From assembly GCA_947628985.1 (NCBI GenBank), contig CANRCA010000004.1, positions 1-38,723 of the forward strand: a DNA stretch of 38,723 nucleotides, read 5' to 3'. Position numbers and translations under genes: made by a program. Under the pieces are notes generated by a model, which searched no databases, was not told where the DNA came from, and saw nothing but the letters and a program-made list of their open reading frames with translations. Source of the DNA: an uncultured Bacilli bacterium (GTDB taxonomy: Bacteria; Bacillota_I; Bacilli_A; RF39; UBA660). Below are positions 1-38,723 of this stretch, in pieces (positions within the stretch are counted from its first letter, which is position 1; each line of letters starts with the position of its first letter).

Positions 1-1
1 A

Positions 2-1306
2 TTAAGAGATGATAGAGATGAAGAAGATACTCAAGGTGATAAATTTCTTTATGAAGGTGGAATTAGTGAATATGTAAGATTTATTAATCAAGGTAAAACA
101 CCTATACATGAAGATATAATACATTTAACTGGAGAAAAAGATGGAATTGTATTTGAAGTAGCGATGCAATATAATTCAGGATATAATGAAAATATTTATT
201 CTTTTGTCAATAATATAAACACTCATGATGGTGGTACACATGAAGATGGTGTTAAAAGAGCACTTGTAAGAGTAATAAATTCATATGCAAGAAAAAATAA
301 TATCTTAAAGGAAAAAGATGAAAATTTAAGAGAGGATGATGTTAAAGAAGGATTAACAATGATTATTTCTTGTAAACATCCAAATCCTCAATTTGAAGGA
401 CAAACAAAAGGAAGATTAGGAAATAGTGAAGTTAAAAATTTAGCTGATAGTGTATTTGCTGAAGGATTTGAACAATTCTTATTAGAAAATCCAGAAGATG
501 CAAGAATAGTTATAAATAAAGCAATTTTAGCGAGAAATGCTAGAATGGCTGCTAAAAAAGCAAGAGAAGCTACTAGAAAAAGTGATTTAGCAACAACTAA
601 TTTCTTTGGAAAATTATCAGATTGTAAGAGTAAAGATCCAACAATTTCTGAAATATTTATAGTCGAGGGAGATTCAGCCGGTGGATCTGCTAAAAAAGGT
701 AGAGATTCAATGACTCAAGCAATACTTCCTTTAAGAGGTAAAATATTAAATGTTGAAAAAGCAAGATTAGATAAAGCTCTTGGTAATGAGGAAATTAAAA
801 CAATAATTACAGCATTTGGTACAGGAATAGGTGAATATTTTGATTTATCTAAATTGAGATATGACAAAATTATTATAATGACCGATGCCGATGTTGATGG
901 TGCTCATATTAGAGTATTGTTATTAACTTTATTTTATAGATTTTTTAAACCAATTGTTGAAGCAGGACATATATATGCAGCACAACCACCTTTATTTAGA
1001 ATAATGCATGGTAAAACAAGAAAGTATGTACTAGATGAAGAAGAAAAAGAAGCATATTTAGCATCTCTTCCAGAAAATGTTAGAAATCGTGCTGAGATAG
1101 CTCGTATGAAAGGTTTAGGAGAAATGGATGCTGAAGAATTAAATGAAACAACAATGGATATAAATAAGAGAGTTTTAAGAAGAATAACAGTTGGTGATTG
1201 TATAGCAGCTGATGCAATATTTGAAAAATTAATGGGTGATGAAGTTGAACCAAGAAGAACATTTATTGAAGAAAATGCAATAAAGGTTAAAAATTTAGAT
1301 ATTTAG
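2..1306 (+). CDS. gyrB: DNA gyrase subunit B, 3' part (partial at window edge)
   Basis: ATPase subunit of DNA gyrase, which with GyrA introduces negative supercoils. The open frame runs in from the left edge (frame 2) without a stop, so this is the C-terminal two thirds of the protein; the N-terminal ATP-binding region lies outside the window. Visible are the transducer region, the TOPRIM motif EGDSAGG near nt 665, the metal-binding DADVDG near nt 885, and the C-terminal RMKGLGEMD segment typical of type IIA topoisomerase B subunits. It ends 10 nt before gyrA, and the gyrA Shine-Dalgarno overlaps its stop. ParE is the alternative family, but the following gyrA and the origin-type gene order favour GyrB. 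Confidence 0.95.
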
Positions 1307-1316
1307 GAGGTTTATA

Positions 1317-3917
1317 ATGGATACAGAAGAAGAAAAAATAGAAGAAGAAACTATAAATGAAGAAGAAAATCTTGAAGAAGATAATGTAGATTATGGTGGA
1401 ACATTTCATGAAAGAGATTCTCATAAGGAAAATAATATAGTTGATGAAGTTAAAGATTCTTTCTTAGATTATTCAATGAGTGTTATTACTTCACGTGCTA
1501 TTCCAGATTTAAGAGATGGTTTAAAGCCAGTTCATAGAAGAATTTTATGGTCAATGTATGAAGAAGGTAATACTCCTGATAAACCTCATAGAAAATCAGC
1601 AACAACTGTTGGAAATGTTATGGGTCATTACCATCCACATGGTGACTCATCTATATATGAAGCAATGGTTCGTTTAGCACAAGACTTCAATCAAAGATAT
1701 ATGCTTGTTGATGGACATGGAAACTTTGGTAATATTGAAGGTGATGGAGCTGCAGCATATCGTTATACAGAAGCAAGACTTTCAAAAATATCTTTAGAGT
1801 TATTAAGAGATATTAATAAAGATACAGTTGATATGGATTTAAACTTTGATGAAACTAGAAAAGAACCAAAGGTTTTACCATCAAGATTTCCAAATATATT
1901 AGTTAACGGTTCTATGGGAATTGCTGTAGGTATGGCTACCAATATACCACCTCATAATTTAACTGAAGTTATAAATGGTTGTATTGCTTATATTGATAAT
2001 CCTGATATTGATACTGATGGATTAATGCAATATATTAAAGGTCCAGATTTTCCAACAGGTGGAATTATATTAGGAAATTCAGGAATTAAGAAGGCTTATG
2101 AAACAGGTAGAGGTTCTATTACAATTAGAAGTAGAGCTGAAATTGAAGAACATAATGGACATAGTACAATAGTATTTACTGAAGTACCTTATGGAGTAAA
2201 TACTCAAGAATTAAAAGATAAAGTTGCAGAACTTGTAAGAGATAAAGTGATTGATGGAATAACAGATTATCACACAGATTTAAAAGATGGAGTTAAAATT
2301 ACAATTACTCTAAAAAAGGATGCAAATCCTCAGGTAGTTTTAAATAATTTATATAAACATACATCTTTTCAAACAAATTATGGAATTATATTCTTAATGC
2401 TTGATGGATTAACTCCTAGAACTTTAGGATTAAAATCAATCATATCTAAATATATTGACCATCAAAAAGAAATTATTATAAGACGTACAAAATTTGATTT
2501 AGCAAAAGATGAAAAAAGAGTACATATTTTAAATGGTTATAAAATAGCACAAGATAACATCGATGAAGTAGTAAAAATTATTAGAAATGCTTTAGATGAT
2601 CAAGATGCTAAAGAAAAATTAATGGCTAGATTTGGATTAGATGAAATACAATCAGATGCAATATTAGAATTAAAGTTAAGAAGATTAACAGGATTAGAAA
2701 GAGATAAAATTGAAGAGGAATTACAAAGTTTATTAAAAGAAATTGAAGAATTAAAATCAATTTTAGCTAGTGAACAAAAAGTTCTTGAAATTATAAAGAA
2801 AGAAATGCTTGAAATTAGAAACAAGTATGGTGATGAAAGAAGAACTTCAATTGATATGACTGCTATTGAATATATAGAAGATGAGGCTTTAATACCACAA
2901 GAAGAAGTTATTGTAACATTAACAAACAAAAATTATATTAAGAGAATTGCAAAAAATACTTATAAATCACAACATAGAGGTGGAGTTGGTATTAAAGGAT
3001 TAACAACAACAGAAGAAGATTATGTAGAACAATTAATATCTTTAAATACTCATGATTATATATTATTCTTCTCAAATAAAGGTAAAGTTTATAGAATGAA
3101 AGGATATAGTATTCCTGAATATTCTAGGGTTGGTAAAGGACTTCCTATTATAAACTTATTACATTTAGATAAAGATGAAAAAATAAATACAATGCTTAAA
3201 GTAAATAGTGAAGAAACAAACAAATGTTTAGTGTTTAGTACTAAAAAAGGATTAATAAAAAGAACATTGTTAAGTGAATTTGATAATATTAGACAAACAG
3301 GAAAAATAGCTATTTCTTTAAAAGAAGATGATGAATTAATATCTGTTAAGTTAGCTAATGATGATAGTCAAGTATTGATGTGTTCTTCAAATGGAAGAAT
3401 GGTTAGATTCAATGTTAATGAAATAAGAATTATGGGAAGAACAGCTTCAGGTGTAAGAGGTATTAATTTAATTGACGATATTTGTGTAGGAAGTGAAATA
3501 TCTGAACCAGGTAAATTATTGTTAGTAGTAACTGAAAATGGATTTGGAAAGAAAACTGCAATTGAAGATTATAGAGAAACTAAGAGAGGTAGTAAAGGTG
3601 TTAAAACTTTAAATATTACAGATAAGAATGGAAAAATAATTAGTTTCAAATCAACAGACAATAATCAAGATTTAATGATAATAACTAATAATGGAATCAT
3701 TATTAGATTAGATGTAAATAGTATTTCACAAATGGGTAGAGTTACAAAAGGTGTTAAATTAATTAATCTAAAAGATGAAAATAAAGTAGCATCAATTTCA
3801 TTAGTTGATAAAGAAGATGATGACGACGAAGAAGTATTAACCACAGAATCAACATCAAATTCTGAAGAAACTGAAAATATAGAATCAAATCAAGATCAAG
3901 GAGAAACAAAAAATTAA
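1317..3917 (+). CDS. gyrA: DNA gyrase subunit A
   Basis: Breakage-reunion subunit of gyrase, acting with GyrB. The start is fixed by GGAGG at 1306-1310. Catalytic Tyr is Y150 in YRYTEARL. The quinolone-pocket segment HPHGDSSIYE has Ser111 and Glu115, the usual drug-sensitive residues. The C-terminal beta-pinwheel carries a GyrA-box-like QHRGGVG at residues 552-558, where the sixth position is Val rather than the usual basic residue. At 866 aa it is somewhat longer than usual because of an acidic N-terminal extension of about 40 residues before DSFLDYSMSV and a Glu/Asp/Ser-rich tail after VASISLVDK. The first Noc-site palindrome begins 14 nt after the stop and could also terminate transcription. 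Confidence 0.96.
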   Translation: MDTEEEKIEEETINEEENLEEDNVDYGGTFHERDSHKENNIVDEVKDSFLDYSMSVITSRAIPDLRDGLKPVHRRILWSMYEEGNTPDKPHRKSATTVGNVMGHYHPHGDSSIYEAMVRLAQDFNQRYMLVDGHGNFGNIEGDGAAAYRYTEARLSKISLELLRDINKDTVDMDLNFDETRKEPKVLPSRFPNILVNGSMGIAVGMATNIPPHNLTEVINGCIAYIDNPDIDTDGLMQYIKGPDFPTGGIILGNSGIKKAYETGRGSITIRSRAEIEEHNGHSTIVFTEVPYGVNTQELKDKVAELVRDKVIDGITDYHTDLKDGVKITITLKKDANPQVVLNNLYKHTSFQTNYGIIFLMLDGLTPRTLGLKSIISKYIDHQKEIIIRRTKFDLAKDEKRVHILNGYKIAQDNIDEVVKIIRNALDDQDAKEKLMARFGLDEIQSDAILELKLRRLTGLERDKIEEELQSLLKEIEELKSILASEQKVLEIIKKEMLEIRNKYGDERRTSIDMTAIEYIEDEALIPQEEVIVTLTNKNYIKRIAKNTYKSQHRGGVGIKGLTTTEEDYVEQLISLNTHDYILFFSNKGKVYRMKGYSIPEYSRVGKGLPIINLLHLDKDEKINTMLKVNSEETNKCLVFSTKKGLIKRTLLSEFDNIRQTGKIAISLKEDDELISVKLANDDSQVLMCSSNGRMVRFNVNEIRIMGRTASGVRGINLIDDICVGSEISEPGKLLLVVTENGFGKKTAIEDYRETKRGSKGVKTLNITDKNGKIISFKSTDNNQDLMIITNNGIIIRLDVNSISQMGRVTKGVKLINLKDENKVASISLVDKEDDDDEEVLTTESTSNSEETENIESNQDQGETKN

Positions 3918-3937
3918 TAATCAAATTTAAAAAAATT

Positions 3938-3951
3938 ATTTCCCGGGAAAT
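3938..3951. promoter_or_regulatory. Noc-binding site 1 (NBS), possibly also the gyrA terminator
   Basis: ATTTCCCGGGAAAT is an exact match to the published B. subtilis Noc-binding site. It lies inside a longer perfect palindrome (about 3931-3958) whose A-rich left arm and T-run right arm follow the gyrA stop by 14 nt. In RNA this could fold with a CCGG loop and act as an intrinsic terminator. Confidence 0.8.
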
Positions 3952-3991
3952 AATTTTTTTATGGAAAAAGAAAAATTAAATATACAAAAAT

Positions 3992-4005
3992 ATTTCCCGG
4001 GAAAT
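3992..4005. promoter_or_regulatory. Noc-binding site 2 (NBS)
   Basis: Second exact ATTTCCCGGGAAAT, 54 bp downstream of the first. It is extended to a 28-bp perfect palindrome (3985-4012) from CAAAAAT to ATTTTTG. The flanks differ from copy 1, so the conserved element is the 14-bp core rather than a duplicated block. Confidence 0.8.
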
Positions 4006-4257
4006 ATTTTTGTGAAATTATTAAAAATTTATAAATATGAATTTAATCAAATTATTTTTATAAATAAATAATTTTTTTATTAACATTATAGTGTATTTAT
4101 ATTAAAAATTAAATTTTAAATTAATATATATATATATTGCATTCATTAATTGATTTGATTGTAAATAAACATTAATTAGAGTTTAATTTAATATATTTAT
4201 AAAGTTACATTTATATTAATTAAATAAGATTAATATAAATAAAAAATCTCAAAAATT

Positions 4258-4271
4258 ATTTCCCGGGAAAT
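4258..4271. promoter_or_regulatory. Noc-binding site 3 (NBS)
   Basis: Third exact ATTTCCCGGGAAAT, extended by AAAAATT/AATTTTT arms. It sits 12 bp left of the first parS-like site, pairing the two site types. Confidence 0.8.
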
Positions 4272-4283
4272 AATTTTTGAATA

Positions 4284-4299
4284 TGTTTCATGTGAAACA
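4284..4299. promoter_or_regulatory. parS-like ParB-binding site (variant)
   Basis: TGTTTCATGTGAAACA differs by one central base from parS TGTTTCACGTGAAACA. The flanking A/T bases extend the dyad. ParB proteins generally tolerate single mismatches, so binding is plausible but may be weaker. Confidence 0.7.
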
Positions 4300-4335
4300 T
4301 ATTTTAAATAACAAAAAAAATAAAAATAATTTTAA

Positions 4336-4351
4336 AGTTCCACGTGGAACT
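4336..4351. promoter_or_regulatory. parS-like ParB-binding site (GTTCCACGTGGAAC type)
   Basis: AGTTCCACGTGGAACT is a parS-type palindrome with GTTCCACGTGGAAC in place of GTTTCACGTGAAAC. The perfect dyad extends over 26 bp (4331-4356). This form resembles known natural parS variants, including the C-G inner pair. Confidence 0.75.
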
Positions 4352-4394
4352 TTAAATTATAATTTGAATATATTATAAAAATATTATTAAAATT

Positions 4395-4408
4395 ATTTCC
4401 CGGGAAAT
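4395..4408. promoter_or_regulatory. Noc-binding site 4 (NBS)
   Basis: Fourth exact ATTTCCCGGGAAAT, ending 12 bp before the exact parS. This repeats the NBS-then-parS spacing seen with NBS 3 and the variant parS. Confidence 0.8.
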
Positions 4409-4420
4409 AATTTTTATATA

Positions 4421-4436
4421 TGTTTCACGTGAAACA
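4421..4436. promoter_or_regulatory. parS, exact ParB (Spo0J) binding site
   Basis: TGTTTCACGTGAAACA is identical to the classic B. subtilis parS. ParB loads here and recruits SMC/condensin for origin segregation. It lies just upstream of the SRP RNA promoter. Confidence 0.9.
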
Positions 4437-4446
4437 TTAAATTAAT

Positions 4447-4473
4447 TTGATTTATTTTATTACATGTTATACA
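4447..4473 (+). promoter_or_regulatory. Promoter of the SRP RNA gene
   Basis: Possible -35 TTGATT (4447-4452) and extended -10 TGtTATACA (4465-4473) with a 15-bp spacer. Predicted initiation at about 4480 agrees with the 5' end of the SRP RNA stem. Confidence 0.55.
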
Positions 4474-4481
4474 ATTTATTA

Positions 4482-4553
4482 GTGCAACAAGCCAAGTATG
4501 AACCAGGTCAGAATTGGAAAATAGCAGCCTTAAGTACAAAGCTTGTGTGCACT
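4482..4553 (+). ncRNA. ffs: Small bacterial signal recognition particle RNA (4.5S type)
   Basis: Carries the diagnostic SRP domain IV: ACCAGGTCAG (4502-4511), an apical GGAA loop region, then TAGCAGCC on the return strand, as in 4.5S RNA. The outer arms GTGCA-ACAAGC (4482-4492) and GCTTGTGTGCAC (4541-4552) pair with a small bulge, closing a single rod of about 72 nt without an Alu domain. It would bind Ffh and target nascent membrane proteins. In B. subtilis the SRP RNA gene follows tadA; here it precedes it. A T-run and an AT-only hairpin (TTTTAATT-TG-AATTAAAA, 4553-4570) follow. Confidence 0.92.
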
Positions 4554-4589
4554 TTTAATTTGAATTAAAAATTTAAAAAGAGGAAATAT

Positions 4590-4991
4590 ATGGAAAAATA
4601 TATAGAAAAGTTAAAAAAACTGAATAAAAAAGCATTAAAAAACAATGATGTTCCAGTTTCTGCTATTATAATAAAAAATAATAAAATAATAGCAAAAGCT
4701 TATAACAAAAGAAACAAAAATAAAAATCCTTTATATCATGCAGAAATATTAGCTATTGAAAAAGCATCTAAAAAATCAAAAACTTATAACTTAATTGAAT
4801 GTGAAATGATTACAACATTAAAGCCTTGTAAAATGTGTGAAGAAGTAATTAAATCTTCAAAAATTAAAAAAGTATATTATTTATTAGATCAAAAGAAAAA
4901 TGTTAACAATAAAATAGATTATCAAAAATTGTCTGATGAAAATGACTATTTTAAATTAGAATTATCTAATTTTTTTGCAGATAAAAGATAG
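4590..4991 (+). CDS. tadA: tRNA-specific adenosine deaminase (A34 to I)
   Basis: Zinc deaminase that converts wobble A34 to inosine in tRNA-Arg(ACG). The catalytic signature is complete: H50-A-E52 in YHAEILAIEKA, and C80-x2-C83 in KPCKMC. The C-terminal LSNFFADKR matches the LSDFF ending of TadA. At 133 aa it is short for the family (about 150-165), mainly through a trimmed N-terminus and loops. RBS AGAGGAAA precedes the ATG. Its neighbours, SRP RNA and dnaX, are the standard Bacilli context. The gene is closely followed by a terminator. Confidence 0.9.
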   Translation: MEKYIEKLKKLNKKALKNNDVPVSAIIIKNNKIIAKAYNKRNKNKNPLYHAEILAIEKASKKSKTYNLIECEMITTLKPCKMCEEVIKSSKIKKVYYLLDQKKNVNNKIDYQKLSDENDYFKLELSNFFADKR

Positions 4992-5009
4992 TATGAAACT
5001 ATCTTTTTT
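4983..5009 (+). terminator. Intrinsic terminator after tadA
   Basis: Perfect 10-bp stem AAAAGATAGT / ACTATCTTTT with loop ATGAA, followed by more T residues. The left arm includes the tadA stop. Confidence 0.85.
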
Positions 5010-5017
5010 GGTATAAT
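5009..5017 (+). promoter_or_regulatory. Extended -10 promoter for the dnaX operon
   Basis: TGgTATAAT, a perfect extended -10, sits immediately after the tadA terminator T-run. No good -35 is visible 17 bp upstream, because that position is the terminator stem. Initiation near 5024 would give a leader of only about 12 nt containing GGAGG. Confidence 0.55.
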
Positions 5018-5035
5018 TATTTTGGAGGTATTATC

Positions 5036-6670
5036 ATGTCTTATATATCATTATACAGAAAATATAGGCCTCATAAATTTAAAGAAGTTGTAGGTCAAGA
5101 AGTTGTAGTAAAAATATTAAAAAATAGCATCATAAATAATAAAATAGGTCATGCTTATATTTTTAGTGGTCCAAGAGGTACTGGTAAAACAAGTATAGCT
5201 AAAATTTTTGCACGAGCAGTAAATTGTTTAGATAATCAAGATGGAGATATATGTGAAAAATGTGCTAATTGTACAAATGATATAGACGATGAAATTGATA
5301 TTATTGAAATAGATGCTGCTAGTAATAATGGTGTAGATGAAATTAGAGAAATAAGAAATAATGTTAAAATGATGCCTAGCAATTTAAAATATAGAATATA
5401 CATTATAGATGAAGTTCATATGTTATCAACTAGTGCATTTAATGCATTGTTAAAAACATTAGAAGAACCTCCTAGTCATGCAATATTTATATTAGCAACT
5501 ACAGAAATAAATAAAATACCAGCAACAGTAATTTCAAGATGTCAAAAATTTGATTTTAAAAAAATAAGTGAATCAGATATTATAAATAGATTAAAATACA
5601 TACTATCAGAAGAAAATAAAACATTAGAAGATAATATAATAAAATTAATAGCAAAATTAAGTGATGGTGGACTAAGAGATGCTATTAATTTATTAGATCA
5701 AATATTATCTTTAAATAAAGATGTTGTAGAAGAAAAAGATGTTTATGATTTAATTGGTGAAATTGATTTAAATAATGTATTTGATTTATTAAAATATATA
5801 ACTAGTGGAAATATAAAAGAAGTAATTAAAATAATAAATAATTACTATGACGAAGGTAAAAACTTTTCAAAAATATGTGAAAAATTAGAATATTTAATTA
5901 AAGATATTTTAATTTATAACAATACTGATAATTATTTTGATAAAGAATATGAAAATAAATTATTTGAATTTTCAAAAATAGATTCAACACTATTTATTAA
6001 AATGTCACAAGATTTATTTGATTTAAACTATGACTTAAAAAGAAGTAATAATCAAAAAATTGTAAGTGAAATATACTTCTTAAAAATGACATTAAATTTT
6101 AATACTGGTGATAAAACAGAAGAAAAAGAATTAATAAAAGAAACAACTGAAATTGTTAATAAAACAGTTAATAATTCTAATGAAAACGAAAAAATAGAAC
6201 AAGAAATATTATTAGAAAACAAAAAGATAATAGTAAACAATTGTTTGTATGAAGCAAATAAACAATTAAAAATAGATTTCACAAAACAATTTGAAAAAAT
6301 AAAAGAATACGAAACAGATAAAAAATACAATATGCTATCAAATTTATTAAGTAAATCAATACCAGAAGTAGTTGGTAATAATAATGTTTTATTCACATTT
6401 AAAAATAATTTTGAAGTAGTATTATTTGAAAAAAATACAGAAAAAATAGAAAAATTTATAGAATTAATATATAATAAAAAATATACTGTTGTTTCAGTAT
6501 CAAATGAAGAGTGGAATGAAATAAGAACTAAATATATCAATGACATTAAGAATGGTGTTAAATATGAATATATGGAATTAAAGAAAATGCCAAGAAAAAA
6601 TAAAAAAAATACTGAATTAGAAAATAGTATAAAAGATATATTTGGAGAAGAATATATAAAAGAAGATTGA
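5036..6670 (+). CDS. dnaX: DNA polymerase III subunits gamma/tau (clamp loader ATPase)
   Basis: AAA+ ATPase of the clamp loader that opens the beta clamp and links polymerase cores. Walker A GPRGTGKT at residues 45-52; zinc-binding Cys at 64, 73, 76 and 79; Walker B/DExH IIDEVHML near residue 124; sensor-1 region ILATTEINKIP and SRC finger near 167. Start fixed by GGAGG at 5024-5028. The C-terminal half (after about residue 370) is poorly conserved, lysine- and asparagine-rich, as in small Bacilli tau proteins. Length 544 aa is normal. It heads the run dnaX-ybaB-recR, the conserved order in Bacilli. Confidence 0.95.
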   Translation: MSYISLYRKYRPHKFKEVVGQEVVVKILKNSIINNKIGHAYIFSGPRGTGKTSIAKIFARAVNCLDNQDGDICEKCANCTNDIDDEIDIIEIDAASNNGVDEIREIRNNVKMMPSNLKYRIYIIDEVHMLSTSAFNALLKTLEEPPSHAIFILATTEINKIPATVISRCQKFDFKKISESDIINRLKYILSEENKTLEDNIIKLIAKLSDGGLRDAINLLDQILSLNKDVVEEKDVYDLIGEIDLNNVFDLLKYITSGNIKEVIKIINNYYDEGKNFSKICEKLEYLIKDILIYNNTDNYFDKEYENKLFEFSKIDSTLFIKMSQDLFDLNYDLKRSNNQKIVSEIYFLKMTLNFNTGDKTEEKELIKETTEIVNKTVNNSNENEKIEQEILLENKKIIVNNCLYEANKQLKIDFTKQFEKIKEYETDKKYNMLSNLLSKSIPEVVGNNNVLFTFKNNFEVVLFEKNTEKIEKFIELIYNKKYTVVSVSNEEWNEIRTKYINDIKNGVKYEYMELKKMPRKNKKNTELENSIKDIFGEEYIKED

Positions 6671-6684
6671 GAGGAATGATAAAT

Positions 6685-6978
6685 ATGAATATTCAAGCTA
6701 TGATGGCACAAGCAAGAAAATTACAAAAGGAAATAGAAAAAACATCAAATGAAATAGAGACAACTTCATTTAAATATGAAAATGAAAATATATTATTAGA
6801 ATGTTTAGGAACATATGAAATTACTAAAGTTCAAATAAAAAATGAAGATGTTTTAGAAGATAAAGAAATGTTAGAAGATGTGTTAATGGTTGCTATTAAT
6901 GAATTACTAAAAGATGTTAAATCTAAAAAAGAAGAAAAATTAGGAAAATATACAAATGGCCTTGGAGGCATTTTATAA
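6685..6978 (+). CDS. YbaB/EbfC nucleoid-associated protein
   Basis: Small DNA-binding protein that forms dimers and bends DNA; almost always found between dnaX and recR. I chose ATG 6685 (97 aa): AGAGGA at 6670-6675 is spaced correctly for it, and MNIQAMMAQARKLQKEIEK is the conserved N-terminus (MxxMMKQAQKMQ type). Upstream in-frame TTG 6667 and ATG 6676 are less likely. Central beta-hairpin and C-terminal helix (LEDVLMVAINELLKDVKSKK) are visible. The end LGGIL carries the RBS for recR. Confidence 0.9.
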   Translation: MNIQAMMAQARKLQKEIEKTSNEIETTSFKYENENILLECLGTYEITKVQIKNEDVLEDKEMLEDVLMVAINELLKDVKSKKEEKLGKYTNGLGGIL

Positions 6979-6980
6979 AA

Positions 6981-7580
6981 ATGGCTTTACCAAGAAGTTT
7001 TCAACAATTAGTAGATAATTTAACCATTTTTCCAGGAGTAGGAGAAAAAACAGCAGAAAGATATGTATATTCTTTATACGAAAAAGATTTTCAAGAAATT
7101 GAAAATCTTTCTGATGCACTTTTAAATTTTAAAAATAATATTAAAACTTGTAGTATATGTGGATGTATTAGTGATGAGGATATATGCGAAATTTGTTCTG
7201 ATGAAACAAGAGATAAATCAACAATATGCGTTGTAGAAGATTCAAAAAATGTATTCTTTATTGAAAAAACTAAAAAATATAATGGTTATTATCATGTACT
7301 TAATGGACTAATATCTCCAATAGAAGGAAAAGATCCAGAAGACTTAAATATTAGTTCATTAATAAATAATAGAATTAATTCTGATATAAAAGAAATAATA
7401 ATAGCCCTAAATCCTTCAATAGAAGGTGAAGTAACATCTTCATATATACAAAAATTATTAGAAAAAAAGAATGTAAAAGTATCAAGATTATCATATGGAA
7501 TTCCAATGGGTGGAGATTTAGAATATTTAGATCCTGTAATGGTATCAAAAGCATGGGATGATAGAAAAATAATATCATAA
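6981..7580 (+). CDS. recR: Recombination protein RecR
   Basis: Acts with RecF and RecO to load RecA at single-strand gaps. Domains in order: helix-hairpin-helix FPGVGEKTAERY (residues 17-28), zinc finger with Cys 57, 60, 69 and 72, Toprim beginning ICVVEDSKNV (82-91), and the C-terminal GIPMGGDLEYLDPVMVSKAW segment (Walker B-like). At 199 aa it has standard length. GGAGG within the end of ybaB (6964-6968) precedes the ATG, and only 2 nt separate the genes, so they are co-translated from one message. Confidence 0.95.
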   Translation: MALPRSFQQLVDNLTIFPGVGEKTAERYVYSLYEKDFQEIENLSDALLNFKNNIKTCSICGCISDEDICEICSDETRDKSTICVVEDSKNVFFIEKTKKYNGYYHVLNGLISPIEGKDPEDLNISSLINNRINSDIKEIIIALNPSIEGEVTSSYIQKLLEKKNVKVSRLSYGIPMGGDLEYLDPVMVSKAWDDRKIIS

Positions 7581-7611
7581 AATAAAATTCATCACATAAT
7601 TTTTTATTGAG

Positions 7612-7797
7612 ATGATTGTTATGATAATAAGTATACTAAGAAAAATAGTATGGGCATTATGTCTTCTTTATTCAGTTAATATCATTATAAGTTCAACAGG
7701 AAAAATAATACCAATAAATGTATATACATTATTCATAATATATTTTTTTGACTTTTTTGGAATTATGGCTATAATATTCTTAAAATATTATTGTTAA
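7612..7797 (+). CDS. bofA: BofA-like inhibitor of pro-sigma-K processing
   Basis: BofA inhibits the SpoIVFB protease in the forespore outer membrane until engulfment is complete. The 61-aa protein has two hydrophobic segments and the family pattern of VN, G, then IPINVYT followed by a second hydrophobic helix (FFGIMAIIFLKYY), matching the INxxTALxxGxxGIPG region of BofA. It is shorter than B. subtilis BofA (87 aa) and the final GIPG-like turn is altered. Position after recR is diagnostic. Start could be ATG 7612 or 7621; no strong RBS. Its end overlaps the holB translation signals. Confidence 0.75.
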   Translation: MIVMIISILRKIVWALCLLYSVNIIISSTGKIIPINVYTLFIIYFFDFFGIMAIIFLKYYC

Positions 7798-7808
7798 CGG
7801 AGGAAGTA

Positions 7809-8609
7809 TTGAATAAAATTTATAACTATTTTGAAAAATTAAAAGAGGAAGATAAACTTACTCAAGCTTTTATTATTGGTAATGTAACTTTTGAAGAAAT
7901 AGAAGATGAACTATATGAAGTATTAAAAACTTTCTTTTTTAAAGATTGTGAAAATATAAAAGAGAATCCTGATTTATATATATTAAAATCAGATACAAAT
8001 ATATCGAAAGACGATATAAAACAATTAATTAGTGATATATCAACAACTTCACAATTTAATAGTACAAAAGTTTATATTATTGATAAATGTGAAAAATTAA
8101 ATGATTTTGCATATAATTCTATTTTAAAAACATTAGAAGAACCACAAAAAGGTATATATGCTATTCTTTTAACAACAAATATGGATGCTGTAAAACCAAC
8201 TATATTAAGTAGATGTCAAAAAATATTTGTATCATCTGCTATTAAAGAAGAGGTTAACGAAGAATATAAAGAAGTAAGTGAATACCTTATAAAATCTATT
8301 GAAAATAATGGAATTAATACAATTGCAAAAAATTATGATATATATAATAAAATAGTAGATAGAAATTTCTTTCAAAATGTATTAAAATATATGTTGAAAA
8401 AATATAATGATAAATTATTATCCTTAGTTAATAATAAAAAAACAACAGAAGATTTAATAAATACAAATGATATAGTTATATTATCTAAAAAAATCTTAGT
8501 AATTAACAATAATATTATAGAATTAGATAATAATTTAAATAAAAATTTAAGTATTGATAGATTTATAATTGAAATGTGGAGATGTAATAATGAAAACAGT
8601 AGGAGTTGA
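7809..8609 (+). CDS. holB: DNA polymerase III delta-prime subunit (clamp loader)
   Basis: Non-catalytic clamp-loader subunit. I place the start at TTG 7809, because GGAGG at 7799-7803 is spaced for it; the frame is open further up to TTG 7791. The sequence keeps the delta-prime signatures VYIIDKCEKLNDFAYNSILKTLEEP and LTTNMDAVKPTILSRCQKI (SRC motif), but there is no Walker A and no zinc Cys cluster, consistent with delta-prime rather than gamma/tau. At 266 aa it is short (B. subtilis 329). It overlaps ricT by 20 nt. The usual tmk upstream is missing. Confidence 0.88.
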   Translation: MNKIYNYFEKLKEEDKLTQAFIIGNVTFEEIEDELYEVLKTFFFKDCENIKENPDLYILKSDTNISKDDIKQLISDISTTSQFNSTKVYIIDKCEKLNDFAYNSILKTLEEPQKGIYAILLTTNMDAVKPTILSRCQKIFVSSAIKEEVNEEYKEVSEYLIKSIENNGINTIAKNYDIYNKIVDRNFFQNVLKYMLKKYNDKLLSLVNNKKTTEDLINTNDIVILSKKILVINNNIIELDNNLNKNLSIDRFIIEMWRCNNENSRS

Positions 8610-9387
8610 ATTTAAAAAAGATGGTAAACAATATTTATTTTATGATGATAATTTTAAAGTAAATATTGGTGATAATGTAATTGTTGATACTGAAAGAGGA
8701 GAACAATTTGCTACTGTTTGTGCTATATATGATGATGACAATAAAGAACACTCAAAAATAGTTAAAATTGCTACTAAAGAAGATGAAAGACAAAACAATA
8801 TAAATCAAAAAGAAGCAAAAAGAGCACTTCAATCAGCAGAAGATTTTGCTAAAAAGTTAAATTTAGATATGAAATTTATAGATGCTTATTATACTTTTGA
8901 TAGAAAACAATTAGTTTTTCAATTTTTAGCAGACAATAGAGTAGATTTTAGAGATTTAGCAAAACAGCTAGCATCAATATACAAAACAAGAATTGAATTA
9001 AGACAAGTTGGTGTAAGAGATAAAGCAAAAGAAATATCAGGGTTAGGTCAATGTGGAAGAAGATTATGTTGTTCTACATTCTTAACAGATTTAGATTCAG
9101 TAGCAATATCACAAGTAAAAAATCAAAACTTAGCATTAAATCCTACTAAAATTAATGGATTATGTGGAAGACTTTTATGTTGTTTAAAATATGAAGATAA
9201 CTTATATACTGAATATAGAAAAGATTTACCAGAAATAGGAGACAATATAGAATATAATAAAGAAAAAGGAACAGTTATATCTTTAGATATTCCTAGAAGA
9301 AAATACACAATATTAACTGAAAATAATGAAAAAATAGAAATAGAAGTACCATTTAAAGAAAATGAAAACAGAAGAAAAAATAAATGA
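8590..9387 (+). CDS. ricT: RicT/YaaT, PSP1-domain protein of the Y-complex
   Basis: In B. subtilis RicT with RicA and RicF forms an Fe-S complex that promotes RNase Y-dependent mRNA maturation and Spo0A phosphorylation. ATG 8590 is preceded by GGAG at 8578-8581 and gives the family start MKTVGVEFKK. The two hallmark Cys clusters are intact: GLGQCGRRLCCSTF and NGLCGRLLCCLKYE. Length 265 aa matches the family. It overlaps holB upstream (20 nt) and trmN6 downstream (26 nt, different frame), which suggests translational coupling. YabA, which normally follows, is missing. Confidence 0.93.
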   Translation: MKTVGVEFKKDGKQYLFYDDNFKVNIGDNVIVDTERGEQFATVCAIYDDDNKEHSKIVKIATKEDERQNNINQKEAKRALQSAEDFAKKLNLDMKFIDAYYTFDRKQLVFQFLADNRVDFRDLAKQLASIYKTRIELRQVGVRDKAKEISGLGQCGRRLCCSTFLTDLDSVAISQVKNQNLALNPTKINGLCGRLLCCLKYEDNLYTEYRKDLPEIGDNIEYNKEKGTVISLDIPRRKYTILTENNEKIEIEVPFKENENRRKNK

Positions 9388-10093
9388 TTTATTAAATATT
9401 AATAATTTAAAAATAGTACAAAATACAAACTATTTTAGTTTTAGTTTAGATTCAATTTTACTTTCTAATTTTGTATTATTAAACTATAATACTAAAAACA
9501 TATTAGATTTATGTACTGGAAATGCACCAATTCCACTTGTTTTATCAACTAAAACTGATTCTAAAATTTATGCAGTTGAATTACAAAAAGAAATATATGA
9601 TTTAGCTAAAAAAAGTATAGAAATAAATCATTTAGAAAATCAAATAATTTTAATTAATGATGATGTTAAAAATATAACAAATAAATTTGAAACAGATACA
9701 TTTGATTTAATAACGTGTAATCCACCATATTTTAAATATAAAGATACAAGTATAGAAAATGATAATAAAATAAAATCAATCGCAAGACATGAAATATGTA
9801 TTTCATTAGAAGATATAATAAAAATATCTAAAAAATTATTGAAAAATGGTGCTAGTTTGTGTATAGTACATAGACCAGATAGATTAATTGAAATTATTGA
9901 ATTAATGAAATCTAATAATTTAGAACCAAAAAGATTACAATTTATTTATCCTAAAAAGAATAGTGATGCAAATTTAATATTAATAGAAGCTAGAAAAAAT
10001 GGAAAAGAAGAATTAAAAATATTAAAACCACTATATGTTCATAATGATGATGGAACTTATACAGATGAAATATTAAAAATGTTTGGAGAATGA
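9362..10093 (+). CDS. trmN6: tRNA1(Val) (adenine37-N6)-methyltransferase, TrmN6/YabB family
   Basis: SAM-dependent Rossmann methyltransferase. SAM motif ILDLCTGNAPIPLVLS (residues 47-62), acidic E73 in YAVELQ, and the adenine-N6 catalytic NPPY at 120-123. N-terminal FSLDSILLSNF is the conserved family segment (as in FSxDAxLLAxF). C-terminal IYPKKNSDANLILIEARKNG is also characteristic. At 243 aa it is normal. It starts inside the end of ricT, and rsmI follows 3 nt after the stop, as in Bacilli (yabB-yabC). Confidence 0.9.
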   Translation: MKTEEKINDLLNINNLKIVQNTNYFSFSLDSILLSNFVLLNYNTKNILDLCTGNAPIPLVLSTKTDSKIYAVELQKEIYDLAKKSIEINHLENQIILINDDVKNITNKFETDTFDLITCNPPYFKYKDTSIENDNKIKSIARHEICISLEDIIKISKKLLKNGASLCIVHRPDRLIEIIELMKSNNLEPKRLQFIYPKKNSDANLILIEARKNGKEELKILKPLYVHNDDGTYTDEILKMFGE

Positions 10094-10096
10094 AAA

Positions 10097-10936
10097 ATGA
10101 TACAAAAAAGTTATGAAAAAAGTGAATTTGGAAATTTATATTTAATACCAACACCTATAGGAAATCTTGATGATATTACACTAAGAGCAATAAAAACATT
10201 AAAAGATGTTGATATAATTTTTGCTGAAGATACAAGAGAAACATTATCTTTATTAAAACACCTTGATATTAATAATAAAAGAATAGAATCTTGTCACAAA
10301 TATAGTGAAATGAAAAATAAAGATAAAATAATAGAAATATTAAAATTAGGAAAAAATATAGGATACGTTACAGATAGAGGAACACCATTAATAAGTGATC
10401 CTGGAAATGTAATAGTAGATGAAGTAATAAAAAACAATATAAATGTAATATCTTTACCAGGACCAAATGCCTTATTACCAGCAATCAATATTTCTGGAAT
10501 AAGTAATGAAAGATTCTTATTTTATGGATTTTTAAATTCTAAAAAAAGTCAAGCAATTAAAGAATTAGAAACATTAAAAAATATACAATATACACTGATA
10601 TTTTATGAATCTCCTTTTAGAATACTAGAAACATTAAAAAATATAAAAGAAGTATTTGGTAATAGAAAAGCATCAATTGTAAGAGAAATTTCAAAACTAT
10701 ATGAAGAAGTAATAAGAGATGATATTGATAATTTAATAGAAAAATGTGATAAAATAAAAGGTGAGATTGTATTAATAGTAGAAGGAAACAATCAAATAGA
10801 GGAAGAAAATTTCGATTATGAAAAAGAAGTAGAAAAATTAATAAAAGATGGATACTCAAAAAAAGATGCTATTAAAACAATCGCAGATGTACATAATGTA
10901 AGTAAAAATAAATTATATAATATGTTAATGAAATAG
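10097..10936 (+). CDS. rsmI: 16S rRNA (cytidine1402-2'-O)-methyltransferase
   Basis: Tetrapyrrole-methylase-fold enzyme that methylates the 2'-O of C1402 in 16S rRNA. Signatures: LYLIPTPIGNLDDITLRA near the N-terminus, IIFAEDTRETLSLLKH, the glycine loop TDRGTPLISDPG, and LPGPNALLPAINISG. The C-terminal AKDAIKTIADV-like helix (SKKDAIKTIADVHNVSKN) is the RsmI HTH-like tail. At 279 aa it is standard. RBS GGAG is inside the end of trmN6. Confidence 0.95.
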   Translation: MIQKSYEKSEFGNLYLIPTPIGNLDDITLRAIKTLKDVDIIFAEDTRETLSLLKHLDINNKRIESCHKYSEMKNKDKIIEILKLGKNIGYVTDRGTPLISDPGNVIVDEVIKNNINVISLPGPNALLPAINISGISNERFLFYGFLNSKKSQAIKELETLKNIQYTLIFYESPFRILETLKNIKEVFGNRKASIVREISKLYEEVIRDDIDNLIEKCDKIKGEIVLIVEGNNQIEEENFDYEKEVEKLIKDGYSKKDAIKTIADVHNVSKNKLYNMLMK

Positions 10937-10948
10937 AAAGGGAAAATT

Positions 10949-11503
10949 ATGAAATTAATAGTTGGCTTAGGAAATCCAGGTGATAAATATGAAGGTACTA
11001 GACACAATGTAGGATTTAGTGCAATTGATTACTATGTTAAAGAAAAAGGTTTATCATATAAATCAAAAAATAATGGATTATATGCAGAAGATAAAATAAA
11101 TGGAGAAAAAATAATTTTATTAAAACCTCAAACTTACATGAATTTATCTGGAGATTCTGTAATTAAATATGTTAAATTTTATAATATAAATATTGAAGAC
11201 ATATTAGTAATTTATGATGATATAGATTTTGAAATAGGAACTTTTAAAATAAAAAGAGATGGTAGTGCAGGTGGTCATAATGGAATTAAAAACATTATAA
11301 CTCATTTAAAAACTGAAAATATAAAAAGAGTAAGAATTGGTATATCAAAAAATAAAATTCCATTAGAAGATTATGTATTAAAGAAATTTTCAAAAGAAGA
11401 ACAGGAAAAAATAAATAATTTATTACCAACAATTTCGAAAATAATTGAAGAATTTGCAAATACTAATATAGATGATTTAATGCAAAAATATAATAAAAAA
11501 TAA
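10949..11503 (+). CDS. pth: Peptidyl-tRNA hydrolase
   Basis: Releases tRNA from prematurely dropped peptidyl-tRNA. Active-site His19 in KYEGTRHNVGF, the conserved KPQTYMNLSG loop, catalytic Asp in VIYDDIDF and the GSAGGHNGIKNI motif are all present. Length 184 aa matches Pth (spoVC in B. subtilis). RBS AAAGGG precedes ATG. Followed by mfd after 11 nt, the same pth-mfd-spoVT order as B. subtilis. Confidence 0.96.
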   Translation: MKLIVGLGNPGDKYEGTRHNVGFSAIDYYVKEKGLSYKSKNNGLYAEDKINGEKIILLKPQTYMNLSGDSVIKYVKFYNINIEDILVIYDDIDFEIGTFKIKRDGSAGGHNGIKNIITHLKTENIKRVRIGISKNKIPLEDYVLKKFSKEEQEKINNLLPTISKIIEEFANTNIDDLMQKYNKK

Positions 11504-11514
11504 TAAGGAATACT

Positions 11515-14500
11515 ATGAAAAATAAATTATGTTTAAGTTTATTTGATGATGATATTTTAAATTGTAAAAAAATATCAATAAGTAAAAACGAAATATATAA
11601 TCAATTATTGTTATATATATTTTTTAAGTCTAAAAAAAACATAATTTTAGTATATCCAACTTTAAATGAAGCAACAGGGTCATATAATGAACTTAAAAAT
11701 TATATTGATGATGTATATTTATTTCCAGAAGATGATTTAATTAGTAAAAAAGCAATCGCCGCATCACCAGAATTATTATTTTTAAGAGTAAATTTATTAA
11801 ATAAATTTAATGATGATAAACAAAAAATAGTATTAGTACACTTAAATAGTTTTATAAAAAAACTACCTAATAAAAATAAATATATAGATAATAAAATAAA
11901 TATAAAAGTAAATAGTAAAATATCAAGAGATGAACTTGTAAAAAAATTAATAGATAATGGATATAAAAGAGAAAGCACAGTTTATAATACAGCAGAATTT
12001 TCAGTTAGAGGTTTTGTATTAGATATATTTCCAATAGAAGAAGAAAATCCAATTAGAATTGAATTTTTTGATGATGAAATAGAAAAAATAAAATATTTTG
12101 ATGTAGCTACTCAAAAATCAATAAATGAAATTAAAGAAATTTCAATTGGAACATTAAAAGATGATTTTGGAGATAATAATTCTAATATTAGAGATTACTT
12201 AAATAATCCAATTGTAATATATACAAATTATAATCAAATAGTAGAACAAGAAAAAATGTTAATACCACAAATAAAATACTTAAATTTAGAAAATGAAATA
12301 TTTAAATTATCTTCATTAGTACAAAAAGAAGATAAATATTTAGATACAATAAATAATAAAAATTGTGATATAAAAATAGAAGCAAAAAGTATTGATAAAT
12401 ATGCATCAGATAAAGAAAAATTTGTTAAAGATATTATATCAACAAATGGTATTTTGTATACTACAAATGAAATATTAAAAAAAGAATTACAATCTCATAA
12501 TAAAAATTTAAAAATAGAAAATTGTATATTAAATCATGGTTTTGTGTATAAAAATAAGTATTATTTTAGTGAATATGATTTATTTGAAACATATACAAAA
12601 AAAGAATTATTAAGAGAAAAACCACTTGGTGATAAAATTTTATCTATTGATAATATAAATATAGGAGATTATGTAGTTCATAGAAAATCAGGAATTGGAA
12701 TTTATAAAGGAATAACTACTATTCTTAAAGATGGTATGAAGAAAGATTATATTTTAATTCAATATAAAGGCGATGATAAACTTTATATGCCTGTTGAAGA
12801 TATATCAAAATTATATAAATACACATCTAAAGAAGGTGCAAGACCAACTATTAATAAATTAAATAGTGTTGAGTGGACTAAAACAAAATTAAAAATTAAA
12901 GAAAGAATTAAAAATATTACAGGTGAATTATTAAATATTTATAAAGAAAGAAATAAAGCCACAATTGAACCATTTAAAAAAGATGATGAAAGTCAATTAA
13001 TATTTGAAAGTGAATTTGAATATGAAGAAACAACAGATCAATTAAAAGCAGCAGAAGAAATAAAAAGAGATTTAGAACGTCCAAGACCAATGGAAAGACT
13101 TTTATGTGGTGATGTTGGTTATGGAAAAACTGAGGTTATATTTAGAGCAATGTATAAAACTGTGATAAATGGTAAACAAGTTGCTTATCTTTGTCCTACA
13201 ACTTTATTATCACATCAACAATATAATTCAGCATTACAAAGATTTAAAAATCATGGAGTAAATATTGATATAATTAATAGACATTTTACTAACAAACAAG
13301 TACAAGAAAAAATCAAAAAATTAAAAGAAGGAAAAATAGATATTATTTTTGGAACACATAGGCTTCTTAGTAATGATGTAGAATTTAAAGATTTAGGATT
13401 GTTAGTAATTGATGAAGAACACAGATTTGGTGTAGAACAAAAAGAAAAAATCAAAAAATTAAAATCAAATGTACATGTATTATCTGTTTCAGCAACACCA
13501 ATACCTAGAAGTTTACAAATGTCACTTGTAGGTATTAGAGATTTATCATTAATTGAATCAGCACCTAAAAATAGATATCCTGTACAAACTTATGTAATTG
13601 AATATAATGAAATGTTAATAAGAGAAGTTATATTAAAAGAGATGTCTAGACAAGGGCAAGCATTTATTTTATACAATAATATAACAAATATGGATAATCT
13701 TGTAAGTAAATATAAAAAATTAATACCAGAAGCAAGAATATGTTATGCACATGGAAAAATGTCTAAACAAGAAATGCAAGATATTATTTTTGATTTTACT
13801 AATAGAGAATATGATGTTTTAATAAGTACTACTATAATAGAAAATGGAATAGATATACCTAATGCTAATACTATTATAGTTATTGATAGTGATAGATTTG
13901 GATTAAGTCAGTTATATCAAATAAGAGGTAGAGTTGGTAGAAGTGATAAAATTGCTTTTGCATATTTAATGTATAAAAAAGAAAAAGTACTTGGAACAAC
14001 TGCTATTAAAAGATTAGAGGCTATAAAAGAATTTACTGAACTTGGTAGTGGATATAAAATTTCTATGAGAGATTTAGCAATAAGAGGAGCAGGAGATATT
14101 TTAGGAAAAGAACAAGCAGGATTTATAGATTCTGTTGGTGTAAGTATGTATTTAGATTTAATAAATGAAGAAGTTCATGGTATAGATAATGATAAAGAAG
14201 AAGAAAAAGAGTATAACAAAATTGAAGTTGAAAATCATATAGGAGAAGAATATACTGATGAAAGTAGTATTGTAATTGAACTTCATAAAAAGATTAATGG
14301 TATAACAAATAAGAAAGAATTAAATGAAGTTTTAAGTGAAATTAGAGATAGATTTGGTATGACAAATCCATCATTAGAGTTATATGCTCATGAAAAATAT
14401 TTAGAAAAATTATTAATGATTACAATGGTTAAAATAACAGAAAATGATAATTTAAAAGTTGTTTTAAAAATGAAAAAAGAAATTTATGAGAGCATTAGTA

Positions 14501-14667
14501 TAGAAAAATTATTTGTAGAAGCCACTAGAATAACAACAAAATTTAATTTTACTTATAAAAACAATACAATAATTATTACATTATTAAAAGCATCACTTGA
14601 GAAAAATTATATTTATTATTTAGAAAGTTTATTAGAAGTTATTTATTCAATGAAATTTGGTGCATAA
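11515..14667 (+). CDS. mfd: Transcription-repair coupling factor Mfd
   Basis: Superfamily-2 translocase that removes stalled RNA polymerase and recruits UvrA. N-terminal UvrB-like module (ASPELLFLRVNLL), RNAP-interaction domain starting at about residue 385 (NIGDYVVHRKSGIGIYKGI), Walker A GDVGYGKTEV near 532, Walker B DEEHRFG near 633, motif III SATPIPRSLQ, and the TRG and helicase motif VI region QIRGRVGRSD. At 1050 aa it is about 100 residues shorter than B. subtilis Mfd, the loss being spread over the N-terminal half. The mfd stop overlaps the sigma-G-like -35 of spoVT. Confidence 0.95.
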   Translation: MKNKLCLSLFDDDILNCKKISISKNEIYNQLLLYIFFKSKKNIILVYPTLNEATGSYNELKNYIDDVYLFPEDDLISKKAIAASPELLFLRVNLLNKFNDDKQKIVLVHLNSFIKKLPNKNKYIDNKINIKVNSKISRDELVKKLIDNGYKRESTVYNTAEFSVRGFVLDIFPIEEENPIRIEFFDDEIEKIKYFDVATQKSINEIKEISIGTLKDDFGDNNSNIRDYLNNPIVIYTNYNQIVEQEKMLIPQIKYLNLENEIFKLSSLVQKEDKYLDTINNKNCDIKIEAKSIDKYASDKEKFVKDIISTNGILYTTNEILKKELQSHNKNLKIENCILNHGFVYKNKYYFSEYDLFETYTKKELLREKPLGDKILSIDNINIGDYVVHRKSGIGIYKGITTILKDGMKKDYILIQYKGDDKLYMPVEDISKLYKYTSKEGARPTINKLNSVEWTKTKLKIKERIKNITGELLNIYKERNKATIEPFKKDDESQLIFESEFEYEETTDQLKAAEEIKRDLERPRPMERLLCGDVGYGKTEVIFRAMYKTVINGKQVAYLCPTTLLSHQQYNSALQRFKNHGVNIDIINRHFTNKQVQEKIKKLKEGKIDIIFGTHRLLSNDVEFKDLGLLVIDEEHRFGVEQKEKIKKLKSNVHVLSVSATPIPRSLQMSLVGIRDLSLIESAPKNRYPVQTYVIEYNEMLIREVILKEMSRQGQAFILYNNITNMDNLVSKYKKLIPEARICYAHGKMSKQEMQDIIFDFTNREYDVLISTTIIENGIDIPNANTIIVIDSDRFGLSQLYQIRGRVGRSDKIAFAYLMYKKEKVLGTTAIKRLEAIKEFTELGSGYKISMRDLAIRGAGDILGKEQAGFIDSVGVSMYLDLINEEVHGIDNDKEEEKEYNKIEVENHIGEEYTDESSIVIELHKKINGITNKKELNEVLSEIRDRFGMTNPSLELYAHEKYLEKLLMITMVKITENDNLKVVLKMKKEIYESISIEKLFVEATRITTKFNFTYKNNTIIITLLKASLEKNYIYYLESLLEVIYSMKFGA

Positions 14668-14690
14668 AAAATAAAAATACAATCACACTA
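14661..14690 (+). promoter_or_regulatory. Sigma-G-type promoter of spoVT
   Basis: -35 TGCATA (14661-14666) fits the sigma-G pattern TGMATA; 17 bp later CACACTA (14684-14690) differs by one base from CATACTA. B. subtilis spoVT is known to be sigma-G dependent, so context agrees. The predicted start would be near 14697, giving a leader of about 10 nt. Confidence 0.55.
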
Positions 14691-14706
14691 TAAATAGGGT
14701 GATAAT

Positions 14707-15207
14707 TTGAAAACTACAGGAATAGTTAGAAAAATAGATGAACTTGGTAGGATTGTTTTACCAAAAGAGTTAAGAAAAAGTTTAAATATTAATTCAGGTG
14801 ATGATTTTCAAATAACTATTGAAGAAAATAAAATTATATTAGAAAAATATTCAAGATTAGAAAACTTTGAAGAAAAAATTACAAAAATAATTAATTGTTT
14901 TATATCAGTTACAAATTATAAAATATATTTTGTTATTAATGATAAAATAATTAATAGCAATGAATCTATTAAAGATAATATAAGTAAATTAATTCAAGAA
15001 AGAAAACTTTATATTAGTGATAAAATAATAAAAAATCAAATAAGTGATAGTATTATAGAAGAAGGAAAAATGGTTATATATCCAATTGTTTTTGATAGTG
15101 ATTTACTTGGAAGTTTAATACTTGTTAGTAATGATAATATAAATAATATAGTTAACAATTCAAAAATATTAAATAATTTAATTAAAAGTATTGTAAGTAA
15201 AGAATAA
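14707..15207 (+). CDS. spoVT: Stage V sporulation transcription factor SpoVT
   Basis: AbrB-like forespore regulator. Residues 1-50 form the swapped-hairpin DNA-binding domain (MKTTGIVRKIDELGRIVLPK, then SLNINSGDDFQITIEENKIILEKY). Residues about 55-166 fit the GAF-like sensor domain unique to SpoVT, ending in VIYPIVFDSDLLGSLILVS. It uses TTG at 14707 with AGGGTGA just upstream. Length 166 aa is close to SpoVT (178) and clearly longer than AbrB (about 95). The position after mfd is as in B. subtilis, and a terminator follows. Confidence 0.9.
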   Translation: MKTTGIVRKIDELGRIVLPKELRKSLNINSGDDFQITIEENKIILEKYSRLENFEEKITKIINCFISVTNYKIYFVINDKIINSNESIKDNISKLIQERKLYISDKIIKNQISDSIIEEGKMVIYPIVFDSDLLGSLILVSNDNINNIVNNSKILNNLIKSIVSKE

Positions 15208-15228
15208 TAGTAAAAAAATTTATAAATT

Positions 15229-15253
15229 GAAAGTGAAAACTTTCTTTTTTTTT
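15229..15253 (+). terminator. Intrinsic terminator after spoVT
   Basis: Stem GAAAGT / ACTTTC with GAAA tetraloop followed by nine T residues. Confidence 0.85.
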
Positions 15254-15288
15254 GTTATGTCAATTCACTTCAAAATAGGCACTTTTTC

Positions 15289-15315
15289 TTGACTTTCCAT
15301 ATATATATATATAAT
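15289..15315 (+). promoter_or_regulatory. Sigma-A-type promoter of the prepilin-like gene
   Basis: TTGACT (15289-15294) and TATAAT (15310-15315), spacer 15 bp occupied by a TA repeat. An alternative -10 two bases further right would give 17 bp. The variable TA tract in the spacer could alter promoter strength if its length changes. Confidence 0.6.
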
Positions 15316-15352
15316 TTTCTTAGTAGCGTAGAAAATAGAAAGAGGTTTTTAT

Positions 15353-17101
15353 ATGAAAAGTAAAAAGGGATTTACATTAGTAGAACTATTAGCAGTAATA
15401 GCAATCTTAGCAATATTAGTATTAATAGCAATACCAAATGTATTAAATTTATATAGAAATGCAAGAAAGAATACATTTAAAAGTGATGTACAAAGTATAT
15501 TAAGAGCATCAGAACAAGCATATGTAATGAATTCAATGAATAATGGAAATAGAACATGTTTTGATAGTGTATCAAATCCATTAGATATAGATGCAAGAGA
15601 AAATTTAGTATATGTAGTAAGACTATCAAATAAAGGAAAAATCACAAGTATAGAAGTAGCAGATAATAATTATCAAATACTAGTTGATGATAGTAATGGA
15701 ATAAGTAAAGATGAAATAGGTAAGACTTATGAAATAGAAAATGTAAATCCTAAATCAGTAATAGTAGGATGTGATAGTACAGCATTAAAACAAGAAAGTG
15801 AAGATAAAAAGTTAGTAATAAAGAAAGATAATGAAGAAATAAGAACAATACAAATGGGAAGAAATACAACTACAACAATAGATAAAGAAAATGATGTATC
15901 ATTAATAACATGTAATAATGGAGTAGAAGTAATAGAAGAAAATGGGCAATTAAAAATAAGTAATGTTTTAAATAACTCAGTATGTACATTTAGTAATGAT
16001 TTAGTTAATACAATAAATAATTTAGAAGACACACAAAAAAGTATACTATTAATAAATGATTTAAATTTAGATAAACAAATTGCAATAACTAAACCACTTA
16101 CAATAGAAATGAATGGAAAATCAATTAATTCATCTTTTAATGGTGCTGTAATTTCAAATAATTCAAATTTAACAATAAAGAACAGTAGTGAAAATGAATC
16201 TTCAGTAACATCATCAAATGTAATAATTCACAATTATGAAAATTGCACTTTAAACTTAGATAATGTTAGATTAATTTGCAGTGAAACTGAAAATAGTTAT
16301 TCTACAATATATAATCAAGGAAAATTAATAATAAGAAATAGTCACATAGAAGGACCATATGGAATAGGTAACAATGTACCTCAAACTGCAACATTTGATA
16401 TATACGATAGTGAAATTGTTGGAAATATAATTGCTGGTATTAATTTAAATTCTGGTTCTGCTTCAAGCGGAAATATATATAATTCAAAAATAACTGGAAA
16501 ACAACATGCAATTTGGTCTGCTAGTACTGGAACCATAAATATATATTCAGGAATATTTATAGGAGAAACAGATCGTGCAATTAGTAATTTTTCAACAGGT
16601 ACAATAAATTTAACACAAAAAGATACACCAATATATGTATCTTCACAGGCTACATCATGGTATCCAGCAATTAAAAATGAAAATACAGGAACTATAAATA
16701 TAAAAGGAACAATTGCAAATAAATGTACATCTAATTCAAGTGATACAACAAGTGGAGTATGTATATATGGTGGAAATGATAATAATGGTGGAGTTCAAAA
16801 TACTAATTTAGGTACTATTAATATAAATGGTGCAACAATTTATGGAGGATATCAAGGAATTAATAATAATTCAACAGGACAAATAAATATATCAAATGCA
16901 AATATTAGTTCAAATCAATGGGCAATACTTAATAATAGAGAGGGTACTATAAATATATGTTCTGGAGAAATAAGAGGTAGTACTTATGATTTAAATAATT
17001 CTTCAACTGGAATTATAAACTATACCTCAAAAGTAACTCTTAAAAACAATACAAAAAATGGTACAAATGTAAATTTAACAGATAGTATAACTTGTAAATA
17101 G
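15353..17101 (+). CDS. Prepilin-like N-terminus fused to a beta-solenoid body
   Basis: The first about 33 residues are a class III/type IV prepilin signal: short basic leader MKSKKG, cleavage after G6, then FTLVELLAVIAILAILVLIAIPN with the invariant Glu (E11). A small pilin-like globular part (to about residue 140, Cys at about 63 and 135) is followed by roughly 390 residues rich in Asn, Ser, Thr and Ile with recurring TGTINI-type turns (GTINIYSG, GTINLTQK, GTINIKGT, GTININGA, GQINISNA, GTINICSG), as in a right-handed parallel beta-helix. Likely a surface pseudopilin or adhesin. No prepilin peptidase, ATPase or other pilus gene lies in the window. It has its own promoter and terminator. Confidence 0.8.
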   Translation: MKSKKGFTLVELLAVIAILAILVLIAIPNVLNLYRNARKNTFKSDVQSILRASEQAYVMNSMNNGNRTCFDSVSNPLDIDARENLVYVVRLSNKGKITSIEVADNNYQILVDDSNGISKDEIGKTYEIENVNPKSVIVGCDSTALKQESEDKKLVIKKDNEEIRTIQMGRNTTTTIDKENDVSLITCNNGVEVIEENGQLKISNVLNNSVCTFSNDLVNTINNLEDTQKSILLINDLNLDKQIAITKPLTIEMNGKSINSSFNGAVISNNSNLTIKNSSENESSVTSSNVIIHNYENCTLNLDNVRLICSETENSYSTIYNQGKLIIRNSHIEGPYGIGNNVPQTATFDIYDSEIVGNIIAGINLNSGSASSGNIYNSKITGKQHAIWSASTGTINIYSGIFIGETDRAISNFSTGTINLTQKDTPIYVSSQATSWYPAIKNENTGTINIKGTIANKCTSNSSDTTSGVCIYGGNDNNGGVQNTNLGTININGATIYGGYQGINNNSTGQINISNANISSNQWAILNNREGTINICSGEIRGSTYDLNNSSTGIINYTSKVTLKNNTKNGTNVNLTDSITCK

Positions 17102-17116
17102 TGTACTATCTTTTTT
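17081..17116 (+). terminator. Intrinsic terminator overlapping the end of the prepilin-like gene
   Basis: GATAGTA (17081-17087) pairs with TACTATC (17104-17110), loop 16 nt containing the stop codon, then TTTTTT. Confidence 0.65.
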
Positions 17117-17127
17117 ATATATAATAT

Positions 17128-17156
17128 TTGAATAATATAATTAAAAAGTTTATAAT
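17128..17156 (+). promoter_or_regulatory. Sigma-A promoter of tatD
   Basis: TTGAAT (17128-17133), 17-bp spacer, TATAAT (17151-17156). Predicted start near 17163 leaves a leader of about 10 nt that consists of the RBS. Confidence 0.7.
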
Positions 17157-17172
17157 GTATGAGAGGTGACGT

Positions 17173-17916
17173 ATGATAGATTCTCATGCACATATAACTA
17201 GTGAATATTATGAAGATATAGATGAACTTATAAATTATTTAAAAGAAAATAATGTTTTACATGTAGTTAATTGTTCTACTAATCTTAATGATGCAAAAGA
17301 AGTAATAGAACTTAGTAAAAAATATAATAACTTTTTAATGCCTGCTATTGGTATACATCCACAAAATATAGAAAACATTAATGATATAAAAGAAGTAGAA
17401 AAATTAATAAATGAAAATAAAATATACGCAATAGGAGAAATAGGACTTGATTATCATTGGAATAAAGAAAATAAAAAATCACAAAAAGAAATTTTTATAA
17501 AACAATTAGAGTTAGCAGAAAAATATAATTTACCAGTAAGTATTCATACAAGAGATTCAATTCAAGATTGTTTAGATATATTAAAAACAAGAAAGAATTT
17601 TGGTATAATTCACTGTTTTAATGGAAGTTATGAAATGGCTAAAGAATTTATAAAATTAGGATATAAATTAGGAATAGGTGGAGTACTTACTTTTAAAAAT
17701 TCTAAATTATATGAACTAATAGAAAAAATAGATTTAAAAGATATAGTATTAGAAACCGATAGTCCATTCTTAACTCCAGAACCATATAGAGGACAAAAAA
17801 ATAATCCATATAATATATATTTTGTTGCAAAAAGAATAGCAGAAATAAAAAATATTAGTATAGATGAAGTAATTAAAACTACTACTGATAATGTATTACA
17901 ATTATTAAAGTTGTAA
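17173..17916 (+). CDS. tatD: TatD-family metal-dependent DNase
   Basis: TIM-barrel amidohydrolase-type nuclease implicated in DNA repair/degradation. All metal ligands are visible: H5 and H7 in DSHAHI, Glu in AIGEIGLDYHW, His in VSIHTRDS, His in IIHCFNGS, Asp in VLETDSPFLTPEPYRGQKNNP. Length 247 aa is normal. RBS GAGAGGTG. Corresponds to B. subtilis yabD, which precedes yabE and ksgA, as here. Confidence 0.95.
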   Translation: MIDSHAHITSEYYEDIDELINYLKENNVLHVVNCSTNLNDAKEVIELSKKYNNFLMPAIGIHPQNIENINDIKEVEKLINENKIYAIGEIGLDYHWNKENKKSQKEIFIKQLELAEKYNLPVSIHTRDSIQDCLDILKTRKNFGIIHCFNGSYEMAKEFIKLGYKLGIGGVLTFKNSKLYELIEKIDLKDIVLETDSPFLTPEPYRGQKNNPYNIYFVAKRIAEIKNISIDEVIKTTTDNVLQLLKL

Positions 17917-17947
17917 TATATTTTTAATTATTAAAATTACTTTACAT

Positions 17948-17976
17948 AAAAATCATTAATTTGGTTAGCGATTTTT
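17948..17976 (+). terminator. Probable terminator after tatD
   Basis: AAAAATC-A-TTAA / TTAG-C-GATTTTT stem (one mismatch, one wobble) around loop TTTGG. Its T-run is shared with the -35 of the next promoter. Confidence 0.55.
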
Positions 17977-18003
17977 GACATTTTATATTTATTAATATAT
18001 AAT
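17975..18003 (+). promoter_or_regulatory. Consensus sigma-A promoter upstream of the 3D-domain gene
   Basis: TTGACA (17975-17980), exactly 17 bp, TATAAT (17998-18003): a perfect consensus promoter. The expected start at about 18010 gives a leader of about 10 nt with AGGAG. Confidence 0.88.
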
Positions 18004-18019
18004 TTTATTAGGAGATAAA

Positions 18020-18583
18020 ATGAAAGCATATAGAGCATATATAAAAAGTAGAATTATAATGTTTATTGAAGCAATTATTGTATTTGGCTTAGTTTTCATG
18101 TTGACAAAAGAATCAAATCAAGTATATGTTCTTACTGTTGCATTAAATAACAATTTAGAAAAGAATATGGATAGAAAAATAATTCAAAAAACACAAAATG
18201 AATTATATATAGAAAAAGATTATAACCCAATAGATACGTTTATAGGAGAATTAACAGGATATGCTGGTGATTGTCCTTTATGTTCTGGATATTTAGCATG
18301 TCCACCTAGAACTAATGTATTAGAAAAAGGTATTTATTATGATGATGCTACATACGGACATATAAGAATAGCGGCTAGTAGTAAAAATTATCCATGTGGA
18401 ACAATATTAAGATTTAATGTAAATAAATTATCAGAAGAACCAATAATAGCAATTGTTCTTGATAGAGGAGTTAGTGGAAATAACATTGATTTATTAACAG
18501 AATCAGAAGAATATGCAGCACAATATGTAGGAAGAGTTAGAAATTTAGAATTTGAAATACTTAGAAAAGGTTGGACAAAATGA
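18020..18583 (+). CDS. Secreted/anchored 3D-domain protein (YabE/Rpf-like double-psi beta-barrel)
   Basis: N-terminal basic leader and one hydrophobic helix (residues about 11-29) export or anchor it. From about residue 75 the sequence fits the 3D (Asp-Asp-Asp) domain: IRIAASSKNYPCGTILRF, IAIVLDRGVSGNNIDLLTES, then AAQYVGRVRNLEFEIL. That domain is the catalytic fold of MltA-like and spore Sps/Rpf cell-wall lytic enzymes. A Cys cluster CPLC...LAC precedes it, an unusual insertion that may form disulfides. It occupies the yabE position between tatD and rsmA but lacks the G5 and ubiquitin-like repeats of B. subtilis YabE (437 aa). Its TGA overlaps the rsmA ATG. Confidence 0.8.
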   Translation: MKAYRAYIKSRIIMFIEAIIVFGLVFMLTKESNQVYVLTVALNNNLEKNMDRKIIQKTQNELYIEKDYNPIDTFIGELTGYAGDCPLCSGYLACPPRTNVLEKGIYYDDATYGHIRIAASSKNYPCGTILRFNVNKLSEEPIIAIVLDRGVSGNNIDLLTESEEYAAQYVGRVRNLEFEILRKGWTK

Positions 18584-19356
18584 CAAGATTTGATTATAAA
18601 AAATCACTAGGTCAAAATTTTTTAAAAGATAAAAATATAATAAATAAAATAGTCAACTCTTTTAATACAAATAATGATGATTTAATAATTGAAATAGGTC
18701 CAGGAGCAGGATCTTTAACACAAGAATTAGTTAAAAAAAACAGTGATGTTTTATGTTTTGAAATAGACAAAAGATTAGAAGAATTTTTAAGTAAAATAAA
18801 TAGTAATAATTTAAAAATTATATATGAAGACTTTTTAAAAATAAATTTAGTAGATTATATTGATAAAAAATATAAAAATATATACTTTATAGGAAATTTA
18901 CCATATTATATTACTACAGCCATAATAAATAAAATAACAAAAGAAACTAATCCTAAAGAAATTATTATAATGATACAAAAAGAAGTAGGTCAAAGGTTTA
19001 TGGCAAAACCTAATACTAAAGAATATAATTCATTAAGTATTTTTTTACAATATAATTATAATATATCAAAAATATGTGATGTAAGTAAAAATTGTTTTGA
19101 ACCAATTCCTAAAGTAGATAGTGTAGTTATAAAATTAGCAAAAAAAGAAAATATTAATAAACCTAAAGATGAAAATAAATTTTATAAATTAGTTAGTGAT
19201 AGTTTTACACATAAAAGAAAAAATTTAAAAAATAATCTTAAAAATTACGATTTAGAAAAAATACAAGAAGTATTATCAAAATTTAATAAAGATTTAACAG
19301 TTCGTGCAGAAAATTTAACAATAGATGAATTTATAGAAATATCAAATAACTTATAA
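18580..19356 (+). CDS. rsmA: 16S rRNA dimethyladenosine transferase (KsgA)
   Basis: Dimethylates A1518 and A1519 of 16S rRNA in ribosome assembly. ATG 18580 overlaps the previous stop (ATGA) and is preceded by AAAAGG; the frame also opens at TTG 18571, which is less likely. Motifs: KKSLGQNFLKD, SAM loop IEIGPGAGSLT, acidic CFEIDKRL, catalytic NLPYYIT, and C-terminal FEPIPKVDSVVIKL and RKNLKNNL. Length 258 aa is slightly short. The usual rnmV, which normally lies between yabE and ksgA, is absent. Confidence 0.95.
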   Translation: MTRFDYKKSLGQNFLKDKNIINKIVNSFNTNNDDLIIEIGPGAGSLTQELVKKNSDVLCFEIDKRLEEFLSKINSNNLKIIYEDFLKINLVDYIDKKYKNIYFIGNLPYYITTAIINKITKETNPKEIIIMIQKEVGQRFMAKPNTKEYNSLSIFLQYNYNISKICDVSKNCFEPIPKVDSVVIKLAKKENINKPKDENKFYKLVSDSFTHKRKNLKNNLKNYDLEKIQEVLSKFNKDLTVRAENLTIDEFIEISNNL

Positions 19357-19390
19357 AATAATCATTTAAAATTATTAAGAAGGTAAAAGT

Positions 19391-20092
19391 ATGAGTAAAA
19401 GATTTAGAAAAGTTATGTATATTTTATTGGCATTATTTTTAATTTTATTACTTTTATGTTTTTGTGTTCCAGAAGAAATAGCAAATAATTGTGTTGGAGT
19501 TCTATGCTTTATAGATTGCTGTGTATATGTAATTTTAATGGGTACTATAAATGAAAATCCTATAATGGGTAAAGATGAGCAATTTGTTAATAATTTTAAA
19601 AATTATAATGAAGTAAAAAAACAAATAGAAGAAAAATTATTATTAAAAAAGAATAGTAAATATGTTAAATATACAAAAGAAACTGAATCAAATGTAGAAA
19701 TAAACTTTTATTATAAATTACATAGAAAAGATTTTTATGAAATATATTATTTGATTAAAATAGATAACTTTGATGATAAATCTTTAAAATTAATAGTTAA
19801 TGAATTAGTAGATTTTATCAATAATAAATTAGAAAAAAGAAAAAAATTAAATATTAGAATAATTTTATGTACTATAAAAACAAATAAATTTACAAAAAAA
19901 TTCTTAAATAATATTTTTGTTGATATAGCATGGAATACATTGCTACCAGTATGTATATCATTTGAAGAAAATAAAATAATTATTCCTAATGAGTTATTTA
20001 CAACACCAGGTATATCAACAGTAAGTAAATATCCTGTTACGAGAATAGGACTTAATAAACTTTTGAAATTAAATAAAAAAGTAAAGGAGTAA
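19391..20092 (+). CDS. Unknown protein with two N-terminal TM helices and a cytoplasmic domain
   Basis: I do not recognise this 233-aa protein. Residues 8-26 and about 35-52 are hydrophobic (a TM hairpin), followed by a charged soluble domain: helix (NNFKNYNEVKKQIEEKLL), a beta-rich core (VEINFYYKLHRKDFYEIYYLIKI), a helix (SLKLIVNELVDFINNKLEKRKKL), then beta strands ending in PVTRIGLNKLLKLNKK. RBS AAGG. The gene is 34 nt after rsmA and 5 nt before a second protein of the same architecture, so the two look like tandem paralogs. Function unknown; no catalytic motif was seen. Confidence 0.7.
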   Translation: MSKRFRKVMYILLALFLILLLLCFCVPEEIANNCVGVLCFIDCCVYVILMGTINENPIMGKDEQFVNNFKNYNEVKKQIEEKLLLKKNSKYVKYTKETESNVEINFYYKLHRKDFYEIYYLIKIDNFDDKSLKLIVNELVDFINNKLEKRKKLNIRIILCTIKTNKFTKKFLNNIFVDIAWNTLLPVCISFEENKIIIPNELFTTPGISTVSKYPVTRIGLNKLLKLNKKVKE

Positions 20093-20097
20093 AAAAA

Positions 20098-20875
20098 ATG
20101 AATGAAAAATTAGTAAAATATTCTAAAGTCTATTTCATTATATTTTTAATATTTCTTCCATTGAGTATTAATTTTCATAATAAATATTTATTAGATAAAA
20201 CTATAAGTAACTATAATGCATGTTTTATATTTACAATTATAACTGCTGTATGCGGAATTACAACTTTAATTATGATATATTTAATGGAATTTTCAATTAC
20301 TATAGGTAAGCCAGTAGTATACAAAAATAGTTTTAGTAATTATGATAAATTAAAAAGATATTTAAGAAAAAAAATAAAAAAACAAAATAAAAAAACAAAA
20401 TTTAAAAGAAAAGAAAATTAAAATAGAGAATAATGAATTAACAATATATTATAAATATAATAAAAAATTATTCATATATTGTTTAATTAAATGTAACGTT
20501 ATAAATAAGGAAATATATAGTAAAGCTAATGAAGAAATAGAAAATTTAATAAAAGAATTAAAAATTAATAATTATAAAAAAGTAGCAACTTCTATAATAT
20601 TTTGTCCTGAAAAGAAAAGTAGATATGATAAAATTTATTTAAATGATATCAATAATATAAAATCTAAAATACAAATAATAGTTGATGTATCATTTAAAGA
20701 TAAAGAAATAACTAGATCAAATATATTAATTAATCCTTTTAATATAAAACTATTAAATAAAAGATATATGTACTTTATTTTACAAACAAATTTAAGATAT
20801 ATGTTGAATTTAAAATATAAAGTTAAAAATGTAACAAATGCAATAAATTTAACAAAAGATATAAAAGGCGTTTAG
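20098..20875 (+). pseudogene. Frameshifted paralog of the two-TM protein (split gene)
   Basis: Frame 1 encodes 107 aa: two TM helices (about 11-26 and 40-62) and the start of a basic helix, stopping at 20419-20421. The +1 frame is then open from 20378 to a TAG at 20873-20875 and encodes about 165 aa without an obvious start codon, continuing the domain order of the upstream paralog: beta strands ELTIYYKYNKKLFIYCLIK, helix EEIENLIKELK, strand KVATSIIFCP. Joined, the product would be about 258 aa, near the 233 aa of the neighbour. The two frames overlap in an A-tract region (20378-20421), where one added or lost A explains the break. Mutation, sequencing error or slippage are all possible. RBS AAAGGAG. 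Confidence 0.7.
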
Positions 20876-20899
20876 AAAATAATTCTAGATGTCTTTTTT
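20863..20899 (+). terminator. Intrinsic terminator at the end of the split gene
   Basis: Fifteen-bp stem AAAAGGCGTTTAGAA / TTCTAGATGTCTTTT with three G-T wobbles, loop AATAA, then T-run. The left arm includes the stop codon of the second frame, supporting that frame as the natural gene end. Confidence 0.8.
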
Positions 20900-21019
20900 A
20901 TGTGATATGTGTTTAAAATATTAAAGTTATATATGAAATTTATAGTAGTAACAATTAGTCAAAAAACAATTTAAAGAATTTTTTAAAACCAAAATAATAT
21001 ATTTTATAAAGGGGGTTAT

Positions 21020-21775
21020 ATGTTAAAAGTTGGTGACTATGTAACTAGAAAAAAATATAACAACGACATTTTATTTAAAGTAGTTAAAATAGAAGGTGAT
21101 AAAGTAATACTTTCTGGGGTTGAATTGAGATTATATGCAGATGCAAATAGTAATGATTTAGTTTTATCATCAATTAGTAAAAAAAAACCGACAATTGAAG
21201 CAATAAGAGGTTTAGATGTAAGCAATTACTTCTACATTCCTGGGGTACTTGTTCATCTTGACAGTGATCAAAGCTATTTAGATAAATGTCTTGAATATTA
21301 TAAAACACAAAAAATAAAATGTTTTGGATATAAATTTTCTGAAAGTGAATTTAGTCAAAATATTGAGAACATAATTAAAAAACATAATCCTGACATACTT
21401 GTTATTACAGGTCATGATGCATATTATAAAAAAACTAATACATACAGAAATAGTAAATATTATATAGAAACAGTAAAAAAAGCAAGACAAATAAAACCAA
21501 ATACAGATGACTTAATAATAATCGCAGGAGCATGTCAAAGTGATTTTAATAGTTTAATTAAAGCAGGTTCTACTTATGCATCAAGCCCAGCACATATAAA
21601 TATTCATGCATTAGATCCAGCAATTATTGCCTCTTTTATAGCGTTAACAGATATAAATGAAGTAGTAGATTTAGATGAAGTTTTATCAAAAACAAAATAT
21701 AAATCAGATGGAATTGGTGGAATAAAAACATTTGGAAAAATGAAAAGTGGATATCCAAGAAAGGAAAAAAATTGA
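21020..21775 (+). CDS. yabG: Sporulation-specific cysteine protease YabG
   Basis: YabG cleaves spore coat and cortex proteins late in sporulation. The 251-aa sequence shows the family hallmarks: N-terminal SH3-like beta segment (KVGDYVTRKKYNNDILFKV), LRLYADA, GVLVHLDSD, the ITGHDAYYK segment containing the His, and AGACQSDFNSLIKAGSTYASSPAHINIHALDP containing the Cys. RBS is an unusual GGGGG. It precedes veg as in B. subtilis, with stop and start overlapping (TTGA). I found no clear sigma-K promoter in the 120 nt upstream. Confidence 0.93.
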   Translation: MLKVGDYVTRKKYNNDILFKVVKIEGDKVILSGVELRLYADANSNDLVLSSISKKKPTIEAIRGLDVSNYFYIPGVLVHLDSDQSYLDKCLEYYKTQKIKCFGYKFSESEFSQNIENIIKKHNPDILVITGHDAYYKKTNTYRNSKYYIETVKKARQIKPNTDDLIIIAGACQSDFNSLIKAGSTYASSPAHINIHALDPAIIASFIALTDINEVVDLDEVLSKTKYKSDGIGGIKTFGKMKSGYPRKEKN

Positions 21776-21987
21776 ACTTAGATAATATCAAAAAGAAAAT
21801 ATATGAATTAAAAGATGAAAAGTTAAAAATAAAAGTAAATTTAGGAAGAAATAAATATGAATATTTAGAAGGTAAAATAGAAAAAATACATCCTAACTTA
21901 TTTACTATTCAAACAAATAAAGGTTTAAAATCATTTACATATTCCGATGTAGTTACTAAAGTGATTGTAATTAGCAAATTTAACTAA
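21772..21987 (+). CDS. veg: Veg protein
   Basis: Small basic beta-barrel protein, linked in B. subtilis to biofilm gene control and spore outgrowth. The 71-aa sequence keeps LKIKVNLGRNKYEYLEGKIEKIHPNLFTIQ and SFTYSDVVTKVI, corresponding to LTLKANGGRRK...TYPSVFVIQ...SYSYADILT in B. subtilis Veg (86 aa). Start is TTG 21772, overlapping the yabG stop, with AAGGA at 21761-21765. Position after yabG is diagnostic. Confidence 0.85.
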   Translation: MNLDNIKKKIYELKDEKLKIKVNLGRNKYEYLEGKIEKIHPNLFTIQTNKGLKSFTYSDVVTKVIVISKFN

Positions 21988-21992
21988 AAATA

Positions 21993-22021
21993 TTGATATT
22001 AAAAAATATTTGTATTATAAT
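21993..22021 (+). promoter_or_regulatory. Sigma-A promoter of spoVG
   Basis: TTGATA (21993-21998), 17-bp AT-only spacer, TATAAT (22016-22021). Start expected near 22028. B. subtilis spoVG is driven by sigma-H; no sigma-H consensus was evident here. Confidence 0.7.
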
Positions 22022-22050
22022 TGAATTAGCTAATGATTAAGGAGGTACTT

Positions 22051-22329
22051 ATGGAAATTACATCAGTAAAAATTCGTAAGGTTGAAAGAGAAGGATCTCG
22101 TATGAAAGGAATAGCATCTGTTGTTGTAGATAATGCTATTGCTATTCACGATATCAGAATTATTGAAGGAGATAACGGATTATTCATAGCTATGCCAAGT
22201 CGTAAGACTCCAGCTGGTGAATATAGAGATATAGCTCATCCAATCAACCAAGAAGTTAGAACTATGTTTGAGAAAGAAATATTAGATGCTTATAATAAAG
22301 CAGATGATCAAGCAGAAGCAAACGAATAA
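22051..22329 (+). CDS. spoVG: SpoVG RNA/DNA-binding regulator
   Basis: Site-specific nucleic-acid-binding regulator affecting septation and sporulation. ATG 22051 follows AAGGAGGT (22039-22046) and gives the universal start MEITSVKIRKVE; the upstream in-frame ATG 22033 overlaps the RBS region and is rejected. The motif GLFIAMPSRKTPAGEYRDIAHPI is nearly identical across the family. Length 92 aa. Codon use is richer in C/G-ending triplets than neighbours, as for a highly expressed gene. Followed by a terminator. Confidence 0.97.
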   Translation: MEITSVKIRKVEREGSRMKGIASVVVDNAIAIHDIRIIEGDNGLFIAMPSRKTPAGEYRDIAHPINQEVRTMFEKEILDAYNKADDQAEANE

Positions 22330-22337
22330 TAACAAAT

Positions 22338-22362
22338 AAGGCTACAATAAGTAGTCTTTTTT
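22338..22362 (+). terminator. Intrinsic terminator after spoVG
   Basis: AAGGCTAC / GTAGTCTT (one wobble) with loop AATAA and a T-run. The T-run overlaps the -35 of the next promoter. Confidence 0.75.
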
Positions 22363-22389
22363 CATATTTCCTATTTTATTTAATATAAT
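22362..22389 (+). promoter_or_regulatory. Sigma-E-type promoter of yabP-yabQ
   Basis: TCATATT (22362-22368) matches the sigma-E -35 KMATATT; 13 bp later AATATAAT (22382-22389) matches CATACAAT at six of eight positions. yabP/yabQ are known sigma-E genes. The last TATAAT could also serve sigma-A, so assignment is tentative. Confidence 0.45.
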
Positions 22390-22405
22390 TTGTTAGGGAG
22401 GAAAT

Positions 22406-22696
22406 ATGGATAAAAACAAAGATTATAGTGAAACATTTAATCACATAGTCACAATAACTGATAGAAAAACAATAGTATTATCTGGTATTAAAAAACTAGA
22501 TAGTTTTGATGATACTGAATTTTTTGTAGATAGTACAATGGGTTCAATATTAATTAAAGGTGAAGGTTTAGAATTAATTAAATTAGATACATTTCAAGGA
22601 AATTTATCAATAAAAGGAAGAATAATATCTGTAAATTATTTAGATGGAAATAAAAAAATAAAAGCAGATAATATAATGGCAAGGTTATTCAAATGA
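22406..22696 (+). CDS. yabP: Sporulation protein YabP
   Basis: Mother-cell protein of the YabP/YqfC family needed for spore cortex/coat formation. The 96-aa sequence follows the family pattern: HIVTITDRKTIVLSGIKKLDSFDDTEFFVDSTMGSILIKGEGLELIKLD, then GNLSIKGRIISVNY. RBS GGGAGG. Overlaps yabQ by 4 nt (ATGA), as a coupled pair. Confidence 0.9.
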   Translation: MDKNKDYSETFNHIVTITDRKTIVLSGIKKLDSFDDTEFFVDSTMGSILIKGEGLELIKLDTFQGNLSIKGRIISVNYLDGNKKIKADNIMARLFK

Positions 22697-22977
22697 TGGG
22701 ATTAAAAGAACAAATTCTATCATTTCTTTTTTCTTTTATATATGGAATCATAGTATTTATATGCTATAGACTATCTTATAAATATTTATACTATTCTAAA
22801 AAAATATATTGTTTTTTAAATTCGTTTTTATTTGTATTAGATTTAACTATAATATATTTTAAAATCTTTTATATTATTAATGGAGGAATAATAAATATAT
22901 ATTTTATATTAATTACATTACTAGTATCAATTTTTCTTAACATTAAATTTACAAAAAAAATGTCAAAAAAAATCTAA
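22693..22977 (+). CDS. yabQ: Sporulation membrane protein YabQ
   Basis: Small multi-pass membrane protein of the YabQ family, required for cortex formation. Three or four hydrophobic segments (about residues 8-26, 38-58, 66-86) and the pattern FLFSFIYGIIVFICYRL at the N-terminus fit the family. At 94 aa it is short compared with B. subtilis YabQ. Identity rests as much on position (yabP-yabQ-divIC) as on sequence, which is mostly hydrophobic. Confidence 0.8.
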   Translation: MMGLKEQILSFLFSFIYGIIVFICYRLSYKYLYYSKKIYCFLNSFLFVLDLTIIYFKIFYIINGGIINIYFILITLLVSIFLNIKFTKKMSKKI

Positions 22978-22981
22978 TTCG

Positions 22982-23010
22982 TTGTTTTTTTATTACAATC
23001 AGTTTATAAT
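22982..23010 (+). promoter_or_regulatory. Sigma-A promoter of divIC
   Basis: TTGTTT (22982-22987), 17-bp spacer, TATAAT (23005-23010). Start near 23017, leader about 13 nt. It frees divIC from the sporulation promoter of yabPQ. Confidence 0.65.
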
Positions 23011-23029
23011 AAATTTGAGATGGAAAAGT

Positions 23030-23320
23030 ATGAATAAATTAGGAAGAAAAACAAAATTTAGAATATTTATTTTGATGATATGTTTACTCGCATCATCTGT
23101 TATTTTTGTATCTTCTTCTTTTTCATATATTTTTTCAGTTTATAAAACAAAACAAGAAATTAACAAACTAAAAGAAGAATATAATGAAACATTAGTTGTT
23201 GAAGAAAATTTAAAATCAGAAATTAATAAATTACAAGATCCTGAATATATGGCAGAATATGCAAGAGAAAAATATTTATATTCTGGAAAAGATGAAATTA
23301 TAATAAAAATAGATGATTAG
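23030..23320 (+). CDS. divIC: Cell-division protein DivIC/FtsB
   Basis: Septum protein forming a complex with DivIB and FtsL. Start at ATG 23030 (96 aa); the frame extends upstream to 22982 but that part covers the promoter. Topology: basic cytosolic N-terminus, one TM helix (about residues 9-31), then a coiled coil (KTKQEINKLKEEYNETLVVEENLKSEINKL) and the family end LQDPEYMAEYAREKYLYSGKDEIIIKI. Located before tilS as in Bacilli. Confidence 0.92.
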   Translation: MNKLGRKTKFRIFILMICLLASSVIFVSSSFSYIFSVYKTKQEINKLKEEYNETLVVEENLKSEINKLQDPEYMAEYAREKYLYSGKDEIIIKIDD

Positions 23321-23331
23321 AAAGGCTTAGA

Positions 23332-24657
23332 ATGGAAGAAGTTTATAATTTTATTTTAAATAAAATAGATTTAAATCCCAATGATATAATTGTTGCTGGA
23401 ATATCAGGTGGGCCAGATTCTATGGCTCTTTTATTTATATTGAATGAATTTAAGAAAAAAATGGGTTTAAAATTAATATGTGCTCATATTAATCATAATA
23501 AAAGAAAAGAAAGTGATACAGAAGAAGCTTATTTAAAAGATTATTGTAAAAATAACAATATAATTTTTGAACATATAAAAGTTCAAAAATGGGGAGATGA
23601 TAATTTTGAAAATGAGGCAAGAAGTATTAGATATAATTTTTTTGAAGAATTAATAGAAAAATATGATGCAAAATATTTAATGACCGCACATCATGCAGAT
23701 GATTTAATAGAAACTATATTAATGAGAATAGTAAGAGGTTCTACATTAAAAGGATATAGTGGATTTAGTAGAATTGTTAATAAAGATACGTACAAAATAG
23801 TAAGACCATTTATAACTGTTACTAAAGATGAAATAATAAAATTTGACAATGAAAATAATATTAAATATTTTATAGATTCAACTAATTATGAAGAATTACA
23901 TACAAGAAACAGATATAGACATGTAGTTTTACCTTTCTTAAAAAAAGAAAATCCAAATGTTCATAAAAAATTCTTAAAATTTAGTGAAGTATTAATAGAA
24001 AATAGTAATTATATAGATGAAGAAGCAAATAAAGTATTTAACAAAGTATTTCAAAATGGAGTAATTGATATTAATAAATTTAATCAATTAAATAAAGTTA
24101 TTCAAACAAAAATAATATATAATATTTTGGAAAAAATATATGGAGATGACTTATTAATAATTGGAGATGCTCATGTAGATTTAATATTTGGACTTATTAA
24201 TTCAAATAAATCTAATAGTATAGTACATTTACCTAATAATGTTATAGTAATTAGATCTTATAATGAAGTTAGTTTTAGTTATGATGAATATAGTGAGGAC
24301 AAATATGAAATAGAAATAGAAACATTAGTAAATTTACCAAATGGAAAAATGATAGAGAAAGTAAATGAAAGTAATGATACATCTAATTATACAATAAGAT
24401 TAAATAGTAATGAAATAAAATTACCTTTATACGTTAGAAATAGAAGAGATGGTGACAAGATGGAAGTAAAGGGATTAAATGGAACAAAAAAAATAAATGA
24501 TATATTTATAGATGAAAAAATAAAAATAAATGATAGAAAATTATGGCCAGTAGTATTAGATGCAGAAGAAAATATAGTATGGCTTCCAGGATTAAAAAAG
24601 TCTAAACTTGACAAGAAAATTACTGAAGAGTATGATATTATACTGAGATATTATTAG
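23332..24657 (+). CDS. tilS: tRNA(Ile)-lysidine synthase
   Basis: Modifies C34 of tRNA-Ile(CAU) to lysidine so that it reads AUA; essential and heavily used here, since ATA is frequent. PP-loop motif GISGGPDSMALL (residues about 24-35), downstream HHADDLIETILMRIVRGS, RYRHVVLPFL, and C-terminal TilS_C domain LYVRNRRDGDKMEVKGLNGTKKINDIFID. Length 441 aa is normal. The next gene in Bacilli is usually hprT; here ftsH follows directly after 15 nt. Confidence 0.95.
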   Translation: MEEVYNFILNKIDLNPNDIIVAGISGGPDSMALLFILNEFKKKMGLKLICAHINHNKRKESDTEEAYLKDYCKNNNIIFEHIKVQKWGDDNFENEARSIRYNFFEELIEKYDAKYLMTAHHADDLIETILMRIVRGSTLKGYSGFSRIVNKDTYKIVRPFITVTKDEIIKFDNENNIKYFIDSTNYEELHTRNRYRHVVLPFLKKENPNVHKKFLKFSEVLIENSNYIDEEANKVFNKVFQNGVIDINKFNQLNKVIQTKIIYNILEKIYGDDLLIIGDAHVDLIFGLINSNKSNSIVHLPNNVIVIRSYNEVSFSYDEYSEDKYEIEIETLVNLPNGKMIEKVNESNDTSNYTIRLNSNEIKLPLYVRNRRDGDKMEVKGLNGTKKINDIFIDEKIKINDRKLWPVVLDAEENIVWLPGLKKSKLDKKITEEYDIILRYY

Positions 24658-24672
24658 AAAGGAAATGATTAT

Positions 24673-26535
24673 ATGAATATAAAGAAAACAAAAAGAAATA
24701 TGAATTTTATGCCATATATTTTACTATTAGTAGTAGTACTTGGTACATATTTGTTTATGAATAGTGTAGGAAGTAATGTACATGAATTTAATTATACAGA
24801 ACTTACTACACAAATAAACGAAGGTAAAGTAACAGAAATATCTGTAACACCAAAAAGTGCATCAGGTGTATATATAGTTACAGGTAAAATAGATGGATAT
24901 GCAAAAAATGAAAGTTTTAAAGTAACAGTACCATATACAGATACAGTAATATCTAGTATATATGATTTAGCAGAGCAACAAAATTTAATTGTTAAAACAA
25001 ATACCAACCCAGAAAATAGTACATGGTTAAATGTAATAATTAGTGTTGTTCCAGTTATAATTATAGGTGTATTAATCTATTTCATGTTTATTAAACTTGG
25101 AAATAATGGAAAAGGAACATTTGATTTTGGTAAAAGTAGAGCTAAATTATCTGAAGATGGTGGAAGAAAAACATTTAAAGATGTAGCAGGATTAAAAGAA
25201 GAAAAAGAAGAAGTACAAGAATTAATTGACTTCTTAAAAAATCCTAAAAAGTTTACTAAAATGGGTGCTAGAATACCAAAAGGTGTATTATTAGTAGGTC
25301 CTCCAGGAACAGGTAAAACTTTACTTGCAAAAGCAGTTGCTGGAGAAGCTAAAGTTCCATTCTTTTATATAAGTGGTTCAGATTTTGTAGAATTATTTGT
25401 AGGTGTAGGAGCATCTCGTGTAAGAGATATGTTTAAACAAGCTAAACAAACTGCTCCATGCTTAATATTTATAGATGAAATTGATGCTGTTGGTCGTGAA
25501 AGAGGAACTGGACTTGGTGGTGGACATGATGAAAGAGAACAAACATTAAATCAATTATTAAGTGAAATGGATGGATTTGGTGAAAATGAAGGTATCATTA
25601 TAATTGCTGCAACTAATAGACCAGATGTATTAGATCCAGCATTATTAAGACCAGGAAGATTTGATAGACAAGTTACTGTTGGAAGACCAGATGTAAAAGA
25701 AAGAGAAGAAATATTAAAAGTTCATGCTAAAAATAAAATTTTAGCTCCAAATGTAAAATTAAAATTTATTGCTGAAAGAACTCCAGGATATAGTGGAGCA
25801 GACTTAGAAAATTTATTAAATGAAGCCGCATTACTTGCTGTTAGAAGAAATAAAGAAGCTATTACTATGGATGAAATTGATGAAGCAAGTGATAGAGTTT
25901 TAATGGGACCTGCTAAAACTAGTAGAAAAGTAACAGACTATGAAAAGAAGATAGTTGCATATCATGAAGCAGGACATGCAGTAAGTGGAATTATATTACC
26001 AAATGGTGAAGAAGTTCATAAAATAACAATAATTCCTCGTGGTATGGCAGGTGGATATACACAAATGTTACCAAAAGAAGAAAGAACACTTGTATATACT
26101 AAAAAGGAATTAGAAGAACAAATCATTACGTTATTATCAGGACGTGCTAGTGAAGAACATTATTTAAATGAAGTTTCAACTGGTGCTAGTGATGACTTAA
26201 AGAGAGCAACTAAAATAGCAAGAAGTATGGTTACAGAATATGGTATGAGTTCTTTAGGTCCAATGCAATTTGAACATAGAAGTGAAAGCGTATTCTTAGG
26301 ACGTGATTACAATCAAACTAAAAACTTCTCAGATCAAGTAGCTTTACAAATTGATCAAGAAGTTAAAAAAATAATAGATGAATGTTATAAAGAAGCTAAA
26401 AAAATAATTTCAAAAGAAAAGAAATTAATAGAAATATTAGCAAATGAATTAATAGAAAAAGAAACATTAACTAAAGAAGAAATAGAAAAATTAGTTAGTG
26501 AAAATAGTGATTATACTATTGAAGACAAGGACTAA
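24673..26535 (+). CDS. ftsH: ATP-dependent zinc metalloprotease FtsH
   Basis: Membrane AAA protease for quality control of membrane and regulatory proteins. TM1 at about residues 13-31, extracytoplasmic domain, TM2 at about 118-140; Walker A GPPGTGKT, Walker [36 protein letters not shown], zinc site HEAGH, and third ligand in the [10 protein letters not shown] region. Length 620 aa. RBS GAAAGGAAA. Ends with a hairpin terminator. Confidence 0.97.
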
Positions 26536-26566
26536 AAAAAGTTACTTAGAAATAAGTAATTTTTTT
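26534..26566 (+). terminator. Intrinsic terminator after ftsH
   Basis: AAAAAAGTTACTTA / TAAGTAATTTTTT stem (one G-T wobble), loop GAAA, T-run. The left arm includes the ftsH stop. Confidence 0.85.
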
Positions 26567-26598
26567 ATGTTAAATTTTGTCTAATGTATTTGTATTAA

Positions 26599-26627
26599 TT
26601 TACTTTTAATATATAAAATGATATAAT
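26599..26627 (+). promoter_or_regulatory. Promoter of the mutase-like operon (leaderless start)
   Basis: TTTACT (26599-26604), 17 bp, extended -10 TGaTATAAT (26619-26627). Initiation seven bases on is 26634, one base before ATG 26635; no Shine-Dalgarno is present. Confidence 0.65.
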
Positions 26628-26634
26628 TTATAAT

Positions 26635-28086
26635 ATGAAAAAGAATATATTGTTGTTAATCAATGGTTTTGGAGTTGAACGTAATAATTCATATAATGTA
26701 TATTCAGCAGAATTAATGCCTACAATGGACAAGCTTACAAAAGAAAAAATATTTGTATCAATTCCTAATAATTATTTAGACTATAAAAGTTCATATAGAA
26801 ATTTTAGTATGGGAATAAATGAAGCATTAACATATAGTTTAATAGAAAATAATATATTTAGTGAAGAATACAAATCAAATCAATTATTAAAATATACAGT
26901 AAATGAATTAAATAAATATGAAGGTTCTAGATTACATATTATTGTTTATTGGGATTCAACAAAAACAATAGAACAGTTAACTACTTATTTAAGATATATA
27001 CAAACAGTAACTAAAGCAAAAATATTTTTACATATAATATTGTGTCATAAATCTCTTAATGATTATAAAGATATAGAAAAAGGATTTTCTGTATTAAATT
27101 ATGAACTTGGAAATAATGTTAAAATAGGAATAGTAACAGGTGAAAGTAATTTAAATAATGTACTTGGAGCAAAAGATTTTGTGAAAAATATTGTAACTGA
27201 ATATGGTGAAAAATGGAAAGATTTAACTAAAAAAGTTCAAGTATTATTACAAACAAAAACTAAACCATATGAAACAAGAACATTTTCAGTAAATTCAGAT
27301 TATAAATTATTAGAAAATGATCAAATTTTAATTTTTAACTTTTCAAATATAGATTTTAATTTATTTAAAAATGAGTTAAAAGCACAAAAGTATAGACAAT
27401 TAGATTTAAGTAAGATTTCTTACTATTCATTATTCCCAACAATATGTAGTGAACAAATACCATTTATGTATAATTTTGCAGTATCTTCAAATTACACATT
27501 AAATTCATTAAAGAGTATTAATGCAAGATGTTTAATATTTGATAAAAAAGATAATTGTCCATATATAAATTATTATTTAACTGGACTTAGAAATACAGTA
27601 GATGAAAATCTTAAATATTTACCTACTGATGATGGATTTATATATGACCCACAAAAAGTATTACAAACCATACAATCTTATGATAAAGAATTATATATTA
27701 TAAATTATGAAATTAATACATGTAAAAATATAGAAGAAATGAAAGATAGATTATCAAAAATAGATGCAGTAATAAAAGTTTTAGATGATTATATTACACA
27801 AAATAATTATGCATTAATTATTTCATCTTTCTATGGAATTGAAACAGATTTATATAACGCAAAACAAGAATTATGCAAAGTAGATTTTTCAGGTAGAGTT
27901 CCATTAATTATAGATGATAAATCTATATCACTTTCTCAATTTAGTATACTAGAAGGTTCATTATTTGATTTGTCAAATACAATCATGTATAATATAAATA
28001 AAGATTATAAAAATACAGGTTTATTAAAAAAGAAATCTAGTTTATTATCAATCTTTTATAAAAAACCAAAGGAGAGTAAAAAATGA
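26635..28086 (+). CDS. Catalytically dead iPGM-like protein (alkaline phosphatase superfamily)
   Basis: The 483-aa sequence parallels cofactor-independent phosphoglycerate mutase (about 510 aa) along its whole length: KKNILLLINGFGVERNNSYN for xxALIILDGFGxxxxxxGNA; FSMGINEALTYSL for QMGNSEVGHLNIG; NDQILIFNFSNIDF for GDSVIFYNFRPDRA; LYIINYEINTCKNIEEM for AIILNFANPDMVGH; KIDAVIKVLDDYITQNNYALIISSFYGIE for AVDECLGxVVDAIxxxGGxAIITADHGN; GRVPLIIDD for NPVPVIVT. Every catalytic feature is replaced: LDG to ING, NSEVGH to INEALT, ADHGN to SFYGI. So it cannot be a working mutase by known chemistry; a regulatory or structural role is likely. Its TGA overlaps the RDD gene ATG. Confidence 0.65.
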   Translation: MKKNILLLINGFGVERNNSYNVYSAELMPTMDKLTKEKIFVSIPNNYLDYKSSYRNFSMGINEALTYSLIENNIFSEEYKSNQLLKYTVNELNKYEGSRLHIIVYWDSTKTIEQLTTYLRYIQTVTKAKIFLHIILCHKSLNDYKDIEKGFSVLNYELGNNVKIGIVTGESNLNNVLGAKDFVKNIVTEYGEKWKDLTKKVQVLLQTKTKPYETRTFSVNSDYKLLENDQILIFNFSNIDFNLFKNELKAQKYRQLDLSKISYYSLFPTICSEQIPFMYNFAVSSNYTLNSLKSINARCLIFDKKDNCPYINYYLTGLRNTVDENLKYLPTDDGFIYDPQKVLQTIQSYDKELYIINYEINTCKNIEEMKDRLSKIDAVIKVLDDYITQNNYALIISSFYGIETDLYNAKQELCKVDFSGRVPLIIDDKSISLSQFSILEGSLFDLSNTIMYNINKDYKNTGLLKKKSSLLSIFYKKPKESKK

Positions 28087-28829
28087 CAAAAAAACCAACA
28101 AGTAAAAGAATATTAGCATATTTAGTTGATGGAGTTATTATAAGTATTATAGTTTCATTATTTTCAGGCATTAGTTTTTTAAATCCATATATGGAAGAAT
28201 ATGAAGATTTATATGAAGATTATCAAGAATATGTAATGGATATGGATGATCCTATGGACTTATTAAATGATGTAACAGTTAAAGATTATACTTATCAATT
28301 ATCAAAATATGGTATTTATATGTCTATAACAAGTTTAGTAGTAAGTTTCTTATATTTTGGTATTTTCCAATATTATAATAAAGGACAAACGGTTGGAAAA
28401 GCTATCTTTAAGATAAAAGTTGTATCTAATAATGATAATAAATTAAGTTTAGTTCAAGTTATTATAAGAAGTGCATTTATAAATAGTTTGCTTACTTCAT
28501 CTTTATTAATTATGGCTACATTATTTTTAAGTAAATCAGTATTCTTAGGTGCAGATTTAGTTATAGAATATTTAGATATGGCAATATTATTTATATCAGC
28601 AGGTATGATAATATATAGAAATGATGGACTTGGACTTCATGATATGATAGCTCATACAAAAGTTGTTTTTGCAGATGAAGTATTAGAAACAAATGTTAAA
28701 GAAGCAAAAATAGTAGAAGATGTAAAAGAGATAGAAGAACCAAAAGAAAAAAGTACAAAAAAATCTACTACTAGAAAAACTAAAACAACAACTCCAAAAA
28801 AGAAAACAGTAAAAAAGGAAGATAAATAG
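28083..28829 (+). CDS. RDD-family membrane protein with a Lys/Thr-rich tail
   Basis: RDD proteins are small membrane proteins, some proposed as transporters or chaperones of membrane complexes. The defining residues are seen: Arg and Asp in KRILAYLVDGVIISII (first TM, residues about 10-27), and the GQTVGKAIFKIKVV loop. TMs at about 80-97, 125-145 and 152-172 follow, then GLGLHDMIAHTKVVFAD. The about 50-residue C-terminus is strongly basic with repeated KKSTTRK/TPKKKTVKK, possibly for membrane or nucleic-acid contact. It begins inside the stop of the mutase-like gene (ATGA), implying coupled synthesis. RBS AAGGAGAG. Confidence 0.85.
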   Translation: MTKKPTSKRILAYLVDGVIISIIVSLFSGISFLNPYMEEYEDLYEDYQEYVMDMDDPMDLLNDVTVKDYTYQLSKYGIYMSITSLVVSFLYFGIFQYYNKGQTVGKAIFKIKVVSNNDNKLSLVQVIIRSAFINSLLTSSLLIMATLFLSKSVFLGADLVIEYLDMAILFISAGMIIYRNDGLGLHDMIAHTKVVFADEVLETNVKEAKIVEDVKEIEEPKEKSTKKSTTRKTKTTTPKKKTVKKEDK

Positions 28830-28831
28830 TT

Positions 28832-29260
28832 ATGAAAATAGGAATAGCTAATGACCATCATGGTATAAATTTAAAAAATCAAATAATAGATTATTTAAAA
28901 CAACATAATATAGAATATAAAAACTATGGATGTGATAAAGAAGATAATTCTGATTATGTTGATTATGCTAAATACTTATGTGATGGTATTAACAATAAAG
29001 AAATAGATTTAGGAATACTTATATGTATGACAGGAACAGGTATGTCAATTGCTGCTAATAAAATACATAATATAATAGCTGCAAAAGTAAATACTCCACA
29101 AGAAGCAGCCTTAGCAAGAGAACATAATATGGCAAATGTTATGACTTTAGCAGAATATACACAAAATTTAGAAGAAATACTAGATAATTTTATTAACACT
29201 AAACCATCTACTGAAGAAAGACATATAAGAAGAGTAAATAAAATATTAAATTTGAGGTAA
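28832..29260 (+). CDS. rpiB: Ribose-5-phosphate isomerase B
   Basis: Interconverts ribose-5-phosphate and ribulose-5-phosphate (pentose phosphate pathway). Conserved GIANDHHGINLK N-terminus, active-site Cys in LICMTGTGMSIAANK (usually LICGTGIGMS, so one Gly is Met), EAALAREHNMANVM, and the C-terminal STEERHIRRVNKI with conserved His. Length 142 aa is standard. Starts 2 nt after the RDD gene in the same operon. Related allose-phosphate isomerases and LacA/LacB are alternatives but the Cys motif fits RpiB. Confidence 0.9.
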   Translation: MKIGIANDHHGINLKNQIIDYLKQHNIEYKNYGCDKEDNSDYVDYAKYLCDGINNKEIDLGILICMTGTGMSIAANKIHNIIAAKVNTPQEAALAREHNMANVMTLAEYTQNLEEILDNFINTKPSTEERHIRRVNKILNLR

Positions 29261-29265
29261 TAAAA

Positions 29266-29664
29266 ATGGATAAATCAGTTTTAAAAATAGCAGGAATATT
29301 TGCAATAGTTTTAGGTATACTAGCATGTTTCACATTAATAGGTGCAATTATCGGTATACCAATGATTATTGGTGGTTATAAAATAAAAAATATATCAGCA
29401 CTACCGGATGAAGAAATTGAAAAGCAAAAAGATACAATATTAATTTGGACTATAGTTTTACTATTTATTTGTCAGCTATCAGGTATTTTATGTTTAGTTT
29501 ACTATTTATCAATGGGTAACTATTCATCAAGTTCAAATTCAAGTAATTCAAAAACAAATGATTCAAAATATGATGATTTAGAAAAATTAGATAAATTGTA
29601 TAAGGATAAAGTAATAACTAAAGAAGAATTTGAAGCTGAGAAAAAAAGAATATTAAATCAATAA
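29266..29664 (+). CDS. Membrane protein with C-terminal SHOCT domain
   Basis: Two hydrophobic segments (about residues 7-38, with a Gly-rich reentrant pattern GAIIGIPMIIGGY, and 60-83), a Ser/Asn-rich linker, and a C-terminal short helical SHOCT domain (LEKLDKLYKDKVITKEEFEAEKKRIL). SHOCT modules are thought to mediate oligomerisation or binding. Function unknown. RBS GAGG within the end of rpiB. Last gene of the 26635 operon. Confidence 0.75.
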   Translation: MDKSVLKIAGIFAIVLGILACFTLIGAIIGIPMIIGGYKIKNISALPDEEIEKQKDTILIWTIVLLFICQLSGILCLVYYLSMGNYSSSSNSSNSKTNDSKYDDLEKLDKLYKDKVITKEEFEAEKKRILNQ

Positions 29665-29676
29665 TAATCATATAAT
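29648..29676 (+). promoter_or_regulatory. Sigma-E promoter of spoIID
   Basis: -35 GAATATT (29648-29654) is a full match to KMATATT; 14 bp; -10 CATATAAT (29669-29676) has one mismatch to CATACAAT. The spacing is ideal and spoIID is a classic sigma-E gene. The -35 lies inside the SHOCT gene end. Start expected near 29682, at the ATG itself. Confidence 0.75.
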
Positions 29677-29681
29677 ATACT

Positions 29682-30635
29682 ATGAAAAGAAAAATCATAG
29701 TATTTTTTATTTCTTTTATAATGTTATTTATAAGTTGTTATTATAAATATGTAGAAGAAAATAAAAACAAAATAGAATTAAAACCAACAAAAAATATAGA
29801 TACTACACAAGTTGTTAACAATCAAACAGAAGAACAAGAAAAAGTACAAAAAGTAGATATTATTTATGATAATGAAGTTGTAAACTTAGATTTAGAAGAT
29901 TACGTTTTAGGTGTTGTGGCATGTGAAATGCCAGCATCTTTTGATATCGAAGCTTTAAAAGCAATGGCAGTTGCTTCTAGAACTTTTGCATTATATAAAA
30001 TAACTACAAATAAAAATTACAAATTATCAACCACTACTAAAGATCAATGTTATATAACTGTTGATAAAATGAAGAAAAACTGGGGAAATAGTTTTGAAAA
30101 AAACTATGAAAAAATAAAAACAGCGGTAAGTGAAACTAAAAATGAATATTTAACATATAAAGATAAAGTAATAATTGCATTTTATTTTTCAATTTCAAAT
30201 GGATATACAGAAAATTGTGAAAATGTATTTAGTCAAAAATTAGATTATTTAAAAAGTGTAGATTCATCTTGGGATAAAGAATATGATTATAAACAAAAAA
30301 CAGTTAATTTTTCTGAAAAAGATTTTTTAAATAAATTAGGTATTAATGATAGTAGTATTAAAGATATACAAATAGATAGGAGCAATACAGGTAGAGTAAG
30401 TACAATTAAAGTAAATAATAAATCATTTAAAGGTACTAATTTTAGAACATTATTAGGACTTAGAAGTACAGATTTTGAAATAACAAGAAAGGATAATAAA
30501 GTTTATATTGAAACAAAAGGATATGGTCATGGAGTTGGAATGAGTCAATATGGTGCTAATGCTATGGCTAATAAAGGATATACTTATGATGAAATATTAA
30601 AATATTATTACACAGGTGTTAAAATAAATGAATAA
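29682..30635 (+). CDS. spoIID: Stage II sporulation protein D (peptidoglycan lytic transglycosylase)
   Basis: With SpoIIP and SpoIIM it degrades septal peptidoglycan during engulfment. N-terminal TM anchor (about residues 5-20), then SpoIID/LytB domain: LEDYVLGVVACEMPASFDIEALKAMAVASRTFALYK with the catalytic Glu, TTKDQCYI, and the ending YGHGVGMSQYGANAMANKGYTYDEILKYYY. Length 317 aa is normal. No Shine-Dalgarno precedes the ATG, which coincides with the predicted sigma-E start, so it looks leaderless. Followed by spoIIQ as in B. subtilis. Confidence 0.95.
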   Translation: MKRKIIVFFISFIMLFISCYYKYVEENKNKIELKPTKNIDTTQVVNNQTEEQEKVQKVDIIYDNEVVNLDLEDYVLGVVACEMPASFDIEALKAMAVASRTFALYKITTNKNYKLSTTTKDQCYITVDKMKKNWGNSFEKNYEKIKTAVSETKNEYLTYKDKVIIAFYFSISNGYTENCENVFSQKLDYLKSVDSSWDKEYDYKQKTVNFSEKDFLNKLGINDSSIKDIQIDRSNTGRVSTIKVNNKSFKGTNFRTLLGLRSTDFEITRKDNKVYIETKGYGHGVGMSQYGANAMANKGYTYDEILKYYYTGVKINE

Positions 30636-30649
30636 TTAATAAAAATATG

Positions 30650-30674
30650 TTCACTCTATTAATAGGAGAGTGAA
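30650..30674 (+). promoter_or_regulatory. Hairpin overlapping the spoIIQ RBS
   Basis: TTCACTCT (30650-30657) pairs perfectly with AGAGTGAA (30667-30674) around ATTAATAGG. The RBS AGGAGAG lies in the loop and right arm, 5-12 nt from ATG 30679. It may limit translation, or be an operator dyad. Confidence 0.5.
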
Positions 30675-30678
30675 TTAA

Positions 30679-31314
30679 ATGGAAAAATATACAAAAATTT
30701 TAATGCCTGCAATTTATATTGGGGTAATAGGAGTAATGGTTGTAAGTGTTTTATTAATAGTAAATGGAGTAAAAAAATTTATAGCAGAAGAACCAAATTA
30801 CAAATATACTTTAGATGATGTATTTCAAAGTGATATAAGTCCAGTTGTAAAAACAGAAAACAATACAATAATTAGACCTTATATTGATGAAAATGTTAAA
30901 GTAGGAAAATATTTTTATGATTTTGAATCAGATCCTACTAAACAAGAAGAATCATTAATATATTTTGAAAATACTTATATGCAAAATAAGGGAGTAGACT
31001 ATGTAAATGATGAAGACTTTGATGTTGTATCAGTATTAGATGGAGAAGTTATTGGTATTGAAGATAATGAAATATATGGAAAAATAGTTACTATTAAACA
31101 TAATGATAATTTAAAAACAGTATATAGTAATGTTACAAATGTAAATATTACTGTAGGTTATAAAGTTAGTCAGGGAGAAATAATCGCAAGTAGTACATCT
31201 TCAAAAATAGATACAACAAATAAATCATTACTACATTTTGAAGTATATTATAAAGAAAATCCAATGGATCCAGAAAGCTTATATACATTAAAAGTAAATG
31301 AATTAGAAGATTAG
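30679..31314 (+). CDS. spoIIQ: Stage II sporulation protein Q (degenerate LytM/M23)
   Basis: Forespore membrane protein that pairs with SpoIIIAH across the intermembrane space. TM at about residues 7-29; linker including YFENTYMQNKGVDY; then a LytM domain (VVSVLDGEVIGIEDNEIYGKIVTIKHNDNLKTVYSN, VTVGYKVSQGEIIASS, LLHFEVYYKENPMDPESLY). The metallopeptidase site is incomplete: the first His of HxxxD is Gly in KGVDY and the HxH has become LxH in LLHFEV, so no hydrolase activity is expected, as in B. subtilis SpoIIQ. Length 211 aa. Follows spoIID. Confidence 0.88.
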   Translation: MEKYTKILMPAIYIGVIGVMVVSVLLIVNGVKKFIAEEPNYKYTLDDVFQSDISPVVKTENNTIIRPYIDENVKVGKYFYDFESDPTKQEESLIYFENTYMQNKGVDYVNDEDFDVVSVLDGEVIGIEDNEIYGKIVTIKHNDNLKTVYSNVTNVNITVGYKVSQGEIIASSTSSKIDTTNKSLLHFEVYYKENPMDPESLYTLKVNELED

Positions 31315-31339
31315 CAATAGTAAAAACTATTGTTTTTTT
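31315..31339 (+). terminator. Intrinsic terminator after spoIIQ
   Basis: CAATAG / CTATTG stem, loop TAAAAA, then seven T residues. Confidence 0.85.
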
Positions 31340-31343
31340 ATAA

Positions 31344-31370
31344 TTGAATTTATATGTGAAATGTGATAAT
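31344..31370 (+). promoter_or_regulatory. Probable promoter of the XRE regulator gene
   Basis: TTGAAT (31344-31349) and GATAAT (31365-31370), 15-bp spacer, with TG in the upstream element. Start near 31377 leaves a leader of about 58 nt. Confidence 0.45.
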
Positions 31371-31434
31371 ATTTTTTCTAGAATAAATATACCTGTTAGA
31401 AATTACTTAAAGAATTCAATAAGGAGTAGTATTT

Positions 31435-32508
31435 ATGAATTCAAATAAGATGGGTAAATTTATTAGAGATCTAAGAATTGAAAACAAAATGAATCAAGAA
31501 GATCTATCAGAAAAAATAATAATTGATAGAACTGTAATTAGTAAATGGGAAAGTGGTAAGTTAATACCTGATACTAGAAATTTGATAGCTCTTTCAGAAA
31601 TATTTAATGTAAGTTTAGATGAACTAGTTTCAGGTGAACGTACTAATAATAAGAATGAAAACCAATTACATAAAAATTTCTTAGATTATTTAATAAATGA
31701 AAATACCAAATATAGAAGATTAAAATTATCAACCTTTATTTTATCACTCACAGTAATAATTATAGCTGTAATATTTTTAATTTATTACTTTTCATCAACT
31801 TATAATACAAATAAAGTTTATAAAGTAATTGGTGAATCAGAAAATTACCAAATTGCTGAAGGAATATTAGTTACATCAAGAGAAGATACATATTTAAAAA
31901 TAGGATATATTAAGGATAAAAATAATTTAAATTCACTTGTTGATAATATAACAATTTATTATAAGGAATATAATGAAAATAATATTATTTATACAGGAGA
32001 TCCAAATAAAATAATAATTGATTTTTCAGGTTATAATTCAGCCATAAATATAAAAAGTATAAAAGATATTGAAGACAATTTATATGTAAGAATAAATTCA
32101 GAAGATATAAAATTAAAATTCTATGAATATTTTAAAAATAATAGTTTAATTTTTGATGATAAAGATGATTTTATTTCTGAACAAGAAAATTTAAATAATT
32201 ATAATATTCCAAAAAGAATAAAAGATGAATTTACTTTTTTATCTAATATGTATTACTTAAAATTGAACGATGAAATTGAGTTAAGCTATTATCCAATAAG
32301 TGATGTTTATTATGTATCAAATTTGTTATCAGATATTACTATAGAATATTATATTTCATCTACTCATATTAATTTTAGAAAAAATGATGAATACTATTTT
32401 TATATAGATAGTAATAAAAATATATCTTGTTATAAAGAAGATTGCAGTAATGAAATTAAAATTTATAATGAATATTTTGATACCTATATTAAGCCTTATA
32501 TTGGGTAA
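31435..32508 (+). CDS. Membrane-anchored XRE-family regulator with extracytoplasmic domain
   Basis: Residues about 8-63 are a Cro/CI-type helix-turn-helix (IRDLRIENKMNQEDLSEKI, recognition helix DRTVISKWESGK, then DTRNLIALSEIFNVSLDELV). A linker and one TM helix (about 100-119) lead to about 235 residues predicted outside the cell, Asn/Tyr/Ile-rich and beta-like, with a C-terminal Cys pair (SCYKEDCS). This one-component architecture suggests direct transduction of an external signal to DNA. The segment KDEFTFLSNMYY (263-274) is closely matched in the secreted protein encoded next. RBS AAGGAG. Target unknown; the adjacent secreted protein gene is the obvious candidate. Confidence 0.75.
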   Translation: MNSNKMGKFIRDLRIENKMNQEDLSEKIIIDRTVISKWESGKLIPDTRNLIALSEIFNVSLDELVSGERTNNKNENQLHKNFLDYLINENTKYRRLKLSTFILSLTVIIIAVIFLIYYFSSTYNTNKVYKVIGESENYQIAEGILVTSREDTYLKIGYIKDKNNLNSLVDNITIYYKEYNENNIIYTGDPNKIIIDFSGYNSAINIKSIKDIEDNLYVRINSEDIKLKFYEYFKNNSLIFDDKDDFISEQENLNNYNIPKRIKDEFTFLSNMYYLKLNDEIELSYYPISDVYYVSNLLSDITIEYYISSTHINFRKNDEYYFYIDSNKNISCYKEDCSNEIKIYNEYFDTYIKPYIG

Positions 32509-32541
32509 AAAGTTAAATGTGCAAAATCTGCACTTTACTTT
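32509..32541 (+). terminator. Hairpin between the XRE regulator and secreted protein genes
   Basis: AAAGT-T-AAA-T-GTGCA pairs with TGCAC-TTT-ACTTT with two bulged T residues, loop AAATC. The T-run is weak, so read-through or partial attenuation is likely rather than full termination. Confidence 0.4.
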
Positions 32542-32583
32542 ATTATCAAATAAAAATAAAATTTTAAGTGAAGGAGGTGCAAA

Positions 32584-33291
32584 ATGAAAAAAGCGTTATT
32601 GATTACTTTTGGAGTACTATTTAGTTTATCATTAGTTAATGCAGAAACATATTATACTAATGATAAAAATGTTGAATTTAGTAAAGATGAATATGATTTT
32701 ATATCTAATATGTACTATGAAGGATATCAAAATTATATGAATCAAAGTGATTTAGACAAAATAAGAGAACTAGATTTAGTAAACCAACCAATTGAAAAAG
32801 TATCTACACCTGACACAATGCCAATTCTAAATTCATATGAAAAAGGTAGATATTTCTATTTGGATAAAGCGTGTAATACTGAATGTTTAGTTGTATTAAC
32901 AGCAAAATGGACAGGAACTCCAACAGTGGCTAGTTATGATGTTATAGGTGCTAGATTTGATGGAGTAACAACAACAAGTATTGGTGCAGCTGTTGTTACA
33001 GGAGATAATTTAGATGGAAACTATATAACACCTAAAAAATCTTCCAATGGTTTTGGATATTCTGTAAAAATAGCTAGTGTTAGAAATTTAATGGTTACTA
33101 CATCATTTTATGCTAAAAAAACTGGTAGCGTATATGCAACTTATCAACATGCAATGAATACTATAACAGAAGCTAATAGTAAAAATTATACTTTTAGTCT
33201 TGGCGGCTTTGGTGGTGTATTCTTATTTGCAGGAAAAGCATTTGATACATATGATAGAGCAACTGGTTTAGATTTTAATTTAAATTCATAA
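32584..33291 (+). CDS. Secreted protein of unknown function
   Basis: Signal peptide MKKALLITFGVLFSLSLVNA with cleavage likely after A20. The mature about 215 residues hold an acidic helix-like start (FSKDEYDFISNMYYEGYQNY), one Cys pair (CNTEC), and a Thr/Ser/Gly-rich beta-like body (TASYDVIGARFDGVTTTSIGAAVV type strings; LGGFGGVFLFAG near the C-terminus). I do not recognise the family. It lies 75 nt after the XRE regulator and shares with its ectodomain the motif KDE[FY]xF[IL]SNMYY (residues 34-45 here). RBS AAGGAGGTG is strong. No cell-wall anchor motif was seen. Confidence 0.7.
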   Translation: MKKALLITFGVLFSLSLVNAETYYTNDKNVEFSKDEYDFISNMYYEGYQNYMNQSDLDKIRELDLVNQPIEKVSTPDTMPILNSYEKGRYFYLDKACNTECLVVLTAKWTGTPTVASYDVIGARFDGVTTTSIGAAVVTGDNLDGNYITPKKSSNGFGYSVKIASVRNLMVTTSFYAKKTGSVYATYQHAMNTITEANSKNYTFSLGGFGGVFLFAGKAFDTYDRATGLDFNLNS

Positions 33292-33306
33292 TAATAAAAA
33301 ATAATT

Positions 33307-33388
33307 AGCGTTATTTAATAGTAACTATGTAGTATCTTTTACTATTTTATTAATTCTTAACTTATTTAGATTATTATTAAATAACGTT
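33307..33388 (+). other. Long-loop inverted repeat upstream of the LytTR gene
   Basis: AGCGTTATTTAATA (33307-33320) pairs over 14 bp (one G-T) with TATTAAATAACGTT (33375-33388); loop 54 nt. The right arm is followed by T residues, so it may be a terminator for the secreted-protein gene, a leader structure, or a regulator dyad. No gene is present in 33292-33422. Confidence 0.5.
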
Positions 33389-33422
33389 TTTATATTCGAA
33401 AAAAAGAGGGAGGAGATAAATT

Positions 33423-34121
33423 ATGATTACTTTTATAATAATAGATAGAGATCCTAGTTATAGAAGTATTATTAAAGATATCGTTATTAAAAATATGATG
33501 TCTAATAAAATAAATTTTGAAATTTATGAATATGATAATACTGATAAGAAATTAGTAGAACATGTTAGCAAAGCAAATAATATAGTAATTTATATAATTG
33601 GTTTAAGTGAGTCAGTTGATGAAGATATTTTAATAGCGAAACATATAAGATATGAAGCTAATGATTGGATTAGTCCTATTATTGTTTTAACTTCAGAAAA
33701 TACAAAATTAAATGTTTATAGTAAGAGATTACAAATATTAGACTCAATTATAAAAGATAATAATTTAGAAAAATTACATGAAAATATAAATACATGTATA
33801 AATATGTTAAATAGTAACTTTAATTATAAATATACTTATAAAAATATTGATTATTTAATAAATTACTCTAGTATAGATTATATTCAAAGAGATGGTAGAA
33901 GAATAAAAATAGTTACATCTAATAACGTATATTATCAAAATATATCTATAAAACAAGTAAAAGAAAAATTACCACCATATTTTATACCTTCTAGTAAAGG
34001 TACATTAATAAATAAGAATAATATAAGTTTTTTAGATTGGAATAATTTAATGGTTAAGTTTAAAGATGGTAAATGTGAATATATAATATCAAAAGCACAT
34101 AAAAAAGATTTAGATGATTAG
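33423..34121 (+). CDS. LytTR-family regulator with pseudo-receiver domain
   Basis: AgrA/LytR-like layout: residues 1-110 resemble a receiver (TFIIIDRDPSYRSIIKDIV with the acidic D8/D10, IVLTSEN as the beta4 Ser/Thr strand), residues about 140-232 a LytTR DNA-binding domain (IDYIQRDGRRIKIVTSNNVYY, FIPSSKGTLINKNNISFLDW). The phosphoacceptor strand, normally LDI in AgrA-like receivers, reads IVIYIIGLSESVDEDILIAKHIR: no Asp occupies the acceptor position near residue 59. Phosphorylation control is therefore unlikely. RBS GGGAGGAG. No histidine kinase gene lies nearby. Confidence 0.78.
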   Translation: MITFIIIDRDPSYRSIIKDIVIKNMMSNKINFEIYEYDNTDKKLVEHVSKANNIVIYIIGLSESVDEDILIAKHIRYEANDWISPIIVLTSENTKLNVYSKRLQILDSIIKDNNLEKLHENINTCINMLNSNFNYKYTYKNIDYLINYSSIDYIQRDGRRIKIVTSNNVYYQNISIKQVKEKLPPYFIPSSKGTLINKNNISFLDWNNLMVKFKDGKCEYIISKAHKKDLDD

Positions 34122-34126
34122 ATTAT

Positions 34127-34155
34127 GACAAAATATTAACTTTTTACGACAAAAT
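34127..34155 (+). promoter_or_regulatory. Direct repeats GACAAAAT upstream of the cold-shock gene
   Basis: GACAAAAT at 34127-34134 and 34148-34155, start-to-start distance 21 bp (two helical turns), ending 18 bp before the csp -35. This is the spacing of LytTR-type operators. The second copy also forms a dyad CGACAA/TTGTCG (34147-34169). Confidence 0.45.
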
Positions 34156-34173
34156 GATAAAAATTGTCGAAAT

Positions 34174-34201
34174 TTGATGTATTCTTTTCATTGTGCATAA
34201 T
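34174..34201 (+). promoter_or_regulatory. Promoter of the cold-shock gene
   Basis: TTGATG (34174-34179), 16 bp, CATAAT (34196-34201). Start near 34208 gives a leader of about 39 nt including TGCATA/TATGCA and CATAAT/ATTATG pairing options. Confidence 0.5.
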
Positions 34202-34246
34202 AAAAATATGCATTATGATTTATTTAGGAAGGAAGGTGGTAAGGTT

Positions 34247-34468
34247 ATGTGTAGAGGTCGCGTTAAGTGGTTCAATAATGAAAAAGGTTATGGATTTATT
34301 GAATATGAAGGCTTAGTAAATGAAGATGTATTTGTTCATTATTCAGCTATCGATCAAGAAGGCTATAAAACTTTAAAAGAAGGCGCATTAGTAGATTTCG
34401 TTTTAATTGAAACTGCTAAAGGTAATCAAGCAATTAACGTTAAAGAAGTAGAAATGTCTCTTGTTTAA
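34247..34468 (+). CDS. Cold-shock protein (CspA family)
   Basis: Single-strand nucleic-acid chaperone with the OB-fold cold-shock domain. RNP1 [12 protein letters not shown] and RNP2 VFVHYSAI are intact, with the terminal [13 protein letters not shown] 34247 gives [10 protein letters not shown] (73 aa); the frame is open upstream to 34193 but that part lies in the leader. RBS AGGAAGGAAGGTGG region. More C- and G-ending codons than neighbours, as expected of an abundant protein. Followed by its own terminator. Confidence 0.93.
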
Positions 34469-34475
34469 CTAAACT

Positions 34476-34499
34476 AAATACACATAATTGTGTATTTTT
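34476..34499 (+). terminator. Intrinsic terminator after the cold-shock gene
   Basis: Perfect 9-bp stem AAATACACA / TGTGTATTT, loop TAAT, T-run. Confidence 0.85.
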
Positions 34500-34585
34500 A
34501 ATTTGTAAAGATAATGTTTAATATTTAAAAATTTATAGAATAAATATTGTATATATGATATTCTTGTATTAGGAGGGATGCTATT

Positions 34586-35110
34586 ATGAAATATAACATT
34601 CGTGGTAACAAATTAGAAGTTACTGATGCAATTGATGATTACATTAGAAGTAAATTATCTAAAGTAGAAAAATACTTAGATGATAATGATGTAGTAGAGG
34701 CTAAAGTCTTAATTTCTGCTAAAGGAAAGGACCAAAAAGTAGAGGTTACTATTTGGAGTGGTAAATATAATATAAGAGCAGAAGTTACAAATGATGATTT
34801 ATATTCAGCAATTGATTTAGTTGTTGATAAATTAGAAAGACAATTTAAAAAATATAAAGGTAAAATTTCTAGTAAAAGACAACCTCAAGAAGAGGTAATG
34901 CCTGAAATTGATGATTTATTTGAGGAAGAAGAACAAAAAATAGTTAGAAGAAAAGAAGTATTTTTAAAGCCTATTGATGAAGAAGAGGCTATAACTCAAA
35001 TGGAACTTTTAGGTCATTCGTTCTTTGTATTTAAAAACGTTGATACAAATAAAATAAATGTTGTTTATAAAAGAAATGATGGCGATTATGGAGTTATCGA
35101 AGCAAATTAA
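34586..35110 (+). CDS. hpf: Ribosome hibernation promoting factor, long form
   Basis: Binds the 30S subunit and dimerises ribosomes (100S) in slow growth. N-terminal S30AE domain (MKYNIRGNKLEVTDAIDDYIRSKLSKVEKYL, to about residue 95), acidic linker, and C-terminal dimerisation domain with EAITQMELLGHSFFVFKNVDTNKINVVYKRNDGDYGVIE. Both domains mark the long form (174 aa). RBS AGGAGGG. It precedes secA by one gene; in B. subtilis hpf and secA are adjacent. Confidence 0.95.
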   Translation: MKYNIRGNKLEVTDAIDDYIRSKLSKVEKYLDDNDVVEAKVLISAKGKDQKVEVTIWSGKYNIRAEVTNDDLYSAIDLVVDKLERQFKKYKGKISSKRQPQEEVMPEIDDLFEEEEQKIVRRKEVFLKPIDEEEAITQMELLGHSFFVFKNVDTNKINVVYKRNDGDYGVIEAN

Positions 35111-35130
35111 GTAGAGAAATCTACTTTTTT
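35109..35130 (+). terminator. Intrinsic terminator after hpf
   Basis: AAGTAGA / TCTACTT stem with GAAA tetraloop and T-run, overlapping the stop codon. Confidence 0.85.
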
Positions 35131-35191
35131 ATTTTAATTGAATATGTTTATAATATTTGTTAAAATATAAATATAATAAAAGAGGTTAAAA

Positions 35192-35737
35192 ATGAATGAT
35201 AAATTAAATTTATATAAAAAAATAAGTATAATTGTTTTAATAGTATTATATTTAATTTTTGCAAGTTATATATGTATATTTATATTAAAAGAAAATAAAT
35301 TTGGAATAACTGAATTTGGTGATAAAAGTTATATAATTATTAAAAATAATGATATTGTTAATTATAAAAAAGGATCCCTCGTAATTGTAGAAAATAAAAA
35401 TATTAGTGAGTTAAATAACAATGATGAAATATTTTATTATAATTCAAATGATAAAAATGAAATATATATAAGTAATGGAATAATAGAAAAAGTAAGTCTT
35501 GATACAGAACCACAATATGTAATTTTAAAAGATATAAAAGGTAATTGGAAAGATGAAGCTGTAATAGGTACACCAGTTAAAACTTATAATGGACTTGGAT
35601 ATATTTTAAATGTATTTACTAATGATTTTTGTTTCTTAGTATTAATAATAATTCCTATCCTTTCATTAATTTTATATGAAGTCTATAATATATTAAGATA
35701 TTTTGGTATAAATCCTTTAAAAGAAAGCAAAAATTAA
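35192..35737 (+). CDS. Signal-peptidase-like (SipW-type topology) membrane protein, probably inactive
   Basis: TM1 at about residues 10-32, an about 105-residue outer domain, TM2 at about 142-168. The outer part resembles the order in SipW/ER-type signal peptidases: IIIKNNDIVNYKKGSLVIVENKNISELNNNDEIFYY (compare GDLVIVK...VGDIITF), then YVILKDIKGNWKDEAVIGTPVKTYNGLGYI (compare TKGDANxxxD...VIGKV...G). The nucleophile motif SGSMEP and the catalytic His are not seen, so any protease activity is doubtful. RBS AGAGG. Lies between hpf and secA. Assignment is tentative; it could be simply a bitopic protein of unknown role. Confidence 0.5.
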   Translation: MNDKLNLYKKISIIVLIVLYLIFASYICIFILKENKFGITEFGDKSYIIIKNNDIVNYKKGSLVIVENKNISELNNNDEIFYYNSNDKNEIYISNGIIEKVSLDTEPQYVILKDIKGNWKDEAVIGTPVKTYNGLGYILNVFTNDFCFLVLIIIPILSLILYEVYNILRYFGINPLKESKN

Positions 35738-35748
35738 TTGCTTTTTTT
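35719..35748 (+). terminator. Intrinsic terminator before secA
   Basis: AAAGCAA / TTGCTTT core stem extended by A-T pairs, loop AAATTAA, then a T-run. Confidence 0.75.
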
Positions 35749-35768
35749 ATTTAAAGATAAGAAAATTA

Positions 35769-35777
35769 TGATATAAT
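35769..35777 (+). promoter_or_regulatory. Extended -10 promoter of secA
   Basis: TGaTATAAT, perfect extended -10, with no good -35 (that position is the preceding terminator T-run). Start near 35784; leader about 15 nt. Confidence 0.6.
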
Positions 35778-35798
35778 ATTCCATAGGAGGAATTAGAC

Positions 35799-38291
35799 AT
35801 GGGAATATTTAAAAAGATATTTGATTATGAAACTAAAGAATTAAAAAAAATAGATAAATTAGTTGATGAAATAGAAGCCTTAGATGAAGAAATGCAAAAA
35901 TTAAAAGATGTGGAAATTAAGGCTAAAACTGACGAATTTAAAACAAGATTAAGTAAAGGAGAAACTCTAGATGATATTTTAGTTGAAGCATTTGCTCTTG
36001 CAAGAGAAGCATGTTATAGAGCAATTGGAGAAAAACCATTTAGAGTACAATTAATTGGTGGTGTAGCAATACATCGTGGTAATGTTGCTGAAATGAAAAC
36101 TGGTGAAGGAAAAACATTAACAACAGTATTACCTGCTTATTTAAATGCATTAAGTGGACTTGGAGTTCATGTAATAACTACTAATGAATATTTGTCTACT
36201 CGTAATGCTGAATGGATGGGACCAATCTATGATTTACTAGGAGTAAGTGTTGGAATTAATACAAGAGATAAAAGTCCAAAAGAGAAAAAAGAAGCATATG
36301 ATGCTGATATTACATATACAACAAATAATGAAGTTGGATTTGACTACTTAAGAGATAACATGGTAGTTAAAAAAGAAAATAGAACTCAAAGAGGATTAAA
36401 TTTTGCTATTATAGATGAAGTTGATTCAATTTTAATTGATGAAGCAAGAACACCATTAATTATATCTGGTGGTGTAGCAAAAAGTGCAAATGTATATAAA
36501 GAAGCAGATAGAGTAGCTAAAAGTTTAAAAATAGATGATTATGTAGTAGATGAAAAAACTAAGAGAGTAACTTTAACAGAAGAAGGAGTTAAACATGCAG
36601 AAAGTCTATTACATTTAGATAACTTATATGACATTTCAAATAGTGTAATGGTTCATAATTTAGATAAAGCACTTGTTGCAAATTATGGATTTAAAAGAGA
36701 CGTAGATTATGTTGTTGAAAATGATAAAGTAATTATTGTTGATACATTTACTGGACGTTTAATGCAAGGTCGTCAATTTAGTGAAGGATTGCATCAAGCA
36801 ATTGAAGCAAAAGAAAATGTTACAATAAATGAAGAAACTAAAACACTTGCAACAATTACTTTCCAAAATTTATTTAGAATGTATAATAAATTATCTGGTA
36901 TGACAGGTACTGCAAAAACTGAAGAGGAAGAATTTAGAAATATTTATAATACATATGTTGTATGTATTCCAACAAATAAGCCAGTAATAAGAGATGATCA
37001 AGTAGATTTAATTTATCCATCATTAAATGGTAAATATAAAGCATTAGTAAAAACTGTTAAAGAAATTCATGCTAGTGGAAGACCAGTATTAGTTGGTGTT
37101 GCTTCAGTAGAAACAAGTGAATTAGTAAGTCAATTATTAACAAAAGCAGGAGTTAAACATGAATTATTAAATGCTAAAAATCATGAAAGAGAAGCTCATA
37201 TTATAGAAGGTGCAGGTAAAAAAGGTGCTGTAACTATAGCAACAAATATGGCAGGTCGTGGTACTGATATTAAATTAGGAGAAGGTGTAAGAGAACTCGG
37301 TGGTCTATTTGTAATAGGTACAGAAAGACATGATTCAAGAAGAATTGATAATCAGTTAAGAGGTCGTTCAGGACGACAAGGAGATCCAGGTACAACAAGA
37401 TTCTTTGTTTCAATGGAAGATGATTTAATGATAAAATTTGGATCTGAAAAGATGAAAAATATCATGGAATCAATGGGTATGCAAGAAGATCAAGCTATTT
37501 CTAATAAAATAATATCTAAAAATATAGAATCAGCTCAAAAGAAAGTAGAAGGATTCAACTTTGATAGAAGAAAAGCTTTATTAGATTATGATAATGTTAT
37601 AAGTAAACAAAGAGAAATAATTTATGAAAGAAGAAATGAAATTCTTGATAAAGATAGTATTAGAGATAGAGTGTTAGAAACATTTAAAAATTTTGCAAAA
37701 AATCAAATTGAAATTCATTTACCACCAGAAGGATATTTAACTGATAATGATATAAATAATATAATTGAACAATTTAATGCTAATTTATTAAAAAGAAAAA
37801 AACTTACAACAAAGGATTTCAAAGATAAATCAAATGATGAAATTATAGATTATATTTATAATATTATTGTTGAAGATTACAATCAAAAATTAAAAGATGT
37901 TCCAGAAGAAATACAAAATGACTTTGAAAAAGCTATCTCTCTTAGAGTTATAGATAAAAATTGGATGAATCAATTAGATGCATTAGAAGCATTAAAAGAA
38001 GGGGTTGGACTTAGAGGATATGCTCAAAGTAATCCACTTCAAGTATATGCATTAGAAGGATTTCAAATGTTTGATAACATGATGGAAACTATAAGTGCAG
38101 AAATATCTAATTTCTTATTAAATGCAGAAGTAAGACAAAATATTGAAAGAGAAGAAGTAAAAAATATTAGAACAAATGATGGAAAGGTAGGAACAAAATC
38201 AACACCTAAAAGAGCTGAAAAGAAAATAGGTAGAAACGATCCATGTCCTTGTGGTTCGGGAAAAAAGTATAAAAATTGTTGTGGAAAGTAA
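35799..38291 (+). CDS. secA: Preprotein translocase ATPase SecA
   Basis: Motor of Sec protein export, acting with SecYEG. Walker A MKTGEGKTLT (about residues 99-108), DEAD-like IDEVDSILIDEARTPLIIS, helicase motifs IATNMAGRGTDIKL and RGRSGRQGDPG, and the C-terminal SEC-C zinc motif NDPCPCGSGKKYKNCC. Length 830 aa is standard. RBS AGGAGG. In Bacilli prfB usually follows; here a RhuM gene begins instead. Confidence 0.97.
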   Translation: MGIFKKIFDYETKELKKIDKLVDEIEALDEEMQKLKDVEIKAKTDEFKTRLSKGETLDDILVEAFALAREACYRAIGEKPFRVQLIGGVAIHRGNVAEMKTGEGKTLTTVLPAYLNALSGLGVHVITTNEYLSTRNAEWMGPIYDLLGVSVGINTRDKSPKEKKEAYDADITYTTNNEVGFDYLRDNMVVKKENRTQRGLNFAIIDEVDSILIDEARTPLIISGGVAKSANVYKEADRVAKSLKIDDYVVDEKTKRVTLTEEGVKHAESLLHLDNLYDISNSVMVHNLDKALVANYGFKRDVDYVVENDKVIIVDTFTGRLMQGRQFSEGLHQAIEAKENVTINEETKTLATITFQNLFRMYNKLSGMTGTAKTEEEEFRNIYNTYVVCIPTNKPVIRDDQVDLIYPSLNGKYKALVKTVKEIHASGRPVLVGVASVETSELVSQLLTKAGVKHELLNAKNHEREAHIIEGAGKKGAVTIATNMAGRGTDIKLGEGVRELGGLFVIGTERHDSRRIDNQLRGRSGRQGDPGTTRFFVSMEDDLMIKFGSEKMKNIMESMGMQEDQAISNKIISKNIESAQKKVEGFNFDRRKALLDYDNVISKQREIIYERRNEILDKDSIRDRVLETFKNFAKNQIEIHLPPEGYLTDNDINNIIEQFNANLLKRKKLTTKDFKDKSNDEIIDYIYNIIVEDYNQKLKDVPEEIQNDFEKAISLRVIDKNWMNQLDALEALKEGVGLRGYAQSNPLQVYALEGFQMFDNMMETISAEISNFLLNAEVRQNIEREEVKNIRTNDGKVGTKSTPKRAEKKIGRNDPCPCGSGKKYKNCCGK

Positions 38292-38350
38292 GATAAATAA
38301 AGTAATTTAGAAGATTTTAATTAATAAAAAATTTAATCTAAATTAAATTT

Positions 38351-38432
38351 TGTCAACCAAAAAATCAAAAAAGTGATAAAAAATTACGTAAAATAAAGGA
38401 TGTCGCGATATTATAAATGGTTGACATCTTTT
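38351..38432 (+). other. Two competing stem-forming repeats between secA and the RhuM gene
   Basis: TGTCAACCA (38351-38359) is the exact reverse complement of TGGTTGACA (38418-38426). AAAGGATGTC (38395-38404) also pairs with GACATCTTTT (38423-38432, one wobble), which is a terminator-like stem with T-run. The two stems share the GACA segment and cannot form together. Confidence 0.5.
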
Positions 38433-38452
38433 AAATTTAAGGAGGTGTATAA

Positions 38453-38723
38453 ATGGAGAACAAGGATGATTCTAATAATATAATAATTTATCAATCTGAT
38501 GATGGAGAAACTAAAATTGATGTAAAATTGGAAAATGAAACTGTTTGGTTATCTCAACAACAAATGGCATTGCTTTTTAAAACTTCAAGAACAAATATTG
38601 TTGAACATATAAATAATATATATTTAGAGGGGGAATTAGATAAAAATTCAACATGTCAGAATTTCCGACAAGTTCGAAAAGAGGGAAATAGAGAGGTATC
38701 ACGAGAAATTCCATTTTATAATT
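38453..38723 (+). CDS. RhuM-family protein, 5' part (runs off window edge)
   Basis: ATG 38453 follows a perfect AAGGAGGTG RBS and the frame is open to the edge (90 codons). The sequence fits the RhuM family (named from Salmonella SPI-3; common in gut bacteria and mobile regions): IIIYQSDDGETKIDVKLENETVWLSQQQMALLF, then TSRTNIVEHINNIYLEGELD and VRKEGNREVSREIPFYN. The WLSQQQMALLF...TSRTNIVEHI part resembles a winged-helix DNA-binding domain. Function unknown. It replaces the usual prfB after secA, suggesting a transferred segment starting here. Confidence 0.88.
   Translation, partial: MENKDDSNNIIIYQSDDGETKIDVKLENETVWLSQQQMALLFKTSRTNIVEHINNIYLEGELDKNSTCQNFRQVRKEGNREVSREIPFYN

Follow-up and report, generated by a model that had tools for sequence, protein, structure and literature searches.

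What is a compact block of palindromes doing directly behind gyrA in an uncultured Bacilli bacterium? The window, meaning the whole stretch of 38,723 nucleotides that was analysed, contains here a mixture of Noc-binding sites (NBS) and parS sites. The initial annotation had proposed that a single locus loading both ParB and Noc would couple origin segregation with division-site occlusion and membrane tethering. The mixed NBS/parS array is confirmed as real; it recurs in the bacterial family, and at that level it gains in interest over the window alone.

Between gyrA and the SRP RNA lie 553 bp (3918-4470), which hold four NBS and three parS (Table 1). All four NBS are exact and lie where they had been placed. 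The parS sites, announced as one exact and two variant copies, comprise an exact site, a variant with exact core and a site with one mismatch. NBS 1 is embedded in a larger palindrome, AAAAAATTATTTCCCGGGAAATAATTTTTT. The core of parS 2 is GTTCCACGTGGAAC, a form frequent in the bacterial family. The surroundings are A/T-rich as described (86% A/T over the interval), and the seven sites hold 43 of its 75 G/C bases. Both NBS-parS gaps reported as exactly 12 bp have that length (4272-4283 and 4409-4420). A first-order Markov model yields a chance expectation in 1.06 Mb of ~4e-4 for the exact NBS and 2e-4 for the exact parS.

Table 1. Genes and sites around the array (positions in the window), and tandem arrays in relatives (positions in the contig or locus named).
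Feature	Position	Strand	Remarks
gyrB	164..1306	+	5' part lost at contig end
gyrA	1317..3917	+	array begins right past the stop codon
NBS 1	3938..3951	.	exact ATTTCCCGGGAAAT; 20 bp past the gyrA stop
NBS 2	3992..4005	.	exact ATTTCCCGGGAAAT
NBS 3	4258..4271	.	exact ATTTCCCGGGAAAT; parS 1 starts 12 bp later
parS 1	4284..4299	.	TGTTTCATGTGAAACA; 1 mismatch versus TGTTNCACGTGAAACA
parS 2	4336..4351	.	AGTTCCACGTGGAACT; 14-bp core exact
NBS 4	4395..4408	.	exact ATTTCCCGGGAAAT; parS 3 starts 12 bp later
parS 3	4421..4436	.	exact TGTTTCACGTGAAACA
small bacterial SRP RNA (RF00169)	4471..4566	+	directly behind the array
tadA-like tRNA adenosine deaminase	4590..4991	+	
dnaX	5036..6670	+	
tandem array, G022	C1:89189-90102; C68:147-267		
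tandem array, L145	12699-13522		
tandem array, L112	2864-3108		

In relatives, the order dnaA-dnaN-recF-gyrB-gyrA, read from the open reading frames, leads to the array, which places it on the origin side, ~8-9 kb from dnaA. Matches of a GyrA search were uncultured gut and rumen Bacilli, Candidatus Aphodocola among them. Relatives such as L072 and L082 carry mixed sites on either side of the SRP RNA.

The genome itself is a 1.06-Mb draft of 95 contigs, 68% complete, from which more sites may be missing. Across this whole draft, neither a further NBS at 0-1 mismatch nor a second exact parS core was found; one match to the NBS had two mismatches. The genome-wide motif search confines NBS (≤1 mismatch) and exact parS to the array locus. 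Generic repeats were rejected as an explanation because no sites occur elsewhere in the genome and because reversed-pattern controls remained nearly empty: among 145 family genomes, the reversed NBS was absent and the reversed parS was positive in one genome.

Both paralogs presumed by the initial annotation are encoded, as one ParB and one Noc-type member of the ParB family. The parB gene follows parA, and its product carries the ParA-binding motif LGKGL. Its best solved relative is Spo0J from B. subtilis. An SMC hinge protein is encoded in the same genome and in most genomes of the genus. ParB and the Noc-like protein both contain GERRxxA and ENLQR/ENIQR, motifs of the CTP pocket. The Noc-like protein comprises 362 aa and has the Noc structures 7ng0/7nfu as best solved relatives (E ~1e-56). 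Its score of 264 bits against TIGR04285 (nucleoid_noc) is below the curated cut-off of 315, although this is still its top NCBIfam model. Four residues decide the site choice, R/T/A/G in Caulobacter ParB versus Q/K/K/R in Noc, and a single lysine, 179 or 184, is enough for Noc specificity (Jalal et al., PMC7383237). The rule applied for Noc was Q173, K179 and/or K184, and R201 in Caulobacter ParB numbering (PMC7383237). With QKTR at these positions, the Noc-like protein is of Noc type. The pattern Q-K-x-R was present in 33 of 34 alignment rows, which include a G. thermoleovorans reference and some genes that occur in two loci. ParB has RMRG, and ParB-type proteins aligned across the family have R-x-x-G or R-x-x-S with one exception. 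The features of a ParABS centromere are found together, namely a canonical parS on the origin side, parA-parB with LGKGL and parS-type specificity residues. Since both proteins are encoded and their residues predict binding of both site types, one loading locus for two clamps, as first suggested, is well supported.

Two observations concern these genes in relatives. NBS are located 0.3-0.7 kb upstream of noc in L171 (G001), G006:C6:15495-15793 and G003:C22:15942-16672, possibly for autoregulation. ParB in L189 (G092:C1:17000-21200) has Q-T-R-T at the four specificity positions, and its genome lacks an exact GTTNCACGTGNAAC; the parS sequence has perhaps changed along with ParB.

Conservation was examined in a family sample of 145 genomes from 144 genera. 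An exact NBS occurs in 118 of them, usually with 1-6 copies each, and parS in 130. The 2.5 kb behind gyrA were compared at the 70 loci where the sequence continues for 1.5 kb or more. This interval contained parS in 67, NBS in 45 and both in 41 cases; in about a third of the relatives, parS is present and NBS is missing directly behind gyrA. Among the relatives read, NBS are situated almost exclusively downstream of gyrA and not at dnaA. In two well-assembled relatives (contigs of 0.77 and 1.04 Mb), every NBS at ≤1 mismatch is near the array. A chromosome-wide spread of NBS that spares the terminus was found neither in the draft genome nor in these two relatives. Exact NBS and parS form adjacent pairs in 33 of the 145 genomes of the family, against 0 for the reversed-pattern control. 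In the class sample, 341 genomes from 24 further families yielded no such pair, and the phylum sample gave none beyond the family either; both samples seem to be without Bacillus-type genomes, so this absence does not extend to Noc-bearing Bacillales.

In three relatives, an NBS is located within a coding sequence ~6.6-6.9 kb behind gyrA (L092 near 19005, L099 near 19076, L124 near 19433). The gene is probably rsmI, judged from its place before pth. The site reads ATT TCC CGG GAA ATA, encoding ISREI, and may be under selection within the gene because the codons TCC and CGG are unusual in such A/T-rich genomes.

The presence of NBS is linked to that of noc. The gene was counted as absent when the best match to the Noc of the draft genome was missing or weak (E ~1e-50 or worse, as ParB would score), which applied to 10 of the 145 family genomes. 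NBS of the form ATTTCCYRGGAAAT were missing in 6 of these 10 versus 11 of the 135 genomes with Noc (Fisher p = 1.7e-4, a guide only, as the genomes are related and incomplete and the test overstates their independence). The presence of parS had no link to noc in the same 145 genomes (p = 0.28). Where noc is undetected, NBS apparently tend to vanish while parS is kept.

Judged from sequence, the array is very probably a chromosomal centromere in composite form, a single platform close to the origin on which two DNA clamps, paralogous and CTP-dependent, would be loaded. ParB would nucleate at parS, slide onto the adjoining DNA and recruit ParA and SMC. The Noc-type paralog would nucleate at the interleaved NBS and spread across the same few kilobases, with co-occupancy of this DNA as the expected outcome.

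The arrangement of the sites within the array is variable. Site order and spacing are under fast turnover: in the closest relatives, whose GyrA is 91-93% identical, the orders are NNPPNN, NNNNPNPNN and NNPNPN (N, NBS; P, parS), with different gaps. The 12-bp NBS-parS gap, equal to 27 bp between centres, occurs in none of the three closest relatives. Among 36 mixed arrays, the 27-bp distance occurred in 6 versus 1.4 expected, uncorrected for kinship. A conserved device of 12 bp was discarded, since this is one spacing among many and is missing in the nearest relatives; a preference for it is suggestive only, and weak at best. Satellite-like tandem arrays with one NBS and one parS per unit have unit lengths of ~79 bp in G022, ~118 bp in L145 and ~73 bp in L112; in them the mixed centromere takes the form of a repeat unit. 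The dyad symmetry of parS reaches beyond the 16-bp consensus to positions +3 to +5, with arms coupled within the locus (gyrA loci L072-L151). NBS bear a symmetric A/T extension with the family-wide consensus AWTTTT, which explains the long perfect palindromes of the window. Covariation of the RNA type between palindrome arms was rejected, as the NBS flanks are mostly symmetric consensus. Within loci, the arms of parS were strongly coupled (z 7.2) and those of NBS only weakly (z 2.4), values that are inflated by near-duplicate sites; the coupling in parS may partly come from site duplication.

Palindromes between gyrA and the SRP RNA could also be read mainly as terminators or hairpins that resemble ParB and Noc sites by dyad symmetry only. 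NBS 1 is part of a hairpin (-11 kcal/mol) whose 15-bp stem precedes a T run, each of the seven sites has a better fold than the majority of shuffled sequences, and a terminator scan rates parS 2 as terminator-like on both strands. The pattern of an intrinsic terminator, a GC-rich stem and a T run after a gene, is partly fitted by NBS 1 and parS 2. Termination would be possible with any hairpin, yet two exact protein-site sequences occur. The presence of NBS tracks that of noc, some other NBS are inside coding genes, and the flanks match the family consensus as a protein preference would. This explanation of the array is very improbable, although NBS 1 may terminate gyrA as well as bind protein.

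Other readings differ in the task of Noc; they are refinements of the composite centromere, and their probabilities overlap with it. In classical nucleoid occlusion at the origin, Noc on NBS would tether the origin region to the membrane, exclude FtsZ and couple segregation with the choice of the division site. The NBS-specific residues of the Noc-type protein and the NBS adjoining parS fit this reading, and Spo0J and Noc of B. subtilis jointly delay Z-ring assembly (PMC6852036). The amphipathic helix needed for B. subtilis Noc function was predicted in every Noc homologue examined in that study (Adams et al., PMC4331003) and is described as Noc-family-specific and CTP-controlled (Jalal et al., PMC8429893), yet none of the 30 Noc loci read in the family has this N-terminal helix. 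The family proteins start ~15-20 residues ahead of the NRFQPR motif, and in most of the 30 loci a stop codon is so close upstream that neither the amphipathic helix nor alpha-2 of known Noc would fit. A linker of 73-380 residues, acidic or proline-rich, leads to a C-terminal segment resembling that of Noc, and elsewhere in these proteins no hydrophobic stretch is long enough for a membrane span. The B. subtilis mode also relies on chromosome-wide NBS, which do not cover the chromosome here. Classical occlusion is unlikely on these grounds. Of the coupling first proposed, the two kinds of loading site at one conserved origin-side locus and the encoded SMC hinge are well supported; its membrane part is not supported, as the helix is missing. 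Alternatively, Noc at the origin may mainly control replication initiation, the array being a reservoir or sensor near dnaA. Noc of S. aureus restrains replication initiation (PMC5540599), and here the distance to dnaA in relatives is short and NBS occur only on the origin side, but nearly all of them follow gyrA instead of lying at dnaA. As the main task of Noc, this control is possible and rather doubtful. NBS and Noc might further confine or shape the sliding of ParB as barriers or spacers, which would make Noc a structural component of the partition complex. The two site types alternate at distances of often 20-50 bp, and some relatives (L112, L129, L145, G022) have them in regular tandem units, but the spacing is variable and not kept in the closest relatives, and NBS are missing from the cluster in a third of the relatives; a role as barrier is improbable. 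Replication control, centromere structure and division timing are close in likelihood, and classical membrane occlusion ranks lower because the amphipathic helix is missing.

Within the composite centromere, Noc would mark or modulate the segregating origin, acting on division timing, on replication initiation at dnaA or on centromere structure. It is probably such an origin mark and not a membrane shield of the whole nucleoid, because almost all NBS are near the locus and the helix is missing. Tentatively, Noc throughout the family may be a second, soluble centromere clamp: free of membrane tethering, it would load at one origin-proximal platform on the NBS between the parS sites and thus share its DNA with ParB.

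The established picture of Noc is that of a paralog of ParB which acquired three traits, a membrane helix, a new DNA specificity and dispersed sites, to protect the nucleoid from division. In the family sample, the DNA specificity exists without the helix or dispersed sites, which makes the three traits separable and suggests that Noc is able to act at the centromere itself. If true, the two-clamp centromere possibly represents a state of Noc before or after its role in nucleoid occlusion. In these arrays, which are natural and have clean sites for both clamps, it can be tested directly whether ParB and Noc load together and interfere with each other. ParABS and Noc systems are known; the interleaving of NBS and parS at one locus and the helix-less Noc are apparently new, as the openly accessible literature searched gave no account of them.

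The locus resembles the Soj-Spo0J-parS system of B. subtilis in the parA-parB operon, the LGKGL motif, the R/G residues, the canonical parS on the origin side and the SMC-hinge protein. It differs in having a single parS block behind gyrA, interleaved with NBS in many relatives. The Noc-NBS systems of B. subtilis and S. aureus include the closest paralog, with the Q-K-x-R residues and the same NBS core, whereas the family Noc lacks the amphipathic helix and alpha-2 and has a long linker, acidic or proline-rich, ahead of the C-terminal segment. Its few NBS close to the origin contrast with the scatter over most of the chromosome in B. subtilis and with the 41 Noc loci across the origin-proximal half in S. 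aureus (PMC5540599). The binding sites are on the origin side as in the replication-controlling Noc of S. aureus; that protein, like the one of B. subtilis, is distributed broadly over the origin-proximal half, whereas the sites of the family are restricted to a few kilobases.
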